This document shows, piece by piece, positions 1 through 64,000 of a stretch of 64,000 nt of DNA. Origin of the DNA: Methylopila sp. M107 (lineage in GTDB: Bacteria > Pseudomonadota > Alphaproteobacteria > Rhizobiales > Methylopilaceae). The DNA lies in NCBI RefSeq assembly GCF_000384475.1, contig NZ_ARWB01000001.1:2522176-2586175 (forward strand), written 5' to 3'. Position numbers and translations under genes: made by a program. Every line of letters begins with the position of its first letter. The stretch's first letter is position 1. The notes under the pieces are model-generated. The model saw only the letters and a program-made list of their open reading frames with translations. It was not told the DNA's origin and searched no databases.

Positions 1-8
1 GTTTTGAT

Positions 9-45
9 GGCCGTCGCGGAAAACGCGGCGGCCGTTTTCGTTTGT
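9..45 (+). terminator. Rho-independent terminator of an off-window upstream gene
   Basis: A stem of 10 pairs (9-18 with 24-33, one G-U pair) closes a GAAAA loop and is followed directly by GTTTTCGTTTG. This is a standard intrinsic terminator on the plus strand. The gene it serves ends before the window starts. Confidence 0.7.
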
Positions 46-53
46 GAAGCCGT

Positions 54-174
54 CTTGTCCCGGACTTGATCCGGGACCCAGACGCGCCTCCAGCGCCGAA
101 GAGGGCGGCGACAGAACGTCGCCTAAAGCTTCCGGCGTCGAGGTTCTGGGTCCCGGATCAAGTCCGGGACAAGG
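54..174. repeat. Palindromic intergenic repeat, class A
   Basis: Positions 54-82 and 146-174 are exact reverse complements of each other (core CTTGTCCCGGACTTGATCCG). They face each other around a 63-bp spacer. Each arm also contains its own small dyad. A diverged relative lies at 54247-54376. Such elements are common between genes in Rhizobiales. It lies just downstream of the SH3 gene. Confidence 0.75.
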
Positions 175-178
175 GCGC

Positions 179-736
179 TCAATCGAACCGCTCGCCCGGA
201 TAGATCCCCCACAGCCGGCCCTGCTCGATAAATCCGTAGAAGCCTTCGCCCTCGACGCGGCACCACTGGCCGTCGCATTTCTTGGCCTCGACCAGCACCT
301 TCGGCTCGAGCCGGGCCGCGAGGCGCTCTCCCGTGCTCGCCTTCACGAACAGCGGAAGCGAAGGGTCCTTCGCCCAGGGGGCGACCAGCGCGGTGCGGCG
401 GCCGGACAGCAGCGAGTGCCACACCCAGCCCTCGGAGCCTTCCGAATCGCGGATGCGGCGCCAGTTGTCGTATTCGGCGGTGATCTCGACCGGTTCGCCG
501 GCGCGGCGGTAGATGAAGGCGACCGGGTAGTCCTTGGTCGGCCCCTGCCGCACGAACACCTTGCCGGCCTTCAGGCTGACATAGCGCGGCACGGGCAGGC
601 CCGAGACCGGGCCGATCATGACGCCCGATTCGAGCTCCTTGGCGGCCTGCGCGGCGGCCCTGTCGGGGGCGGCGGCCAGGATGGCGAAGACCGCCGCGGC
701 GGCGGCCAGTCGTCCGAGGGTTGCGAGGCTCAGCAT
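179..736 (-). CDS. Secreted SH3-domain protein
   Basis: The 185-aa product has a signal peptide of about 30 residues (hydrophobic Ala-rich core ending AAAQA). After it comes a bacterial SH3-like fold, with GLPVPRYVSLKAGKVFVRQGP followed by ITAEYDNWRRIRDSEGSEGWVW. A second, weaker SH3-like half carries KKCDGQWCRVEGEGFYGFI. Family members are periplasmic and presumably bind cell-wall material. No enzymatic residues are seen. A GTG codon precedes the ATG at 736; I chose the ATG. It stands alone, with repeats downstream. Confidence 0.8.
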   Translation of the reverse strand: MLSLATLGRLAAAAAVFAILAAAPDRAAAQAAKELESGVMIGPVSGLPVPRYVSLKAGKVFVRQGPTKDYPVAFIYRRAGEPVEITAEYDNWRRIRDSEGSEGWVWHSLLSGRRTALVAPWAKDPSLPLFVKASTGERLAARLEPKVLVEAKKCDGQWCRVEGEGFYGFIEQGRLWGIYPGERFD

Positions 737-910
737 CACGCGGGCTTTATCCGTCTACTCGCCGTCTTGCGTTTGGGCAGTCGTCTGCTAGAGACGGCTC
801 ATGCCCTTGCGCGAGGCCGCGAAGGCCAACTTTCGGGGCCAAGCATCTCCCGTCGCGGTTGACGCGGGATTAACCGTAAAGTCCGCCTTCCCGGATCAGG
901 TCCTTCTGCC

Positions 911-1906
911 ATGAAAAAGCGTCCGCTCGTCATCGTCACGCGTCGGCTTCCCGACGTGATCGAGACGCGCATGCGCGAGCTGTTCGACGCGCGCCTGAAC
1001 CACGAGGACCAGCCGTTCAGCCAGGCGCAGCTCGCCGCCGCGATCGCCGAGGCCGACGTGCTGGTGCCGACCGTCACGGACCGGATCGACGCGGGGCTGC
1101 TCGCGCAGGCCGGCGAGAACCTCCGGCTGATCGCGAATTTCGGTAACGGCGTCGACAATATCGACGTCCAGACCGCGACCAATCGCGGCATCACGGTCAC
1201 CAACACGCCGGGCGTGCTGACCGAAGACACCGCCGACATGACGATGGGCCTCATCCTCGCCGGCCCGCGCCGCATTGCCGAGGGCGCGCGCGTGGTGCCG
1301 GACGAACAGGAGTGGGGCGGCTGGTCGCCGATGTGGATGCTCGGCCGACGCATCTGGGGCAAGCGCCTCGGCATCGTCGGCATGGGCCGCATCGGCCAGG
1401 CGGTCGCCCGCCGGGCCAAGGCCTTCGGCCTGTCGATCCACTATCATAACCGCAAGCGCGTCTCGGCGAGCGTCGAGGACCAGCTGGAGGCGACCTACTG
1501 GGAGAGCCTCGACCAGATGCTGGCTCGCATGGACATCGTCTCGGTCAACTGCCCGCACACGCCCGCGACCTACCACCTGCTGTCGGCGCGCCGCCTGAAG
1601 CTCCTCAAGCGCGACGCCTATGTGGTGAACACCGCGCGCGGCGAAGTCGTCGACGAGGGCGCGCTCGCCCGGATGCTGGAGGCCGGCGAACTCGCGGGCG
1701 CCGCGCTCGACGTGTTCGAGAACGAGCCGGCCGTGAACCCGAAGCTCGTCCGCCTCGCGCGCCAGAACAAGGTGGTGCTGCTGCCGCATCTCGGCTCGGC
1801 CACCATCGAGGGCCGCGTCGACATGGGCGAGAAGGTCATCGTCAACATCAAGACCTTCATGGACGGCCACCGCCCGCCGGACCGCGTCATCCCCGCAATG
1901 CTCTGA
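911..1906 (+). CDS. D-isomer specific 2-hydroxyacid dehydrogenase (glyoxylate/hydroxypyruvate reductase-like)
   Basis: A 331-aa NAD(P)-dependent oxidoreductase acting on 2-oxo/2-hydroxy acids. The Rossmann nucleotide loop is GIVGMGRIGQ near residue 155. The catalytic triad is visible: Arg in VNTARGE, Glu in FENEP and His in LLPHLGSAT. The motif NFGNGVDNIDV is typical of the glyoxylate/D-glycerate dehydrogenase branch. Length is normal for the family. The gene is monocistronic. Its ATG follows a region that includes a TTGACG-like sequence near 861. Exact substrate cannot be read from sequence. Confidence 0.88.
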   Translation: MKKRPLVIVTRRLPDVIETRMRELFDARLNHEDQPFSQAQLAAAIAEADVLVPTVTDRIDAGLLAQAGENLRLIANFGNGVDNIDVQTATNRGITVTNTPGVLTEDTADMTMGLILAGPRRIAEGARVVPDEQEWGGWSPMWMLGRRIWGKRLGIVGMGRIGQAVARRAKAFGLSIHYHNRKRVSASVEDQLEATYWESLDQMLARMDIVSVNCPHTPATYHLLSARRLKLLKRDAYVVNTARGEVVDEGALARMLEAGELAGAALDVFENEPAVNPKLVRLARQNKVVLLPHLGSATIEGRVDMGEKVIVNIKTFMDGHRPPDRVIPAML

Positions 1907-1976
1907 ACGCCGTTCCAACCGTCGCGGGCTGCCACCACGGCGGTCGCGCAAGGCTCAAGCGCCGCCCTTTCAGAAT

Positions 1977-2106
1977 CCCTCCCCTGGGACAGGCAGGGCT
2001 ACCGCATTTGGCTCAGGCGGCTCTTTCTTCACCTCTCCCCACCGGGGAGAGGTGAAGGCCGGCGCCCGACTTCAAATGCGATAGCCCTGCCTGTCCCAGG
2101 GGAGGG
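1977..2106. repeat. Nested inverted repeat (class C)
   Basis: Arms at 1977-2010 and 2073-2106 are reverse complements with a few mismatches (CCCTCCCCTGGGACAGGCAG and its complement). The spacer holds a second hairpin at 2031-2056 (CACCTCTCC/GGAGAGGTG). It occupies most of the 359-bp gap after the dehydrogenase gene. It could fold into a long cruciform or act as a bidirectional terminator. No gene is seen in this gap. Confidence 0.75.
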
Positions 2107-2205
2107 ATAGAGGCGTCTTCGCCAAATTCGCCGGTTGCCTGAACGTTTCTCGCGCGGCGGCGTCCTTCGTTCTCCAGACCCCAAATCCTTATCCGATCGC
2201 GCGAG

Positions 2206-2265
2206 ACCAGCGCTTGACATCACGGTCGCGTTATAAATAGACATAATCTATAGAGTGAATAATTT
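2206..2265 (+). promoter_or_regulatory. Probable promoter of the sulfate-binding protein gene
   Basis: TTGACA at 2214-2219 is followed by an unusually AT-rich stretch (2230-2263, including TATAAATAG and ACATAATCTATAG) in an otherwise GC-rich region, ending at the start codon. TTGACA with an 18-base spacer to TAGACA (2238-2243) is the best match I see. The AT-rich tract could also bind a sulfur-responsive LysR regulator (CysB/Cbl type); that is inference. Confidence 0.4.
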
Positions 2266-3333
2266 ATGACGGCCGCCGGACGGGCGGAGATTGGTCGGCT
2301 CATGCGGATTCCGTGGATCAACCTGCTGGCCGTCGCGGCGGTCGGGGTCGCCGGAGCGCTGCTGTTCGCGCGCAACAGCGAGGGCTTCGCGTCCCATCAC
2401 CTGCTCAATGTCAGCTACGACCCGACGCGCGAGCTCTACCAGCGCCTGAACCCGGTCTTCGTCGCGGCCTACGAGAAAAAGTCCGGCTCGACGCTCGCGA
2501 TCGGCCAGTCGCATGCCGGCTCCTCCTATCAGGCGCGGCGCGTCATCTCGGGCGAGGAGAAGGCCGACGTCGTGACGCTCGGCCTGCCCTCGGACGTCGA
2601 GGCGTTGCACAACAAGGGCCTGATCCCCGACGGCTGGTCGACCCGCCTGCCGAACGGCTCGCAGCCCTACACGTCGACCATCGTGTTCGTTGTGCGCAGC
2701 GGCAATCCGAAAGGCATCGCCGACTGGCCGGATCTCGTGAAGGGCGACGTCCAGATCATCGTTCCGGACCCGAAGACCTCCGGCAACGGCAAGCTCGCGG
2801 CGCTCGCGGCCTGGGGCGCGATCGTGACGCGCGGCGGCGACGAGGCGGCGGCGCGCGACTACCTCAAGGCGTTCTACGCCCGCACCCCGTTCCTCGATCC
2901 CGCGGCGCGCTCCGCCGGCGTCGCCTTCGCGGTCGAGAAGAAGGGCGACGTCCATGTCGCCTGGGAGAACGAGGCGCTGCGCGAGGTGCGAGACTCGAAG
3001 GGCGCGCTGCAGATCGTCTATCCGCCGGTCAGCATCAAGGGCGAGCCCACGGTCGCCTGGGTCGACGGCAACGTCGCGAAGCACGGCAGCGCGGGCGTGG
3101 CGAAGGCCTATCTCGAATTCCTGTTCACCCCCGAGGCGCAGGAAATCATCGCCCAGGAAGGCTACCGCCCGATCGATCCGAAGACGCTCGCGCGCTACGC
3201 CAACCGGCTGCCGCCCATCAACCTGCTGCCGATCACCGCGATCGCGCCGAGCTGGTCGGAGGCGCAGCGAAAGTTCTTCGGCGACAACGGGATCATCGAC
3301 GCCGTCTACACGCCGAAGCCCCGGACCGAGTGA
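2266..3333 (+). CDS. Sulfate/thiosulfate ABC transporter substrate-binding protein
   Basis: A 355-aa periplasmic binding protein of the Sbp/CysP family. The N-terminus has an uncleaved-looking or signal hydrophobic segment (about residues 17-32). Family motifs follow: LLNVSYDPTRELY, GQSHAGSSYQARRVI, ADVVTLGLPSDV, PDPKTSGNGK and the late TVAWVDGNVAKHGS. It should capture sulfate for import. An internal ATG at 2302 is an alternative start. The cysT/W/A permease and ATPase genes usually beside this gene are absent; a SulP permease follows 69 bp later instead. Confidence 0.88.
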   Translation: MTAAGRAEIGRLMRIPWINLLAVAAVGVAGALLFARNSEGFASHHLLNVSYDPTRELYQRLNPVFVAAYEKKSGSTLAIGQSHAGSSYQARRVISGEEKADVVTLGLPSDVEALHNKGLIPDGWSTRLPNGSQPYTSTIVFVVRSGNPKGIADWPDLVKGDVQIIVPDPKTSGNGKLAALAAWGAIVTRGGDEAAARDYLKAFYARTPFLDPAARSAGVAFAVEKKGDVHVAWENEALREVRDSKGALQIVYPPVSIKGEPTVAWVDGNVAKHGSAGVAKAYLEFLFTPEAQEIIAQEGYRPIDPKTLARYANRLPPINLLPITAIAPSWSEAQRKFFGDNGIIDAVYTPKPRTE

Positions 3334-3402
3334 CCGCGGCCTCCCCCACATTCGTTTGATTTCTTGCCGACCCGGCGCTGCCCGCGCTCAGGAGACACCT
3401 CA

Positions 3403-5220
3403 ATGGCAGACGCCGCCACGACACCGGCCGCCGACGAACGCAAGCTCGGCGCCGCCGAGGCGCTGAACACGTTTCGCAAGGATCTGTTCGCGGGGCTCAC
3501 GGTCGCTGCGATCTCGCTGCCGCAGAGCATGGCCTATGCGCTGATCGCCGGCGTCGACATCCGCTTCGGCATCTACACCGCGATCGTCTTCACGGCGGTC
3601 GCGGCGGTGTTCGGCTCGTCGCGCCATCTCGTGAACGGGCCGACCGGCGCGGTCTCGCTCGTCGTGTTCAGCGCGCTCGCGATCTTCGAGCCGGAGGCCA
3701 AGCTCGACACCTATGAGGCGATGTTCCTGCTCGCCATCATGATCGGCGTGATCCAGATCGCCGTCGCGGTGACCAAGCTCGGCGACATCACCCGCTACAT
3801 TTCGGAATCGGTCGTCACCGGTTTCATCGTCGGGGCCGCGACCCTCACCATCATCGGCCAGGTCGCGAACGCGCTCGGCGTGAAGGCGCAAGGCACCGGC
3901 CACGACCACATCCTCTACCGCCTCTACAAGACGCTGACCCAGGACGCGCCGATCAACTGGAAGGCGGTCGCGATCAGCGGCGGCGCCATCGCGCTCGCGA
4001 TCCTGTCGCGCCGCCTGGTCAAGCGCTTCTCGCTGCCGCAGTTCGACATGCTGGCGGTGCTGATCATCGTCTCGGGCGCCGCATGGCTCGTCGGCTGGTC
4101 GAGCGCCGTCGGAGGCGCCAAGACCGCGATCTCGCTGATCGAGGCGGTGCCGAGCGCGCTGCCGACGCCGCATATTCCCGAGATCAAGAGCGAGTGGATC
4201 TTCGACCTCGGCGCCAGTTCCTTCGCAATCGCGATCCTCGGCCTGCTCGAGGCGCTCGCGATCGCCAAGGCCATCGCGCACAAGTCCGGCCAGCAGCTCG
4301 ACTATAACCGCCAGTGCCTCGCGGAAGGCCTCGGCAATCTGGTCGGCGGCTTCTTCCGCTGCATGCCGGGCGCGGGCTCGCTGTCGCGCACCGCGATCAA
4401 CTACCAGGCCGGCGCGGCGACGCGGTTCTCGGGCGTCTACACGGCGATCGCGGTGGCTGCGACCGTGCTGGTGTTCGCGCCGCTCACCGCCTTCATTCCG
4501 AAAGCGGCGCTCGCGGGGCTGCTGATGGTCGCGGCCGCGCGGCTGATCGACATCGAGCGCCTCGGCTACATCCTGAAGGGGTCGCGCTACGACACGGTGC
4601 TGCTGATCGCGACCGCGTTCGCGGCGGTCGTGATCAACATCGAGTTCGCGATCCTGATCGGCTCGGCGATCTCGATCGCCTGGTATGTCGGCAAGGCCTC
4701 GAAGCTCCAGGTCACCGAGCTCGTCGTCACGCCCGACCGCGTGGTGCGCGCCCGGGTGCCCTCGGACCCGCCGAGCCAGGGCGTGCTGATCTACGATTTC
4801 GAGGGCGAGCTGTTCTTCGGCGCCGCGCCGACCTTCGAGGGCTTCCTCAAGGACGCGCGGGACTCGGCCGAAGCGCAGGGCGTCAAATATCTCGTGCTGC
4901 GGCTGAAGCGCGTCCGGAACCCCGACGTGGTGTCGCTCGAGGTGCTCGACCACTTCCTGAAGGACGCACGGCGCCGCGGGCTCACCATCCTGCTCGCCGG
5001 CGTGCGGCCGGATCTGCTGGCGGCGCTGAACCGCATCGGCCTCGCTGAGGCCGATGCGCCCGAACTGGTTTTCATCGAGGAGGAGGAGGACTTCTCCGCC
5101 ACCATCAAGGCGATCCGCCACGCCTATGCGCTCGCCGCAATCGAACGGCGGCGGACGACCGGCGCCGGGCAGGCCGATCCCGCCGAAGACGACCGGCCGC
5201 TCAAATACTACCTGGTCTAG
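3403..5220 (+). CDS. SulP-family sulfate/anion permease with STAS domain
   Basis: A 605-aa inner-membrane transporter. The N-terminal two thirds holds about ten to twelve hydrophobic segments with SulP signatures: AISLPQSMAYALIAGVD, HLVNGPTGAVSL and GFFRCMPGAGSLSRTAIN. The C-terminal cytoplasmic STAS domain begins around residue 450 (QGVLIYDFEGELFFGAAPTF). It likely moves sulfate or bicarbonate. I took the ATG at 3403, which has AGGAG at 3390-3394, rather than the in-frame codon 39 bases upstream. It probably forms one transcription unit with the binding-protein gene before it. Confidence 0.88.
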   Translation: MADAATTPAADERKLGAAEALNTFRKDLFAGLTVAAISLPQSMAYALIAGVDIRFGIYTAIVFTAVAAVFGSSRHLVNGPTGAVSLVVFSALAIFEPEAKLDTYEAMFLLAIMIGVIQIAVAVTKLGDITRYISESVVTGFIVGAATLTIIGQVANALGVKAQGTGHDHILYRLYKTLTQDAPINWKAVAISGGAIALAILSRRLVKRFSLPQFDMLAVLIIVSGAAWLVGWSSAVGGAKTAISLIEAVPSALPTPHIPEIKSEWIFDLGASSFAIAILGLLEALAIAKAIAHKSGQQLDYNRQCLAEGLGNLVGGFFRCMPGAGSLSRTAINYQAGAATRFSGVYTAIAVAATVLVFAPLTAFIPKAALAGLLMVAAARLIDIERLGYILKGSRYDTVLLIATAFAAVVINIEFAILIGSAISIAWYVGKASKLQVTELVVTPDRVVRARVPSDPPSQGVLIYDFEGELFFGAAPTFEGFLKDARDSAEAQGVKYLVLRLKRVRNPDVVSLEVLDHFLKDARRRGLTILLAGVRPDLLAALNRIGLAEADAPELVFIEEEEDFSATIKAIRHAYALAAIERRRTTGAGQADPAEDDRPLKYYLV

Positions 5221-5303
5221 CCCGCGACGCGCTTCGAGCTGGCCGGAATTGAACCGGTCGCAGCCTCGGGCGTTCGAAACCAACGACAAAGGAGATCGAC
5301 GTC

Positions 5304-5678
5304 ATGACCGCAACCGCAATCGTGCCTTCCGACCGCAGTTTCGGGTCCAGCGCGCGCGGCGCGACGCGGACCGCCTTTGACGCCATCAGCGGGGCCGCCG
5401 CCGTGGTGGCCGGGTCCGTGAAATCCGCGGTCGTCAGGACCGGCGAAATCGCCGGCGCCGGCGTCTATCGGGGCTCCTACGGCCTGTCCTACGGCGTGGT
5501 GTTCAGCGGCGTGTTCGTGAAAGAGCTGCTGCCGAACGGCAACGCGCTGCGGCGCGGGTTCGAGGACGGCTCGGAGGCCGCGTTCGATGCCGTCGAGGCG
5601 CGCAAGCCGTCGCCGCGCGCGCAGGCCAAGACCACGCGGCTCACGCAGCCGAAGACGACGCGGAAATCCGCCTCGTAA
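5304..5678 (+). CDS. Small conserved-looking hypothetical protein after the permease gene
   Basis: A 124-aa protein with a strong ribosome site (AAAGGAG at 5289-5295). The middle is rich in Gly, Ala, Val and Ser with one moderately hydrophobic stretch. The C-terminal 35 residues are basic and low-complexity (repeated KTTR). I do not recognise the family. Its place 83 bp after the SulP gene suggests co-expression; a role with the permease is only a guess. Confidence 0.65.
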   Translation: MTATAIVPSDRSFGSSARGATRTAFDAISGAAAVVAGSVKSAVVRTGEIAGAGVYRGSYGLSYGVVFSGVFVKELLPNGNALRRGFEDGSEAAFDAVEARKPSPRAQAKTTRLTQPKTTRKSAS

Positions 5679-5682
5679 GGGC

Positions 5683-6639
5683 CTACTTCCGCTCGGCCAG
5701 CGTGAACCAGCCGACGCCCGCGAGCACCAGCGCGGCGCCGAGAAGGTCGATCGCCGTCACCGGCTCGCCGAGCAGCAGCGCTGCAAGCGCCAGCGTCGCG
5801 ACAGGGCTCACCGTCCCGATCACGGCGTTCGCCTGCGCGGTGATGCGGTGGAGCGCCGCCGACATGAGGAATGTCGGCAGCACCGTGCCGACGATCGCGA
5901 GCACGACCGCGATGGTCCAGGCGCGGGCCGAGAGCGCTCCGATCACGGTCAGGTCGCGCAGGATGAAGAACTGCGCGATCGAGGCGACCGCCGCCCCCGA
6001 CATCGCGATACAGGTGAAGAGTTTCGGGCCGATGGCGCCGATCCGCGGCTTCGCCAGCAGCTGGTAGAGCGCGAACGCCACCGCCGAGCACAGCACCAGC
6101 GCCGCGCCCGTCCGGACCGCGTCCGCGCCCGCAATTTCCGCGTCCTTGGCGAACACCAGAGCGAGGCCGGCATAGCTCAGCCCGAAGGCCGCCAGCGCGC
6201 CCAGCCGGAACGGCTGGCCGAAAAAAGCCGTGCCGAGCAGCACCGTGAACAGCGGATAGGTGAACAGGATCAGCCGCTCGAACGGGGCCGAGATGTAAAC
6301 CAGGCCGAGGAAGTCCGTGTAGGACGCGAACCAGTAGCCAAGCACGCCGACGGCGAGCGCGCCGAGGAGCGCCCGCCTGTCGAGCGCGGCGGGGCGCCCC
6401 TCGCGCTTCAGCGCGATCAGGCCGATCGCGACATAGACCGGGACCGACAGGCCCATGCGCAGCGCCAGCAGCGTCTCGGTGTCAATCTTCTCGGCATAGG
6501 CGAACTTGATGATGACGCCCTTGGCCGAGAACAGGATCGCGCCCGCGGCCGCGAGCGCGAAGCCGGTCCAGGGCGCCGGAGAGCGGGCGGGCTCCGGCGT
6601 CGTGACGACTTCCGGATCCGCGGGCGTGGTGGTCGGCAT
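5683..6639 (-). CDS. EamA/DMT-family membrane transporter
   Basis: A 318-aa inner-membrane protein with about ten hydrophobic segments in two homologous halves, as expected for the drug/metabolite transporter superfamily. Signatures include ILFSAKGVIIKFAYAEKI in the first helix and GTVSPVATLALAALLLGEPV in the second repeat. The cargo is unknown. It converges on the preceding gene with 4 bp between stop codons. It starts at the ATG at 6639. Confidence 0.85.
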   Translation of the reverse strand: MPTTTPADPEVVTTPEPARSPAPWTGFALAAAGAILFSAKGVIIKFAYAEKIDTETLLALRMGLSVPVYVAIGLIALKREGRPAALDRRALLGALAVGVLGYWFASYTDFLGLVYISAPFERLILFTYPLFTVLLGTAFFGQPFRLGALAAFGLSYAGLALVFAKDAEIAGADAVRTGAALVLCSAVAFALYQLLAKPRIGAIGPKLFTCIAMSGAAVASIAQFFILRDLTVIGALSARAWTIAVVLAIVGTVLPTFLMSAALHRITAQANAVIGTVSPVATLALAALLLGEPVTAIDLLGAALVLAGVGWFTLAERK

Positions 6640-6792
6640 GGCCGACCGCGCCTAGCATGCGTCCGCCGGGCGGACCAGCGGCGCACGGGCAAGCCTCGCA
6701 TGCGCCTGAAACGAAACGGCTCGGGCCGCGCAGATCTTCGACCGTGCCGAGGCTCCTCCCGAGCATTCTCCGTCGAGCGAGGTCCTCTCGAC

Positions 6793-6888
6793 AGTCATGC
6801 CCGCGCCTGCGCGGGTATCCACGACTTGGGCGTAACGCTCTAAGATTTCAGGAAGTCGTGGATGCCCGGCTGCCGCCGGGCATGACGG
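6793..6888. repeat. Palindromic intergenic repeat, class B (copy 1)
   Basis: About 95 bp made of two small hairpins (GTCATGCCCGC..GCGGG and GCCCGGC..GCCGGGC) whose outer parts also pair across the whole unit (GTCATGCCCG with CGGGCATGAC, and CCACGACTT with AAGTCGTGG). The same arrangement recurs at 57520-57610. It lies in the gap between the transporter and the small secreted gene. I see no gene in 6640-6933. Confidence 0.75.
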
Positions 6889-6933
6889 TCTCGCCGCGAA
6901 TATAGCGCTCGAAAGCCCTTCAGCGGCCGCGCG

Positions 6934-7104
6934 TCACTGGGTCTTCTTCTCAGACTCCTGCTTGGTCTCGGTTTTCGCGGCGGTCTTGTAGCTGTCCTTG
7001 TCGGTCAGCGTGGCTTCCTTGTTGGAGGCCGGGCAGGCGAGGGCGGGCGCAGAGGCTGCGGCCGCGATGGCGGCGGCGAGAACTGCCGAGGCGAACGACT
7101 TCAT
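6934..7104 (-). CDS. Small secreted Lys-rich protein
   Basis: A 56-aa reading frame. It starts MKSFASAVLAAAIAAAASAPALA, a clear signal peptide. The mature part is about 33 residues, has one Cys right after the predicted cleavage site and is rich in Lys, Thr and Glu (TAAKTETKQESEKKTQ). A Cys at the junction could allow lipid attachment, but the preceding ALA is not a strong lipobox. The family is not recognised. Confidence 0.6.
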   Translation of the reverse strand: MKSFASAVLAAAIAAAASAPALACPASNKEATLTDKDSYKTAAKTETKQESEKKTQ

Positions 7105-7230
7105 CAGGCGTCTCCTGCGTTGGCGGCTGGTTGGCCGCGGACATGACCGAAAGCTAGCACGCAGGGCCGCGCCCGCCAGCCGGCGGCGTTCACTTGCGCG
7201 TGTCGTCTTCGGAATGGCTCAACCGGCTGG

Positions 7231-7260
7231 TTCCTCCCACGCATTGGCGCGGAGGAGGAT
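7231..7260 (-). terminator. Hairpin after the xerC-type gene
   Basis: Read on the minus strand, CCTCC-rich and GGAGG-rich arms pair around CAAT just after the recombinase stop codon. A better-formed relative (54392-54424) follows the aldolase gene in the same position. The pair suggests a genome-specific transcription-end hairpin. No T-run follows, so intrinsic termination is uncertain. Confidence 0.4.
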
Positions 7261-7272
7261 GAGAAGGCTCGG

Positions 7273-8229
7273 TCAGGCGCGGGCGCGGGGATGGAAGGCG
7301 GCGTGGATCGCGGTCAGCCGCGCGCCGTCGACCTCGGTGTAGATCTGGGTCGTCGACAGGCTCGCATGACCGAGCAGCTCCTGGATCGTTCGAAGGTCCC
7401 CGCCGCGTCCGAGCAGGTGGGTCGCGAAGGAGTGGCGCAGCGCGTGCGGCGTCGCGGTGTCGGGCAGGCCGAGCCCGCCCCGCATCCGCGCGACCGCGCC
7501 TTGCACGATGCGCGGGTTGAGCGGTCCGCCCTTCTGGCCGACGAACAGCGGGCCTTCCGGCGGCAGGTGGAGCGGGCAGAGCGCCAGATAGTCCTCGACG
7601 GCCTTCGAGACGGCGGCGATCACCGGCAGCTGCCTGCGCTTGCCGCCCTTGCCCGTCACCTCGATGCGGTCGGCGCCCGTGATGGGCGCTTCGCGGCGGC
7701 TCAGCGACAGCGCTTCGGAGATGCGCAGGCCGCAGCCGTAGAGCAGCGCGAGCACGGCGGCGTCGCGCGCCAGCACCCAGGTCTCGCGGTCCTCGCCTGC
7801 GCGCTCGTCGGCGTCGATCATCCGGCGCGCCAGCGGCGCCGCGATCGGCTTCGGCAGGCTTCGCGCGATCTTGGGGCTGCGCACCGCCGCGAAGGCCGAG
7901 GCCTCGCCGCGCCCGGTCCGGGCGAGATGCCGCGCGAATGACCGCGCGGAGGCGAGCCCGCGCATCAGCGAGCGGCTCGACAGCCCGTTCGCGCGCCGCG
8001 CCGCCAGAAAAGCGCGGATGTCGCGCGGCTTCAGCCCGGCGAAATCCTCGAGCGTCGCGGGCCCGCCGAGATGGTTTTGCAGGAAGACGAGAAAGATCCG
8101 CACGTCCCGGCCATAGGCCTCGACGGTCTTCGGGCTCATGCGCCGCTCCGCGCCGAGCCGCGTCAACCAATCGGCATAGGCCGCGATCAGGTCGGGCGCT
8201 GCGGGGAGGAGATGGGCCGCTTCGGTCAT
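7273..8229 (-). CDS. xerC: Tyrosine recombinase XerC
   Basis: A 318-aa site-specific recombinase that resolves chromosome dimers at dif with XerD and FtsK. The N-terminal SAM-like core-binding domain (about 12-100) includes RRMSPKTVEAYGRDVRIFL. The catalytic domain shows the tetrad: Arg in LLYGCGLRISEAL, the His-x-x-Arg of PHALRHSFATHLL, the late His in IQELLGHASLSTTQIY, and Tyr in that same segment. XerC is preferred over XerD from overall pattern and size, but that assignment is not certain. A host gene, not the prophage integrase. Confidence 0.85.
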   Translation of the reverse strand: MTEAAHLLPAAPDLIAAYADWLTRLGAERRMSPKTVEAYGRDVRIFLVFLQNHLGGPATLEDFAGLKPRDIRAFLAARRANGLSSRSLMRGLASARSFARHLARTGRGEASAFAAVRSPKIARSLPKPIAAPLARRMIDADERAGEDRETWVLARDAAVLALLYGCGLRISEALSLSRREAPITGADRIEVTGKGGKRRQLPVIAAVSKAVEDYLALCPLHLPPEGPLFVGQKGGPLNPRIVQGAVARMRGGLGLPDTATPHALRHSFATHLLGRGGDLRTIQELLGHASLSTTQIYTEVDGARLTAIHAAFHPRARA

Positions 8230-8272
8230 GGGCGCAAGCTTAACCCCGCGCCGATTAACCGGCCGTCTCGGG

Positions 8273-9013
8273 TCAGATGCTGAGCGTCAGCCGGTAGGCG
8301 TAGGCGTCGCCGCGGAACAGGCCCTCGACATATTCGACCATCCTGGCGTTCGCCGCGAAGGAGCGGCGCTTGATCAGCAGGCACGGGATCGGCGCGTCGA
8401 AGCCGAAGATCTCGCACTCTTCCGCGTCGGGCTCGGCCGCCTCGATCGTCTGCTCGCAGGACTGCAGCGGCGCGCCGCAGGCCGCGAGCTGCTCGTAGAC
8501 CGAGCCGGAAAAGTCGCGGTCCTCGAGGCCGGGCGCGGCGGCGAGGTCGTACCAGGCGCTCTCGCGCGACAGCGGCACGCCGTCGCCGAACCGGACGCGG
8601 ACGAGCTTCAGCAGCGGCGCGTTCGAGGGCAGCTGGAACAGCGAGGCGATCGAGCGGTCGACGACCACCGCCTTTTCGAGCACGCGCGACGAGGACGCGC
8701 GGCCAAGCTCCCGCATCTCCTCGGTGAAGCCCTTCAGGCGCTCCATGGCGGGCTTGATGCGCTCGCCCGGCTCCACGATGAAGCCGAGCCGCCCATGCCC
8801 GCTGACGAGCCGCCTGCGACGCAGGGCGTCGTAGCTGTACTGCACCGTGGCGCGGCTGATCGAGAGTTCCTTGGCGAGTTGCCGCGCGGCGGGCAGCGTC
8901 GCGCCCGGAGGCAGCGTCCCGTCCTCGATCAATCCGCTGATCTGTTCCTCGATCTGCCGGTAGGCTGGCATCGCGGTGTCGTCGCGCAACGATAGACGGC
9001 TGTATAGGCTCAC
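8273..9013 (-). CDS. GntR-family transcriptional regulator (HutC/UTRA subfamily)
   Basis: A 246-aa protein. Residues about 15-80 form the winged helix (PAYRQIEEQISGLIEDGTLPPG, then ELSISRATVQYSYDAL). The C-terminal part is a UTRA effector domain (LLKLVRVRFGDGVPLSRESAWYD; CLLIKRRSF). It probably represses the divergent sugar kinase, 55 bp away, in response to a sugar phosphate. The listed start is GTG at 9013; an ATG at 8971 is an alternative because many relatives begin close to that point. Confidence 0.82.
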   Translation of the reverse strand: MSLYSRLSLRDDTAMPAYRQIEEQISGLIEDGTLPPGATLPAARQLAKELSISRATVQYSYDALRRRRLVSGHGRLGFIVEPGERIKPAMERLKGFTEEMRELGRASSSRVLEKAVVVDRSIASLFQLPSNAPLLKLVRVRFGDGVPLSRESAWYDLAAAPGLEDRDFSGSVYEQLAACGAPLQSCEQTIEAAEPDAEECEIFGFDAPIPCLLIKRRSFAANARMVEYVEGLFRGDAYAYRLTLSI

Positions 9014-9037
9014 GCTTCAGGCACTCGGGCGGGGGGC

Positions 9038-9051
9038 TGCATCGAGATGCA
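9038..9051. promoter_or_regulatory. Candidate operator in the GntR-kinase divergent gap
   Basis: TGCATCGAGATGCA is a perfect 6-bp dyad with a 2-base spacer in the 55-bp gap between the divergent genes. Overlapping it on the right are two direct ATAC copies (9051-9061). GntR-family regulators usually bind short dyads in such gaps. The assignment is by position and symmetry only. Confidence 0.4.
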
Positions 9052-9068
9052 TACGGGATACCATAATT

Positions 9069-10040
9069 GTGTCGCAAGAGAGGGATTATCGCGCGCGCGT
9101 CTTCGTCGTCGGCAGCTTCGTCGCCGCCTGCTCGGTGAAGGTCGACGCGCTGCCGGCGCCCGGCGAGACGCTCGCGGCGAGCGATTTCCGCCTGGAGGCC
9201 GGCGGCAAGGGCTTCAATCTCGCGGTCGCCGCGCGGCGTCTCGGGGCCAAGGTGGACGGGCTGCTCGCGATCGGCGACGACACGCTCGGCCATCTGGCGC
9301 GGCCCGCCCTCGACAGCGCCGATCTGCCGCATTCGATGCTCGTGCCGCTGGAGGGGCCGACCGGCGCCGGCGTCGGCTTCATCGCGGCCGACGGCGAGAC
9401 CTGTCTCGCCGTCTATGCCGGCGCCAACGCCCGGCTCGGGGCCCGTCACGCGGCGGCGCGCAGAGCCGCCATCGCGGGCGCCGATCTCGTCCTCGCCCAG
9501 TTCGAGACCGGCGACGCGCCGATCGCTGCGGCGTTTTCGATCGCGCGCGAGGGGGGGCGCAGAACGCTGCTCAACCCCTCGCCGTTTCGCGCGGCTTGCG
9601 TCGACCTGCTGCCGTGGACGTCGATCCTGTGCGTGAACGCCGTCGAGGCGGCCTCGCTCGCCGCCAGCTTCGGCGTCGCCGACGGCGACGAATCGCTCGC
9701 CGGGGCGGTTCTGGCGCGGGGTCCGGAGGCGCTGGTCGTGACGGCGGGGGCTGCGGGCGCGACCGCCTATCTGCGCGACGCCCCGTTCACCGTCAGGCAG
9801 CCGGCGTTTCCTGTGACAGCCATAGACACGCTCGGCGCCGGCGACGCCTTCGCGGCGGGTCTGGCGGTCGCGCTCGCCGAAGGCGCGGGCTGGAGCGAGG
9901 CGCTGCGCCTCGCCGCGGCCTGCGGCGCGCTGACGACGACCGCGTTCGGCGTGTTCGACGCGCTGCCGACGCGCGAGGCGGCCGAGCGTATGGCGACACC
10001 GGCGTCCGATCGCGCCCATCAAACCGCGGATTCGGAATAA
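9069..10040 (+). CDS. PfkB-family carbohydrate kinase (ribokinase-like)
   Basis: A 323-aa cytoplasmic kinase that should phosphorylate a sugar or nucleoside. It has the N-terminal substrate motif AGGKGFNLAVAARRLG and the C-terminal anion-hole/ATP motif DTLGAGDAFAAG with the catalytic Asp. I chose the GTG at 9069 (VSQERDYRARVFVVG) because upstream codons would overlap the divergent regulator and add no family sequence. The substrate is unknown. The 3' end is 94 bp from the prophage left end and is intact. Confidence 0.8.
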   Translation: MSQERDYRARVFVVGSFVAACSVKVDALPAPGETLAASDFRLEAGGKGFNLAVAARRLGAKVDGLLAIGDDTLGHLARPALDSADLPHSMLVPLEGPTGAGVGFIAADGETCLAVYAGANARLGARHAAARRAAIAGADLVLAQFETGDAPIAAAFSIAREGGRRTLLNPSPFRAACVDLLPWTSILCVNAVEAASLAASFGVADGDESLAGAVLARGPEALVVTAGAAGATAYLRDAPFTVRQPAFPVTAIDTLGAGDAFAAGLAVALAEGAGWSEALRLAAACGALTTTAFGVFDALPTREAAERMATPASDRAHQTADSE

Positions 10041-10140
10041 ATTCCTTGACCCGACGTGAGTCTCGTGATTTGTTGTCCGAACCTCTTCCCGTCGGGAAGG
10101 CGTGATCGGTACCGGCCGGCCATGCGGGATGGGTGTAGCC

Positions 10141-10180
10141 GGACACTTGAAACTGCAGTAGCGGACACTTGAAACTGCAG
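10141..10180 (+). repeat. Transposase-binding sites at the late end
   Basis: Two direct copies of GGACACTTGAAACTGCAG lie at 10141-10158 and 10163-10180, exactly 22 bp apart. The first is 7 bp inside the phage terminus. The same 18-mer appears inverted at the other end of the element. This closely adjacent pair matches the R1-R2 arrangement known at the right end of phage Mu. Confidence 0.85.
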
Positions 10181-10239
10181 CAGAAATCGGACCCTCGCCG
10201 CTCGATGTAGCCGCCGTTCGAAGCGCCCTCGAACGGGCT

Positions 10240-11310
10240 TCAAGACGTCTTCGAAGCCTCTCTGGCGCTCGGTTTGCTCTCCGCCTCCACAGTCGTGGTC
10301 CATCCGCCTTCAGGGTCGAACTCGTGGGTCACGGTCTCGGCCCGCCATTCGACGTCGTCGATATCCGCTCCGAAGCCTTCGCAGGCGACGGGCGCGCCAG
10401 CCAGAGCCGTGGCGTCGCCGCGGATCTCGAACGAGCCGCTCGCCGTCGATCGCGAATGCGCGTCAGACGTCGCGCGCGCCTGGCGCTGCGCCTCATCCTT
10501 GCCCGGCGCCTGGAACAGCTGAGCCGCGACGGATGACGAGCCGCCGCCCTCGAACGTCTCGGCCTCGGCTCTGCCGCTCTCCTGGTCGAACCATGGCGAA
10601 CTGGTCGCCTCGAACTCTTCGCGCGGCTCGACGTCGGCCTCGTAGGAATAGACGGCGGCCCGGCTGATCCGCACCGTCGGGAGCGTCTCGCCGGATGAAG
10701 ACGAGCCGCCGGCCCGGCTCGTCACGACCAGCTTGCCGCCCTGCTGCTTGGCGGTCGCGCCAATCTCGTCAGCGAGGTCGCTCGCGAAGTCCATCGCGCT
10801 TTGACGCCACCGCAGCCGGTAAGGGATCGAAACGCCCCCGATCGACGGGTCGATCGCGGCGGCGACGCCGAGCTCCTTAGCCACGTCCTCGAAGATCTTG
10901 CCCGCCGCGCCGTGGCCGGTCTCGGCGTCGTAGTGCCGGCTGGCGGCCGACTTGGCCTTGTCGGTCATGTCGGCGGCGCGGCAAATGATGTGAATCTGTT
11001 CGCCGGACTCCGGATCGCCGACGCGGCGGCGGCGCTGAACGGTGTAGATCCCGAGCTGAACCGGCGCGCTCCCACCTCTCCATCCGGCCAGAACGACATA
11101 GCGCGCGCCCTTTGGCGGCGGCGTGTCCCAGGGCGCCCGATAGGCGAGGCGGATTGTGAGCTCGTCGCTCTCGCGTCCGGCCTTGTCCGTGATCGTGACG
11201 CCAAGCAAGGCGGGGCCGAAGCGCGGGACGAGATCCGCGCCGCTCGGCCCGAGAACGATCAGGACCGGCCGACCCGCCCTGCCTTCCCCGCCCCAGTCCA
11301 GCACGCCCAT
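10240..11310 (-). CDS. Phage late control / baseplate hub protein D
   Basis: A 356-aa protein of the P2 gpD family, which forms the central hub beneath the tail tube. Recognisable parts include a start MGVLDWGGEGR, ELTIRLAYRAPWDTPPPKGA, YTVQRRRRVGDPESGEQIHIICRAADM, and the later YRLRWRQSAMDFASDLADEIGA. The real start is the ATG at 11310, 36 codons inside the longest frame and 4 bp after the upstream stop. It is the last gene before the phage left end. Confidence 0.85.
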   Translation of the reverse strand: MGVLDWGGEGRAGRPVLIVLGPSGADLVPRFGPALLGVTITDKAGRESDELTIRLAYRAPWDTPPPKGARYVVLAGWRGGSAPVQLGIYTVQRRRRVGDPESGEQIHIICRAADMTDKAKSAASRHYDAETGHGAAGKIFEDVAKELGVAAAIDPSIGGVSIPYRLRWRQSAMDFASDLADEIGATAKQQGGKLVVTSRAGGSSSSGETLPTVRISRAAVYSYEADVEPREEFEATSSPWFDQESGRAEAETFEGGGSSSVAAQLFQAPGKDEAQRQARATSDAHSRSTASGSFEIRGDATALAGAPVACEGFGADIDDVEWRAETVTHEFDPEGGWTTTVEAESKPSAREASKTS

Positions 11311-11314
11311 GCGG

Positions 11315-11533
11315 CTACTCCCACGGCCTGGTCGGCGCGTCGGGCCGCTCTGGCGGAACAACCGTCTCCGGCAGCCGGAGGCGTGCGCCAAGCGCCTGGA
11401 ACGGGCCTGCGGCCGCAAGGCCGGGATTGGCGGCGAGCAGCGCCTCGATTCCGCCCGAGCGCTCCGAGCCGAGGCCGGCGCGCGCCAGTCGGTCGAGCCG
11501 CTCCCGCTCCGCGCGGACCTCGATCACGCTCAC
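11315..11533 (-). CDS. Phage tail protein X
   Basis: A 72-aa protein. The ending LRLPETVVPPERPDAPTRPWE is the typical tail of the gpX family (a small LysM-like protein of P2-type tails). It starts at GTG 11533 and sits between U and D, as in P2-like tail operons. Confidence 0.78.
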   Translation of the reverse strand: MSVIEVRAERERLDRLARAGLGSERSGGIEALLAANPGLAAAGPFQALGARLRLPETVVPPERPDAPTRPWE

Positions 11534-11542
11534 GGGCGGGCC

Positions 11543-11932
11543 TCAGACATGGAGCAGCTCCACGGTGCAGCCGACGCGTCGGCCGACGCCGGTGAAGGGA
11601 TGTATCCGGTCCTCGTCGACCTCGAGCGTGCGGATGACGACGCGCGCCTCCATCAGCCCGAGATAGTTCGACCCGAGACGGATCAGGTTGACCTCGTCCG
11701 CCGCCTCGTGATGCCGGGTCAACCACTCCAGCGCGTCGAGGCCCCCGACGACATGCGGAAAAGTCTCGGCCTCGATCGTGGTGGTCTGCTCGCCGACGCC
11801 GGTCAGCTGATAGTCCATGCCGCCGAAGGTCGCCTTGCCGGGCGCGCGGGTCTCGCTGGACGTGGTGACGCGCTGCGGGTTCATGCCGATGACGCGCAGT
11901 ACGGCCGAGCCGACGGCGATCAAGCCCGTCAT
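11543..11932 (-). CDS. Phage tail protein U
   Basis: A 129-aa protein of the P2 gpU family, a tail-completion protein. The segments YQLTGVGEQTTTIEAETFPHVVGGLDALEWL and NYLGLMEARVVIRTLEVDE are characteristic. Its ATG overlaps the stop of the tape-measure gene by 4 bp, indicating translational coupling. Confidence 0.83.
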   Translation of the reverse strand: MTGLIAVGSAVLRVIGMNPQRVTTSSETRAPGKATFGGMDYQLTGVGEQTTTIEAETFPHVVGGLDALEWLTRHHEAADEVNLIRLGSNYLGLMEARVVIRTLEVDEDRIHPFTGVGRRVGCTVELLHV

Positions 11933-14124
11933 GCCAGCGGGCTCCCGAGGTCATGTAGGGCGCGAGCCTTGGCCATCCGGATCGACCGGTTCTGTTCCCG
12001 CTGGGCCGCCCGCGCCGCCGCGCGGGGGCTGGCGTGATTGAAGTTCTGAGTGATGGCGACCTTCTCGCCGCCGTGCGGAAGGCTGGATTGCTTTCCGGTG
12101 GCGCCGCCGGCCGGCGCGGCGGGCGTTGCTCCGCCGCCGATGGAGGGAGCGGTGAAGCGGGGCGAGATCGTTGGCGTGGCGTGAAACGACAGGATGGAGC
12201 GAAGCTGGTCAGATATCTGTTGCGCCGAGCCAATCGCCTTCTGGCCCTCCGCGGTGATCGCCGCGTCGTAGCCCGCCATCGCCTTAACGGCCGCGCCGTC
12301 GAGCGGCATCGAGAGCATCTGCTGGAGCCGTTGCAAGGCGGCCGGATCAACCTTTGGCTGGACCGGGATCTGCGCCTTGTCCGCGACGCCGACGGACGAG
12401 AAGACATCCTGAACGCGCTTGTTGGCTTTGGCGCCGTCACGGCGGCGCCGAGCCGCCGCCATCTCGTCGTCTGTCGAGCCCCAAGCCCAGAAGGCCGATT
12501 CGGCGCGATCGAGCACATTGCCATTCTCGAGCGATACCGATCGGTCCTGAACAGCAGTCTTGAGGTTCGCGCCCGCTTGCTTCTTCTCCTGGCCCTCGCC
12601 GCGCAGAGCCGTCCAGAAGTTCTTGAGGGTCTCGATCTCGCCAGGAGTTCGGTCGATCGCGTCAAGGAGCCCCCGCAAACCGGCCTGCAGTGGGTCGAAG
12701 GCGTCGCCGTTTTGGCGAACGACGCCAAGAGCCGTGTTCAGCCGATCGAGCCCCTCATTGATCAGTGGCAACGAGCTGCCCGCTACCGCATCGGAAGTCT
12801 GCTTGAGGTTGGCCTTAAAGCGTTCAATTTGGGCGTCGGTGGTTGCAGACTTGATAGAGAACGCCTTGTCGAGGCCGCCGATGCCAGCATCTTCTCCGCG
12901 AACGAGGCTGAGCGCGTTTCTGAGCTGTGCCCTCACATTCACAAGGTCGCGAATCTCGTTGCCGTACTCGAGGCCGAAGATCTCGTTGGTCGCCTTGATG
13001 GGGTCCTTCGAAGCGCCGAGCCGGTCGATCACGTCGAGCAGAGTTTTTAGAGCGTCTGTTTTGACGTCTGTCTCCAGCGCCGCCACATTTAGGCCGAGCT
13101 TCTTCACCTCTGCCTTCGCGTCCTTGCTGAGACCCTTTGCGTCCGAAAGCTTACCGATCAGCGCATTGAAGGCGTTTGCTGCTTTCGACGGCTCCATGCC
13201 CATCGAAGCGAGCGCGCCGCCGAAGGCGACGATCTCTTTGGCGGCCAGCTTAACGCCAGCGCCAGTGCTACCCGCATTACCCAGAAAGTCGAGAAGTCCT
13301 CGCTCGCTGACAGGGCCTTGCAGGCCGTCCGCGACCTCATTGATAGCGCCGGCGATGCGCCGCACGCCCTGCTGGTCAAAGCCGAAAATCGACTTCAATT
13401 TTCCGATCGCGTCGGCGGTCTCACCTTCGGCCGTGTCCCACGCCACTGCAATTTTGGCGACATCGGCCGCGTAGCCACGCACCTCTTCACGCGGGATGCC
13501 TTGACGTCCGGCGGACGCATAGATTTCGGCGATCGCCTCCGGCGATTTGCCCATTTGCGTTACTAGCCCGAAAATCTCGGCCTTCGTTTCAGACAGCTGC
13601 TTGTCGTTCAGATCGTAGAACTTCCGGACCTCGGCGAGAGATTTTTCGATCGAGATCGCAGCGCCAACGGTCTGCTTCACGCCTTGGTATGCGGCGGCGC
13701 CTCCAATCAAACCGCCGATCGTCCCGCGCGGGAGCATGATGTCGAGGCCGGCTTTGTCGGCTTGGCCGCGGCTCATGGAAACGCCCGCCGGCGCGCCGCC
13801 GTCCGGACGCCTCACCTTCTGGAGCGCGCTCGAAGCCTCGCCGGCCTTGCGCCTCACGGCGTCGAGCCACCTGGCCAGACCTCGACCGCCTTCCGACTGA
13901 TCCAGCCGCCCGGCGGCGCTCGTGAGATCGCGGACGGAACGTCCGGCCTTCCCGGCCGAGTCGCCGACGCGTCGAAGATTGCCGGCGAGGCGCTCCCCGC
14001 CTTTCGCGCCGTCCAGCCCTTTGACGCTATTTTTGAGGCCCGCGAGGTCCTTCTCCGCGACCTTGGCCGGCCCGGACAGCTGATTGAGAAGGCGCAACCG
14101 CAGAGCGACGTCGAGGTCCGTCAT
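11929..14124 (-). CDS. Phage tail tape measure protein
   Basis: A 731-aa protein that sets tail length and fills the tube lumen. The N-terminus is charged and helical. A TP901-type core domain follows (KQTVGAAISIEKSLAEVRKFYDLNDKQLSE; MGKSPEAIAEIYASAGRQGIPREEVRGYAADVAKIAVAWD). A short glycine/alanine-rich hydrophobic patch lies at LPRGTIGGLIGGAAAYQG. It follows the E/E' chaperone genes and precedes U, the conserved order. Confidence 0.88.
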   Translation of the reverse strand: MTDLDVALRLRLLNQLSGPAKVAEKDLAGLKNSVKGLDGAKGGERLAGNLRRVGDSAGKAGRSVRDLTSAAGRLDQSEGGRGLARWLDAVRRKAGEASSALQKVRRPDGGAPAGVSMSRGQADKAGLDIMLPRGTIGGLIGGAAAYQGVKQTVGAAISIEKSLAEVRKFYDLNDKQLSETKAEIFGLVTQMGKSPEAIAEIYASAGRQGIPREEVRGYAADVAKIAVAWDTAEGETADAIGKLKSIFGFDQQGVRRIAGAINEVADGLQGPVSERGLLDFLGNAGSTGAGVKLAAKEIVAFGGALASMGMEPSKAANAFNALIGKLSDAKGLSKDAKAEVKKLGLNVAALETDVKTDALKTLLDVIDRLGASKDPIKATNEIFGLEYGNEIRDLVNVRAQLRNALSLVRGEDAGIGGLDKAFSIKSATTDAQIERFKANLKQTSDAVAGSSLPLINEGLDRLNTALGVVRQNGDAFDPLQAGLRGLLDAIDRTPGEIETLKNFWTALRGEGQEKKQAGANLKTAVQDRSVSLENGNVLDRAESAFWAWGSTDDEMAAARRRRDGAKANKRVQDVFSSVGVADKAQIPVQPKVDPAALQRLQQMLSMPLDGAAVKAMAGYDAAITAEGQKAIGSAQQISDQLRSILSFHATPTISPRFTAPSIGGGATPAAPAGGATGKQSSLPHGGEKVAITQNFNHASPRAAARAAQREQNRSIRMAKARALHDLGSPLA

Positions 14125-14127
14125 GAT

Positions 14128-14346
14128 CTATCGCCTCGCGAACATGGCGGGTAGCAGGCCCCAAGTGTCGGCGTGAACGTCGGCGGCCTGCGCCCACCAG
14201 CCGCATATCTCGTCCCAGTCCATGGCCATCACCTGCGGCAGCGGCGTCGCGAATATCGCAGACACACGGCCGACCACGCCTCTCCAGTCGGCGATCGACA
14301 GGCCTACCCGCCGGTCGCCAACACGCGTGGCAAAAAATCCTGGCAC
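14128..14346 (-). CDS. Tail assembly protein E' (frameshift extension)
   Basis: A 72-codon frame in the -1 phase relative to the overlapping E gene. The sequence IFATPLPQVMAMDWDEICGWWAQA resembles the gpE' family of P2-like tails. It overlaps E by 43 bp and has its own possible ATG. It is most likely made as the C-terminal part of an E+E' fusion of about 208 aa by slippage at 14331-14337. In such tails the fusion acts as an assembly chaperone for the tape measure protein. Confidence 0.8.
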   Translation of the reverse strand: MPGFFATRVGDRRVGLSIADWRGVVGRVSAIFATPLPQVMAMDWDEICGWWAQAADVHADTWGLLPAMFARR

Positions 14347-14753
14347 ACGGCGAGGACATCGACCCCGTCGTCCTGGTCGAGCCCCCGGAGCACAGGCGCT
14401 GGCAGTCCCGTCATGGCGGCGAAAACTTCGTAGCGGTCGAAACCGCCATCCGCTTTGATCACCACGCCCGCCAGCTCGGCGATCTCGAAGCCGTTGAGGC
14501 GGCGGATGGTGACGCTGTCCACGATCCGCCCGTCGATCTCGAAGGGAAACGCCAGATCGACGGTTCTGGACCGCACCCGCTTGCCCGTGAAGGCCAGATC
14601 CGCGACCTCGGGCTTCGGCGCCGGCCGCGAAGGCTTCGCGTCCGCTCCGTCCTCGAGCATCGCGTCGAGCGCCACGCCTTCGGGAAGCGGAAACTCTTCG
14701 ATCCCGTCGGTGACTTCGTCGGGCGCGCCGGCGCCCTTGTTCTGTCCGTTCAT
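14304..14753 (-). CDS. Tail assembly protein E
   Basis: A 149-aa protein of the P2 gpE/Mu gp41 type. Family features are VDLAFPFEIDGRIVDSVTIRRLNGFEIAEL and DRYEVFAAMTGLPAPVLRGLDQDDGVDVL. The final codons contain a slippery heptamer, so two products are expected: this protein and the longer E+E'. It sits between the tube and tape-measure genes. Confidence 0.83.
   Translation of the reverse strand: MNGQNKGAGAPDEVTDGIEEFPLPEGVALDAMLEDGADAKPSRPAPKPEVADLAFTGKRVRSRTVDLAFPFEIDGRIVDSVTIRRLNGFEIAELAGVVIKADGGFDRYEVFAAMTGLPAPVLRGLDQDDGVDVLAVCQDFLPRVLATGG
14331..14337 (-). promoter_or_regulatory. Programmed -1 ribosomal frameshift site
   Basis: On the coding strand E reads GAT TTT TTG CCA, so T TTT TTG is a perfect X XXY YYZ heptamer in the correct phase. 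A -1 slip continues as GCC ACG CGT GTT, which is exactly the E' frame, and avoids the E stop 22 bases later. Phage P2 uses the same heptamer at this point. Confidence 0.85.
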
Positions 14754-14757
14754 CGCG

Positions 14758-15264
14758 TCAGGCCGCGATCAGGCGGTTGTGCTCGGCGGTGTAGTTGACG
14801 CCGTTGATGACGAGCTTGTTGTTGAAGACGTCGAACAGGTGGACGGTCTTGCCGTTCACGATGTCCTTGTAGAGCACGATGGTGCCGACCTTGTATTTGG
14901 CCGGCTCGCCCTTCTTGCCGGTGACCTCGGGCTGCTCGACCTCGTTGAGCAGGCCGCGCAGGTGCACCACGCGGCCGAGGTTCCGGCCGTTCACGATGTC
15001 GCGGAGCCGCTCGTAGTAGAAGAAGTTGGTCCAGTCGCCGGGCTCTCGGCCGAACAGCGAGCGGACATCCTCATGGGCGCCGTTCAGTGAGAACGGAGCC
15101 TCGAGCTGCTTGATCTCGCCGGGAACGTCGAGCGAGAACCAGCCGCCGCCGGGCGTCATCTGGGTCATCTCGCGGGTCAGCGACGGCAGCTGCAGCCGCT
15201 CGACGCGAAGGCGCTGGTTGACCTCCTGGATCCACCAGTTCGCGCCCATGATCAGGCGGTCCAT
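14758..15264 (-). CDS. Phage major tail tube protein (FII)
   Basis: A 168-aa structural protein of the contractile-tail tube. It begins MDRLIMGANWWIQEVNQRLRVERLQLPSLTREM, which closely matches the FII family, and has GAPVE-like substitution SLFGREPGDWTNFFYYERL. It lies directly after the sheath gene, in the conserved order. Confidence 0.88.
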   Translation of the reverse strand: MDRLIMGANWWIQEVNQRLRVERLQLPSLTREMTQMTPGGGWFSLDVPGEIKQLEAPFSLNGAHEDVRSLFGREPGDWTNFFYYERLRDIVNGRNLGRVVHLRGLLNEVEQPEVTGKKGEPAKYKVGTIVLYKDIVNGKTVHLFDVFNNKLVINGVNYTAEHNRLIAA

Positions 15265-15308
15265 CGTCTCGCTCTCCTCGCGTGATCGTCAGGCTGAAGT
15301 GCGCGCGG

Positions 15309-16556
15309 TCAGGCCGCGACGCGGATGTTCGGGTCGCCGAGCGCGACGATCGCCGCCTCGATGGAGGCGGTGAGCGTCTCGAAGGCTTCGGGCATCGCCT
15401 CGCTGGCGATCTGCAAGTCGACGAGATCCGGCGTCTCTTCGGCGCGGAAGGTGAGGCGGAGCTCGCCGTCGCGCAGGGAAGTCGGCTGGTTCTCGCCGCG
15501 CCTCCAGACGACTTCGCCGTCGATCAGCGCGCCGGCGGCGACGCGCTCGTCGATCGCCTGGCTGAGCGCGGTCCCGACGAGCGTGACGAGGTGCGGCCCG
15601 AGATCCATCGAATTGTACTGGCGCAGCGCGCGCGGGATCGCCTTTTCGATCGAGCGGCGGGTGCGGATGCGCTTGATTGACCGCCATGCCTTCACGGTGG
15701 GGTCGGTCGCGGTCGTAAACGGCGACCAGAGAAGCTTGTTCTCGATGACGGTCCCGACGCCGGCGAAGTTGAGGAAGTTGGCGTCGTGATCGATGCGGCC
15801 GTCGTAGTAGCTCACGCGCTGGGACGGCCCAAGAATGCCCTTCAGCCCCTTGTTCCAGAACGCCTTGAACGGGTTGCCGTTGGCGCGGTCGTTGCGGACA
15901 ATCGCGCCCGCCACGTTCGGGCTGAGCGGGCGCGTGACGGTCTGGCCGCCGATGTACACGCGGGCGGCGGGGTACATCGCGAGCATGTTGAGCGAGACCG
16001 CGAAGTCGGCCGCGTATGTCGCCGCGGCCTCCCGGCTCGTTTCAGGCGTGTCGACCACGCCCATGCAGTCGATGATGCGGTCGCAGATCGCGTTGATCGC
16101 GGTCGCGGCCGGATTGGCTTCGCCGCCGAGCCGCTGCGAGGTGTAACCGGGCGCGATGATCAGCCCGGGTTCGATCCCGATATGGTCTCTTGCCTCGAGC
16201 AGCGCCCAAAGGCCCGTCTTCTGCGCCGCGCCGCCGACGACATAGCCCATCTGGGTGTCGATCGTCGCATGGTGCTGCACGCGGACGAAGGCGACGTCGG
16301 CGGTGACGCCCTCGGAAGCGATCTGGGCGAAGGCGTCGCGGGCGAGGCCTGCGCCGAGCTTTGCGACCGTCTCGGCGTCGTCGGTCGAGATGCGGACCGG
16401 CTCGTTGAGCGGGAACAGGGCCTGGTCGCCCACGGCGACGTTCGGCGCCGGCATCGCCATGCCGATCACGGTGGAGTCGCGCGCGTCGATCGAGGCGACG
16501 GTGTTGGACAGATCCGAGAAGACGCGGACGCCGACATTCGGGCTGGTCACGGACAT
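15309..16556 (-). CDS. Phage tail sheath protein (FI)
   Basis: A 415-aa contractile sheath subunit. It begins with the sheath N-arm (SPNVGVRVFSDLSNTVASIDARDSTVIGM). The C-terminal domain contains WSPFTTATDPTVKAWRSIKRIRTRRSIEKAIPRAL, a segment conserved in P2-type sheaths. It starts 77 bp downstream of a strong hairpin that separates it from the spike gene. Confidence 0.9.
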   Translation of the reverse strand: MSVTSPNVGVRVFSDLSNTVASIDARDSTVIGMAMPAPNVAVGDQALFPLNEPVRISTDDAETVAKLGAGLARDAFAQIASEGVTADVAFVRVQHHATIDTQMGYVVGGAAQKTGLWALLEARDHIGIEPGLIIAPGYTSQRLGGEANPAATAINAICDRIIDCMGVVDTPETSREAAATYAADFAVSLNMLAMYPAARVYIGGQTVTRPLSPNVAGAIVRNDRANGNPFKAFWNKGLKGILGPSQRVSYYDGRIDHDANFLNFAGVGTVIENKLLWSPFTTATDPTVKAWRSIKRIRTRRSIEKAIPRALRQYNSMDLGPHLVTLVGTALSQAIDERVAAGALIDGEVVWRRGENQPTSLRDGELRLTFRAEETPDLVDLQIASEAMPEAFETLTASIEAAIVALGDPNIRVAA

Positions 16557-16632
16557 GAGGCGCTCCCGAGGGCTTCGCAGGACTGCATTGACCGTCGCCG
16601 GCCGTCATGGCCAGACTGGCGCGGCGCAAGGC

Positions 16633-16668
16633 GGGGCGTGGGGCTGAACAGGTTCAGCCCCACGCCCC
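16633..16668. promoter_or_regulatory. Long palindrome between spike and sheath genes (copy 1 of 3)
   Basis: Two perfect 17-bp arms (GGGGCGTGGGGCTGAAC and its complement) flank the dinucleotide AG. The inner GGGGCTGAAC..GTTCAGCCCC part also occurs at 29821-29840 and 38028-38049. It begins 1 bp after the spike stop codon and ends 77 bp before the sheath start. There is no T-run on the minus strand. It may be a terminator or a binding site for the late activator. Confidence 0.6.
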
Positions 16669-16669
16669 G

Positions 16670-19186
16670 TCAGATCGAAGCCAGCACCATCGCGAACAGC
16701 TCGTCATACCTGACGCCGAACCGCTCTCCAGCCGCACGGTAAGGGCGCGGCGCAACGTATTCGACCGCTTCGCTGATCATGACGCCGTTCTCGTCATAGA
16801 TCGGAGGCTGTTCCAGAACCTCGACGATCTCCGGCTCTTCATCCCACGTGTCGAAGCACAGCACCCCGTAGGCGAAGCCGTCGAGCCCTTCCGCCTCGAA
16901 CGCGTCCCGAACCTCTTGCGCGACGACGCCGAAGTGCAGCCGAGCCCCATCCCCCTTGAGCGCCACGGCGTCCTTGAACCGGAAGCACCTGATGAGGTTT
17001 TTGAGCCGCTGGCCGACGGCGGCCTCGGCCTCGTCGATCGGGCGGATATCCTGCTTTTCTCGCTCGTCCGATGTGTTGATCGCGGGCGAGCCGGCATAGA
17101 GCGTCCGCGCCCTGTTGCTCGGCGAGCAGATATCGAGCGTGTTGTCGGTCGCGAACGCAATCCGGACGGCGAACGTCGCGAGAGATGTCCCGACCCGCAA
17201 AAGTCGGGTTGTCCCGTCCGTGATGAAGGTTTCGCCGGCTGCATCGAACCCGATACCCGTCCCCTCGGCGCCTGATCGCCGAATGGCGGGAGACGTCGTC
17301 GCGCCGCTGCCGAATACGGCCGAGCTGAACAGCGGCCTATTGTCGACAGTGAAGCGCCGCGTGCGGGAGCCTTTGCCGATGGTCGACCCGACGCTCGGCG
17401 CTGTCTCGTTGTAAACAGGGTTGTCGGACCACAAATTGTCTTCGCCGTGGAACGCCTCGTAGTAGAACGCCATCCATCCGTCGCAGATATTGTTGGCGAT
17501 GATGTTCTGCGTGTTGATGATCTCGTGCCCGGGGACGCCGTCGTTACCGGTGTTCATCCGGACCGCGTAATCGATCCCGTAGCTCTTCAGCTCGGGGATG
17601 ACGCCCTCGAATACGTTCCCAATGACGATGTTTTTGTTGGCGCCGTCGAAGCGCACAGCCGAGGGGACGTCAGGGCTGACGTCCATGCCGTTCCAGCCCA
17701 CCGCGGCCACCGTGCCTTCATAAGTCTTCGCGCCCGCCTTGCGGCAGTAGTTGCCGATGACCGCCCAGCCTTCGGCCCAATACAGCTCGATCGCACGGCT
17801 GCAGCGCTCGAAATAATTGCCGCGGATTTCGCCGCCGATCATCTTCCCGGTGCCGGTGCGCGCGGCCGAAATCCCTCGAATGCAGTTGATTATCGTGTTG
17901 CCGCTCGCTGTACAGCCCTGCGGCCCGCGCTTGAACTGGATCGCCAGCGCGCAGTTTTCGAGGTAGTTGTATGAAACGTTGTAGCGCGACGGGGGTGGCG
18001 CACCGTCATTGGCGCCGGAGACGTAGACGCCCGCGTCAACGCAGCCGTCGAACCTGCATTCTGTAATGTTGCAGTTGTCGATTCCCTCGGGGAAAATCGC
18101 GCTGTCGCCACCGCCGTGCAGAAAGTGTTTGCCAGCGTAGAAGTGGACATCCCGGATGGTGACGCTTGCTATGCCGTTAAGGCGATAAGATTGACCGGAC
18201 GGCTGGTACGAGCCGTGAAAGCTCAGAGCGTCGCAGACATTTGACGCGCCCTGATTTGCCGGCGGGAAGTGCGGCCGGGTCGGATAGTCCGGGTTGAAGG
18301 CGTAGATGCCGCTGAACGGATGGACAGTGCTGCGGCGGATCGCCGAATAGTCGTACTTTCCGCCGATCCACGAAAATCGAAGCTTGAACCCGGCATCCAT
18401 GACGGCCGCGGCGGGCCAGATCTTGATGCCCATCCCGTCGATCGGGCCGGCAACGAGCACCGCTCTGGGGTGCATCGTGATGTCGATATCCCGCTCCGGC
18501 AGAACTTCGAGAGTGCTCCTGAAAAGGCGACGTCCTTCCGGAAAATAGATCCGGCCGCCGCTGCGGATCAGCGCGAGGACCGCCGGCGCGTCGTCGGCGA
18601 TGCCGTCGCTGACGGCGCCGAACTGCTCGGGAGTTTTGAATTCGCCCTGCGGCGACCATCCAGGCAGGTCGGCGATGTCCGTGCCGCCGTCCTTGACATA
18701 GGAGTAGCCGCCGGCGCGCACGATGGAGTCGGCCGGGAACAGCAGCGTCGCCGCCACCAGCGCGGCGCGCGTCGTCAGCGACGCCGCGGCCTTGATGTTG
18801 GCGAGCGCCGCCTGGAAGTCGCCGACGTTCGACAGGTCCGTCAACGCCCGGTTCGAGACGGCGCCCTCGACATGGTCGCGCGCCTCGACCGCGACCGTGG
18901 CGGCGCCGACGGCCTGGTCGCGCGCTCCGGCGGCGTCGTCCGCGTAGGCTCGGACCTCCCACTGGAGCCCCTCGACGCTCACCAGGGCGTTGGCGATGGC
19001 CGTCGTCGAGGGCGTGTTGGCCTCGGCGTTCGCGATCCGCGTCTCCAGCTCCCGCACCGCGGCCGGGAACTGCTCGACGCCGACGATGCGCCGGTCGATC
19101 TGCCCCAGCACGTCATTGAGCCGCCCCGTGAGGACGCTCGCGCTCAGCGACTCACGCGGGCGGATACGATAGCGGTCCTCGAGCAT
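16670..19186 (-). CDS. Tailspike/tail fibre with right-handed beta-helix and S74 chaperone domain
   Basis: An 838-aa receptor-binding protein. The N-terminal ~150 residues are helical and attach to the tail. Residues about 185-560 look like a pectate-lyase-type beta-helix (EQFGAVSDGIADDAPAVLALI; then repeated asparagine-rich turns such as NNICDGWM and GNTIINC). The C-terminal 133 residues are an intramolecular chaperone of the S74 peptidase type, with the expected self-cleavage Ser-Asp at 706-707 (SDEREKQDIRP). The helix may cut or bind a surface polysaccharide. Confidence 0.85.
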   Translation of the reverse strand: MLEDRYRIRPRESLSASVLTGRLNDVLGQIDRRIVGVEQFPAAVRELETRIANAEANTPSTTAIANALVSVEGLQWEVRAYADDAAGARDQAVGAATVAVEARDHVEGAVSNRALTDLSNVGDFQAALANIKAAASLTTRAALVAATLLFPADSIVRAGGYSYVKDGGTDIADLPGWSPQGEFKTPEQFGAVSDGIADDAPAVLALIRSGGRIYFPEGRRLFRSTLEVLPERDIDITMHPRAVLVAGPIDGMGIKIWPAAAVMDAGFKLRFSWIGGKYDYSAIRRSTVHPFSGIYAFNPDYPTRPHFPPANQGASNVCDALSFHGSYQPSGQSYRLNGIASVTIRDVHFYAGKHFLHGGGDSAIFPEGIDNCNITECRFDGCVDAGVYVSGANDGAPPPSRYNVSYNYLENCALAIQFKRGPQGCTASGNTIINCIRGISAARTGTGKMIGGEIRGNYFERCSRAIELYWAEGWAVIGNYCRKAGAKTYEGTVAAVGWNGMDVSPDVPSAVRFDGANKNIVIGNVFEGVIPELKSYGIDYAVRMNTGNDGVPGHEIINTQNIIANNICDGWMAFYYEAFHGEDNLWSDNPVYNETAPSVGSTIGKGSRTRRFTVDNRPLFSSAVFGSGATTSPAIRRSGAEGTGIGFDAAGETFITDGTTRLLRVGTSLATFAVRIAFATDNTLDICSPSNRARTLYAGSPAINTSDEREKQDIRPIDEAEAAVGQRLKNLIRCFRFKDAVALKGDGARLHFGVVAQEVRDAFEAEGLDGFAYGVLCFDTWDEEPEIVEVLEQPPIYDENGVMISEAVEYVAPRPYRAAGERFGVRYDELFAMVLASI

Positions 19187-19399
19187 CTAGATCTCCTCGA
19201 AGACCGCGAACTCCTCGACCGCGAGGCCCGCCTCTTTCGCCAGCGCAAGCAGCGCATCGCCGCTCATGCGGTGGTCCTCGCCGGGCCGATAGACGAAAGC
19301 GGGCGTCGCGACCGGGCGCGTCATCCGCACCTGGTAGATGACCGCAGGGTCGACCGTGTTGGGCGGCGCGACTTTGGCCGCCGTCTTCTTCGCAGTCAT
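19187..19399 (-). CDS. Small hypothetical tail-region protein
   Basis: A 70-aa frame starting MTAKKTAAKVAPPNTVDP, within a longer frame that has no family sequence upstream. It is Lys-rich at the start and acidic at the end. It lies between the two fibre genes, ending 1 bp before the spike start. No family recognised. Confidence 0.55.
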   Translation of the reverse strand: MTAKKTAAKVAPPNTVDPAVIYQVRMTRPVATPAFVYRPGEDHRMSGDALLALAKEAGLAVEEFAVFEEI

Positions 19400-19407
19400 C
19401 GCTGTCC

Positions 19408-21693
19408 TCACAGTTCGACGTCGACGCGCTCGTCGACAGGAAAGACCTCGCTCGCGGACGCCGTGGCGCCGTTGGATTCGATCACCAGCGACGACACCGG
19501 CGCGCCGAGGCTGAAGACGGTGGTGATCAGCACGCCTTCGGCCGTGGTCGCGATGGTCTGGGTGCCCGTCTGCGCGGTGGCGTAGCCGGCGCCGGTCAGC
19601 AGCCGGCACGAGAAGGTATGCGCGAGCGCGTTCCAGTCGCTGATGCGGTGCTGCACACGGACCGAGCTCGTGGTCGCGGACCCGGGCAGGACGCGCGGCT
19701 TCGAAAAGTGCTTGAGGGTGGTCTTCGGGCGCGACAGCCGGACCCGGCTGCCGGAGAGCACCACGGCGGGCGCGTTGTCCGCAGTATGCGTCATCACGAT
19801 GCGCGCCTGCACCAATGGCGGCAGCGGAGCGACGGTGACGAGCGCGCTGACGCCGCCCTTCGGATCGTCGAGACGGAGCCATTCGGACCCGATCTTGATC
19901 TCGAAGGCGAGGTTGCCGGATTTGCCGAACGTCATGCCCGCCAGGATGTCGATCGAGGCGATGCCGCCGTCGAGCGACCATGGCTGCAGGGCGACGACGG
20001 TCCGTGTCGACTTGAAGGACGCCTGGATGAGCTGAAAGCAGAGCGTCTTCTTGTTCATCGCCTCGGCGTAGTCGCTGTCCTGATAGGCGAACAGCGTGCC
20101 GCCGGCGTACTCATCGCCGTCGGCCGTCGCGAACCAGTGGTCGCCGGCCGAGACGAGGTGGATCGCGATACGGTCTCCCCGCCTGAAAAAGCAGGGTTCG
20201 ATGTTGATGCGGATCCAGCCGTCGTCGACCACCTGAGCGTAGGGCAGCGTCGCGAACGCAATGACCTGTGAGGGGTCCGGCTTGCCGTTCTCAGTCCTGG
20301 TGATGACGACGGAGACGTTGCCGGCCGCGCCCTTGCGCGAGCAATAGAACCGCACCGCCTTGATCCAGCGGCCGGAGCCGTTGAGATAGGTCTGCGCCAG
20401 CACCTTGCCCGAGATCGCCACGACCGATGACGTGTAGGCCCAGTACTCGTCGTCGTTGAACAGATCGACCCAATAGCGGCGCACGCGCACGCGCTCGTAT
20501 TTTTCGAGCCCGCGGTCGCTCACGACCTCGAACGTTTCGCCGTCCTTGCGGAAGATGTTGGTGACGGGATCATACTGGCCGCTGTCCCACCAGCGGCTGG
20601 CGGTCGAGACGCGGAAATCCTCGCCATAACGGATGCGCGCGCGGGCGAGGCGCAGCTGGCGGCCGGGAAAGTTCACCGTCGCATAGGTGGCGATCGCGAC
20701 CTCGCCGGTGCGCTCCTTCTTCTTCTCGCCGATCGAGATGACCGTCTTGTCCACGTTGCGCGGGAGGATCATGCCTCCCGCCGTGAGCTCGACGGATGCG
20801 TCGTAGACGTCCTGCAGGGCGAGCTGGACTTCCGAGACGTTGGCGTGGGCGAAGCGCAGGCCTTCGGAGATCCGCGCGTCGTAGCCGGCGCGCGTCGCGT
20901 CGGTTTCGGCGGTCGTCAGGAAGCGGTCGGCCCCATAGGACGTCCTGACGTCCGGCAGTCCGGCGGCTTCCTTCAGCCGGGCGACGTCGGCGGCCACCTC
21001 AAGCAGCGCCGTGGTCGACGACACGCCGCGAAGCCGTGCCTCGAGCTGCTCGATGTCCGACCGCAGCCCGTCGATGGTCTGATCCTGCGTCCGGTCCTTG
21101 TCAGCCTGCGCGTCGAACCGCTCGAACAAGTCGACGAGGCTTTCGATCTCGTTCTCGTCGGCGCGGGTGATCGCGCTCGCGGTCGCATAGCCGCCGCTGC
21201 TCAAGGTGACGGTCGCAAGCAGCAGATAGCCGGACTCGATGACGGGCGCGAGCGGCGCGGGGCTCTCCACGCCCGGCACCACGGCGACGCGCGCGAGACG
21301 ATGCTGCTCCAGGAGCACGCTGCGCGGCGCCATTTCGTCCGTGTCGGCGTTGACGAGAAAGTCGCGCAGCACTTCGCGGGCGTCGATCGTTTCGCCATAG
21401 AGCACGATGGCGACGACACGCTTGGCGACGGTCGGGATGTACGGGGTCAGATCGACGTCGCCGGCCGCCGGCCGGTCATACATCCGCTGGTCAGCGTAAA
21501 GGCGTCCGGATCCGACCGTCAGCGTGAACGCGTCAGCCCGCGACGTGGCGAAGCCGGCGAAGCGCTTGCGAGCGGCAGGCTGGAGCCAGTCCCCGATCAG
21601 CGTGTCGTTGTAGTCTTTGACGTAGGACTGGAGATCGTTCTCGTCGGACGCCAGCGCCTCCATGTTGTCCTGAAAGACGATGCTTCTCTTCAT
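19408..21693 (-). CDS. Large tail fibre/baseplate-associated protein (DUF4815-like)
   Basis: A 761-aa protein. It begins MKRSIVFQDNMEALASDENDLQSYVKDYNDTLIGDWL, and continues with a beta-rich region (FTLTVGSGRLYADQRMYDRP) that I associate with the DUF4815 phage family. A predicted coiled coil occurs near residues 185-240 (FERFDAQADKDRTQDQTIDGL). It most likely links baseplate to the distal fibres. Its ATG overlaps the gpI stop by 4 bp. Confidence 0.65.
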   Translation of the reverse strand: MKRSIVFQDNMEALASDENDLQSYVKDYNDTLIGDWLQPAARKRFAGFATSRADAFTLTVGSGRLYADQRMYDRPAAGDVDLTPYIPTVAKRVVAIVLYGETIDAREVLRDFLVNADTDEMAPRSVLLEQHRLARVAVVPGVESPAPLAPVIESGYLLLATVTLSSGGYATASAITRADENEIESLVDLFERFDAQADKDRTQDQTIDGLRSDIEQLEARLRGVSSTTALLEVAADVARLKEAAGLPDVRTSYGADRFLTTAETDATRAGYDARISEGLRFAHANVSEVQLALQDVYDASVELTAGGMILPRNVDKTVISIGEKKKERTGEVAIATYATVNFPGRQLRLARARIRYGEDFRVSTASRWWDSGQYDPVTNIFRKDGETFEVVSDRGLEKYERVRVRRYWVDLFNDDEYWAYTSSVVAISGKVLAQTYLNGSGRWIKAVRFYCSRKGAAGNVSVVITRTENGKPDPSQVIAFATLPYAQVVDDGWIRINIEPCFFRRGDRIAIHLVSAGDHWFATADGDEYAGGTLFAYQDSDYAEAMNKKTLCFQLIQASFKSTRTVVALQPWSLDGGIASIDILAGMTFGKSGNLAFEIKIGSEWLRLDDPKGGVSALVTVAPLPPLVQARIVMTHTADNAPAVVLSGSRVRLSRPKTTLKHFSKPRVLPGSATTSSVRVQHRISDWNALAHTFSCRLLTGAGYATAQTGTQTIATTAEGVLITTVFSLGAPVSSLVIESNGATASASEVFPVDERVDVEL

Positions 21694-22868
21694 GGACGTG
21701 CTCCGTAGACGCGCCGCTCGAAGGCGTCGGCGAGATCAATGAAAATGCGCTCGTGGGGGACCTTCGCGGCCCGTATTGCGTCCACCACCCGCGCGAATGG
21801 AACCGGGTCGTGCGCCACCATCGCGCCGCGCAGCGGGCCGCCGATGAAGCGTTTGCGCGCGGACGATCTCGTCGTCATCGCGATCGACACGATCGCCGTG
21901 AGCGGCGCGGCGCCGCGCCGGCTGCGTCCCCAGACCGCGGCGCGCCTCGGCGACCTGGACGCGGCGCTTTCGTCCCAAAGCCGCAACCGATCGTAGGAGC
22001 GCGCGGCGGCTTGGGTGGCCGTGCGGAAGCGGCCGAGCCGCCTGCCGTAGAAAGCCTTGAGGCGCGGGGCGTGCGCCGCCGGGTAGACGCGATCGGGGCG
22101 CGTGATGGCCGGATAGAGGCCGGGGCCGACGCTCCCGCCGCCATCGGCGTCGCCGTCGACCGAACGCCTGAAGGACGCGACGAACTGTGTCGGCTCGCGA
22201 TCGCCCCAGAACGCGCGGCGGCGCAACCGCCCGAGCACACGGGACGCGCTGTTGGCGTGCGGCAGGAACAGCCGTTCGAACAGCGCCGTCTCGTCGTCGA
22301 GATTGGACGGCGTGACCTCAGCCAGTCTCAGTCTGGAGACGGTGCCGCCCCTGCGCAGCTCCGCCCGAACCTCATGCGCGCCCGCCGCGCTGCTCGCCCG
22401 ATACGCCTGGCCGGCGCCACGGACGAAATGACCGAAGAAAAGGCCGCGCGCGGCGCGGGGTTCGATCGAGGAATAGATGCGGACCTCGGGAAGCCGGCCA
22501 TGGATCGCCTCGATCTCCTCCACGGTGCGGGCGCGGCCCAGCACGAAGCGCTGCGGCGGCGCGATCACGTCGATGACCGCAGCGCCGACATAGCCGCAAT
22601 AGCGCTCGATGAGTTCGCGGGTCCCCTTCAGCCGATGGTCGCGGAAGGCGTGTGCGATGACGTAGCGCTTCTTGTCATCGCTCCAGCTTTCGTCCCAGAC
22701 GTCGACGGAGCGCGCCCATGCGAGATAGCCAAGCAGATCGGACGGACAGACCGCGGGCCGGTTGACGGTCGCGACCAAATGCGCGGGCAAGGGCCTGCGA
22801 CCGGCGTTGACCTCGGCGAGCGCGGCCTCGATCGACAATGCGTTGAGGGGCAGGAGCGTCTCAATCAT
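21690..22868 (-). CDS. Phage tail protein I (baseplate wedge)
   Basis: A 392-aa protein. The first ~150 residues match P2 gpI (LLPLNALSIEAALAEV; AVCPSDLLGYLAWARSVDVWDESW; KKRYVIAHAFRDHRLKGTRELIERYCGYVG). About 240 further residues make it roughly twice the usual length. That extension is Arg-rich and could serve fibre attachment. It follows J with an 8-bp overlap. Confidence 0.83.
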   Translation of the reverse strand: MIETLLPLNALSIEAALAEVNAGRRPLPAHLVATVNRPAVCPSDLLGYLAWARSVDVWDESWSDDKKRYVIAHAFRDHRLKGTRELIERYCGYVGAAVIDVIAPPQRFVLGRARTVEEIEAIHGRLPEVRIYSSIEPRAARGLFFGHFVRGAGQAYRASSAAGAHEVRAELRRGGTVSRLRLAEVTPSNLDDETALFERLFLPHANSASRVLGRLRRRAFWGDREPTQFVASFRRSVDGDADGGGSVGPGLYPAITRPDRVYPAAHAPRLKAFYGRRLGRFRTATQAAARSYDRLRLWDESAASRSPRRAAVWGRSRRGAAPLTAIVSIAMTTRSSARKRFIGGPLRGAMVAHDPVPFARVVDAIRAAKVPHERIFIDLADAFERRVYGARP

Positions 22869-23766
22869 CGACGATCTCCGAACTGACGACGATCTCGCTG
22901 CAACTGGCGATCTCGTCGTCCTTCGGCTCGACGTCGGAAACCGGCTCGACGAGCTCGACGCGCTCGACGCCGGCGACGTGCGCGGCCGCGAATATCGCGG
23001 ACCGCGGAGTAGCGGCGCCGATACGTCTGCGATCGGCGAGCATCGCGACGATCGCGCGCTGCGCGGCGGCGCGGATGACGGCGGGATCCGGTCCGTTCTG
23101 AACGAGCAACCGGAGTTCGATCCGGTAGGCGAGCCTTGTCGCGGACCTCACCGTCACCTCTGCGGTGAGCGGCTTGACGTCCTTGCGCAGCAGCCGCTCA
23201 CGCACGGCGAGGCGCGCGTCGGTCGAAACGCCTTCGTCGCTCACGCGATCGAGCAGGATCACGTCGACGCGACCGAGGCTCGGGATCACCAAGCCGACGT
23301 CCACCACCGCGCTCGACGCCTCCATCGCGTGATGCGCGAACGCGCCCGCCGAGCCCGCCGTGGTGAAGGCTTCGGGCGCAAGCTGGACGCGGCGTCGCAG
23401 CTCGCGATCGGTTTCGGCGACCGCCGCTGTATCGGCCGTAGCCGGCCGGATCAGGCGGCGGGCGATGCCGTAGTCGGCCGCGAGCTGGTCGAGGTCGCCG
23501 CCAATGGCGAAGGCGAGCATGACGCTTTTGGCGGCGTCATTGATCGCAGCAAGATCGAGCAGCTCGCGGAATGCGTCTTCCTGCTCGGATATGGCGATGG
23601 GATCGGTCTCGAGCGCGCCGACGTCCCAGCCAACTCCCGCCGCGGAGAGGCGCTCTGCGAGGCGCGCAAGCCGCGCCGACAGGATCGCCTCATAGGACAG
23701 GTTTTTCACGACCTCGGGCGCCGGAAGGTTCGACAGATCGAGCTGGGAGGCGGCGAAGCGCGTCAT
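22861..23766 (-). CDS. Phage baseplate protein J
   Basis: A 301-aa baseplate wedge protein. It opens with RFAASQLDLSNLPAPEVVKNLSYEAILSARLARL, typical of gpJ, and contains the conserved YGIARRLIRPAT and RRRVQLAPEAFTTAGSAGAFAHHAMEA region. It overlaps W by 4 bp and I by 8 bp, so V-W-J-I behave as one module. Confidence 0.88.
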   Translation of the reverse strand: MTRFAASQLDLSNLPAPEVVKNLSYEAILSARLARLAERLSAAGVGWDVGALETDPIAISEQEDAFRELLDLAAINDAAKSVMLAFAIGGDLDQLAADYGIARRLIRPATADTAAVAETDRELRRRVQLAPEAFTTAGSAGAFAHHAMEASSAVVDVGLVIPSLGRVDVILLDRVSDEGVSTDARLAVRERLLRKDVKPLTAEVTVRSATRLAYRIELRLLVQNGPDPAVIRAAAQRAIVAMLADRRRIGAATPRSAIFAAAHVAGVERVELVEPVSDVEPKDDEIASCSEIVVSSEIVDD

Positions 23767-24179
23767 CCCGCAACTCCGCTGCGGGCGATCTGCGCAAGGC
23801 GAGCAAACGACGCGGTCGCCGCCTGGTCCGCGAACAGATCGTAGTTGCCGAGCCGGCCTTCGGGGTAATAGCGGCCGCGATGGCGAATCCCGAGCGCGCC
23901 TTCGCGCGTGAGAGAGACGAGCTGCAGCTCGCGGATCCGGTATTCCGGCTCGAATGCGTGCGCGGCGGTCACCAGGCTGTCGTAGAGCTGGAGCGCCAGC
24001 GCCGGCGTCAGATCTTCAGAAAGCAGCCCGAAGTGGTTCGAGCCGAAGTCGAGACGCATGACGCGAGAGCCGATGCGCGTGGTCCAGATCACCTCGAGAG
24101 ACTGCGCGACATGCGCCCAGCCGGCGACGACGCGACCGCTGCGTCGGTCGATCCCCCTTCGATATCTGATCGCCGCCAT
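23763..24179 (-). CDS. Baseplate protein W (GPW/gp25 family)
   Basis: A 138-aa lysozyme-like wedge protein. The key family segment is SLEVIWTTRIGSRVMRLDFGSNHFGLLSEDL. The start is the ATG at 24179 (MAAIRYRRGID), not the longer upstream frame. It overlaps J by 4 bp. Confidence 0.85.
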   Translation of the reverse strand: MAAIRYRRGIDRRSGRVVAGWAHVAQSLEVIWTTRIGSRVMRLDFGSNHFGLLSEDLTPALALQLYDSLVTAAHAFEPEYRIRELQLVSLTREGALGIRHRGRYYPEGRLGNYDLFADQAATASFARLAQIARSGVAG

Positions 24180-24205
24180 GCGCCCGAAACCTCTTCGAAG
24201 GCCGT

Positions 24206-24484
24206 TCAGGCCTCTTTCGAACCGCGTCCGACGGCGGGATTCGACGTGGCCGGCCGGGGTTCGCCGCCAGCGTCCGGAGCCGCCTGCCTCTGGGCCGCTT
24301 CGACTTTCTTGGTGGTTTCGTCGAAGGCCGGATGCAGATCTTCGCCCGTGGGCGTGATCGCGCCCGCGAGCAGCTCGTTGGCGGCCTCCGCAGCGGTCAG
24401 CTCGATCGCCTGACCGGCCGACACGGGCTGGCCCGCGACCTTTGGGCCGGCGCGCTTCGTCACAGTGTAGGTCTGCTTTTCCAT
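24206..24484 (-). CDS. Hypothetical phage protein
   Basis: A 92-aa acidic, Ala-rich protein (MEKQTYTVTKRAGPKVAGQPVSAGQ) between baseplate genes V and W. The first 40 residues look like a small beta-strand domain of the kind found in head/tail accessory proteins. Not identified. Confidence 0.55.
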   Translation of the reverse strand: MEKQTYTVTKRAGPKVAGQPVSAGQAIELTAAEAANELLAGAITPTGEDLHPAFDETTKKVEAAQRQAAPDAGGEPRPATSNPAVGRGSKEA

Positions 24485-24493
24485 TGGCTTTCC

Positions 24494-25054
24494 TCATGCG
24501 AGCGGCGGACCGGACGTCCCGCCTCCAGGCTCGACGTCCTTGTGCTTGTGATTGGCGCCGACGTTCTTGCCTTCGTGGGTCAGCTTGCCTCCCGCGAACG
24601 CAGGGCCCGCGGCGGTCAGCGTGAGGGAGACGCCGCCGGCGGCGATCGCCAGCTCGCCGTTCTTGAACGAGACGGAAGCGTCGCCGAGCTGCGCGACCGC
24701 GGCGTCGGTGGCCTGGCTCGGGGCCGGCGTGTCCCGGTCATAAGTGCCGAACATCGCGATCGAGCCCTGACCGATCGTGCCCGAAGGGCTGGACAGGATC
24801 ATCTGCTCGTTGTCGGCCGGCGTGCTGTGCATCTTGAACGCCCCGGCGCCGGCCTGCTGCCATCGCACGGGCGGCGACAGGATCGGCCGGCCGTCGGCGT
24901 TCTTGCCGAGATCGAGCCGCACCGTGCGCTTGGCGGCGTCCTGGCTCCCCGGATGGACCTTGCCGTGAAGCGTCGATACCGCGAGCCGGCGTTCGAGCTG
25001 CGTAATGCGGCGATGAAGCGTGCGGATTTCTGCTGAGGCGACGTCCGTCGTCAT
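24494..25054 (-). CDS. Baseplate assembly protein V (tail spike tip)
   Basis: A 186-aa puncturing-tip protein. It starts with a helical segment (TLHRRITQLERRLAVSTLHGKV), followed by an OB-fold (VRLDLGKNADGRPILSPPVRW; DNEQMILSSPSG). The C-terminus ends with the beta-helix tip. It carries the His-x-His motif NHKHKDVEPGGGTSGPP, which in P2 gpV binds a metal ion at the point. Confidence 0.87.
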   Translation of the reverse strand: MTTDVASAEIRTLHRRITQLERRLAVSTLHGKVHPGSQDAAKRTVRLDLGKNADGRPILSPPVRWQQAGAGAFKMHSTPADNEQMILSSPSGTIGQGSIAMFGTYDRDTPAPSQATDAAVAQLGDASVSFKNGELAIAAGGVSLTLTAAGPAFAGGKLTHEGKNVGANHKHKDVEPGGGTSGPPLA

Positions 25055-25680
25055 GGCGCGTCGTCCGGTTCCGCCGCGGCGAGCGCCTCGGCGATTTCGA
25101 GCGGCAGCCCGCCGAACTCGGCCGAGCTTCCCTGCGCGTCGAGAGCGGGCGCGTCGCCGAACTCGTCGAAGGCCAGCGCGCCGAGGCCGAATAGCGCCTG
25201 CGACCAGGTCACCGCGTAATAGACCGTCCCGGCCGCGTAGCTCTTCGCCGTGAAGACGGGTCTAAGTTCAGGCGCCGGATCGCGCGCCGGCGGCGCGACG
25301 TTCGCGAGCCCCCAGGTCGAGGTTTCGGGATCGGCGAGGATGTCGAGGAGGAAGGAGCCGATCGCGTGCGCAACGGCTTCGCGCTCCGTCCGGCGGTTCG
25401 CCACCGCCGTATCCTCGGCGACGATGTAGGCCGCCCACTCGACGATCGACGAGAACGTTCCGGCCGCCTCATGAGGCGTGCGGATCCGCGTCCAGCCGAG
25501 CGCAATTCCCGGAGCCCGCACCACGTCGCCGGCCACGACGTCGGCGATGTCGAGCTTGCCCGGGTGCACGACCACGGCGACGCCCGGCAGAAGCCGTGCG
25601 AACTCCGTCGCGATTGCGGTCTTGACGCTGACGAGCGGCGAGGCGGCGATCAGCTCGGCGAGTGGACGAGGAGCGATCAC
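25051..25680 (-). CDS. Phage tail completion-type protein (Mu gp37-like)
   Basis: A 209-aa protein starting with GTG that overlaps the G-like gene by 4 bp. The central part (VVVHPGKLDIADVVAGDVVRAPGIALGWTRIR) resembles the DUF1834/gp37 group found at this spot in Mu-like phages. The assignment rests on position and weak resemblance. Confidence 0.55.
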   Translation of the reverse strand: MIAPRPLAELIAASPLVSVKTAIATEFARLLPGVAVVVHPGKLDIADVVAGDVVRAPGIALGWTRIRTPHEAAGTFSSIVEWAAYIVAEDTAVANRRTEREAVAHAIGSFLLDILADPETSTWGLANVAPPARDPAPELRPVFTAKSYAAGTVYYAVTWSQALFGLGALAFDEFGDAPALDAQGSSAEFGGLPLEIAEALAAAEPDDAP

Positions 25681-26162
25681 TGGAACAGCCCCCCAAGGAA
25701 GTCTGTGACGAGTTCGAGCAGCTCCGCCCGGTTTTCACCTGAGAGGCCGACGAAGGGACGCTCGGGAATGACGACCTTCGTCGGCCGCGCGACGCCCCCT
25801 CCCGGCAGCGGCACGGCGAGGCGCTCTGCGTTCTTCGGCACGATCGTGGCGCCGAACTGGTGGACATGCGCGTGCTCCCACGCCGCCCCCCATTCGGCCT
25901 CGGCCGACGACGACGTCCAGGCGACCGACTGCAGGAGATGCTGGCCGGTCTCGACCAGGATCGAACCGCCGCGACGGTTCGGCGGCCACGCGGCGCCGTC
26001 CGGAGACGTCTTCTCGTCCGAGATCCTGCGGCGTGTCTGGCTCTCGCCGAGCGCTCCGATCGACGACATGAGGTCGCCGGCGTCGAACTCGCCAAGCGCG
26101 CCGACCCGCGCGATCGCCCGATCAAGCGCGGCCGCGTCGATCGTGATCGAGACGCCGGCCAT
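25677..26162 (-). CDS. Phage virion morphogenesis protein (Mu gpG / P2 gpS type)
   Basis: A 161-aa head-tail joining or tail completion protein. Motifs include SSIGALGESQTRRRISDEKTSPDGAAWPPN and LVETGQHLLQSV, then AWEHAHVHQFG and IPERPFVGLSGEN, all typical of the family. Its ATG overlaps the gp36 stop by 1 bp. Confidence 0.85.
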   Translation of the reverse strand: MAGVSITIDAAALDRAIARVGALGEFDAGDLMSSIGALGESQTRRRISDEKTSPDGAAWPPNRRGGSILVETGQHLLQSVAWTSSSAEAEWGAAWEHAHVHQFGATIVPKNAERLAVPLPGGGVARPTKVVIPERPFVGLSGENRAELLELVTDFLGGLFQ

Positions 26163-26632
26163 CAGAGCCGCCCCATCCTGCGCACCGAGAACCGGCGCTC
26201 AGCCGGAGCGTCGATCAGCACCTCGTTGGGCGAAGCGCTGGCGCCGCCTGCGGGGCTCGTCGGATCCGTGCCGCCGCCGCTATCGAAAGACAGAGCGCCC
26301 TTGCCCGACGCAATCGCCTCGAGGCGCTTGAGCGCGGCCTCGTAGCGCTCGCGGATGCGCTCGTTCGAGCGGGAGAACGAGAGCGCGATCCGATAGAGCG
26401 CGATGTCGATCGCGTAGACCTTGAGCATCTCCCGGCTGTCGGCGTCGATCCGCTCGAGTTCGAGCGTCGAATAGCGCGCCTTGAGAACGCCACGGATCTG
26501 GGCGGTCGCGTCGGCGAGCGCACGCTCGATCCGCGCATCGGAGCGCAGGCCGGTGGTCTCGTCCGCCGCGAGCATGATGAGCTCGCTCGGATGTCGGTCC
26601 TCGATGTCCGCAAGGGTGGCGTAGGTCGGCAC
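26162..26632 (-). CDS. DUF1320 head-tail connector protein (Mu gp36-like)
   Basis: A 156-aa protein from a GTG start at 26632 (VPTYATLADIEDRHPSELIMLA), with ARIERALADATAQIRGVLKARY as in the DUF1320 family. The upstream frame extension is Arg/Pro-rich noncoding sequence. In Mu this protein lies at the head-tail interface. Confidence 0.82.
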   Translation of the reverse strand: MPTYATLADIEDRHPSELIMLAADETTGLRSDARIERALADATAQIRGVLKARYSTLELERIDADSREMLKVYAIDIALYRIALSFSRSNERIRERYEAALKRLEAIASGKGALSFDSGGGTDPTSPAGGASASPNEVLIDAPAERRFSVRRMGRL

Positions 26633-26639
26633 GGGCGGC

Positions 26640-26873
26640 TCTCTCGTTCGGCTCGACGGCCTTCTCCGCGGGGCGATCCGCCGCCCCGCGGAGTCTGGCC
26701 CCGAGGCGGAGCCGTCGCCTCGGGATCGCCCCTCCCAGGCGGCGGACCGCCTCGGGGCCTCGGGATCTGTGTGGGAGGCGGGCTGAACCCCTACGACTGG
26801 CCCCAAGGAGCCGCGTCCGCCAAACGTGCTGGGGCCCTCGCGAGGCGTACCAGACCTCCCTCTCGGGTAATTC
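26640..26873. other. Gene-free GC-rich stretch with several hairpins
   Basis: I see no gene here. Perfect stems include CCGCGGGGCG at 26668-26698 and CCCGAGGCG near 26700-26728. A half-copy of the late palindrome (GGGCTGAACCCC) is at 26777-26788. It separates the capsid-side genes from gp36. It could hold a terminator and a promoter for the tail genes. Confidence 0.5.
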
Positions 26874-27335
26874 TCAGATGTCGACCCAGAAGCCCTCGGC
26901 CGCCCGGGCGTCCTTCAACTGCTCGAACTGCGGCCGGTTGACCGGCACCGGCGCGCCGATCTCGTAGAGGACGCCGTCATGCAGGACCCGCCCGAGCGCC
27001 GGCACGTCGGCGGTCGAGAGGCTCTGGTCGAGCGCGCGCGCCGTCACCGTGTCGCCACTGGCGAGCACGCGCGCCCGGGCCGGAAACGCCGGAGCGTCGT
27101 CGTCGCCGAGCGCGCGCGGAACAGGCTGCACGCGCACCACGGGCTGTTCGCGAATGCCGGGCCTCGCCGGATCCTGATGAGGGTCCGCCATCATCTCCGC
27201 GGAGACCGGCTCCAGCGTCATGTCCGGAACCGCCGGAGCGATCACCGCAGGTCCGGCGTCGGCCTCGCCGGCCGCGACCTGCGCGGCGCCGTCCTGGCCG
27301 GGCGCGCCCGAGGCGCGTGCTGTGCGAGACGTCAT
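26874..27335 (-). CDS. Hypothetical phage head protein (Mu gp35 position)
   Basis: A 153-aa protein with a disordered acidic N-terminal half (PAVIAPAVPDMTLEPVSAEMM) and a C-terminal segment GAPVPVNRPQFEQLKDARAAEGFWVDI that looks like the small C-terminal domain of gp35-type proteins. The start is the ATG at 27335. It lies between the capsid and gp36 genes, as gp35 does in Mu. Confidence 0.55.
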   Translation of the reverse strand: MTSRTARASGAPGQDGAAQVAAGEADAGPAVIAPAVPDMTLEPVSAEMMADPHQDPARPGIREQPVVRVQPVPRALGDDDAPAFPARARVLASGDTVTARALDQSLSTADVPALGRVLHDGVLYEIGAPVPVNRPQFEQLKDARAAEGFWVDI

Positions 27336-27382
27336 GTCCTTCAAATCCTCGCTGGGGGTGAGAGCCGATCCGCCGGCCGCCG

Positions 27383-28345
27383 CTACTGGACGGCGTTGGC
27401 GAGCAGGAAGCCGACGTCGGCTGCGACGACGAGCTCCTTCTCCCGCTGGCCGGCGCGAACGATCACGCCGCCTTCGAGGCCGACATTGCGGTCCTCGAAA
27501 CGACCCGCGATCGCCGAGCCGTAGCGGGCGGTGAAGCCGAACGTGATGCCGTTGCGGGGCGAAGCCTGCGGATTGACGTGCAGCAGGGCCAGATGCTTGC
27601 CCCAGACGCGCGAGAGGCTCGCCGGCTGGCCCTTCGGCGCCGTGTCGAGAAAGGCCTCGCCGACCAGCACTTCCTTCAGATCGAACAGAGCGGCGAACTG
27701 CTCCTTCGTGATCATGCCGCGGTTCGTCAGGTTGCCCTTGACCGCGTTCACGAGGTGGGGATGCGAGGACATGTACTGCCAGACCGACGGGCCCATGGCC
27801 GCCGTGTTCGGCCGATAGATCAGCGTGCCGGCGATCGCCGACTTCATCACGCCGATGGGGTCGGAGTTCGCGTAGTCCGAAAACTGCGAGGTTCCCGACA
27901 ACGTCAGACGGCGCGAGGCCGCATAGGTGTTCGGATTGTGCACCAGCGCGGCGACGCGCTGCTCGCGCTTGATGAGGTTGTAGTCGGCGATCCCCATCAC
28001 GGCCTGCTGTTCGGGGTCGACGTTGGTCTGGCCGAGCTCCCGCATCCGCGCCGCTTCGTTGATGTCGGAATTCGGGATCGCCGCCTCGAGGCCATAGTCC
28101 TCGACGGCTGAGGTCTCCTCGGTCGCGGAGAAGTCGACGCGGGGAACCTGCCCCGTGCGGCCGACGCGGTTGTCCGGCGCCGCGAACCCCTCCTTCAGCG
28201 GATACCTGTTCCACTTGAATTTCTCGCTGAACACCGGCGTCGGCGGCAGCACCCTGTCGGCGATGAACGACAAGGCCGGGTTGCGGTAGCCGATGGCGAT
28301 CGCGGTCAGCGTCGCGTCGGTGACGAAGGGGCGGACAGGCGCCAT
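27383..28345 (-). CDS. Phage major capsid protein
   Basis: A 320-aa protein. Features typical of HK97-fold capsids are the N-arm (YRNPALSFIADRVLPPTPVFSEKFKWNRYPLKEGF), the strand-rich centre, and the C-terminal ARYGSAIAGRFEDRNVGLEGGVIVRAGQREKELVVAADVGFLLANAVQ. It follows the protease and DUF2190 genes. It is not close to Mu gpT; it resembles capsids in other alphaproteobacterial siphophages or myophages. Confidence 0.8.
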   Translation of the reverse strand: MAPVRPFVTDATLTAIAIGYRNPALSFIADRVLPPTPVFSEKFKWNRYPLKEGFAAPDNRVGRTGQVPRVDFSATEETSAVEDYGLEAAIPNSDINEAARMRELGQTNVDPEQQAVMGIADYNLIKREQRVAALVHNPNTYAASRRLTLSGTSQFSDYANSDPIGVMKSAIAGTLIYRPNTAAMGPSVWQYMSSHPHLVNAVKGNLTNRGMITKEQFAALFDLKEVLVGEAFLDTAPKGQPASLSRVWGKHLALLHVNPQASPRNGITFGFTARYGSAIAGRFEDRNVGLEGGVIVRAGQREKELVVAADVGFLLANAVQ

Positions 28346-28388
28346 GGAGTTGGATCCTTGAGGGCTCGAAAGGGCGGCGACCGGCGCG

Positions 28389-28769
28389 TCAGGCCGGCAG
28401 GACGATCAGGCTCGGCGCGACACGCAGCCAGACGATGTCGCCGGCGACGCCGTCCGCCTGGACCTGGCCGACGACCTTGATGGACTGACCCGCGACGCCC
28501 GACGCCACGACAGCCCGGCCGGTCGCGTCGGCCGTGACATGATCGAAGGCCGCGACCGTTCCGCCGAGTTCGACCTCGGCCCAGCCGGCCTGGATCACGT
28601 CGACCAAGCCGCCAGCCTCCGCGCCCATGCGCTCGGAGACGCCGACGAGCTTGTCGGTCGAGGCCGCGGCCTGACGCACCTTCGTGCCGGCGCCCGAACC
28701 CGCTACGATGTGGCGGCCGGCGATCGCCGCCGCCGCCTCGAAGGACGGCGTTCCTCCATAAAGACCCAT
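28389..28769 (-). CDS. DUF2190 capsid decoration protein
   Basis: A 126-aa beta-rich, Gly/Ala/Val-rich protein (KLVGVSERMGAEAGGLVDVIQAGWAEVELGG) of the DUF2190 type, a capsid-cementing protein. It overlaps the protease stop by 1 bp. Confidence 0.75.
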   Translation of the reverse strand: MGLYGGTPSFEAAAAIAGRHIVAGSGAGTKVRQAAASTDKLVGVSERMGAEAGGLVDVIQAGWAEVELGGTVAAFDHVTADATGRAVVASGVAGQSIKVVGQVQADGVAGDIVWLRVAPSLIVLPA

Positions 28770-29785
28770 CAGCGCGAACCCTCCGCCTTAACCTTCGCGA
28801 CCGCGTCGGCGATCGAGAGCGTGACGCCATAGGCCGCGCTTTCAGCGACCAGGGCCTGAGCCTTCGCGGCCAGCGAAACCGGATTGAACTCCTGCTCGCC
28901 AAGCCCGCCGGCGGGCGCGGCGCGGCCGTCCAGCCCGGAGGCCGCCAGCTGCGCCGGCCGCGCGTCGATGAGCTTGCGGACCTGGGCGAGGCCGTCGTCG
29001 CTCGCGCAGAGAGTGACGAAGCTGTCCTTCTCGGCGGGGAGGATCTTCTTCGCCTTGAGCGCGCCGTCGATCAGCTCGGCGACTTCCTTGTCGCGGGCGG
29101 CCTTGCGGACGCTTTCGAGCTCCGTTTTCGCCGCGGAAAGCGACGCAAGCGTCGTCTCGTGCACGGCCTTGTCGACCCTGCCGTCCTTCAGGCTGGTGAG
29201 GGCCGAAAGACACGCCTGCTCGTTGGCGTCGGGATTGAGCCCGAGCGCCTGGGCGATCGCCTTCATGGATGCAGTCTCCGGTTTGTCGAAACGGGTCGGC
29301 GCGCCCGCCGAAGCGAGGGCCGCGCCAGGGAGCGCCGGCGCGGGAACGAGCGAGACCGAATGGACCCACGTCGCCGCCCCCTGGTCGTCGGTGTGGAATG
29401 TCGGCGAGACGTAGCGGTGCGTCCGGGCCTTCAGCGCCGCGCGGCCGCCTTCGAGCCAGTCGACCTGACCGTAAAGGCCATCGGCGCGCGCCTCGAGCCG
29501 CTTGATCCAGCCCTGCGCCACGGCGCCCGGCCGGTCCTGCACGATGCCGTGGTCGAGATCGAGGGGGATGTCGACGCCCTCGGACGCAAAGCGTGCGGCG
29601 AGCGCTTCCGGATCGAAGGAAAACTTGCGGCCGTCCCGACAGCTGAAGGCGCCGCGCGGCCCGAGCTTGATCCAGTCGGGCGGCGTCGCGACCGACGATC
29701 CGGCGGCTGACGCGACGGCGACGTCGATCGTCAGCACGCCGCTTGCGACATTCGTCAGATCGGGACTTGCGGCGGGGCGGCTCAT
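28769..29785 (-). CDS. Phage prohead protease/scaffold (Mu gpI-like)
   Basis: A 338-aa protein. The N-terminal half resembles the Mu I protease family (IKLGPRGAFSCRDGRKFSFDPEALAARFA; IPLDLDHGIVQ; VSPTFHTDDQGAATWVHSVSLVPAPALPGA). The C-terminal part is helical and charged (ALTSLKDGRVDKAVHETTLASLSAAKTELESVRKAA), consistent with a scaffold domain, as in the overlapping I/Z genes of Mu. It starts 36 bp after the copy-2 palindrome. Confidence 0.82.
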   Translation of the reverse strand: MSRPAASPDLTNVASGVLTIDVAVASAAGSSVATPPDWIKLGPRGAFSCRDGRKFSFDPEALAARFASEGVDIPLDLDHGIVQDRPGAVAQGWIKRLEARADGLYGQVDWLEGGRAALKARTHRYVSPTFHTDDQGAATWVHSVSLVPAPALPGAALASAGAPTRFDKPETASMKAIAQALGLNPDANEQACLSALTSLKDGRVDKAVHETTLASLSAAKTELESVRKAARDKEVAELIDGALKAKKILPAEKDSFVTLCASDDGLAQVRKLIDARPAQLAASGLDGRAAPAGGLGEQEFNPVSLAAKAQALVAESAAYGVTLSIADAVAKVKAEGSR

Positions 29786-30111
29786 GAGGCGAAGCTTTAG
29801 TCAGCGGCCGCCTGCGTCGGGGGCTGAACGCGTTCAGCCCGCCCATCGAGACATCGTGGGCCTGGACGCGCCTTTCCTACCGCGTCGGGCCGCGATCAGA
29901 AGCCGATTAAGGGCCGCAAGAAGCCGCTCGCAGGGGTGGGCCGCATACACGGGCCATCCAGACCTCAAACGGCCGTCCTGAGCGATTTATGGCGGTCGTG
30001 TCCCATCCGATCGACGGCGAAGGGTTTTGCGCCTATATGTGAGACAGGCGGCCGCGCAAACTCACGGGGTGCCGGAGCCAACCGCGGAGGGGTCACGTCC
30101 TCCCGGCCGCC
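29786..30111. other. 326-bp gap between head genes
   Basis: No gene is seen. It contains the copy-2 palindrome at 29821-29840, and AT-richer patches near 29995-30045. In Mu the promoter for the protease and capsid genes lies at the equivalent point, so a late promoter here is plausible. Confidence 0.45.
29821..29840. promoter_or_regulatory. Palindrome upstream of the protease gene (copy 2 of 3)
   Basis: GGGCTGAACGCGTTCAGCCC is a perfect 20-bp palindrome. It shares its arms with copies at 16642-16660 and 38028-38049. It is 36 bp upstream of the protease start and 272 bp past the previous stop, so a terminator role fits poorly here. Confidence 0.6.
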
Positions 30112-31371
30112 TCAGTCCTCTCGATCATCCCTGTCGCGCAGAATCTTCGCCAGCCGTCGCGGGCTGAACGGGTGCAGCGTCCGCACATAGAGGAAGCCGT
30201 CGCGCGACAGGCCGAGGGCGAGACGCCACAGCTGATCGCCGATCGACCCCACCAGCGAGCGCGCCGACGCGCCGGATCTGTCCGGCGTCGGCTCGCCCTC
30301 GTCCACGATCGTCTGCACATGCGCTGCGGCCTCCAGCCCGAAGCCGTGACGCGCCATCTTCGCCACCAGCGTGTCGTTCGACATCGACACGATCGCGCTC
30401 TTCGCCCCGAGTTCTTCGGCGACCTGGCTCGCAACCGCGACAGGAAGGCGAGCTCGTTCGGGGAGCTTTGCGAGGACGCCGAGATCCGTCGAGGCGATCA
30501 TTGAGGCGATCTGCGCGCGCGCCGTCGGCTCGTCGCTCGCGGCGAGCGTCTCGGCGAGCTTGTCGGTCAGCGTCTCCGCGCGCGCCAGGCCGGGATTCGT
30601 GTGCCAGCCGGGATCGAGGCCTGCGGGGATCTTCGCCGTCGCGCCGGTGCGCCGGTTGCGGAAGGTTTTCGGCGGGCCGTCATCGGGCGCCTTGGATCGG
30701 TAGCTGACGACAGCATCCTGGCCGTCTGGCCCGGGAAGACGCTGTTCCCCCTTTGCGAGCAACGCGTCGCCCTCACGGCGGGTGATCTGGCGCACGGTGC
30801 ATTTGCAGCCCCAGCCGTTCGGCGGAAAATGCGTGCGCCAGAAGGGATCGTCGGCGTGGAGGATGATCCCCGCCCAGCGCAGATGTTCCGGACGCGGATC
30901 GGACGCGGTGGTCCGGACATAGAGCAGGAAGGGCAGCGCCTTCTTGGTGCGCTGGATGCGATCCCATTGCCCGGCCGCGCGGGCGGCGTTCATGTTCGAC
31001 CAGAAGATCGTGCGAAGCCGACGCGGCCTGGAGAAGTCGACCTTGCGGGTGCGGTCGCGCAGCTCTGGGTCCTTGACCTCGCGCGGCCCCCACCAGCCAA
31101 GCCGCCGAATATCCGCCTCGATCTGCTTCTTCCAAGTCTCGAAGCCCTCGCCGCGCTCGAGCGCGCCGTCGATCGACGTCCGGAACGCGTCGAGCAGCTC
31201 GGTCTCCACCGCCTTCGCAACCGTGAAGGCGCGCGCGTGTTCCTCCGCGAACACATCGAGCCATGAGAAGCGCGGCGCCTGCCGCTTCTCCCGGAAATAG
31301 CGGAGCACTTCCGGCGGGGTGGCGAAACCCTTGCGCGGCGCAGGCGCGGCGATCGGCGGCTCGTCCGCCAT
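30112..31371 (-). CDS. Phage head morphogenesis protein (Mu gpF / SPP1 gp7 type)
   Basis: A 419-aa minor head protein. The family core is NMNAARAAGQWDRIQRTKKALPFLLYVRTTASDPRPEHLRWAGI, followed by the diagnostic FPPNGWGCKCTVRQI. It follows the portal gene by 1 bp. The C-terminal ~150 residues are a second domain without an assigned role. Confidence 0.85.
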   Translation of the reverse strand: MADEPPIAAPAPRKGFATPPEVLRYFREKRQAPRFSWLDVFAEEHARAFTVAKAVETELLDAFRTSIDGALERGEGFETWKKQIEADIRRLGWWGPREVKDPELRDRTRKVDFSRPRRLRTIFWSNMNAARAAGQWDRIQRTKKALPFLLYVRTTASDPRPEHLRWAGIILHADDPFWRTHFPPNGWGCKCTVRQITRREGDALLAKGEQRLPGPDGQDAVVSYRSKAPDDGPPKTFRNRRTGATAKIPAGLDPGWHTNPGLARAETLTDKLAETLAASDEPTARAQIASMIASTDLGVLAKLPERARLPVAVASQVAEELGAKSAIVSMSNDTLVAKMARHGFGLEAAAHVQTIVDEGEPTPDRSGASARSLVGSIGDQLWRLALGLSRDGFLYVRTLHPFSPRRLAKILRDRDDRED

Positions 31372-31372
31372 T

Positions 31373-33064
31373 TCAGTCCCTGACGTCGCCGATTCCGCGC
31401 GCGATCGCCGTCCCGCGCGCGAGCGACTCGATCAGCCGGCTCGCGTCCGGACCGCGCGCGGCGAGCATTTCGCGCGCTTCCTCGAGCGAGGTCGCCGTGT
31501 CGAGGATTTCGCGCAACGGGCCGACCAAGCCGGCGTCGATCGCCTCCCACTCGCGATCGATGATCTCCTCGACGAGCTGGTCGACCTCGTCCGGCGCGTC
31601 GATCGCAGCGGTGGGGTCGGCCGCAAGGCGCGCAGGCCGATTGAGACAGCCGCCGCATCGGCAGCCGGTGACATGCCCGCGAAGCCCCGCCGCGAGCGCC
31701 GCAGGCGACGTTGGCGACCCGTTACCGTCCCGCGACCTGTCCTGCCGATCGGGGATCTTCGTCTTGGGGTGGATGGCTTTCGCGCCCGCCGGTCTGTCCG
31801 CTCCATCGTCCGCCGCCTTGGGCGGGCCGAGCAGCTCGTCGTCGGTTGACGGTTCCGAGATCCCGAGCTTTTCGCGGATGCCCTTCTGGCCGACACGCAG
31901 GCCGAGCGGGACGAGCTTGGCGAGCGCATCCGAGAGCGCGACGGTATCCTCGGGCTCCGCGACGTTCAGGGCCACCTGCGGATAGGCGTCCTGCGGCCCG
32001 AAATTCATGATGACGAAGGGCTCGACGACATCGCGGTTCAGCGTCTGGGCGAGCTGCTTGCAGTCGGCGCGCAGGATGTCGAGGCGGACCTCGTTGTGCA
32101 CCTTGGCCTGCGCCATCGAGGCGCCGTCGTCGGACGTCATCGTCTGGCCGACGACGAGTTTCGATACCTGCTTGTCGACATAGTCGATCAGCTCGCCGAA
32201 CACGTCGGCGCCGTGCTGGCCCTCGACCTTGTGGAACTCGATCTCCATGCCGGTCGGGCAGATGGCGGCGGCGTCCTGGGCGATCATGCGGACCGCCGTC
32301 AGCAGCGCGCGCTTGTCAGTGTCGGACGCCGCCGAGTGGTACTTGCCGAGCCGGAACGGCACACCGTAAATCTCGGCGAAGCTTGCCCAGCTCTGCAGCC
32401 CAAACTGCTGAACCAAAAAGGCGAAGCCGGCCGGCCGAGCGAGCCCGCGGCGCAGCGGAATGCCCATCTTGGCGCGCGGCAGATGACGGATGAATTTGAA
32501 GGGCTGCAGCAGCTCGCCGTCGAAGCTCGTATCTACGGCAAGCCGGAGTTCCGAAAGCGAGAGCCGGTCGAACACGAAGAAGCGCGGATCTCGATACTTG
32601 AACTCGACCGGACGCAGAAAGCCGGCCTGATAGTCCCACATCATCTCGACGACGGCGTAGCCCTTCGCGATGCCGTCGGTCAGCTCGGCCGAAGCCTGCT
32701 CGAACCGCGGCGTCTCGACGAGCCCGGTCACGGCGTCGAGGATCTTCGGAGCGACGCCGTCCGGCGCGTCGATCGAGACCGACACGCCCTCGATCGCAAG
32801 ACGCCGCGTCTGCAGCTGGGAAGCATAGTGCTGGTAACGCTCCTCCATCTCCTCGGCCAGCGTGAGGTAGGCCCGCGCGTCGCCATTCGCGGCGCGCACA
32901 AGGATCCGCGACAGCCCCTCGGGCGTGATTCCGGCCGCGACGGCATCATCGATCGTGCGGCGAACGCCGGAGAGCGTCGGCAGCGCGACCTCTTCCGACA
33001 GCGCGCGCATGGCGACCTTCGAGGAGATCGGGCGGTTGTACTGGTCGACGAGGCCGCTCACCAC
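31373..33064 (-). CDS. Phage portal protein (DUF935, Mu gp29)
   Basis: A 563-aa portal, the DNA gate of the head. The DUF935 signatures are ADVFGELIDYVDKQVSKLVVGQTMTSDD and the FEQASAELTDGIAKGYAVVEMMWDY segment. A Cys-rich patch (GHVTGCRCGGCLNRP) lies in the C-terminal third. It starts at GTG 33064 (or 33061) and overlaps the terminase gene end. Confidence 0.88.
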   Translation of the reverse strand: MVSGLVDQYNRPISSKVAMRALSEEVALPTLSGVRRTIDDAVAAGITPEGLSRILVRAANGDARAYLTLAEEMEERYQHYASQLQTRRLAIEGVSVSIDAPDGVAPKILDAVTGLVETPRFEQASAELTDGIAKGYAVVEMMWDYQAGFLRPVEFKYRDPRFFVFDRLSLSELRLAVDTSFDGELLQPFKFIRHLPRAKMGIPLRRGLARPAGFAFLVQQFGLQSWASFAEIYGVPFRLGKYHSAASDTDKRALLTAVRMIAQDAAAICPTGMEIEFHKVEGQHGADVFGELIDYVDKQVSKLVVGQTMTSDDGASMAQAKVHNEVRLDILRADCKQLAQTLNRDVVEPFVIMNFGPQDAYPQVALNVAEPEDTVALSDALAKLVPLGLRVGQKGIREKLGISEPSTDDELLGPPKAADDGADRPAGAKAIHPKTKIPDRQDRSRDGNGSPTSPAALAAGLRGHVTGCRCGGCLNRPARLAADPTAAIDAPDEVDQLVEEIIDREWEAIDAGLVGPLREILDTATSLEEAREMLAARGPDASRLIESLARGTAIARGIGDVRD

Positions 33065-34713
33065 ATCCTCCGCGATCCGTAGTCTACGAAGCTGCCGCCG
33101 GCGACGTTCGCGCCGAGCAGCGGCGAATAGCCAGGGTCCGCCTCACGCGCCGGCGTGTAGCCGTATTCCGGGAGATCCTGCGTCGAGACCCAATAGGAAA
33201 GCGCGCCCGCGATCGCCGTGTCGCCGTGCCGGTCGAAGCCGTCGAGGCCCTTGAAGCGGTGATCGTCCGGGACCTTGATGACGCCGCCGACATATTGCAG
33301 CGCCTGATGGTCTTTCAGGACGTCCTCGTCGGGCTCGAGGCGGATCGTCTCGTCCGCGAAGGCCTCGACATAACCGGGCATGTTCTCGCGGTACCAGAGG
33401 TTTCCCGAGAAGCTGACGGCGACGATCGAGGCTCCGAACTTCTGGGACGCCACCTCGGCCAGATAAGCGCCGTTGCCGGTGGCGTCGAGCGCGCCGCCCG
33501 ACATTCGAGGCAGCCTCTCCACGAGCCAGAACAGGATGTCGCGCTGCGTCTCGTAGGGAACGTTTCGCAGCTCGAGCGTCAGCCGTCGCCGGCGCACGAG
33601 ATCCGCGCCGATCTCGTCGACCACATAGGCCGAGCCGTCGCCCTTGCGGGCGAAGTCGCAGCCGAAGACGTGGGGCCTGCGCCAGTCCAGCCTGTCGATG
33701 ACGGGCTTCAACTGCGCCTCGCAAAACGCCATCGTGGCGGCTTCGCGCAGATGCTGGGGCAGGTTCTTGAAGGCGTCGTCACGCGCCCAGCGCACGATCG
33801 AGCCGGTCCCGGGCTTCATCACCGCCTCGATCTGTACCCGGGTCAGCGCCGCGCCTTCAGCCTCGGCCGGGATGGCGTCGAGCTCCTGACGCATGGCGGC
33901 GGTGCGCGGCCCGTAGGCCCCGCGGATCTTCGCTTCCCACGCGGCCTCGGCCTCTGGCGACCAGGTGCGACCACGGATCGCGCAGACGCGGCGGAACAGG
34001 CCGTTGTCGACCGCCTTGGCGAACGGGATGAAGTGGACGCTGAACGGGTTCTTCTTGGCGTTCGCCTCGCGGATCAGCTCGTTGAACGGGTTCAGCACGC
34101 CATTGTGCGTCGAGATCACGCGTATCTTGCCGCCCCAGATCAGCAGCGCGTTGACCGCGTCGATAACCGCACGCACGTCCTTGTGGTAGGCCGCCTCGTC
34201 GATGCAGACGACGCCCTGCAGGCCGCGGATGTTCTCCGGGCGCGAAGACAGCGCCTCGACGCGGAAGCCTGACGCGAAGCGCGCTCGGAAGGCTGCGATG
34301 TTCTTGGTCGAACCGTCCTCTTGGACGTCCTCGAACAGGAACTCCTCGATCTCGACGAGCTCCTTCGAGATCACCTTGGCGAAATGCGCCACATAGCCGA
34401 TGAACTCGCGGCCCTTGTCCTTGGTGTCTCCGATATAGAAACAGTTCTGGCCGCCGGCCGAACGCCTGGCGGCCGCGATCAGCGTGTGGTCGAGAGCCTC
34501 CGCAAAAGTCACGCCGGTGCGACGTCCCTTCTCGGCGAGCTTCAAGTCGCTGTCGTCCTCAAGCCATTTGGCCTGATGGCGCATGAGGACGCCGTGGCCG
34601 AATGGATCGAGATCGTCGGGGATCTCGGCGCCGCGCGGCAACTCATCCGGCAGCCGGGCCGGATCGCGGTCGAGCACCGCGGGACCCGCCGCTCGCTCGG
34701 GATCAGGCGCCAT
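33058..34713 (-). CDS. Terminase large subunit (Mu gp28)
   Basis: A 551-aa packaging motor. The Walker A region is degenerate (AEKGRRTGVTFAEA, residues 60-73), as usual in this family. The Walker B is VVCIDEAAYH (Asp-Glu near 172-173). Nuclease-domain residues appear in HVFGCDFARKGDGSAYVV and GGALDATGNGAYLAE. It starts at the ATG at 34713, with an 11-bp overlap with DUF3486. Confidence 0.88.
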   Translation of the reverse strand: MAPDPERAAGPAVLDRDPARLPDELPRGAEIPDDLDPFGHGVLMRHQAKWLEDDSDLKLAEKGRRTGVTFAEALDHTLIAAARRSAGGQNCFYIGDTKDKGREFIGYVAHFAKVISKELVEIEEFLFEDVQEDGSTKNIAAFRARFASGFRVEALSSRPENIRGLQGVVCIDEAAYHKDVRAVIDAVNALLIWGGKIRVISTHNGVLNPFNELIREANAKKNPFSVHFIPFAKAVDNGLFRRVCAIRGRTWSPEAEAAWEAKIRGAYGPRTAAMRQELDAIPAEAEGAALTRVQIEAVMKPGTGSIVRWARDDAFKNLPQHLREAATMAFCEAQLKPVIDRLDWRRPHVFGCDFARKGDGSAYVVDEIGADLVRRRRLTLELRNVPYETQRDILFWLVERLPRMSGGALDATGNGAYLAEVASQKFGASIVAVSFSGNLWYRENMPGYVEAFADETIRLEPDEDVLKDHQALQYVGGVIKVPDDHRFKGLDGFDRHGDTAIAGALSYWVSTQDLPEYGYTPAREADPGYSPLLGANVAGGSFVDYGSRRMW

Positions 34714-35299
34714 CGGACGGGCCTGCCGACGGCGTGGCGCGTACGCCGAGGAACTCGCGGCGCAGCTGCGCAATGACGTCGGCCGACAGCCCGCCTTCCC
34801 TGGCGACCTTGTCGACCGCAGAGGCGGTCTTCGCCGCGGCCTTGGCGTCGGCGGCGTCCTCCAGCTTGCGACGTCGGTCGGCCGAAACCTTGGTTCCGGT
34901 GGCGATCGACTTGAAGGCGTTCGCAATCTCTCGGAGTTCCGTCGGGGTTCTGTCCGCGCCATCGGCCGTCAATTCCCCGATCAGCATCATGATCACGTGG
35001 CCGATCTTCACCGTCTGCTCATCGACGTCGCTGGCGGTGAGGTCCGAGACGCCGGCCAGCACCTCGCGGGCGGTCTCCATGCGCTGGCGGAGCGCCCTCA
35101 GCCGCACCGCCTTGCGGCTGAAAGCCGAGCTCGAGATCGGCGGAACGCCCTTCACTTCCAGCCGGTCATTGAGCTCGAACAGGATGTCGTTGTTGGAGCG
35201 GCGCCGCTGATTGAGTTCGCGCACCGCCCAGACGATGTCGTCCTGCGCGTGGTCCGGAACGAGGTCGAGCGAAGACAGGCGATCGCGGCGGCCGTCCAT
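34703..35299 (-). CDS. DUF3486 protein, likely terminase small subunit (Mu gp27)
   Basis: A 198-aa helical protein. The N-terminal helix-turn-helix-like part (LSSLDLVPDHAQDDIVWAVRELNQRRRSNNDILFELNDRLE) is typical of DUF3486. Immediate linkage to the large terminase supports a DNA-recognition role in packaging. Confidence 0.82.
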   Translation of the reverse strand: MDGRRDRLSSLDLVPDHAQDDIVWAVRELNQRRRSNNDILFELNDRLEVKGVPPISSSAFSRKAVRLRALRQRMETAREVLAGVSDLTASDVDEQTVKIGHVIMMLIGELTADGADRTPTELREIANAFKSIATGTKVSADRRRKLEDAADAKAAAKTASAVDKVAREGGLSADVIAQLRREFLGVRATPSAGPSDGA

Positions 35300-35303
35300 G
35301 GCG

Positions 35304-35561
35304 TCAGTCCGTCTGCATGCCGAGCGCGGAGAGGTAGAGGTCGAGGATCGCCTCCTGCTCGGCGCGCTCCGAGACGTCCTGCTTGCGCACGGCGATGACC
35401 TTGCGGAGCACCTTGACGTCGAAACCGTTGCCCTTGGCTTCGGCGTAGACCTCGGCGATATCGTCCGACACGCCCTTCTTTTCCTCCTCGAGCCGCTCGA
35501 TGCGTTCGACGAAAGCGGTCAGCTGGTCCCGGGCGACCTCGTCCGGATCGGCCGCGCTCAC
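35304..35561 (-). CDS. GapR-like DUF2312 DNA-binding protein
   Basis: An 85-aa protein: [52 protein letters not shown] is the DUF2312 signature. Chromosomal GapR in Caulobacter binds overtwisted AT-rich DNA during replication. Here it is inserted between the gp26-like and gp27-like genes, and begins with a GTG overlapping the previous stop. A role in DNA packaging or replication is inference. Confidence 0.88.
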
Positions 35562-35872
35562 AGCCGGCTCCCGAAGTCCGGGCGCTTGACGCCCTCGACC
35601 ACGATCCGGCGCGCGAGGAAGTCCTCGCCCCGGTCGGTGATCTCGACGATGGAGAACTCGGGCTGGTCGCCGACCGCAATCAGCCTCACCAGGCCGAGCT
35701 CGGCCAACCCGCGCAGCTCGGTCCGGATCCAGTCATGCGTCTGCATGTGGCCGCTCAGCTCGAGCACGTCGCGGAACATGCGAGCCGGCAAGCGGCCGTT
35801 CACCTGGCGTTTCAGCTCCTGCAGCATGACGAGGCGCGCCTCTTCGCGCGCGAGTTCGGCGAAAGGCTTCAT
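35558..35872 (-). CDS. Phage winged-helix-like protein (VpaChn25_0724 type, Mu gp26 position)
   Basis: A 104-aa protein. The pattern [59 protein letters not shown] looks like a winged helix. The family occurs at this position in Mu-like phages. Function unknown. Confidence 0.68.
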
Positions 35873-36234
35873 GTCGTGGCCTCGTCCCTCTTCTTCGCTT
35901 CGGACATCTGGAACTCGTAGATGAGGTGAGTCTGGCGGACGACGCTTTCGAGCGCGGTCGCGATGCGCTCGACGCGCACCTCGATGGCATGGACGTGGTC
36001 TTTCGTCGGCAGGTGCGAGATCGCCCGTTCGACGTCGACGACGCGCTTGTCGGTCGTGTCCATCTTGGACTCGAGCAGCGCGACCTTGACCTCGAGATTG
36101 CCCACATCGGCCTTCGAGGCGGATTTCTGCGCGACGCCCCAGATCCCGAGGAACAGGAATGCGAACACGATGAAGAGCACGAAGGCGATGACGCCGAAAT
36201 CGGCGTCGATCGTTGTGATCTCGGCCGCCGTCAT
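35869..36234 (-). CDS. DUF2730 membrane protein (Mu gp25-like)
   Basis: A 121-aa protein with one membrane segment at about residues 16-34 (VIAFVLFIVFAFLFLGIWGV). A long coiled coil follows (VGNLEVKVALLESKMDTTDKRVVDVERAI). It starts at the ATG at 36234, overlapping the previous stop. The shape suits a spanin-like or lysis accessory role, but this is unproven. Confidence 0.72.
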   Translation of the reverse strand: MTAAEITTIDADFGVIAFVLFIVFAFLFLGIWGVAQKSASKADVGNLEVKVALLESKMDTTDKRVVDVERAISHLPTKDHVHAIEVRVERIATALESVVRQTHLIYEFQMSEAKKRDEATT

Positions 36235-36668
36235 GACTGCGCGCCCGCGTCGGGCTCCAGGCCGACCTCGAGCAGCGCGTCGATCGGCAGCGCGCCCGCC
36301 TTCACCTGTCGGACGCCGGCGAGGAACATCTTCATCTGCTGGCGCAGCATGTGGGTGTCGAAGCGGCTTTGGTGGACTTCTTCCCGTAGCGCGTCGTAAC
36401 GGTCGGTAACGGAGGCGAGGCGGTCGTGGAGCGCATCCTCGCGCGCCTGCGACGCCGTGAGAGCCGCCAGCATGCTGGCCTGAAAGTCCTCGACCTGAAC
36501 CTCGGTTTTCGCCCGCGTCAGCCACGACAGCCACCCGGCCTTGTGCATCGCTATGACGAGGCCGGCGACGCCGCCGATCACGCTCAGCCAGATCGGCCCG
36601 GCCACGCCGAACGCGTTCGCGATATTCTGCAGCGCCTCCGTGTCGGCCCCGGCGGGCGCCCCTTCCAC
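36231..36668 (-). CDS. Membrane-anchored coiled-coil protein of the lysis region
   Basis: A 145-aa protein with a membrane segment at about residues 24-42 (GPIWLSVIGGVAGLVIAMH). Heptad-rich helix follows (LHDRLASVTDRYDALREEVHQSRFDTHMLRQQMKMFL). It sits between the likely holin and DUF2730. It could be an i-spanin; no classical spanin lipoprotein partner is visible. Confidence 0.6.
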   Translation of the reverse strand: MEGAPAGADTEALQNIANAFGVAGPIWLSVIGGVAGLVIAMHKAGWLSWLTRAKTEVQVEDFQASMLAALTASQAREDALHDRLASVTDRYDALREEVHQSRFDTHMLRQQMKMFLAGVRQVKAGALPIDALLEVGLEPDAGAQS

Positions 36669-36672
36669 GGGC

Positions 36673-37110
36673 CTAAGTCCTCTGCCGATACAGATGGATC
36701 ACCGATATCCAGGCGACGAAGCCGACCACGAGATAGGTCGGGCCGCCTGTGGTCACCGCCCGCGCCATGAAGCTGCCGATCAGCAGCCAGACGGAGCCTC
36801 CGAACCACAGAACAAGCGATCGAAATGTGCGCGCCTCGGGCTGCAGATATGCCACCAGGTGGCAGATCGCGAGTCCGGCGAACAGGCCGACCATCGCCTG
36901 CTGCGTGAGAAACGAAACGCCGACCAGCGCCAATCTGCCCATCACCTCCGGATTGAAGGTGATCGCCCAGACCCAGCCCGCCGAGATCACCATCAAACCG
37001 AAATCGACGCCTCGGATCTGGCGGTGATCGAAGAACGAATGGACGAAGCTCACCGACCAGAGCACCAGCGCGTCGAGCGTCCGGGCGATCGCCCCGCGAG
37101 CGATCAGCAT
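36673..37110 (-). CDS. Polytopic membrane protein, candidate holin
   Basis: A 145-aa protein with about four hydrophobic segments (LDALVLWSVSFVHSFF, FGLMVISAGWVWAITF, AMVGLFAGLAICHLVAYL and LVLWFGGSVWLLIGSFMA). It starts 9 bp after the lysin stop. Position and topology suggest a holin. The ATG at 37110 was preferred to upstream codons inside the lysin gene. Confidence 0.6.
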   Translation of the reverse strand: MLIARGAIARTLDALVLWSVSFVHSFFDHRQIRGVDFGLMVISAGWVWAITFNPEVMGRLALVGVSFLTQQAMVGLFAGLAICHLVAYLQPEARTFRSLVLWFGGSVWLLIGSFMARAVTTGGPTYLVVGFVAWISVIHLYRQRT

Positions 37111-37118
37111 CGCCGCGG

Positions 37119-37943
37119 TCAAAGCCGCGCCGCCTGGACATGCATGTAATCGTAGTTCCGAGCGCGGCCGAGCGAGACCCACCCTTCTTCCTCCCAAAAC
37201 TGCCAGAAGCGGACGGCGTCATCCTTGGCGAGACGCGCCCTGTCCCGACCCCAGCGAAGCTGATTGCGCTCGGGATCGAAGTCGATCGCGATGCCCCACG
37301 AGTGCATCGAGTAGGACGAGCCGCCACGCATCTTGCGGACCGCGAGCGAGCCGCCGAACAGATCGAGCCCCAGTTCGCGGATGCCGGTTTCGCCGTAGTG
37401 ATCCTTGGACCGGTTGAGGACGCGCAGCGCGCTCGGCGCGACCTTCGTATGAAGCGTCATGCGCGAGACCGTCTTCGTCTTGTCCCATGCGAGCTTCATC
37501 GGGAACGGCAGCGCGATCTGTGTCTGGCTGGTGTTCACGGCGCCGTAGAAGCCCGGCACGCCGCCCTGCGTAGGCCAGTTGTTCTTGACCGCCGCCGCCG
37601 CAGACGGCTTGGCCGTAGGGGTGAGCAGCGCCGCCACCGGTGCGGGCACGTTCGAAACGCGCTGCGCGTTCTGCCACCGCTCCCAGGCCTCACGCGTGTT
37701 CGGGCCGACCAGCCCGTCGATCGCGCTCATCGCGGGATAGAACGCGAGCTTCTGCAGAATGATCTGCTCGGCGGCCACCCGCAGTCGCGCCTTGGCCCAG
37801 CCGCGCACGCCGGCGGCGCCGAGCTTGGCGATCACGAAGTTCGCGATCGCGGCCTCAGTTTCGGGGCCCACGTCGCCGTCGACGGCGCCGGCGTATTGGC
37901 GCTCATTGGCGAGCGCGCGCTGCAGGGAGAGGTTGTCGATCAT
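37119..37943 (-). CDS. Endolysin with two peptidoglycan-binding motifs and an M15 peptidase domain
   Basis: A 274-aa lysis enzyme. Two PG-binding-type helices appear at about 18-35 (AGAVDGDVGPETEAAI) and 73-91 (SAIDGLVGPNTREAWERW). The C-terminal M15/VanY-type zinc peptidase shows His214 and Asp221 in SMHSWGIAIDFDPERN and His268 in YDYMHVQ. It should cut peptide cross-links in murein. It starts 85 bp after the copy-3 palindrome and directly follows the late activator gene, the order of C and lys in Mu. Confidence 0.85.
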   Translation of the reverse strand: MIDNLSLQRALANERQYAGAVDGDVGPETEAAIANFVIAKLGAAGVRGWAKARLRVAAEQIILQKLAFYPAMSAIDGLVGPNTREAWERWQNAQRVSNVPAPVAALLTPTAKPSAAAAVKNNWPTQGGVPGFYGAVNTSQTQIALPFPMKLAWDKTKTVSRMTLHTKVAPSALRVLNRSKDHYGETGIRELGLDLFGGSLAVRKMRGGSSYSMHSWGIAIDFDPERNQLRWGRDRARLAKDDAVRFWQFWEEEGWVSLGRARNYDYMHVQAARL

Positions 37944-38027
37944 GGGCTGTATCGGGTTAGCGGCTTGACGAAGCGGCGCGTTTCGCGTCCGACTTCGGCC
38001 ACCATCCCTTTGCGAGCCGGGATTTCA

Positions 38028-38049
38028 GGGGCTGAACGGGTTCAGCCCC
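38028..38049. promoter_or_regulatory. Palindrome upstream of the endolysin gene (copy 3 of 3)
   Basis: GGGGCTGAAC at 38028-38037 and its complement at 38040-38049 flank GG. The right arm overlaps the stop codon of the Mor/C-type activator (38042-38044). It is 85 bp upstream of the endolysin start, where Mu has its C-dependent lys promoter. Confidence 0.6.
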
Positions 38050-38512
38050 GAGAGCGCTTTCGAACAGGCTTCGAAGGCTGTTCGAGCCCGGCCTCGAACA
38101 GCGTCGGACGCGTGGGATCGGGCTCTGTCGCCGCGCGCATCCGCGCTTTCGCGTACCAAGCGGTGCGCTCATGGAGACCCGCCTCGCGGGCCGCTTGCCG
38201 CGGCGCCATCCCGGACGCGAGTTTCTCTCGCAGCTGGCGCTTTGCCCTTTCCATCACGCCCTCGGGACCGACCGGCACCACGATCTGCCGCGCGCCGCGC
38301 TCGCGATCGTCTGGATCAAGGGTTCTAAAATGCGCGCATATCCGGTCGGCCGCCTCCCGGCCGACCGCCTGGACGAGCCAGTGGCCGTCTTTGGCGCGCG
38401 CGGGGATCGAGACACGCCGGCCGCCGGCAGCCCGCGCCAGCGCCAGCGCCGCGTCGAGACCGGCGGCCTCGGCGACGTCGCGCAAAAGCGGGGGCAGCCA
38501 CGAAAAGCTCAA
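38042..38512 (-). CDS. Mor/C-family late transcription activator
   Basis: A 156-aa protein from a TTG that overlaps the methyltransferase stop (TTGA). The middle resembles Mor/C dimerisation sequence (AALALARAAGGRRVSIPARAKDGHWLVQAVGREAADRICAHF). A helix-turn-helix follows (LASGMAPRQAAREAGLHERTAWYAKARMR). In Mu, Mor and C bind dyad sites to turn on middle and late promoters. Its place just before lys is that of Mu C. The C-terminal tail is basic. Confidence 0.72.
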   Translation of the reverse strand: MSFSWLPPLLRDVAEAAGLDAALALARAAGGRRVSIPARAKDGHWLVQAVGREAADRICAHFRTLDPDDRERGARQIVVPVGPEGVMERAKRQLREKLASGMAPRQAAREAGLHERTAWYAKARMRAATEPDPTRPTLFEAGLEQPSKPVRKRSRG

Positions 38513-39213
38513 GCGCCGACCCCCTCGAACAGAGGAGCGTCGGCTGGCGGGCACCAGCGGCGGATGTCTTCGATCGTCTCCAGCCGTTTGCGGCATGGCG
38601 GGATGAAGGTGACCGGCTTGGCGAGATACCCACGCCGGCCGCCCGTCCAACCGATCCACGAATAGGCCGTGGCTCCACGCCCCTTCGGGTCGTAACGGCC
38701 GCGGAACATCGGGACGCGCTCGACATAGGGCGCGTAGATGTCGGGCGGCGATTTCGAGAACAGCTGCTCGAAGCGCGTCTCGCCTTCGAGCCAAGCGCTA
38801 CGGACCAGCGCGAACACCCAGAACAGCTCGCCGAACTCGCCTGCCTCGAGAGCCGCCGTGACCAGCTTCTGCGCGATGTTGTAGGGCGGGTTCATCGCCA
38901 CGAGGTCGCAGCGTCGCCCGAAAGCCTGCGGCTCCAGTGCGTCGAGCACCTCGTAGCCGCGGCCATAGTCGAAGACGTCGCTGCCTTGGCAGCTGCAGAG
39001 GTTTTCCTTGAGCGTCTCAACCATGTGGCCTTCGCCGCAGCACGGATCCCGCCCGATCAGATCGGCAGGTTCGTGATCGCCGCCGAGCGCCGGCGTCAGC
39101 ACGAATTCGACGAAAGCCCGCGTCGCCCAGGGCGGCGTCGGGAAGAAGTCGAGCGAGGTCGGCGGCTCGCGCCGGCTGGCCATGATCGAGCGGGCGCCGC
39201 GCGGCAGCGTCAT
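38509..39213 (-). CDS. N6-adenine-type DNA methyltransferase
   Basis: A 234-aa protein with the catalytic NPPY motif (LVAMNPPYNIAQKL) and an upstream SAM-region DLIGRDPCCGEGHMVETL. Late aromatic-rich sequence GRGATAYSWIGWTGG is typical of phage adenine methylases. It begins FFPTPPWATRAFVEF, common in Rhizobiales phage homologues. ATG overlaps the preceding stop by 4 bp. No restriction partner is present. Confidence 0.8.
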   Translation of the reverse strand: MTLPRGARSIMASRREPPTSLDFFPTPPWATRAFVEFVLTPALGGDHEPADLIGRDPCCGEGHMVETLKENLCSCQGSDVFDYGRGYEVLDALEPQAFGRRCDLVAMNPPYNIAQKLVTAALEAGEFGELFWVFALVRSAWLEGETRFEQLFSKSPPDIYAPYVERVPMFRGRYDPKGRGATAYSWIGWTGGRRGYLAKPVTFIPPCRKRLETIEDIRRWCPPADAPLFEGVGA

Positions 39214-39539
39214 CGCCGTCCGCCCTTGCCGAAGCGGCAGGCGCGCGGCCGGCGCGCGCGTTTCGTGGTGACGACGGCGCCGTCCTTGATAGCGAAATGC
39301 AGCTCGCCGATGACGACCACGAAACGCTCGTGGCCGGCGATCTGTCCCGCTTCCCTGCCGCGTGCGGTTGCGTCAGCGATCTGCTTCCGGATCGCATCGA
39401 CGTCGAGGCCCCACGCGCGCTCGAGAAAGCGCACGACAGCGTGATCCGACACGGCCCACTGCGGGCCGACATCGACCTCGCGCTCGCCGCGAATACCAAG
39501 ATGAGGAGCGCGGACCTTCGAACGTGCGTCACTCATCAA
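39210..39539 (-). CDS. Hypothetical phage protein
   Basis: A 109-aa basic protein. The centre (AVSDHAVVRFLERAWGLDVDAIRKQIAD, then VVIGELHFAIKDGAVVTT) looks folded; the last 18 residues are Arg/Lys-rich. The arrangement is seen in many proteobacterial phages but I cannot name it. Confidence 0.6.
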   Translation of the reverse strand: MMSDARSKVRAPHLGIRGEREVDVGPQWAVSDHAVVRFLERAWGLDVDAIRKQIADATARGREAGQIAGHERFVVVIGELHFAIKDGAVVTTKRARRPRACRFGKGGRR

Positions 39540-39735
39540 GCTCGAGCTCCCTCTGAAACGATCCCGGCTCCCGCCGATCGCGCGCGCGCTCGATCTCGGC
39601 CGTCTCGATCGACGCCTGCAGCTCGGCGTGCACGAGCGCCTGCAGCCGGATCACGTCCACGAACACCGGTCGGCCGTCGGCCCGCTTGCGCTGAATGCGC
39701 CGCCGGAGATCCAGGATGGCGGGCGAGGTGGGCAT
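39529..39735 (-). CDS. Small helical hypothetical protein
   Basis: A 68-aa, charged, probably all-helical protein (LRRRIQRKRADGRPVFVDVIRLQALVHAELQASIETAEIERARD). It overlaps its downstream neighbour by 11 bp and lies between GemA and that gene. Not recognised. Confidence 0.55.
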   Translation of the reverse strand: MPTSPAILDLRRRIQRKRADGRPVFVDVIRLQALVHAELQASIETAEIERARDRREPGSFQRELELDE

Positions 39736-39741
39736 GACGGC

Positions 39742-40386
39742 TCATGCCCCCGCCTCGGCGCGCGCGCGCCGTAAGCGCTCGCTCGCCGCCCGTGTGAGCT
39801 CGTCGAGCGAGCGCGGGTCGGCGGCCAGAAACCTGCGCCCGGGAAACTCGGCGAAGTGAGGATCGACGCCGGCGGCCGTTAGCGCCCGGCGGATCGCGAG
39901 ATAGACCGCCCGCTTGGCGTCGGCGCCGCCGTCATCCTCGGCGCCGGACCAGTCGACGTGGGCGACGCGCGCGAGCCAGCTCTTCAGCGCTTCGATCACC
40001 TTGCGGGCGTCGGCCGGGTCGCGCAGCCAGCGGGTGTTCTGGATGTGCGTCTGGCGCTCGATGAAGGCGACCATCGCCGTGTCGGACCGCTCGCGAACGA
40101 CGCCGAGATGCCAGCCCGAGATCCACAGCGCGCGGATCTTCGCCACGTAGGGTCCTTCGAGCTTGAGCGCGCCGCCCACCTTCCGCCTGGCCGGGGCCGC
40201 TTGCGCGCCCGGGAGCTTCTGCAGGACGTCGATCACCTTGATCGCCTGGCGAAGGTCGAGCTCGCTCGATGAGCGCCGGCCGGTCTCGCGCTGCATCAGG
40301 TCCCGCCGCGTGTCCTCGTCGAGGCCGGCGTTGCGGGCGAGGACATGGATGCGGCGGATCTGGGCGGTGGAGGCGCGCTGGGTCAC
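39742..40386 (-). CDS. gemA: GemA/Mu gp16-family regulatory protein (DUF1018)
   Basis: A 214-aa protein. AQIRRIHVLARNAGLDEDTRRDLMQRETGRRSSSEL is the DUF1018 signature, followed by ALWISGWHLGVVRERSDTAMVAFIERQTHI. Mu GemA affects host gene expression and DNA relaxation. It starts with GTG overlapping the preceding stop by 4 bp. Confidence 0.85.
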   Translation of the reverse strand: MTQRASTAQIRRIHVLARNAGLDEDTRRDLMQRETGRRSSSELDLRQAIKVIDVLQKLPGAQAAPARRKVGGALKLEGPYVAKIRALWISGWHLGVVRERSDTAMVAFIERQTHIQNTRWLRDPADARKVIEALKSWLARVAHVDWSGAEDDGGADAKRAVYLAIRRALTAAGVDPHFAEFPGRRFLAADPRSLDELTRAASERLRRARAEAGA

Positions 40387-40790
40387 GTCATCACCCCGGC
40401 CGCTTCAAGGATCCTGGATCGGATGACGAGCCACAGATCGTGACAGAGGCCCCACGTTGCATCGCAGCGGCCGGCCGCTTCGGCCTGAGCCTCCGAACCC
40501 TCCGGCGCTTCTTGCCAGAGGCGGTAATTGAGCCGATGGCGGCGGCGGAAACGCGCGTGTTCCTTGCGCAGCTGTTCGGGCGCAGTGCGCCAGTGCTCGC
40601 CGCAACAAACCTCTTCGTTTATGTCCCAGCCGTCGCACTTGAATGTGCGTCCGCAGAAGGGAACGAAGCACGGCGTCCGCTCCCAGACGCGGCGGTAGCC
40701 GCAACGTTCGCACGCCAAAAGTCGTGGCGGTTTAAGACGCATAAGGCCGCTGCAGTTCGGCTGATTGCAGAAGATTCTACGGACCTTCAT
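40383..40790 (-). CDS. Cys-rich (zinc-ribbon-like) hypothetical protein
   Basis: A 135-aa protein with CNQPNCSG, LLACERCGYRRVW, FVPFCGRTFKCDGWDINEEVCCGEHW. The spaced Cys pairs suggest one or two zinc sites. It overlaps the methyltransferase stop by 4 bp and may act with the modification module. The ATG at 40790 was preferred over the much longer upstream frame. Confidence 0.65.
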   Translation of the reverse strand: MKVRRIFCNQPNCSGLMRLKPPRLLACERCGYRRVWERTPCFVPFCGRTFKCDGWDINEEVCCGEHWRTAPEQLRKEHARFRRRHRLNYRLWQEAPEGSEAQAEAAGRCDATWGLCHDLWLVIRSRILEAAGVMT

Positions 40791-41509
40791 TGGGCCGCGG
40801 CCTCCCGCATCCGCTCGAAAGCGATGTCGAAATAGGCCGGCTCCGCCTCCATCCCGACATAGCCGAGGCCGGCCTCGAGACAGGCGAGCCCGATCGGCGC
40901 GGAGCCCATGAACGGATCGAGCACCGGGCCGTCGATGATGGCGAGCAGGTCGCTCATCAGCCCGACCGGCTTTCCGGCAATGTGGTGCTTTTTCATCGGG
41001 ACGCGGTGGCGGAACACGCCGTCGACGATCGGGCCCTTCAAAGCCCGCGCGCCGTTGGTCCCCCACACCACGTATTCGGCCTGGTTGCGGTAGCGGCCGA
41101 GCTGCGGCCGGCCGGCGGCGGTCTTGTCCCAGACGACGATGCCGCGCCAGACCCAGCCGGCCGCCTGGAAGGCGTCGGTCGTGATCGGGAGCTGCCGCCA
41201 GTCGGTGAAGACGCCGCCGATGCCGCCCGTCTTCACGGCGCGCCGGGCGGCCGCCAGCCAGAGCGTCGACCAGGCGAGGTAAGAACGCTGGTCGCGGGTG
41301 TCCCCCTGAAACTCAGGGTATTTCCCGCGATCGCTGGAGCTTTGATATTTGGCGGAGGTGGGCTGCGCGCGGTCGGAGCGGAACGCCCCGCCCGAGCTGT
41401 AGGGCGGATCCCCGAGCAGCCCGCCCATTGATCCGGGCGCGAGCGCCCTCAAGAGTTCGAGGGCGTCGCCCTCCTGGAGGATGGCGGAGCCGATGGTGAC
41501 GGAGCGCAT
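40787..41509 (-). CDS. Site-specific DNA methyltransferase (DPPY type), downstream of com
   Basis: A 240-aa methylase. Catalytic motif DPPY appears first (GGLLGDPPYSSGG) and the SAM motif last (GPVLDPFMGSAPIGLACLEAG), which is the beta-class order used by N6-adenine or N4-cytosine enzymes. The ATG at 41509 lies inside the com gene (61-bp overlap), directly below a stem-loop. This is the place of mom in Mu, so it probably protects phage DNA from host restriction. Its target sequence is unknown. Confidence 0.83.
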   Translation of the reverse strand: MRSVTIGSAILQEGDALELLRALAPGSMGGLLGDPPYSSGGAFRSDRAQPTSAKYQSSSDRGKYPEFQGDTRDQRSYLAWSTLWLAAARRAVKTGGIGGVFTDWRQLPITTDAFQAAGWVWRGIVVWDKTAAGRPQLGRYRNQAEYVVWGTNGARALKGPIVDGVFRHRVPMKKHHIAGKPVGLMSDLLAIIDGPVLDPFMGSAPIGLACLEAGLGYVGMEAEPAYFDIAFERMREAAAQ

Positions 41510-41676
41510 GCCGAGCGACCTGAAGGACGCTCGCGGCGTTCGGGGGTGGGCTCGGAAGGCCTCAAATGGTTGATGGCGCCGCAGCGGCGACACTTGATCT
41601 CTAGCACGCCGGCGATTGCTCCGGGAGCTGCACGAAACAACAGCGCGCGGCAGGAGCCGCACTGAATTTTCTCCAC
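41449..41676 (-). CDS. com: Com-family translational regulator
   Basis: A 75-aa protein from a GTG at 41676. VEKIQCGSCRALLFRA and VLEIKCRRCGAINHLRP give the two CxxC knuckles of Mu Com. Mu Com binds the mom mRNA and opens its translation start. The last 20 codons here overlap the methyltransferase start. No clear Shine-Dalgarno precedes the GTG. Confidence 0.82.
   Translation of the reverse strand: MEKIQCGSCRALLFRAAPGAIAGVLEIKCRRCGAINHLRPSEPTPERRERPSGRSACAPSPSAPPSSRRATPSNS
41512..41533 (-). promoter_or_regulatory. RNA stem-loop at the methyltransferase start, candidate Com target
   Basis: On the mRNA strand CGAGCG and CGCTCG pair around a 10-base loop that contains CAGG. The stem ends 2 bases before the ATG. 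The only Shine-Dalgarno-like bases are thus in the loop and the spacer is in the stem. This suits a translation switch of the Com-mom kind. Confidence 0.55.
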
Positions 41677-41847
41677 GCGTTGGTAACCAGGACAGGCCGA
41701 CACTCGTCCGTGCTGCGCAGCAGCGGCGGGGCCGGCGGTAATCAGTATCCTGTCGGGCGGGGCTCGGTTGGCGCTGTTCCCCGCGGACGTCCTCTGACGG
41801 GGGCGTGCCCCCGCCACTAGTCGCCATGCTGGCGCGTGCGAATTCGA
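41677..41847. promoter_or_regulatory. Leader/promoter region of the com operon
   Basis: A 171-bp stretch without a convincing gene upstream of com. It contains a strong hairpin (GGGGGC/GCCCCC at 41799-41812). In Mu the com-mom promoter is separately controlled, so this may hold its own promoter. I do not see a clear -35/-10 pair. Confidence 0.35.
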
Positions 41848-42051
41848 TCACCTGCGCGCCCTCCGGTCGGCGCTCTCGCAGCGCCAGCGCGCGACGGCGC
41901 GGTCGGCATGCTCCTCGGCCCATTCGGCGATCGCCGCCGGCGCGCCGCTGAGGCATGCCATCGGCGCGATCGCGCTCGCCGAAACCAACAGCCGCTCTTC
42001 CCGGCAGTCCGCTGGCGCGCCGATCAGGCAGGAGACCAGGACGAGCTCCAT
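41848..42051 (-). CDS. Small hypothetical protein
   Basis: A 67-aa protein (MELVLVSCLIGAPADCREERLLVSASAIAPMACLSGAP) with three Cys and a slightly hydrophobic start. It overlaps the upstream stop by 1 bp (TGATG). Not recognised. Confidence 0.5.
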   Translation of the reverse strand: MELVLVSCLIGAPADCREERLLVSASAIAPMACLSGAPAAIAEWAEEHADRAVARWRCESADRRARR

Positions 42052-42254
42052 CAGATCAGCCCCTTTTCGCGCGCGACGCGCTCGGGGAGCGTGATCTCAG
42101 CGACGTCAGCGCCGAGCGCCGGCTTTCGCTCGATCTCGACCAGGGAGAGCGGAAGCCAGACGGCCTTGTCGCGATCGCCGTCGTCGCTGACGAGGATCGC
42201 CTTCGCAGTCTCGACGTGCACGCAGATCAGCAGGTCGACGAGGTCGCTTCTCAT
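42051..42254 (-). CDS. Small hypothetical protein
   Basis: A 67-aa protein (MRSDLVDLLICVHVETAKAILVSDDGDRDKAVWLPLSLVEIE). It resembles short early phage proteins with a single beta-sheet domain. It overlaps the winged-helix gene by 4 bp. Confidence 0.55.
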   Translation of the reverse strand: MRSDLVDLLICVHVETAKAILVSDDGDRDKAVWLPLSLVEIERKPALGADVAEITLPERVAREKGLI

Positions 42255-42625
42255 GCGGCCGCTCCAAGCTGTGCTTTCAGCTCGTCGCGCTGCGGCCTGT
42301 CGATGGCGTAACCTTGTCCCCAGACGGTTCTGATCTCGATCCCGAAAGGCCGAAGCTTCCGCCTCAGATGGCACACGAAAACGTCGATGATCTTCTGGTG
42401 AGGCGGGTCGTCGACGTCGAGCGCGTAGAGTGCCGTCATCAGCTCGTCTTTCGTCGCCATCGGTCGGTTCAGCAAGAACCCGAGGACGCTCGCTTGCTTC
42501 GGCGTGAGGCCCCATTCGATCGGCGTCAGCGTGCGGAAGCCGAGCAACTCTTCGAGCTGGACGACGCGTTCGCGCAGCTCGTCGTTCTCGGCCTCGACGA
42601 TCTCAAGCCGGCTTGCGTGATCCAC
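42251..42625 (-). CDS. Winged-helix DNA-binding protein (OmpR/PhoB C-terminal type)
   Basis: A 124-aa protein. A short coiled coil (SRLEIVEAENDELRERVVQLEELLG) precedes a Trans_reg_C domain (LTPKQASVLGFLLNRPMATKDELMTALYAL and IIDVFVCHLRRKLRPFGIEIRTVWGQGYAID). It resembles the output domain of response regulators such as CtrA but has no receiver. GTG start at 42625 with an AGGAG site upstream. It may be the middle regulator of the phage. Confidence 0.78.
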   Translation of the reverse strand: MDHASRLEIVEAENDELRERVVQLEELLGFRTLTPIEWGLTPKQASVLGFLLNRPMATKDELMTALYALDVDDPPHQKIIDVFVCHLRRKLRPFGIEIRTVWGQGYAIDRPQRDELKAQLGAAA

Positions 42626-43433
42626 GGCCCTTGCTCCTGAAAATGACGACGGCGAGCGCGCGCCAGCGCGGCATCCATTTTGCGGCGGCGAGCTGGCGGG
42701 CTTCCGTCTCGGCGCGAGGGCCAAGCGAGCGGACCGCGTTGGTGATCTGCTCGAGGGAAATCTCGTTCGCGTATTCCGGGGCCGCCACGAGCTCGGACGC
42801 AGCCTTGATTAAGTCGGCCGAGATCGGAGCCGCCTTGGCCTCGACAAGCGCCTGCAGCACCTGCCGAGCCTTGAGCGCGCCCAGCCTGTTCGCCATCGTC
42901 AGCAGCGATTGGACCGCGACGGTGTCGCCCACGTCATAGGAACCGTTCGGCGGCGGATTTCTCAGAACCCGAGCGCCGGCCCGCTCACAGATCTGAGCGA
43001 CCGTAACCGCGTCCGGATCGGCCGCAGCGACCGCAGCGTGAAACAGCTGGGTCGTGGTAATATTCACGCGATCTCGATTGTGGCCCATGAAGGCCTTGGC
43101 GCGGTCGACCTGCTCTTCGGCGACCACGACCATCACCGGGATCGTCTCGATTGACGGGTGCGAAGCGGCCGCAATTGCCGTGTGCTGGCCGTCGATCACA
43201 TGCAGTGCGCCGTCGATCTCGACCACCACGGGCGGCTTGAAGCGCTTCCAGTCCCAGGTCTCGATAATCCGTTGGATGAGCTTGATCGAGCGTGTCGAGA
43301 GTTCCCGCTGATAGGCGCTATCAACCAGCAACGTCCTCGGATCGGCACGCTCGAAGCGAGGCTCCGGCATGTCCGCGCCGCCGGGCGTAAGGTCACCGAG
43401 GGCGATCGCGCGGATCGGGCGAACGGCGCTCAC
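42603..43433 (-). CDS. ParB-like nuclease-fold protein (DUF6551-like)
   Basis: A 276-aa protein. RTLLVDSAYQRELSTRSIKLIQRIIETWDWKRFKPPVVVEIDGALHVIDGQHTAIAA matches the ParB/sulfiredoxin-type N-terminal fold with the DGQH box. The rest is helical. Likely DNA-binding. It is the second ParB-like gene in this prophage. Starts with GTG overlapping the upstream stop by 4 bp. Confidence 0.75.
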   Translation of the reverse strand: MSAVRPIRAIALGDLTPGGADMPEPRFERADPRTLLVDSAYQRELSTRSIKLIQRIIETWDWKRFKPPVVVEIDGALHVIDGQHTAIAAASHPSIETIPVMVVVAEEQVDRAKAFMGHNRDRVNITTTQLFHAAVAAADPDAVTVAQICERAGARVLRNPPPNGSYDVGDTVAVQSLLTMANRLGALKARQVLQALVEAKAAPISADLIKAASELVAAPEYANEISLEQITNAVRSLGPRAETEARQLAAAKWMPRWRALAVVIFRSKGRGSRKPA

Positions 43434-43714
43434 AGCTCGCCTCCCTCGGCCGCCGGCCGCGTGCGGAACGACACCCGCAGGCGCTCGTCCGTCTTGCTGG
43501 CGAAGCGCCAGCCGGCGGCGTCGAGCGCGAGCAGGATGTCGTCGGCGAGCCGCTGACGCCGTTCGGTGGAGAGGCCCGCCGGCAGCGCGTCCATGATGGC
43601 GATCTCCGGCTCCCGGGCGCAGCTGACCGGCTTCGCGGTCGCCGATCGAACGTCGTGCTCGCGGCGCGAGCCTGCTTCCGGCAGCGGGTCGAGGATCTCA
43701 AGAACGTCGGCCAT
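43430..43714 (-). CDS. Hypothetical early protein
   Basis: A 94-aa protein with a C-terminal half (RRQRLADDILLALDAAGWRFASKTDERLRVSFRTR) that looks folded. ATG at 43714 or GTG at 43717. Part of the tightly overlapped middle operon. Not recognised. Confidence 0.55.
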   Translation of the reverse strand: MADVLEILDPLPEAGSRREHDVRSATAKPVSCAREPEIAIMDALPAGLSTERRQRLADDILLALDAAGWRFASKTDERLRVSFRTRPAAEGGEL

Positions 43715-43938
43715 CACGCGCCCTCAGGCTCGTAGCGCAGGCCGCAGAACGGGCAGTGCGCAAAGGTCATGTTCTGTGGGAGACGTTCGCCGCGCTTCTT
43801 CTGATGGTCGGAGCGCGTGACCAGCGGCAGCGCGAGCTTTTCGGCCATGGCGCCATCTCCAAATGTGATCAGCGTCTTGAGCTCGACGCCTTGCGGCTGC
43901 AGCTTTTCGTTGACGGTTTTGATGCAGTTGCAGGCCAT
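43714..43938 (-). CDS. Cys-containing hypothetical protein
   Basis: A 74-aa protein beginning MACNCIKTVNEKL and containing FAHCPFCGLRYEPEGA at the end. Cys pairs at both ends suggest a metal site. Similar small proteins occur in Rhizobiales phages. Not named. Confidence 0.6.
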   Translation of the reverse strand: MACNCIKTVNEKLQPQGVELKTLITFGDGAMAEKLALPLVTRSDHQKKRGERLPQNMTFAHCPFCGLRYEPEGA

Positions 43939-44324
43939 CACGACGCCCTCCGGCCACGCGCAAGATCGTCCTGGTGGACTTCCGCCACGCGGCCCATGCG
44001 GGTGCGGACCAGCAGGCGCGTGGCGGAGACCCGGCGGACGACGATCACGTCGATCGCCATCTCTCCATGGTCCCAGGCGTAGGTGCTGAGACGCGCGGGC
44101 TTGCCCGGCGCGAAAGGATCGTCCGGCTCGACCGGCGTGGCGGCGACCTTCGTGCGCGCCTTCAGGCGGGCCGCGGCGCGCGAGAACCGCCGGTCGATCC
44201 CGGCGAGCAGTCGGCCCGCGGCTTCGCGGGATGGACACACGAAGGCCAGCACGACCACCTGGTCGCCGGCGAGCTGGGCCGTGACGCGGCTGACGTCGGG
44301 CCCGAGGGCGAGGGTCTCGATCAT
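43938..44324 (-). CDS. Hypothetical early protein
   Basis: A 128-aa basic protein (RLLAGIDRRFSRAAARLKARTKVAATPVEPDD, then DVIVVRRVSATRLLVRTRMGRVAEVHQDDL). The second half resembles a small SH3-like barrel. The ATG is at 44324. Function unknown. Confidence 0.55.
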   Translation of the reverse strand: MIETLALGPDVSRVTAQLAGDQVVVLAFVCPSREAAGRLLAGIDRRFSRAAARLKARTKVAATPVEPDDPFAPGKPARLSTYAWDHGEMAIDVIVVRRVSATRLLVRTRMGRVAEVHQDDLARGRRAS

Positions 44325-44337
44325 GATTACAACCCCC

Positions 44338-45018
44338 TCACTGCGCCGCGACGTCGACAGTGATCGACTGCCATGCCGCCTCGACGTTTGGTCGCCACCA
44401 GAACCGCAGGTAGGAGCGCGACGCGCCCGGTCGCTCCGCCTCGTTCAGCGCCTCCATGGCGGCTGTCCAGAGCGGGTGATCTATCGAGAGGCGCTTCAAC
44501 TGCACGAGCTTGGCGCGGTTGATCTTGCCCTCCGCGTCGACCTGGAACGCGCCGGTCACTAGCGCGAGCAGCTCGGCGCTCGCGCCGTCGCTGCTCTCCT
44601 TGACGAACTCGTCGAACAGCTCCTTGGCGCGCTGGATCTCGGCGCCGTAGGTGATGAGCGTCGCAGTCTTGACCTCGACTTTAAGGCAGTCGTCGAAGCT
44701 CTTGAGCGTGACGTTGCCCTTGGCGCCGCCACGCTTTGCGCCGAACTCGTCCGCAAGAATGTTCTGGAACTCGACGACGTCGTCCATCGCATGCAGCCGG
44801 AACCGCGCGACCTGGGCGCTGATCTCCATCGCGAAGGCGATGATGCGGCGGACCGTCTGGTCCTCGAGCTTGTGGCGCGGCTTGATGGTCCTGATCGGGG
44901 TGACGCCGCCATCGGCCGAGCGGGTCATTTCCTGGCCGCTGTAGTGCTCGATCGGCATTTCGAGCGGGACGAAGTTGGTGGGCGGCGCGCGCCGCGCCGC
45001 GATGGCTTCGGTGGTCAT
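44338..45018 (-). CDS. DUF3164 phage protein
   Basis: A 226-aa protein of the DUF3164 family found in the early region of Mu-like phages (DEFGAKRGGAKGNVTLKSFDDCLKVEVKTATLITYGAEIQRAKELFDEFV). The C-terminal WTAAMEALNEAERPGASRSYLRFW is also family sequence. Function unknown. Confidence 0.82.
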   Translation of the reverse strand: MTTEAIAARRAPPTNFVPLEMPIEHYSGQEMTRSADGGVTPIRTIKPRHKLEDQTVRRIIAFAMEISAQVARFRLHAMDDVVEFQNILADEFGAKRGGAKGNVTLKSFDDCLKVEVKTATLITYGAEIQRAKELFDEFVKESSDGASAELLALVTGAFQVDAEGKINRAKLVQLKRLSIDHPLWTAAMEALNEAERPGASRSYLRFWWRPNVEAAWQSITVDVAAQ

Positions 45019-45422
45019 GATTCCGTTTCCCTTTCCGTGGTTTCAAAAGCGGCTCGAAGGGCCGTGAAGGCCTCGTGCTGGCCCTCGCGCGCGAGAAAGC
45101 GGGCTTCCTCGCCGGGCACCGTGCGAATGGCGTCGGTCTTGCTGAGGAAGTCGCCGACCGCCGCGTCGATGCGGCTGCGCTGCGCGATGGCGCGGCGCAG
45201 CTTCTGGCGGAAGCGATTGCCGCGTTTCCGAACCTCATGAAGCTCGCCGAGCGCGTCGATCAGGCTCTTCGCGAGCGCATAGGCGCCGTTGGGGCCGAGC
45301 TGCAGTGCAAGCTCCGGTTCGCGTCGAATGGCTTGCGCCGCCGCCTCTGCGTCGAAAGCCGCGCCAGCCGGCGCGCAGACGGCTTCCTCGCGACGCTGCA
45401 GCAGCGGAACGGCCGCGCTCAT
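45015..45422 (-). CDS. Hypothetical early protein
   Basis: A 135-aa helical protein (AAAQAIRREPELALQLGPNGAYALAKSLIDALGELHEVRKRGNRFRQKLRRAI). It overlaps both neighbours by 4 bp. The family is not recognised. Confidence 0.58.
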   Translation of the reverse strand: MSAAVPLLQRREEAVCAPAGAAFDAEAAAQAIRREPELALQLGPNGAYALAKSLIDALGELHEVRKRGNRFRQKLRRAIAQRSRIDAAVGDFLSKTDAIRTVPGEEARFLAREGQHEAFTALRAAFETTERETES

Positions 45423-45787
45423 GCCGGCCTCCCTTCGGCGCGCGCGCGGACCGGGCCCGGGAAGATCACGACCTTGTCGTCGCGCAGCATCGCCTCGAGG
45501 ATTTCGAGATCGACGGTCTGGCGACGTCGCGGCAAGCCAGCCTGCTCGGCCGCGGCGAGCGCCTCCTCGACTGTCGCGACCGTCGCGAGCGACTTCTCGG
45601 CGAGCTGACTGCTGCGCGCGTGGATCTCGATCGCCTCGAGCCGGATCGCCTCGATCTCCATCTGGGCGAGCGAGGTCGCGAGGTCGCGCATCTCCTCGAC
45701 CGAAATCGCCGTTCCCCCGATCGACTTGCGGGCGAGATCGCCGTGAAGCGCCGCGATGGCGTAGGACAGCGTGTTGGGCGCGCTCAT
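45419..45787 (-). CDS. Hypothetical early protein
   Basis: A 122-aa helical protein (MSAPNTLSYAIAALHGDLARKSIGGTAISVEEMRDLATSLAQMEIEAIRLEAIEI). Directly after MuB with a 4-bp overlap. Not recognised. Confidence 0.58.
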   Translation of the reverse strand: MSAPNTLSYAIAALHGDLARKSIGGTAISVEEMRDLATSLAQMEIEAIRLEAIEIHARSSQLAEKSLATVATVEEALAAAEQAGLPRRRQTVDLEILEAMLRDDKVVIFPGPVRARAEGRPA

Positions 45788-46881
45788 GGCCGGACCCCGA
45801 GCGTCTCGCCGCCGCGGTTCTCCCATGCCTCGCGGACATGTTTGGCCGACAACGTCTCGCCGGCGCCCACCGCGAGGATTATGCCGAGCTTGACCGTCTC
45901 GGTGATCTGACCGAGCGCGCCGGGCTTGTGGCCGATGGCCGACAGCAGCTTGCGGGCTTCGGGATCCGCCACGCCCCAGGCGTCGAGCGTCGCCGCGATG
46001 TCCCCGGCCTGCGGCTTCATGCGGCGCATGCGCTTGCCGATCCGACGGTGGATCTGACCGTAGCCGTCCCGCGGCTCCGCCCGACCAAAGCGCGAATAGA
46101 CTTCCTCGTTGCCAAGCAACGCGATGCCGCATCGATATTCGTCGTAGAAGAAGCGGAGCTGGTCGACCGCCTCGTCCTTAAGGTTCTGCGCCTCGTCTAT
46201 GATCAACAGTGTCTGGCGGCCGTTGCGCTTGATCTTCTGTCCGATCGCGCGGTCGAGCTTGTTCGCCGAGCGCTCGGAGACGTCGATCGCATGCGCAATC
46301 TCCTGCAGCATGCGGTGCGTGCCGGAGGTGGTCGGCCGCATGGTCGCCATGTAGACCCCGGGCCGCGAGCGGTAGGCTTTCGCGGTGGTGGTCTTGCCGA
46401 CGCCAGCGCCGAGCGTCACCACCACTATCTGCGGCATCTGCTGGGCGTAGAGCAGCGTGTCCGTCAGTTCGCGGGAGGTCGGCGTCTCAAAGTAACCCGG
46501 CTCTTCCGGCAGGCCGAAGACGCGATCGCGGACCTCCTCGAGGCTCGCGAGCCAGTTTTCGAGTTTGACGACCTGGTTGCCGTAGGAGCCGGTGTAGCTG
46601 CCGTCGAGCAGCGGCCCGAGCGTGCCCGGCGGAATGTCGGTGCGACGCGACAGCTCGGCGCGCGACCAGCCCTTCTCCTTGGCAATCGCCGAGGCGCGGC
46701 CGATCGCGGCGAGCCAGCGCTTGACCGTCTCTGGGGCGACCCGCGGCGGGGTCACCTGCGGCGGCGCCCATGGATCGGTCACCTGACCGTCTGTCGCGTA
46801 ACTGTTGGTGTCTGCGTTTTTCATGTCAGTTGCGGCTCTCAACTGTTGGAAACTGAAATCTTTTCGGCGCTCTGGGGTCAC
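45784..46881 (-). CDS. MuB-like target-selection ATPase
   Basis: A 365-aa AAA+ protein. An N-terminal helix-turn-helix (about 45-95: KEKGWSRAELSRRTDIPPGTLGPLLDG) precedes the ATPase. Walker A is GAGVGKTT (158-165), Walker B is LLIIDEAQNL (Asp229-Glu230). MuB coats target DNA and activates MuA, which follows the neighbouring-gene order A-B here. The start at 46881 overlaps the MuA stop by 4 bp; an ATG at 46824 is the alternative. Confidence 0.88.
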   Translation of the reverse strand: MTPERRKDFSFQQLRAATDMKNADTNSYATDGQVTDPWAPPQVTPPRVAPETVKRWLAAIGRASAIAKEKGWSRAELSRRTDIPPGTLGPLLDGSYTGSYGNQVVKLENWLASLEEVRDRVFGLPEEPGYFETPTSRELTDTLLYAQQMPQIVVVTLGAGVGKTTTAKAYRSRPGVYMATMRPTTSGTHRMLQEIAHAIDVSERSANKLDRAIGQKIKRNGRQTLLIIDEAQNLKDEAVDQLRFFYDEYRCGIALLGNEEVYSRFGRAEPRDGYGQIHRRIGKRMRRMKPQAGDIAATLDAWGVADPEARKLLSAIGHKPGALGQITETVKLGIILAVGAGETLSAKHVREAWENRGGETLGVRP

Positions 46882-48803
46882 TCGCGCTGAAATGGAAGGA
46901 TGTCGGCGTCGCTGATCCCGCGAAGGGCGCGGCCGAAGTTTTCAGCGCCCGACCAGTCCTCGGCGGAAACCTGCGGGACGCCGTTCGCGACCAGGCGCAC
47001 GACCTTCGAGGCCGGCTCCACGAACGGGGCGGGCGTCGGCAGCAGGTCTGCCGCCTGGCCGATCGTCATCCTCCGCTCGGCGTTCAGCATCTCGCGCAAG
47101 CCGCGGAACCACTGATTCCGGGCGCGCGCATGCGTCTGAGCGGCCGTCATGTCGGCGAAACCTTCGGCCTCGACACACGGCGCCTCGCAGATGAAGCGGC
47201 CGTCGATGGCGTAGACCGCGACCGGCTGCAGCAGATCGTCGGGGTCGAACCGCACCGTCACCTTGCGGCCGGCGACATCGCTCAGCTGCTCGGCCCAGTA
47301 CCGGTTGCCCGCGAGCTGGATTTCGCCTCTGCCCTTCCGCGCCGTGACGCCTTCCGCGGCCATCAGGAACATGCGGCGCTGGGCGGCCGTGGCGCGGCGC
47401 ACGACCACGCCGTCCTGCGCGACGCTTTGGCGGAACGTCTCCGCGAAGCTGCGCCCGGCGGCGGTCGCGCTGCGGCGGCCCGGGCGCTCGTTGTGGCGCC
47501 GGATTTCGCGCGCGACGACTGTCAGGAATGTTTCGAGCGGAACGGCGCTGGACGCGTAGTTGTCAGGCTTCTCCGTCGGCTTCTTGCCGGTGTATGCGCC
47601 GGCGAAGGTCGGATGCTTGGCGATTTCCTCGGCGAGGTCGCCGAAGGCGCGCTCGATCGGCTTGGCCTGCCCGTGATACGGGGTCGCCCAGCGGACCTCG
47701 ACGCCGAGCGCGGTGAGGATTCCGGCGGGCTCGTCGTCGCGGATCTTGAAGCGGTAGCGGGTCTTGGCGCCGCCGGTCAGCCACTTCGAGGCGAAGGAAC
47801 GGCCGTTGTCGAGCCAGCAGAGATCAGGGATCCCGTAGCTTTCGAACATGTCCGCGAACGCGTGGCGGACGCAGGTCCAGTTTTCGCTGCGGTCGACCCG
47901 GTGGCCGACGATCGCGCCCGAATAGAGATCCTGGATCGCGACCATCACGGGGCGCGCGACCGTCCCGTCGGGCCATTTCACGAAGACGTCGAAGCGGTGG
48001 CCGTCGGCGTTGACGGCCTGCATGGCGTGGAACACGGACCGGTCACGGGTCTGGTGTGGATAGAGCGCCCTGGCGGCGTCAGCGCCCTTGCGTGCGAGCG
48101 TCTGCACGGCGCGCGGGATTTCGCGCTCGAGGCGTCGCTGCATCGTCTTGGGCGAGGGGATCGGCGACCAGCCATGCTCGGCGGCGGCCTCCCGCATGCG
48201 CCGGTCGCAGCTTTCGAACACGCGCGACTCGGGCGCGAGCCAGAGCGCCTTCAGGAAGTCCCAGGCGCGCGGATCACAGGGCTCGGTTGCTGTCCGGCCG
48301 GTTCGGCGAGGCGCGATGGCGGCGAGGCGGTCGCACTTCGCCACGTCCTTGACGGCTTCGATCCAGTTGAAAACGGTTCGGACGCTGCAGCCGCATTTCT
48401 CCGCGACGAGCGAGACGGCCACGTTGCGCGTCATGTCCCTCGACAGGACGATGACGGTGTCGATCGCGGCGAGACGGCGACGCGCTTCCGCCTTTTGATC
48501 GTCCGAAAGCCGTTCGAAGCGCTCCCAGAGTGGGTTCGAAGCCCCTCTCGAAATGGGGTCGACCCCATTTTGATCTGGGGTGGACCCCACTTCCCGCGCA
48601 ACGGGTCTGGCCTCCGCTGGCAGGAGCGAGACGTGATACTCCCACGCGCCGCCCTCGCGGCCGACGCCGGGGCGCATGCGGGCGCGATCGGGATCCGCGC
48701 GCCATCCCTGGCGCAGGGCCATACGGTCCAGTTCGCGGCGATCGCGCGGTAACGCCGGATGGTTCAGCGCGAGAATGTCGGGAACGGCGAGCCACTCGCG
48801 CAT
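46878..48803 (-). CDS. MuA-like DDE transposase
   Basis: A 641-aa transposase. The N-terminal Mu-type winged helix (about 3-65: WLAVPDILALNHPALPRDRRELDRMALRQGW) is followed by a linker, then site-recognition helices (CGCSVRTVFNWIEAV) and the RNase H core. The catalytic triad is Asp267 (NADGH), Asp332 (LDNGRSF) and Glu384 (KPIERAF), close to D269/D336/E392 of MuA. The C-terminus has the basic beta-barrel region. It should bind the 18-bp repeats at both element ends. Confidence 0.92.
   Translation of the reverse strand: MREWLAVPDILALNHPALPRDRRELDRMALRQGWRADPDRARMRPGVGREGGAWEYHVSLLPAEARPVAREVGSTPDQNGVDPISRGASNPLWERFERLSDDQKAEARRRLAAIDTVIVLSRDMTRNVAVSLVAEKCGCSVRTVFNWIEAVKDVAKCDRLAAIAPRRTGRTATEPCDPRAWDFLKALWLAPESRVFESCDRRMREAAAEHGWSPIPSPKTMQRRLEREIPRAVQTLARKGADAARALYPHQTRDRSVFHAMQAVNADGHRFDVFVKWPDGTVARPVMVAIQDLYSGAIVGHRVDRSENWTCVRHAFADMFESYGIPDLCWLDNGRSFASKWLTGGAKTRYRFKIRDDEPAGILTALGVEVRWATPYHGQAKPIERAFGDLAEEIAKHPTFAGAYTGKKPTEKPDNYASSAVPLETFLTVVAREIRRHNERPGRRSATAAGRSFAETFRQSVAQDGVVVRRATAAQRRMFLMAAEGVTARKGRGEIQLAGNRYWAEQLSDVAGRKVTVRFDPDDLLQPVAVYAIDGRFICEAPCVEAEGFADMTAAQTHARARNQWFRGLREMLNAERRMTIGQAADLLPTPAPFVEPASKVVRLVANGVPQVSAEDWSGAENFGRALRGISDADILPFQRE
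48551..48589. repeat. Two tandem dyads inside the MuA linker
   Basis: AAATGGGGTCGACCCCATTT (48551-48570) is a perfect 20-bp palindrome. A second dyad, TGGGGT-GG-ACCCCA, is at 48576-48589. Their centres are 22 bp apart, the same spacing as the late-end transposase sites. They encode the non-conserved linker around residues 72-85. Confidence 0.6.
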
Positions 48804-49306
48804 CAGCGGTCTCCCGCTCGGCGGTGGCGCCTGACGACCGCGACCGGCTCTTGCTTCAGTTCCCGCTCGATCTCGCGCCGCGCGGCGGCGAGGCGGCGCT
48901 CTTCCTGCGCAAGGTGCCCGAGCTGGGCGAGGCGCGCTTCGCGGCCCTGCAGCACGACGAGACCGTCGTCCTCGACCATCATGTCGTAGAGCCAGAAGGC
49001 TCCGGTCGCGCGCACGAAGGCGACGAAGCGCACGATCCCGATGTCATGCTCGGGCTTCGACGGCGCGGTGTAGGCGTAGAGGCTGTCGGCGGAGATCTCC
49101 CGGCCGGACAGTTCGCCCATCCGGGCGGCGACGACGCTGGCGCTGTCCGGGCATTCCTTCAGGGCGCGTCCCATGCCGGACTTGATCCGGACCGACAGGT
49201 CGACGGAGCGTGGCGCGTCGACCGGTCGGCGCACCGGGAACAGCTGCTCATGAGCGAACAGGTCGCCTTGGCCGACTGCCGGGGATCTGGCCGCGCGCTT
49301 GGCCAT
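48803..49306 (-). CDS. Hypothetical early protein upstream of the transposase
   Basis: A 167-aa protein. The centre (KSGMGRALKECPDSASVVAARMGELSGREISADSLYAYTAPSKPEHDIGIVRFVAFVRAT) suggests a DNA-binding helical fold. The C-terminus is a charged helix. Its stop overlaps the MuA start. Similar genes precede muA in other alphaproteobacterial Mu-like phages, but the function is unknown. Confidence 0.62.
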   Translation of the reverse strand: MAKRAARSPAVGQGDLFAHEQLFPVRRPVDAPRSVDLSVRIKSGMGRALKECPDSASVVAARMGELSGREISADSLYAYTAPSKPEHDIGIVRFVAFVRATGAFWLYDMMVEDDGLVVLQGREARLAQLGHLAQEERRLAAARREIERELKQEPVAVVRRHRRAGDR

Positions 49307-49309
49307 GGC

Positions 49310-50158
49310 TTAGGCGACGTCCTCGACGTTCGAGGACACGACCGCGAGGCGCGACTTCGCGACGCCTTTCGCGGTGATTTCCGCTCCGATCTGCGCGAGG
49401 AACCGGCGCCGGGCCTTCTCGGAACCCCGGCTCCAGGCCTCGACGAGCGCGTTGAATTGACGTTCGTCGGCCGGCAACACGGCCGGAGCGCGGAACTCGC
49501 CGACCCGCTTGATGCGGCCGGCCGAAAGCGCCTTAGCCACCTCGATTTGCTCGTCGGAACGCAGGTTCGCGAGATGCGCGAGATCGGCGGCGTGGTTCTC
49601 AAGATAGGTGCCACGCGCCGCTGCGATCACCTCCGGCGAAAGGTCCGCGACGAGGGCGATCGAGCGCTGGATCGTGCGTCGGCTCAGGCCGGTACGATCG
49701 GCAACGTCTGAGCTAAACGACATAATGTCGTTTTGGTCAGAACGTTGTATCTGCTTGACTTTTTGATCGCCGCCTTTGGCGACTTGGGGATACAGATCTT
49801 CCCAGACCCGCTTCCTTTCGGAGAGGAAGATCGCGCGGTCGAGAGCCGAGAGCTCGCGGCGCATCAGGTTCTCGTCGATCTCGACGAGCCGCGCTTCCGC
49901 GTCGGTGAGGCTGCGGATTTCGACCGGGATTTCCGTCCAGCCGCAGATCCCGGCCGCCGCAAGACGATGGCGTCCGGCGACCAGCGACCAGCGCCCGACT
50001 TCCGCCGCGCTCGGCCGCACCACGATGCGATGCGTCAGCCCCTTTGCGGCCATCGAAGCCGCCAGCACCTCGGCCCAGGCGACGTCCAGCGGGCGCAGGC
50101 GATCGTCGTTGACGTCGATCAGGTCGAGCGAAAGGGTGTCGAGCGTAGCCGACGTCAT
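49310..50158 (-). CDS. ParB/Spo0J-family DNA-binding protein
   Basis: A 282-aa protein. The N-terminal ParB domain shows RIVVRPSAAEVGRWSLVAGRHRLAAA (the GxRR-like box is GRHR) and LVEIDENLMRRELSALDRA. A helix-turn-helix follows (DVADRTGLSRRTIQRSIALVADLSPEV). A role in early regulation or DNA maintenance is likely. The ATG at 50158 has a GAGAGA upstream. Confidence 0.82.
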   Translation of the reverse strand: MTSATLDTLSLDLIDVNDDRLRPLDVAWAEVLAASMAAKGLTHRIVVRPSAAEVGRWSLVAGRHRLAAAGICGWTEIPVEIRSLTDAEARLVEIDENLMRRELSALDRAIFLSERKRVWEDLYPQVAKGGDQKVKQIQRSDQNDIMSFSSDVADRTGLSRRTIQRSIALVADLSPEVIAAARGTYLENHAADLAHLANLRSDEQIEVAKALSAGRIKRVGEFRAPAVLPADERQFNALVEAWSRGSEKARRRFLAQIGAEITAKGVAKSRLAVVSSNVEDVA

Positions 50159-50177
50159 GCTGTCTCTCGGGAAAAGA

Positions 50178-50206
50178 GGCGGCCGGTCGCCGAAGCGCCG
50201 GCCGCC
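50178..50206. repeat. Hairpin upstream of the ParB-like gene
   Basis: GGCGGCCGG and its complement (50178-50186 and 50198-50206) form a perfect 9-bp stem with an 11-base loop, 20 bp before the start codon. It may attenuate the early transcript. No T-run on either strand. Confidence 0.4.
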
Positions 50207-50326
50207 AGTTCAGGAGGAAACGCCCCAGAGGGCATGCGGGAGGTAGCCCCCGAGCCCCACCACTGTCGCAGGTGGCGCGCTGCTCCGATGATCGAGTTTG
50301 CGAGAAACGATTCGGAGGAGCCGGAA

Positions 50327-50809
50327 ATGGCGAAACCGCATGGGCGGCAGTTGTGGGCGTTGTACCTGGAGGGGGTATTTCCTGTCGTCGAGCGACCGGA
50401 GATCGATGTTCTCAACGCCGAGCAGATCGCGAAGATAGTTATGCCGCTGGTCGGTCGGATCACGGCCGCAGCGAAGCCGGACGCCTCTCCCGGCGACGAG
50501 ATCGAGATGGCCGATGCGCTCTGGCTGATCGCCAAACGCGGCGGGATCGAAGCGCTCGAAGGCCTGAGCGCAGCGACGCGCGCGCGCTTCGCTGCGCTGG
50601 CGCGGGATGCACTGCTGGCGCTTGCAATCGAGCACTTTGGGAAAGCGGGCTTCAGCATCCCTCTTCCCCGGCACGCTTCCGATGAGATCCGAGCGACAGC
50701 AGCGCTGCTATTTCTGCTTGGAACTCTACAAACGGACGCCGAGCTGCGAGCGCGTCTTCAGCAGAGCGGACGAATGGGGCCAGATCGTCGATCGAGGCCG
50801 CGACGGTGA
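50327..50809 (+). CDS. Plus-strand hypothetical gene inside the minus-strand early operon
   Basis: A 160-aa protein with an excellent ribosome site (GGAGGAG at 50314-50320). The sequence is balanced and protein-like (LWALYLEGVFPVVERPEIDVLNAEQIAKIVMPLVGRI; DALWLIAKRGGIEALEG). The facing minus frame is Ser/Ala-rich and looks like a shadow. It would be transcribed against the early operon. Its 3' end overlaps the small minus gene 50652-50864. Family unknown. Confidence 0.6.
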   Translation: MAKPHGRQLWALYLEGVFPVVERPEIDVLNAEQIAKIVMPLVGRITAAAKPDASPGDEIEMADALWLIAKRGGIEALEGLSAATRARFAALARDALLALAIEHFGKAGFSIPLPRHASDEIRATAALLFLLGTLQTDAELRARLQQSGRMGPDRRSRPRR

Positions 50810-50864
50810 AGCGCGGCGCTTCGCCGGGCCACGCCTTAAGCCATGAAGTTGGACGGGCGCTCAC
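50652..50864 (-). CDS. Small hypothetical early protein
   Basis: A 70-aa frame (VSARPTSWLKAWPGEAPRFTVAASIDDLAPFVRSAEDALAARRPFVEFQAEIAALL). The GTG overlaps the upstream stop as GTGA, the pattern of this operon. It overlaps the plus-strand gene by 158 bp, so at least one of the two needs checking. Confidence 0.48.
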   Translation of the reverse strand: MSARPTSWLKAWPGEAPRFTVAASIDDLAPFVRSAEDALAARRPFVEFQAEIAALLSLGSHRKRAGEEGC

Positions 50865-51097
50865 CAGCAGCCTCCGACCGGCGGCTTGTCGTCGTTGAAC
50901 AGGCGCTGTTTGAGATGCGGCTCGACGCGCAGCAGCCAGCGGAAAGTGTCCCCGGCTGCTTCGAGCGACTCGATGATGTAGGCGCGCTCGGACGGCTTCA
51001 TGCGACCGGCGCGGACTGCGCTTTCGGTCTCGCGCTTGCGATGCTCGATCTCGGCGTTGAGCGCGGTGAGCTGGCGGTAGAGCGAAGGCGCGCTCAC
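50861..51097 (-). CDS. Small helical early protein
   Basis: A 78-aa protein from GTG 51097 (VSAPSLYRQLTALNAEIEHRKRETESAVRAGRMKPSERAYIIESLEAAGDTFRWLL). GTGA overlap with the upstream stop. The pattern resembles small conserved phage helical proteins. Not named. Confidence 0.6.
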   Translation of the reverse strand: MSAPSLYRQLTALNAEIEHRKRETESAVRAGRMKPSERAYIIESLEAAGDTFRWLLRVEPHLKQRLFNDDKPPVGGCW

Positions 51098-51267
51098 GAG
51101 GCCAGACCCGACATCGCGGCGCCGAGAGCCAGCAGGCCGAGCAGACCAAGGCCGATCGCGATCGAGGCGACGGCTACGAGTTCGACCGGGAACGTATCGT
51201 CGCGCGGGGCCGAGAACGGGCCGAATTCCGGCGCGTCGTCGCGCGTGTGCGGCTCTCGCAGCGCCAT
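51094..51267 (-). CDS. Small single-pass membrane protein
   Basis: A 57-aa frame: MALREPHTRDDAPEFGPFSAP, then a clear membrane helix (VELVAVASIAIGLGLLGLLALGAAM). It lies 2 bp after the Ner-type gene. It could act in exclusion or host takeover; nothing proves this. Confidence 0.6.
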   Translation of the reverse strand: MALREPHTRDDAPEFGPFSAPRDDTFPVELVAVASIAIGLGLLGLLALGAAMSGLAS

Positions 51268-51269
51268 GT

Positions 51270-51560
51270 CTAAAGCGCCTCGCCGATTGGACTCGGCGCC
51301 GAGGTCGATTCCTGGTTAGAACCGGAGGGCGAAGCTGGTTTTGAGGGATAGCGGCCCGGCCACAGGATCTGCGGCGAGACATTGAGGAATTGCGCGAGCG
51401 CGGCCTCTCCGGCCGGGTGACGCCGGTTCAGGGCGACGCGGCAAGCGCTTCCCTCGAGGCCGGCTTCTCGCGCGACTGCCGACAAAGTCGAACCCGCCCT
51501 GTGTACGGCCGCGCGGATCGCATGGCGATCCCAGCGCGGCCTCCTCTTGCCCCTCGACAC
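51270..51560 (-). CDS. Ner-family early regulator
   Basis: A 96-aa helix-turn-helix protein. WDRHAIRAAVHRAGSTLSAVAREAGLEGSACRVALNRRHPAGEAALAQFLNVSPQILWPGRY is the Ner/SfsB pattern. Mu Ner turns down the early and repressor promoters. It is the first gene of the leftward early operon, opposite the repressor. GTG start with GGGAG upstream. Confidence 0.85.
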   Translation of the reverse strand: MSRGKRRPRWDRHAIRAAVHRAGSTLSAVAREAGLEGSACRVALNRRHPAGEAALAQFLNVSPQILWPGRYPSKPASPSGSNQESTSAPSPIGEAL

Positions 51561-51577
51561 GCTTCGTCTCCCGGAGA

Positions 51578-51602
51578 GCCGGCCTGGCAGGGCCGGTTTT
51601 TT
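51578..51602 (+). terminator. Intrinsic terminator on the plus strand before the repressor
   Basis: CCGGCC (51579-51584) and GGCCGG (51591-51596) pair, followed by six T. It would stop rightward transcripts before the repressor gene. On the minus strand the same hairpin lies in the leader of the Ner gene. Confidence 0.65.
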
Positions 51603-51629
51603 GCGGCAGGTGAATCACGAACGTGAGGG

Positions 51630-51672
51630 AAGATCGCAGAATTATGAGATTTGGTCAACAGAACTCTGCGAT
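51630..51672. promoter_or_regulatory. Early promoter and operator between ner and repressor
   Basis: ATCGCAGA (51633-51640) and TCTGCGAT (51665-51672) are inverted 8-bp arms, about three helical turns apart. Between and overlapping them, on the minus strand, TTGACC (51653-51658) and GATCTT (51630-51635) are 17 bp apart. This fits a leftward early promoter covered by repressor or Ner half-sites. Confidence 0.5.
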
Positions 51673-51690
51673 TTCGACGAGGCATTGAAG

Positions 51691-52356
51691 GTGGCTTTCT
51701 CGGACCGTATCGATGCGCTTATCGACGAGATCGCAGGTGGAAATCGCGCTGAGTTTGCAAGGATTTGTGGGATAAAGGACTCATCGGTCCGTCAGTACCA
51801 GACCGGCACCAAACCATCGTTCGACAATCTTATGGCCATCAGTGCGGCAACCCAAAGGAGTTTGGACTGGCTCGTCAAAGATGAAGAATCGTACAGTTCT
51901 GTGATCGTCGATGAGCATTCGGCTGAGTTCGCGCTCATCCCGCGCTATGACGTCCGTGCAAGCGCTGGTTTGGGCGCAATTGTGCCGTCTGAAGAGATTT
52001 CAGAGTTCCTCGCCTTTAAGCGAGAATGGCTTCGCAGGATCGGCGTAACACCAGAGTTCTCTGCTTTGGCGGAACTCGACGGTGACAGCATGGAGCCAAC
52101 CCTACCAGACGGGGCAATGATCCTGATCAACACAGCCGTCCGACAAGTAAAAAACGGCTTCATCTACGCCATAAGGCGGGGTGACGAATTGCTGGTGAAG
52201 CGAGTTCAGGTTCGGATGGACGGGACGGTGGTACTAATTCCTGACAATCCTCGCTATGAGAAAGAGGTTTTTACGCCTGATCAAGCTGTTGAACTACATG
52301 TAATCGGAATGGTTGTCTGGAACGCCTTCGCTCTTGTCGGAAAAGGACGACTGTGA
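51691..52356 (+). CDS. LexA/CI-type phage repressor with S24 autoprotease domain
   Basis: A 221-aa protein. The N-terminal helix-turn-helix (GGNRAEFARICGIKDSSVRQYQTGTKPSFDNLMAISAA) binds the operator. The C-terminal peptidase S24 shows the cleavage pair Ala92-Gly93 (RASAGLG), Ser133 (LDGDSMEPTLPDG) and Lys170 (ELLVKRVQV). This means induction by RecA after DNA damage, unlike Mu c. I chose the GTG at 51691, 8 bases after GAGG. Base composition is less GC-rich than the host. Confidence 0.83.
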   Translation: MAFSDRIDALIDEIAGGNRAEFARICGIKDSSVRQYQTGTKPSFDNLMAISAATQRSLDWLVKDEESYSSVIVDEHSAEFALIPRYDVRASAGLGAIVPSEEISEFLAFKREWLRRIGVTPEFSALAELDGDSMEPTLPDGAMILINTAVRQVKNGFIYAIRRGDELLVKRVQVRMDGTVVLIPDNPRYEKEVFTPDQAVELHVIGMVVWNAFALVGKGRL

Positions 52357-52802
52357 TCAATATTGTTCGAACCAACTTAGTTACGGTACTTATTTTTGCG
52401 CACAGCGCGACGGCTATCGCCGCGCCGCCTTCGGTCGACGAGCGCGCAGCGTCGCAAGCCTTGCTCCACGCGGTCTGGGCGGCGGAACCGCTGATCATGG
52501 CTAGCCTCCAGGTTCGTGATGACGCTGAAATGTCGGCGCAGTCGTTCCGGCTCGCGAGGGTGCTCGGCCAGAATCCGCCCGGTATGACGACCGTGATCAC
52601 CAACGGCTGCCTCATGGCGGTAAATGGACTGATGATCCTTTCTGGCTCACTCGCAACAGCAATGCGCAATGGATGGAACGCGCAGGCGCTCGTCACCGCG
52701 AAGACGGATTACCAGCGCTGGAAGCGGGACGTCGACAAGTGTGAGGTCGCCCTTAAAGTGAAGCGTCGTCGCGAGTTGGTCCTTCTCGACTTCGAGCAAT
52801 GA
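52353..52802 (+). CDS. Secreted hypothetical protein next to the repressor (cargo candidate 1)
   Basis: A 149-aa protein with a signal peptide (MINIVRTNLVTVLIFAHSATAIAA). The mature part has two Cys and a hydrophobic stretch (LMAVNGLMILSGSLATAM). The GTG overlaps the repressor stop (GTGA), so it should be expressed in the lysogen. A lysogenic conversion gene is a fair guess. Family unknown. Confidence 0.65.
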   Translation: MINIVRTNLVTVLIFAHSATAIAAPPSVDERAASQALLHAVWAAEPLIMASLQVRDDAEMSAQSFRLARVLGQNPPGMTTVITNGCLMAVNGLMILSGSLATAMRNGWNAQALVTAKTDYQRWKRDVDKCEVALKVKRRRELVLLDFEQ

Positions 52803-52808
52803 CGATTA

Positions 52809-52859
52809 GGCATGGTCGTCTGGAACGCCTTCGCTTTGATCGGGAAGGGTCGAGTATGA
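52809..52859 (+). pseudogene. Fossil 3' end of a second repressor gene
   Basis: Seventeen codons reading GMVVWNAFALIGKGRV-stop match the last 17 codons of the intact repressor (52306-52356, GMVVWNAFALVGKGRL-stop). Many differences are at third positions, so this is a related allele, not a recent copy. The preceding frame is blocked by a stop. Its TGA overlaps the next gene's ATG. Confidence 0.85.
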
Positions 52860-53278
52860 ACGTCCGTCTGCTCGCTGTTTTTTGTCTGGTAGCAACGCCT
52901 TCTGCAGCGCAACAGATTGAGGATGTAGCGCCATTAGGCTGCCCATCTCCCGACCAATTCTGCAAAAGTTCGTCAGCCAGCCTGCGCTTAGCCATCCCGA
53001 AGGCGTTCAAACGCGATTACCAGGCTCAACGAAACGTATCGTTCTGTCTGGTCGACGGATGCGACGGCGCTATCCAACCGAACCGAATGCTCGGCTGCGC
53101 ATGGCGTCTCGTCATCCTTGCTAGCGGCAGTAGCAAGGTCGATAGCACCGATACTGGTTTTCTTGATGCCTACTGCGCCTCCCGCCTTTCACCGACCGAA
53201 AAAGCAGCGGCTGATGCGCAAGCGAGCGAACTATTCAAGAAGGTTTATGATCGTCCGATGCGGCGTCTGCCTTGGTAG
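52856..53278 (+). CDS. Secreted Cys-rich hypothetical protein (cargo candidate 2)
   Basis: A 140-aa protein with a signal peptide (MNVRLLAVFCLVATPSAAQ). The mature part has about six Cys (GCPSPDQFC, FCLVDGCDG, MLGCAW, AYC), pointing to disulfides in the periplasm or outside. The ATG at 52856 has GGGAAGGG upstream and overlaps the fossil repressor stop. Unrelated to candidate 1 by eye. Function unknown. Confidence 0.68.
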   Translation: MNVRLLAVFCLVATPSAAQQIEDVAPLGCPSPDQFCKSSSASLRLAIPKAFKRDYQAQRNVSFCLVDGCDGAIQPNRMLGCAWRLVILASGSSKVDSTDTGFLDAYCASRLSPTEKAAADAQASELFKKVYDRPMRRLPW

Positions 53279-53581
53279 GATCGGCGCGCGTCAAAAGCTT
53301 TCCGGCTCCCGTGAAACTCCCCTTATTCATCGCCTGCGGCCGGCGTCTGAGCTGGCACGGAAGTGTTGAGGACTGAGGCGTATTGCCTCGCGGCCGCGCC
53401 AAGATGAACGAATTGCGGCGAAGAGCCTCTACGACGCTGCCCTGGCCCGCCGGTTGCCCCTTGTGCGCCCGCATCCGTGCAGTTTCCTCGAAGGCTCTCG
53501 AAGCTCAGTTATGAGGCGCTCGGCGGGCTCTCGAAGGCCTTCCGAAGCTCTCTCGACGTCTCGGCTGGGGGTGGGCGCTCA
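53279..53581. other. Gene-free phage end region
   Basis: No convincing gene. It contains several TCGAAG-type short repeats (53488-53555) just inside the transposase sites. A 36-codon frame at 53404 is probably chance. Confidence 0.45.
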
Positions 53582-53748
53582 CTGCAGTTTCAAGTGTCCA
53601 GATCGGCCGCTTACTGCAGTTTCAATTGTCTAAGCCCGCCGCTGACCTAGACACCCTTTAGCGCCGCGCACGTCCTCAGAACTCCGGCATCTCCCGCGCA
53701 ATACCGCCTAATCCCGGTTAATCCCGCCTACTGCAGTTTCAAGTGTCC
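53582..53748 (-). repeat. Transposase-binding sites at the early end
   Basis: CTGCAGTTTCAAGTGTCC at 53582-53599 and 53731-53748, plus a variant with two changes at 53614-53631. The outer copy is 7 bp from the terminus. The inner pair lies about 125-175 bp inside. This resembles the L1, L2, L3 layout of the Mu left end. Confidence 0.85.
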
Positions 53749-53755
53749 GCCGACA

Positions 53756-54390
53756 ATGGGGGCGGCGCCAGCGGCTGGAAGCACCGGAGCTTCGGCCGCG
53801 GGACGTCGGACTGCGGCGTCGGGCAAGATGCGCGGTCTCGACCGCTTCGCCTTCGGGCTTGGCGGGTGAGATCGATGAGATCGCCCGGCGTGAAACTGGC
53901 CGCCCGCCCTGTGAAGACGGGGCCGCCCTTCAGTGGGCCGTAACGCGACGGGAGGCGAAACTGCCGGGCCGACGTCCCGAAAGGATGTCCGGACCCGCCA
54001 AGTCGCCGCAATGGGACCGGAACCCGGGTTAGTCCCCGGACCGACGGTTCGCCCGACGTCGGAGCGCGGCTTCTGCAGCCGATGCGAAACGCCGCGCGCG
54101 GGGCGCCGGGCGACCGGTTATCCGAAAACTACGGAATGAGCGGTGGCCTGGCGTTCCGCGCCTTCCTGCTTCTCGCATGCGCTGTCTGACATCGCAGGCC
54201 ATGACGACGACGGCGAGATCGAGCCGGCGAACGAAAAGGCGCGCCTTCTTCCTTGTCCCGGCCCCAGAGCCGGGACTCAGACGCGCCGAGCGTGCGGAAG
54301 ACGCATCACGCTCCGTGAGCGCCCCATCCGGAATGCGCCACGGCTCTGGGTCCCGGCTCAGGGCCTGGACAAGAGACGAGATGGCGCCCT
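53756..54390. other. Host sequence after the prophage without a convincing gene
   Basis: Starts with the right-hand ATGGG target copy. Several open frames exist on both strands but all have Arg/Pro/Gly-rich shadow composition. At 54247-54376 there is a diverged class A palindromic repeat (CCTTGTCCCGG.. facing ..CTGGACAAG). Confidence 0.5.
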
Positions 54391-54391
54391 G

Positions 54392-54424
54392 GATCCTCCC
54401 CATGCTGACGCATGGAGGAGGATC
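54392..54424 (-). terminator. Hairpin downstream of the aldolase gene
   Basis: GATCCTCCCCATGC and GCATGGAGGAGGATC pair around TGAC with one bulge. It lies 15 bp after the aldolase stop. A weaker relative follows xerC at 7231-7260. Confidence 0.55.
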
Positions 54425-54439
54425 AGCAGGGGGCCCCGC

Positions 54440-55093
54440 TCACGCAATCGTCTGGCCGGTCTTCTTCCAGTCGGCGACGAACTGGTCGAGGCCCTTGTCG
54501 GTGAGCGGGTGCTTGACGAGGCTCTTCAGCACGTCCGGCGGGACGGTGCAGACGTCGGCGCCGATCTTGGCGGCGTCGCGGACATGGTTCACCGAGCGGA
54601 TCGAGGCGGCGAGGATTTCGGTCTCAAAACCGTAATTGTCGTAGATCTGGCGGATGTCGGCGATCAGCTGCATGCCGTCGAGGCCTGCGTCGTCGAGGCG
54701 GCCGATGAAGGGCGAAATGAAGGTCGCGCCGGCCTTCGCCGCGAGCAGCGCCTGCGGGGCCGAGAAGCAGAGCGTGACGTTGACCATCGCGCCGTCGTCG
54801 GTCAGCGCCTTGCAGGCCTTCAGACCGTCCCAGGTCAGCGGCACCTTGACCGTGACGTTGTCGGCGATCTTCCGCACGATCGCGGCCTCGCGCATCATGC
54901 CGTCATAGTCGATGGAGGAGACCTCGGCCGAGACCGGGCCGTCCACCACCTCGCAGATTTCCTTGATGATGTCCTTGAACGGCCGGTTCGCCTTCAGGAC
55001 GAGCGAGGGGTTTGTCGTCACGCCGTCGAGCACGCCCATCGAGGCGAGCTCCTTGATGGCGGAGATGTCGGCGGTGTCGACGAAGAATTTCAT
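54440..55093 (-). CDS. fsa: Transaldolase-family aldolase (fructose-6-phosphate aldolase / TalC)
   Basis: A 217-aa Schiff-base aldolase of the small transaldolase subfamily. [16 protein letters not shown] starts it. [10 protein letters not shown], the lysine in [15 protein letters not shown] (Lys-83 region) and [11 protein letters not shown] are diagnostic. It works in the pentose phosphate pathway as a transaldolase or as a dihydroxyacetone aldolase; sequence alone does not decide. It is divergent from priA, with 210 bp between. Confidence 0.87.
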
Positions 55094-55303
55094 CGGTCAA
55101 AGGTCCTTCGCGGGGAAAATGGCGTTGCGGGCGGGCGCGGCCCGCGTCTCGCCCTTCAATTGGTCCAGCGCGGGCGCGAGGGCAAGCCGGTCGCAGCGGG
55201 AAGCGGGGTTGCGCCGGCTTGACCGGCGCGCCCGGCGCGGCGAAGACCGCGAAGCCGCGATCCGAAAAGCCGCTCCAGGAACTCCGCCCCGAGAAAGGCG
55301 CTC

Positions 55304-57472
55304 ATGCCCGCTCCCGCCGTCGAGGTGCTGCTTCCCGTGGCGCTCGACCGTACCCTGACCTACGCGGTTCCGCCCGGGCTCGCCGTCGCGCCCGGCGACG
55401 TCGTGGTCGTGCCGCTCGGCGCCCGCGCGAGCCTCGGCGTCGTGTGGGACGGGACGCCCGAGCCGCTCGACCCCTCGAAGCTCAAGGCTATCCAGGCGGT
55501 CGCGTCCGCGGCGCCGCTTCAGGCGCCGATGCGGCGCTTCGTCGACTGGGTCGCGGACTACACGCTCGCGCCGAAGGGCCAGGTGCTGCGCATGGCGTTG
55601 CGGGGGATCGGCGAGGAGGGGCCGCCGAGGCCGAAATTCGGCCTGCGCGCGACCGGATCGCGTCCCGCCCGCATGACGCCGGCGCGCGAAAAGGCGCTTG
55701 CGGCGGCGAGCGACGGCGAGCCCCGGCCGAAGCCGCGCCTGGCGGAGGCGGCCGGCGTGTCGGCGTCGGTGCTCGACGGGCTCGTCGCCGAGGGCGCGCT
55801 CGAGATCGTCGAGCTGCCGGCGCCGCCGCAGCCTGCGGGTCCCGACCCGACGCTGCCGGGCCCGGCGCTCACCCCGCACCAGCAACACGCCGCCGAGGCG
55901 CTGCGGCGCGCGGTCGACGCGCGCGCGTTCCGCGTCGTTCTGCTCGACGGCGTCACCGGCTCGGGCAAGACCGAGGTCTATTGCGAGGCTGTCGCGGAAG
56001 TTCTGCGGCAGGGCCGGCAGGCGCTGGTCATGGCGCCCGAGATCGCGTTGACGGTGCCGTTCCTCGACCGCTTCGCCAAACGCTTCGGCGCGCGGCCCGC
56101 CGTCTGGCACGCGAGCGTCGGCGAGACCGGCCGCGCCGCGGTGCGCCGCGGCGTCGCGGACGGCTCGGTCAAGGCCGTGGTGGCGGCGCGGTCGGGCCTG
56201 TTCCTGCCCTTCGCGGATCTCGGCCTCATCGTGATCGACGAGGAGCATGACGGCGCCTACAAGCAGGAGGACGGCGTCTTCTACAACGCCCGCGACATGG
56301 CGGTGGTCCGGGCCCGGCTCGAGGGCGCGCCGGTGGTGCTCGCCTCCGCCACGCCCTCGCTCGAAACCCGCGTCAACGCCGAGCGCGGCCGCTACGCCAG
56401 GCTCGAACTGCCGGCGCGGTTCGGCGAGCGCGCGATGCCGCAGATCGCCGCGATCGACATGCGCCGCGAAGGCCCGCCGCGCGGCGAATGGCTCGCGCCC
56501 CGCATGGTGCGGGCGGTGCGCGAGACGCTCGAGGCCGGCGAGCAGGCGCTGCTGTTCCTGAACCGCCGCGGCTATGCGCCGCTGACGCTCTGCCGGCGCT
56601 GCGGCCACCGGATGAAATGCCCAAACTGTTCCGCCTGGCTGGTCGAGCACCGGTTCCGGGCGAGCCTCGTCTGCCACCATTGCGGCCACTCCGGCCCGAC
56701 CCCGAGAAACTGCCCCGCCTGCGCGGCCGAAGACGCGCTGGTCGCGCTCGGACCCGGCGTCGAGCGCATCCGAGACGAGGCGGCGGAGCGGTTTCCGAAC
56801 GCGCGGGTCTCGATCCTGTCGAGCGACATCATGGGCGGCGGCGAGAAGCTCGCGGCCGAACTCGACATGATCGAGAAGGGCCAGATCGACATCGTGATCG
56901 GCACCCAGATGGTGACCAAGGGCCACCACTTTCCGAACCTCACCTTCGTCGGCGCCGTCGACGCCGATTTCGCGCTCGGCGCAGCCGACCCGCGGGCGGG
57001 CGAGCGCACCTTCCAGACGCTGCAGCAGGTGACCGGACGCGCCGGGCGCGGCGACCGGCCGGGGAGGGCGCTGCTGCAGAGTTTTGATCCCGACCACCCG
57101 GCGCTCCGCGCGCTGGTCGCGGCCGATCGCGAGGGGTTTTACGCCGTCGAGGCGAAGGCGCGGGAGGCGGCGACGATGCCGCCTTACGGGCGGCTCGCGG
57201 CCGTCATCGTCTCAGGCCCGGCGCGCGACCAGGTCGAGGCGCACGGCCGGGCGCTCGCCCGCGCGGCGCCGAAGGTCGAGGGGGTCAGGGTGCTCGGACC
57301 CGCCGAAGCGCCGCTCGCGATGGTGCGGGGCCGCCACCGGATGCGGCTGCTTGCGCAGTCGGGCCGTGGCGTCGACCTCAGCGGCTACATGCGCGACTGG
57401 CTCGCCGCGGCCCCCGGGCCGGGCGGCGGGGTGAAGGTCGCGGTCGACATCGACCCGCAGAGCTTTGTCTGA
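55304..57472 (+). CDS. priA: Primosomal protein N' (replication restart helicase PriA)
   Basis: A 722-aa superfamily 2 helicase. The N-terminal 3'-DNA-binding domain (VEVLLPVALDRTLTYAVPPG) is followed by Walker A GVTGSGKT (216-223) and DEEH (312-315). The zinc-binding cysteines are in CRRCGHRMKCPNC, CHHCG and CPAC. The helicase C-terminal motif is LQQVTGRAGRGDRPG. It restarts stalled replication forks. Confidence 0.93.
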   Translation: MPAPAVEVLLPVALDRTLTYAVPPGLAVAPGDVVVVPLGARASLGVVWDGTPEPLDPSKLKAIQAVASAAPLQAPMRRFVDWVADYTLAPKGQVLRMALRGIGEEGPPRPKFGLRATGSRPARMTPAREKALAAASDGEPRPKPRLAEAAGVSASVLDGLVAEGALEIVELPAPPQPAGPDPTLPGPALTPHQQHAAEALRRAVDARAFRVVLLDGVTGSGKTEVYCEAVAEVLRQGRQALVMAPEIALTVPFLDRFAKRFGARPAVWHASVGETGRAAVRRGVADGSVKAVVAARSGLFLPFADLGLIVIDEEHDGAYKQEDGVFYNARDMAVVRARLEGAPVVLASATPSLETRVNAERGRYARLELPARFGERAMPQIAAIDMRREGPPRGEWLAPRMVRAVRETLEAGEQALLFLNRRGYAPLTLCRRCGHRMKCPNCSAWLVEHRFRASLVCHHCGHSGPTPRNCPACAAEDALVALGPGVERIRDEAAERFPNARVSILSSDIMGGGEKLAAELDMIEKGQIDIVIGTQMVTKGHHFPNLTFVGAVDADFALGAADPRAGERTFQTLQQVTGRAGRGDRPGRALLQSFDPDHPALRALVAADREGFYAVEAKAREAATMPPYGRLAAVIVSGPARDQVEAHGRALARAAPKVEGVRVLGPAEAPLAMVRGRHRMRLLAQSGRGVDLSGYMRDWLAAAPGPGGGVKVAVDIDPQSFV

Positions 57473-57519
57473 GAGCCGGCTTCCTGCGCGCCGCTGAGGA
57501 CCTCACGTCGAACCACCTC

Positions 57520-57610
57520 GTCATGCCCGCCTTCGCGGGCATCCACGACTTGGACGTCGAGCTCTACGATCTCAGGAAGTCGTAGATACCTGGCCGCCGC
57601 CGGGCGTGAC
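57520..57610. repeat. Palindromic intergenic repeat, class B (copy 2)
   Basis: Same architecture as 6793-6888: CGTCATGCCCGC..GCGGGC, CCACGACTTGGACG, then AGGAAGTCGTAGAT and a closing GCCGCCGCCGGGCGTGAC. The right arm carries several mismatches. Located between priA and the convergent protease gene. Confidence 0.75.
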
Positions 57611-57702
57611 CGCGGAAGCGTCGCGGTCCGACGCTCTAAAGCGAGCGCCTGCGGGGCAACCCCGGCGATGACGCCCTTGAACGAAACGCCTCTCGTGCGC
57701 CG

Positions 57703-58959
57703 TCAGCGATAGGCGGCGATCGCGGCGCGGGTCTCGTTCAGCCGTCGCGTCGCGTCCGCTGCGCCCTTCTTGCCGGCGGCGACGCCGAACGGCTGGCCGG
57801 ACACCTGCGACTTCGGATTGGAGAACTGGTTGACGCGGGCGCAGTCGACGCCCTTGTCGATGCACTTGTTGTTGTAGGACATGATGTCCCGCTTCTTCTT
57901 CTTCACGTTCACGAAGCCGAAATTGTACTCGGAGTTCGGCGCCGGATCCGTGACGTAGCGGTCGTGGTCGAGCCCCATATTGTGGCCGATCTCGTGGGCG
58001 ACCGAATGATAGGTGATGCAGTCGCCCGCAACGACCGAGAAGCCCAGGTCGGCGTAGTCCGCGCTCGGGTTCTCGACATACCAGCCGAGGCCGCAATAGT
58101 CGGCGTTCCTGATCAGCAGCACGACGAGGTCGGCCTTGTCGCTCGCGCGCCGCGCCGCGACCCCGGCGAACGCGCCGGTCCCGGCCGTCACTTCGTCGAG
58201 CGCGGCGTCGAAGCCGCGCGAATCCGAGAAGCCCGTCACCTGGATCGCGCTTGACAGCTTCAGCTTGATCTTCACGCCGCTCGCTTTGTAGCCCTTGTTG
58301 GCGAGCGCGACGCCGAGCTTGGCGTCGGCGGCGATGTTCGACGAGCTGCTCGCCGCCTGCTGGGTGTAGGCGACCAGCACGCGGATCTGCGACTTGGCGG
58401 CGTCGGCCGCCGGCGCCGCGTCGCTCTTCTTGGTCTGGGGGCGCGACGGGGCGGGGCGCAGCGGACCGTCCGGCGGGATCTGCGCGGCGTCGACCTCGGT
58501 GATCCGCTGCGCGCGATCGCCGGCGGGCGTGATCCGGTAGCTCTTGCCCTTGTGCGTCACGAGGCCGGTGATCCGGCCCTTGTCGACGACGAGCGTCGCC
58601 GAGTCCTCGTCGCCCTCGCCGTTCCACACCACGCTGCCGTCGCCGGCGTCTTCGGAATCGGTGCGCCGGACCTTCGCGGTGACGCCGGGAAACAGCGTGA
58701 TCTTGAGCTCGGGCGCCTTGAACGCGTCCGCCGCTGCGCCGGCCGGCGCGAGCGCGTCGACGTTGAGCGCGACGAGGCGGCTCCGCTTCGCGGCGCGTTC
58801 GGGCCGCGCGTCCTGCGCCGCGCCCTGTTCGGCGGGCGTCACCGCGCGGAACAGGTCGACGCCTTGTGCGTCCGCCGGCGCGGGCGCCGAGAAAAGCGTG
58901 GCTGCGAGGCAGGCGAGGGCCGCGGCGACGGCTCGCGGATTGGCGAAAACAAACGTCAC
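57703..58959 (-). CDS. Secreted zinc metalloprotease, metzincin type (paralogue 1)
   Basis: A 418-aa protein from a GTG at 58959 with GGGAG upstream. A signal peptide ends about residue 31 (APADAQ). Residues 35-165 are a beta-rich prodomain. The catalytic domain has HEIGHNMGLDHD (322-333) and the Met-turn DIMSY (358-362), so it is a reprolysin-like metzincin. Paired Cys lie around the active site. It shares domain order with the gene upstream. Confidence 0.85.
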   Translation of the reverse strand: MTFVFANPRAVAAALACLAATLFSAPAPADAQGVDLFRAVTPAEQGAAQDARPERAAKRSRLVALNVDALAPAGAAADAFKAPELKITLFPGVTAKVRRTDSEDAGDGSVVWNGEGDEDSATLVVDKGRITGLVTHKGKSYRITPAGDRAQRITEVDAAQIPPDGPLRPAPSRPQTKKSDAAPAADAAKSQIRVLVAYTQQAASSSSNIAADAKLGVALANKGYKASGVKIKLKLSSAIQVTGFSDSRGFDAALDEVTAGTGAFAGVAARRASDKADLVVLLIRNADYCGLGWYVENPSADYADLGFSVVAGDCITYHSVAHEIGHNMGLDHDRYVTDPAPNSEYNFGFVNVKKKKRDIMSYNNKCIDKGVDCARVNQFSNPKSQVSGQPFGVAAGKKGAADATRRLNETRAAIAAYR

Positions 58960-59177
58960 GTCCGTCTCCCATGTCCCGCGGACGAAGCGCCGACCGCGTC
59001 CTGCATGCCGATCACATGCCTGCGGACGACAGCTTCCCCGACTTTCCGCCGCGCCGAAAGGCGACTTCCGTGGGAAGTCGCGACGCCTTCCATCGGCGGC
59101 GCAATCCGGAGGACGTTCGAGCGGCGTCGTCAAGCCGGGAGGCGGGAGCGCCGATCACATGATCGCGCGGGGCCGTC

Positions 59178-60446
59178 TCAACGGTAATCGGCGATGCAGA
59201 CGCCCGTTTCCCTCAGGCGCCGCACAGCGTCGGCCGCGTCCCGATTGCCGGCGCCGACCCCGAACGGCCGCTTGCGGACGAGCTGCGTCGGGTCCGAGAA
59301 GCCGTTCCAGCGCTTGCAGCTGAAGCCCTTCTCGGTGCAGGCGTTCGGGTAGGACATGATGTCCTCGACACGCTTCGTCAGGTTGACGTAGCCGAACTGG
59401 TAGTCGGTCGGCGGCTGCGGCTCGATGACGTGCCGGTCGTGATGAAGGCCGAAATTGTGGCCGAGCTCGTGCGGCAAGGCGTGGATGCTCAGGCAGCCGC
59501 CGCGGCCGACGACCGAAAAGCCGTGGGTCGACGTGAAGTAGTTCGGGTTGCGGACATACCAGGCGAGGCCGCAATAGGGGTCAGCGTCGACGGGCTGGCG
59601 GATCATGACCACGAGATCGGCCTTGGTGGCGTTGCGGGTCTTGCGGACGCCCGAGAACACGCCACGGTTGGCGGTGATGTCGTCGAGCGTCTGCTCCCAG
59701 GTCGACGCGGTCTCGGAGAAGCCGTCGACCCCGATCATACCGATGGGCCTGATGCGGATGCCCGCCTCCTTGAAGGCGACGTTCGCCTGCGCGACCGCGA
59801 GATCGAGCTCGGCGATGATGTCGGGCGACGTGGCCTTGGCGAGCTCGGAATAGACGAACAGCGCGTTGACGACGGTGTCCTTGGTCTTCGCCGCGGCCTT
59901 CTTGCCTGCCCCGGCCGCCTTGTCGGGCGAAACGTCCTTGCTCGAGACCGGCGCCGGCCGGATCGGCCCGAAGTTCGGGAGCTTGTCGATCGCCGTCTCG
60001 CTGATCTTCTGGAGCCTTCCGCCGGCCGGCGCGAGGCTGAAGATCTTGTCGCCGAGAGCGACCTGGCCCGTCAGCGCGCCCTTGGCGTCGAACAGCAGCG
60101 TGGCCTTGTCTTCCGCGTTGGCGGAGCCGAACCAGATCTCGCCGCCGCGCGAGGCGGCCTCGACGCGGTCCCGCTTGAAGGTCGCCACGACGCCGGAAAA
60201 CAGCTTGATGCGGAGCTCCTTCGCCGCCGCCGGGCGGTCGCCGAGCGCCGCGGTGTTGAGCGCGGCGAGCGCGACCCGCGCCTCCGAGGCGTCGGCCGGC
60301 GCGGCGTCGGCGGCGGACCGCTGCGCGGCGGTGGGCGTCGCGAACAGATCGATCGGATCCGCGGCGGCGCGCCCGGCGAATCCCGTCGCCACAAGCGCGA
60401 AGGCGAGGCTCGCGGTCGCGAGTCGCGTGAACGGAAGTCGACGCAT
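59178..60446 (-). CDS. Secreted zinc metalloprotease, metzincin type (paralogue 2)
   Basis: A 422-aa protein with signal peptide (ending AGRAAAD near 30), similar prodomain (LRIKLFSGVVATFKRDRVEA) and catalytic HELGHNFGLHHD (326-337) with Met-turn EDIMSY. Clearly paralogous to the gene downstream (57703-58959), 218 bp away. Substrate unknown; secreted predation, nutrient or envelope roles are possible. Confidence 0.85.
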   Translation of the reverse strand: MRRLPFTRLATASLAFALVATGFAGRAAADPIDLFATPTAAQRSAADAAPADASEARVALAALNTAALGDRPAAAKELRIKLFSGVVATFKRDRVEAASRGGEIWFGSANAEDKATLLFDAKGALTGQVALGDKIFSLAPAGGRLQKISETAIDKLPNFGPIRPAPVSSKDVSPDKAAGAGKKAAAKTKDTVVNALFVYSELAKATSPDIIAELDLAVAQANVAFKEAGIRIRPIGMIGVDGFSETASTWEQTLDDITANRGVFSGVRKTRNATKADLVVMIRQPVDADPYCGLAWYVRNPNYFTSTHGFSVVGRGGCLSIHALPHELGHNFGLHHDRHVIEPQPPTDYQFGYVNLTKRVEDIMSYPNACTEKGFSCKRWNGFSDPTQLVRKRPFGVGAGNRDAADAVRRLRETGVCIADYR

Positions 60447-60804
60447 CGATCAGGTCCCCGAAATCAATGCACCAATCATAGGTGGTGACAGCTAACCGGA
60501 GACTAACGAGCGCTCCCGGCCGGCAGCCGATCGTTCGTCTAAGGGCGGGCCCGCGACCCGTCGTCCGTTCGTCGAACTCCGAACAATTTTCCGTTGACCA
60601 GAACGGCAAAGTTTTGTTCCGGCTTGATTTTTCCGGGGTCCGCCACGCTTGCGCCACGATGTTGCGCCGCTGCATGGGCCGTGTTAGTGACCGCAACGCT
60701 CCGGGGTCTGAGGCCCGGGAGGCGTACGAATTCACCGGTTTTGGGAGGTCCGGAGCGCCCGCTCCGGTTTCAGCCCCAGGCTCCAACCAGCGAGAGACGC
60801 TCGG
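60447..60804 (+). promoter_or_regulatory. Promoter region of the ATP synthase operon
   Basis: A 358-bp gap between divergent units with no gene. TTGACC at 60594-60599 is the best -35 candidate; the following 40 bases are T-rich (GTTTTGTTCC, TTGATTTTTCC) by local standards. No clean -10 is seen. Confidence 0.4.
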
Positions 60805-61364
60805 GTGGCAGGTAAAGACACGATCGTGTCCGGAATGGCGGGTCGCTACGCGACCGCCTTGTTCGATCTCGCCAAGGAACAGAATTCCGTCGATGCGGTC
60901 GCTGGCGACCTCGACACGCTGTCCAGGGCGCTCGCGGAAAGCGAAGACCTCCGGCGGCTCATCAAGAGCCCGGTGTTCTCCGCCGAGGAGCAGACCAAGG
61001 CGATCACGGCGGTTCTCGGCAAGCTCGGGGTCGGCGCGCTGACCACCAATTTCGTGCGGCTCGTCGCCGGCAATCGCCGGCTGTTCGCCATCGAGAGCAT
61101 GATCAAGGGTTTCCATGCGCTGGTCGCCGCCGACAAGGGCGTGACGACCGCGCAGGTGACCGTCGCCGAAGAGCTTTCGCCCGCACGGCGCGAAGAGCTC
61201 GCCGCGGCGCTGAAGGACATCACCGGCAAGACGGTGGATTTCGACGTCAAGGTCGATCCCAAGATTCTGGGCGGGCTCATCGTGCGGCTTGGAAGCCGCA
61301 TGGTCGACGCCTCGCTGAAGACCAAGCTCAACTCCATTAAACTCGCGATGAAAGAGGTCGGCTG

Positions 61365-61365
<1 letters not shown>
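60805..61365 (+). CDS. atpH: ATP synthase F1 subunit delta
   Basis: A 186-aa stalk protein linking F1 to the F0 b subunits. It has [19 protein letters not shown] at the N-terminus and the C-terminal signature [30 protein letters not shown] start at 60805. Stop overlaps the atpA ATG by 1 bp. Confidence 0.92.
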
Positions 61366-62903
<1,538 letters not shown>

Positions 62904-62938
62904 TCTCGTAAGGTCGAAAGCGGAGTTCGGACGCCCAG

Positions 62939-63823
62939 ATGGCGAGTCTCAAGGACCTCAGGAACCGCATCGCCTCGGTCAAGGCGACGCAGAAGATCAC
63001 CAAGGCCATGCAGATGGTGGCCGCGGCGAAGCTGCGTCGCGCCGAGCAGGCGGCGGCGGCGTCGAGCCCCTATGCGGAACGCATGGAGCGCGTGCTGTCG
63101 AACCTCGCCGCCGGCATGAAGGGCTCGCCGCTCGCGCCGCGCCTGCTCGCCGGAACGGGATCGGACAAGCGCCATTTGCTCGTGGTGATCACGGCCGACC
63201 GCGGTCTCTGCGGCGGCTTCAACTCCTCGATCTCGCGGCTCGCGCGCGACCATGCCCGCAGGCTTCTGGCCGAAGGCAAGGAGGTCACGTTCCTCTGCGT
63301 CGGACGCAAGGGCGCGGACATTCTGAAGCGCCAGTTCCCGGGCAAGATCGACGACGTCATCACGCTGCGCGACGTCAAGCGCGTCGGCTTCACCGAGGCG
63401 CAGAACATCGCCGAGCGGATCTTCGACCTCTACAACGAGGACAAGTTCGACGTCGCGACGATGTTCTTCTCGAAGTTCAAGTCGGTCGTCAGCCAGATCC
63501 CGACCGCGCAGCAGATCGTGCCGGCCGAAATCCCCGAGGGCGACGAGACCAAGGACGAGCTGCAGGGCGCGGTCTACGAGTACGAGCCGTCCGAGGAGGA
63601 GATCCTCGACGAGCTGCTGCCCCGCAACGTCGCCATCCAGCTTCTGAAAGCGCTTCTTCAGAACGCCGCCTCCGAGCAGGGCGCGCGCATGTCCGCGATG
63701 GACAACGCGACCCGCAACGCCGGCGACATGATCAAGAAGCTTTCGCTCGAATATAACCGCACACGCCAGGCGCAGATCACCAAGGAGCTGATCGAGATCA
63801 TCTCCGGCGCCGAAGCGCTCTGA
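62939..63823 (+). CDS. atpG: ATP synthase F1 subunit gamma
   Basis: A 294-aa rotary shaft. Starts [35 protein letters not shown] and ends with the matching helix [45 protein letters not shown], both diagnostic. [15 protein letters not shown] lies between. Confidence 0.97.
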
Positions 63824-63848
63824 CGACCTTCCGACGAGGACCACTTAA

Positions 63849-64000
63849 ATGACCGCTCATGTCGGCCGCATCACACAGGTCATCGGCGCCGTCGTCGACA
63901 TCAAGTTCGACGGGCATCTGCCGGAAATCCTGAACGCGCTCGAGACCAAGAACAATGGCGCCCGGCTCGTCTTCGAGGTCGCGCAGCACCTCGGCGAGTC
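63849..64000 (+). CDS. atpD: ATP synthase F1 subunit beta (partial, cut by window end)
   Basis: The first 50 codons are present ([20 protein letters not shown], then [12 protein letters not shown]). These match the beta subunit N-terminal barrel. The gene runs off the right edge, so the catalytic P-loop is not visible. Spacing of 25 bp from atpG is normal for the operon. Confidence 0.95.

Follow-up and report, generated by a model that had tools for sequence, protein, structure and literature searches.

Temperate phages seldom show how their accessory genes were acquired, since the joins that bring them in usually leave no mark. In the stretch of DNA analysed here (64,000 nucleotides, referred to as the window), the end of a phage repressor gene recurs a short distance behind the intact gene, and each of the two copies is followed directly by a gene for a small, probably exported protein. 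The questions that this locus raises are where the second copy came from, what it says about the history of the genes around it, and why it was kept.

The locus lies within a Mu-like transposable prophage (10134-53755), whose termini, both read inwards, are TGTNGNCGGACACTTGAAACTGCAG and which is flanked by a 5-bp target duplication, ATGGG (10129-10133 and 53756-53760). A search with the end motif returned five repeat matches where 0.12 would be expected by chance, and we infer that these repeats are transposase-binding sites. In keeping with a Mu-like phage, the prophage also encodes a DDE transposase, MuA (46878-48803, minus strand; Pfam DDE_2 at E 9e-53, HTH_Tnp_Mu_2 and Mu-transpos_C), and a MuB transposition protein (45784-46881, minus strand; Phage-MuB_C, E 2e-21), and near its left end there is a repressor gene that is divergent from a winged-HTH gene (51270-51560, minus strand; HTH_35, E 2e-22), which we take from its position to be Ner-like. 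The lysogeny repressor (51691-52356, plus strand) combines an HTH with an S24 peptidase-like domain (Peptidase_S24, E 2e-21; HTH_3; phrog_4, E 8e-46). Its gene reads towards the phage left end, and behind it on the same plus strand are cargo 1 (52353-52802), the repeated repressor tail, here called the stub (52809-52859), and cargo 2 (52856-53278). Of the three end-motif copies on the left-end side, two lie wholly within the left-end DNA (53583-53755). The G+C content of the repressor and cargo region (51691-53278) is 0.53-0.60, below the 0.67 of the prophage.

A sequence-only reading of this DNA had reported that the last 17 codons of the repressor gene recur 503 bp downstream, in frame and with a stop. 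The recurrence, the 503-nt spacing from start to start and the stop are as reported, and the length is corrected to 16 codons plus the stop: the intact tail (52306-52356) codes for GMVVWNAFALVGKGRL and the stub for GMVVWNAFALIGKGRV. The two are identical at 41 of 51 bases, while the next best ungapped match to the tail on either strand of the 64-kb window reaches 28 of 51, and chance is therefore rejected as the origin of the repeat. The same reading had noted that each stop overlaps the start of the gene behind it, and this is borne out, with the TGA of the intact repressor overlapping the GTG of cargo 1 as GTGA and the TGA of the stub overlapping the ATG of cargo 2 as ATGA (at 52856), by four bases. 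The stub begins 6 nt past the stop of cargo 1 and in the cargo 1 reading frame (TGA CGA TTA GGC).

Whether the stub derives from the repressor in front of it can be judged from the pattern of substitutions, with the repressor tail of the prophage in genome G142, the nearest relative, as a third member of the comparison. The base differences over the tail number 10 between the intact tail and the stub, 12 between the intact tail and G142, and 13 between the stub and G142, and they fall mostly at third codon positions (3, 0 and 7 at the first, second and third positions for the intact tail and the stub). The corresponding amino-acid changes number 2, 1 and 3, whereas in a neutral simulation ten random changes altered a mean of 6.4 residues and altered two or fewer with P = 0.0004. 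Because there are so few amino-acid changes relative to neutral expectation and the divergence resembles that from G142, the stub is probably the tail of a third repressor allele, taken from a repressor different from the intact one, and most of its divergence would thus have taken place while it was still part of a functional repressor gene, not following a duplication. A decayed duplicate of the phage's own tail is disfavoured by the same pattern (2 changes versus about 6). More generally, a tandem duplication within one phage, in which the 3' end of the repressor gene was copied with or without a gene behind it and then drifted, would account for the two tails being alike in length and in ending with GKGR, a type otherwise found only in G142, and for their position on one strand and possibly in one operon. 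Yet we regard such a duplication as improbable, given that the differences between the tails are nearly all synonymous or conservative and are about as many as those between phages whose repressors are 68% identical, and that cargo 1 and cargo 2 have no similarity to each other by BLAST (E 3.2).

G142 belongs to the same genus and supplies the one close relative available for comparison; a relative of the repressor at E 1e-25 or better is present in 3 of the 13 genomes of the genus, the window's own genome included. The G142 prophage is largely collinear with that of the window, with some ORFs unmatched, and the two are 68% identical in MuA, 60% in MuB and 67-68% in the repressor. A repressor swap relative to G142 is not supported, as repressor and MuA diverge alike. 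In G142 the repressor stop overlaps the ATG of a cargo 1 homologue (33% identical) as ATGA, and an end repeat lies about 700 nt past the repressor stop. A DNA search with 52803-53755 matched the G142 left end (53583-53755, 173 nt, 69% identity) and the G142 repressor tail, with no match to cargo 2 in G142 beyond chance level. A protein search with cargo 2 likewise did not match G142, and the window stretch between the stub and the left end is unmatched there. The G142 prophage matches in the repressor, MuA and the left end but has no stub and no cargo 2, which makes cargo 1 the likely resident gene and the stub with cargo 2 the likely newcomer. The stub and cargo 2 could be extra relative to G142 or else have been lost from it, the direction of the event, gain or loss, being read from this one relative.

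Stubs of this kind are rare. A total of 319 loci was reduced to 223 distinct repressor-like loci by merging those with identical last 240 nt, a set that retains near copies and distant S24 proteins, and 209 of these have at least 120 nt downstream. When each downstream stop-anchored 16-mer was scored against the tail of its own locus, a scan that misses shorter stubs, the window's phage scored 80 and locus L147 (IMGVR_UViG_3300048575_000378) scored 43, against 21 for the next locus and a maximum of 26 in the reverse-strand control. With a family profile L147 scored 29.0, the next locus 18.4 and the control at most 17.3, and the window's stub is outside the eight top-listed scores because it is without the first half of the profile. 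Stubs of a foreign repressor tail were hence found in 2 of 209 loci, the window's phage and L147. The latter, which also has a divergent HTH_35 gene, carries in order the tail DQMAVIGLVRWCGKLI, an 86-aa ORF, the stub DRLRVLGRVRWYGLAI with its stop, and a membrane-protein-like ORF. Its stub has 8 of 16 residues in common with its own repressor tail, which again argues against duplication, and it is closer to the family consensus GRV than the intact tail of L147 is. The second cargo of L147 had no match in phages and two weak partial matches in 376 genomes.

The suggestion, made from the sequence alone, that two repressor-cargo units of different phages are now stacked is well supported by the third-allele stub, by G142, which is without the stub and cargo 2, by the relatives of cargo 2 that follow other repressors, and by the parallel in L147. 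We propose, and consider it likely, that the arrangement arose when a single illegitimate crossover joined two sibling Mu-like phages in the region from the repressor to the left end, which would be an accessory-gene slot read in the repressor direction. Phage 1 would have contributed the part from MuA through the repressor to cargo 1, with the break just behind the cargo 1 stop, and phage 2 a part that starts inside its repressor tail and continues with cargo 2 and the left end. The stub would have been kept for the ribosome-binding site of cargo 2, because the last repressor codons would hold both the Shine-Dalgarno sequence and the overlapping start of the next cargo, so that a cargo gene would have to travel with the repressor tail in order to be translated. 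Both cargos would then be expressed from the repressor transcript while the prophage is silent, and their products would be exported and help the lysogen. The earlier proposal that the conserved 3' end of the repressor gene is itself the site of recombination is not supported to the same degree: a tail-to-tail exchange would leave no remnant, and the join here runs from behind the cargo 1 stop to the inside of the tail of the other repressor. A foreign repressor tail in this position is a mark that points to the kind of partner phage and to the point of the join.

An intact repressor that ends in the stub tail and is followed by cargo 2 was not present among the matches listed for viral contigs, annotated phages and genomes. 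Among 370 loci, the window's phage and G142 alone have the tail type WNAFALxGKGR. In viral contigs a search by the tail motif gave nine stretches, within a repressor only in the window's own phage (by eye), and the repressor relatives in annotated phages (468 records) are all below 60% identity among the matches listed.

The stub had been called a fossil, and this is a part of the sequence-only reading that we would revise, since the stub is probably not dead and supplies the likely ribosome-binding site of cargo 2. The ribosome-binding site of cargo 1 is likely to be GGAAAAGGA in the intact tail, and that of cargo 2 GGGAAGGG in the stub; the pairing energies with the 16S end are -5.3 kcal/mol for cargo 1 and -7.0 kcal/mol for cargo 2. 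Against a Shine-Dalgarno background with a mean of -3.3 and a 5th percentile of -7.1 kcal/mol, the cargo 1 value is not outstanding by itself. Such pairing of the stub with the 16S end would account for the survival of a join placed within the tail, and it suggests why this join point is tolerated. Across the surveyed loci, the repressor tail pairs with 16S at -6.55 kcal/mol where the start of the next ORF overlaps the repressor stop (n = 22), at -5.13 where the start is near (n = 60) and at -3.93 otherwise (n = 121); relative to the last group P is 2e-4 for overlapping and 8e-4 for near starts, and by 60% clusters P is 0.003 (17 overlapping versus 81) and 0.010, respectively. In L153, L163, L216 and L262 the last repressor codons contain purine-rich Shine-Dalgarno-like runs (for example GGGAGGAG), with the cargo start directly after. 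The ribosome-site argument does not extend to L147, where the gene after the stub has a ribosome-binding-like sequence of its own past the stub and where the first ORF is free of overlap.

A related reading is that the stub, whatever its origin, is a functional short leader peptide (MVVWNAFALIGKGRV) selected to couple the translation of cargo 2. It has in its favour an in-frame ATG at 52812, a stop that overlaps the cargo 2 start and a coding-like substitution pattern. We think it unlikely all the same, as the start at 52812 has a weak ribosome-binding match (-2.4 kcal/mol) and coupling needs no likeness to a repressor tail at the level of the peptide. It can be partly true alongside the others, origin and present use being separate matters. 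A further ATG, at 52799, is in the cargo 2 frame and also overlaps the cargo 1 stop; the frame from it passes through the stub into cargo 2 (52799-52858) and would add 19 residues, and its Shine-Dalgarno match is weak (-2.2 versus -7.0 kcal/mol for the start at 52856).

Relatives of cargo 1 were found among 397 genomes of the order in its own genome and three others (G142 at E 2e-14 and two others at E 2e-4 and 7e-4), in viral contigs only in the window's own phage, and in annotated phages not at all. Relatives of cargo 2 occur in 34 of the 397 genomes, its own included, in 37 viral contigs, one of them the window's own phage, and among annotated phages only in Rhizobium phage RR1-A (two records). 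A search of related phages for a repressor directly ahead of cargo 2 had been suggested, and cargo 2 relatives do follow other S24 repressors, on the same strand, in 11 of the 36 other viral contigs (L321, L322, L328, L333, L339, L344, L346, L351, L352, L355 and L356); the repressor and cargo matches there lie 57-473 nt apart, and the cargo starts range from 4 nt ahead of the repressor stop to about 71 nt past it. All ten of the upstream repressors that were scanned have a Peptidase_S24 domain, and in the eleventh contig, L346, the region is almost the same as in L344 (1173 of 1203 positions). Among the repressor tails ahead of cargo 2 relatives, two or more dissimilar types can be told apart, with GRVMWFGRSI and VLTTNELFGV as examples, and Kaistia dalseonensis also has a cargo-2-like gene behind a repressor. 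A single gene order with the same remnant in all relatives, which was to count against swapping, was not seen, G142 being the one close relative. In L354 the repressor match is 2.3 kb from the cargo 2 relative and in L325 it is convergent with it. In L042 and L024 a cargo-2-like gene and an S24-repressor-like ORF of the other strand seem, by eye, to converge tail to tail.

Neighbours were viewed in 22 of the other 25 contigs, and in several the cargo 2 relative appears, by eye, to be surrounded by head or tail genes and to be encoded on the opposite strand; in L330, L335, L336, L338, L343, L350 and L353 it is apparently between head-gene-like ORFs, also on the opposite strand and by eye. The cargo 2 family thus uses several phage sites, and cargo 2 might have been inserted by an unrelated route as an ordinary moron, with the stub as an older scar. 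This we consider very improbable, because the overlap of the stub stop with the cargo 2 start is the same as that of the repressor stop with the cargo start in both the window and G142, which makes a joint arrival of the stub and cargo 2 probable, and because cargo 2 is flanked by no terminator and by no promoter beyond chance; the one promoter-like site, at 52732, is not above the chance mean of 0.9 in a scan that covered sigma-70-like consensus sequences only. Of the features ascribed to morons in the passages of PMC4378225 on which we draw, cargo 2 thus shows no promoter and terminator of its own, while it is, as described there, absent between its neighbours in a close relative, G142 being without the stub and cargo 2. 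For want of its own promoter and terminator we call it moron-like and do not file it as a classical moron. Its G+C content is 0.556 and that of the prophage 0.673, but the repressor itself is at 0.526. Cargo 1, which adjoins and overlaps the repressor gene on the same strand, has the arrangement of a rex/hex-type gene.

Cargo 1 (149 aa) has a hydrophobic N-terminus, belongs to no family and gave a poor, low-confidence model that is all helical (pLDDT 69). Cargo 2 (140 aa; phrog_5882) has an N-terminus that is signal-peptide-like by eye and a model of five helices (pLDDT 90.6), and matched no Pfam family. A structure search with cargo 2 gave no match at E 0.001 in the PDB or BFVD; the top three PDB matches, all weak, are two Sel1/SLR proteins and the AlgKX complex (E 0.68-0.89), and the top three in BFVD are Sel1 (E 0.11-0.51, also weak). 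Neither cargo matched a defence family in PADLOC. Both are probably exported, and from their position behind the repressor and by analogy with rex, hex and Fc02 (see below) we infer that they may help to protect the lysogen, with the exclusion of other phages as the likeliest means.

The place that they occupy may be used widely. An ORF with a hydrophobic N-terminus lies behind the repressor in 69 of 203 loci, compared with 47 of 835 other ORFs (Fisher P 2e-24, with loci that are not independent), and in 35 of 121 when the first locus per 60% cluster is taken. This count covered ORFs of at least 60 codons that start within a range from 8 nt ahead of the repressor stop to about 120 nt past it, in the 203 loci with at least 250 nt downstream, and used a simple hydrophobicity rule and not a signal-peptide predictor. 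The control was drawn from the same loci, as other ORFs of 120 codons or more, and supersedes an earlier reverse-strand control (10 of 203). Cargo that looks exported forms at least three groups that are shared by repressors with 34-50% identity in their least alike pairs. The slot behind Mu-like repressors looks like a general place for accessory genes with exported-looking products, and like a place to seek new lysogen-protecting exported proteins. More tentatively, the 3' end of Mu-like repressor genes may be a portable translation-start module, in which codons such as those for GKGR and GRR would spell the ribosome site and overlapping start of the cargo, so that cargo would move with the tail, cassettes would pile up before the left end, and stubs would record their order of arrival.

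Parts of this arrangement have counterparts in known systems. Contact-dependent inhibition loci contain displaced orphan modules, in which the older of two variable modules lies behind the newer and retains a stub of the conserved gene upstream. The likeness lies in the retained stub of a conserved upstream gene; here the partner is a phage repressor, and no toxin/immunity pair is known. In lambdoid phages, the lambda cI-rexA-rexB and phage 434 cI-hex arrangements place accessory exclusion genes on the repressor message, and the hex reading frame apparently overlaps that of the repressor in part (PMC3564112). The window shares with them a same-strand gene immediately after the repressor (PMC3564112), but they are integrase-type phages with characterised proteins, whereas here the phages are Mu-like, the proteins are probably exported and a stub lies between two cargos. 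The transposable Pseudomonas phage Fc02 has an accessory gene, e4, behind repc and within the transcribed region of the lysogen, and e4 is likewise missing from some relatives (PMC9936078) and, like the cargos here, has no assigned function. The passages of that report on which we draw mention no stub or stacked cassettes. Pseudomonas Mu-like phages carry morons in regions of genomic plasticity, the acquisition of which is called mysterious (PMC4378225). These are similarly short variable genes that differ between close relatives (PMC4378225); in contrast, the cargo gene here brings a piece of a foreign repressor that records the join. Cargo stacking marked by a stub was not seen in the open-access literature searched, mostly as abstracts and passages. 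To these systems the present analysis adds the join marked by a foreign tail, its one independent parallel in L147, and the apparent double use of the tail.

Two further observations concern genes behind other repressors. In L153 and L216, whose repressors are 34% alike, the first downstream ORFs differ and the second ORF is 62% identical, as if the first cargo alone had been exchanged, and no stub scored there. The genome of the window itself has a second S24 repressor-like gene (locus L003), which is 45% identical, and one base past its stop begins a 106-aa membrane-protein-like ORF of no family (2156-2473 of L003, near position 2433792 of contig C1 of that genome).
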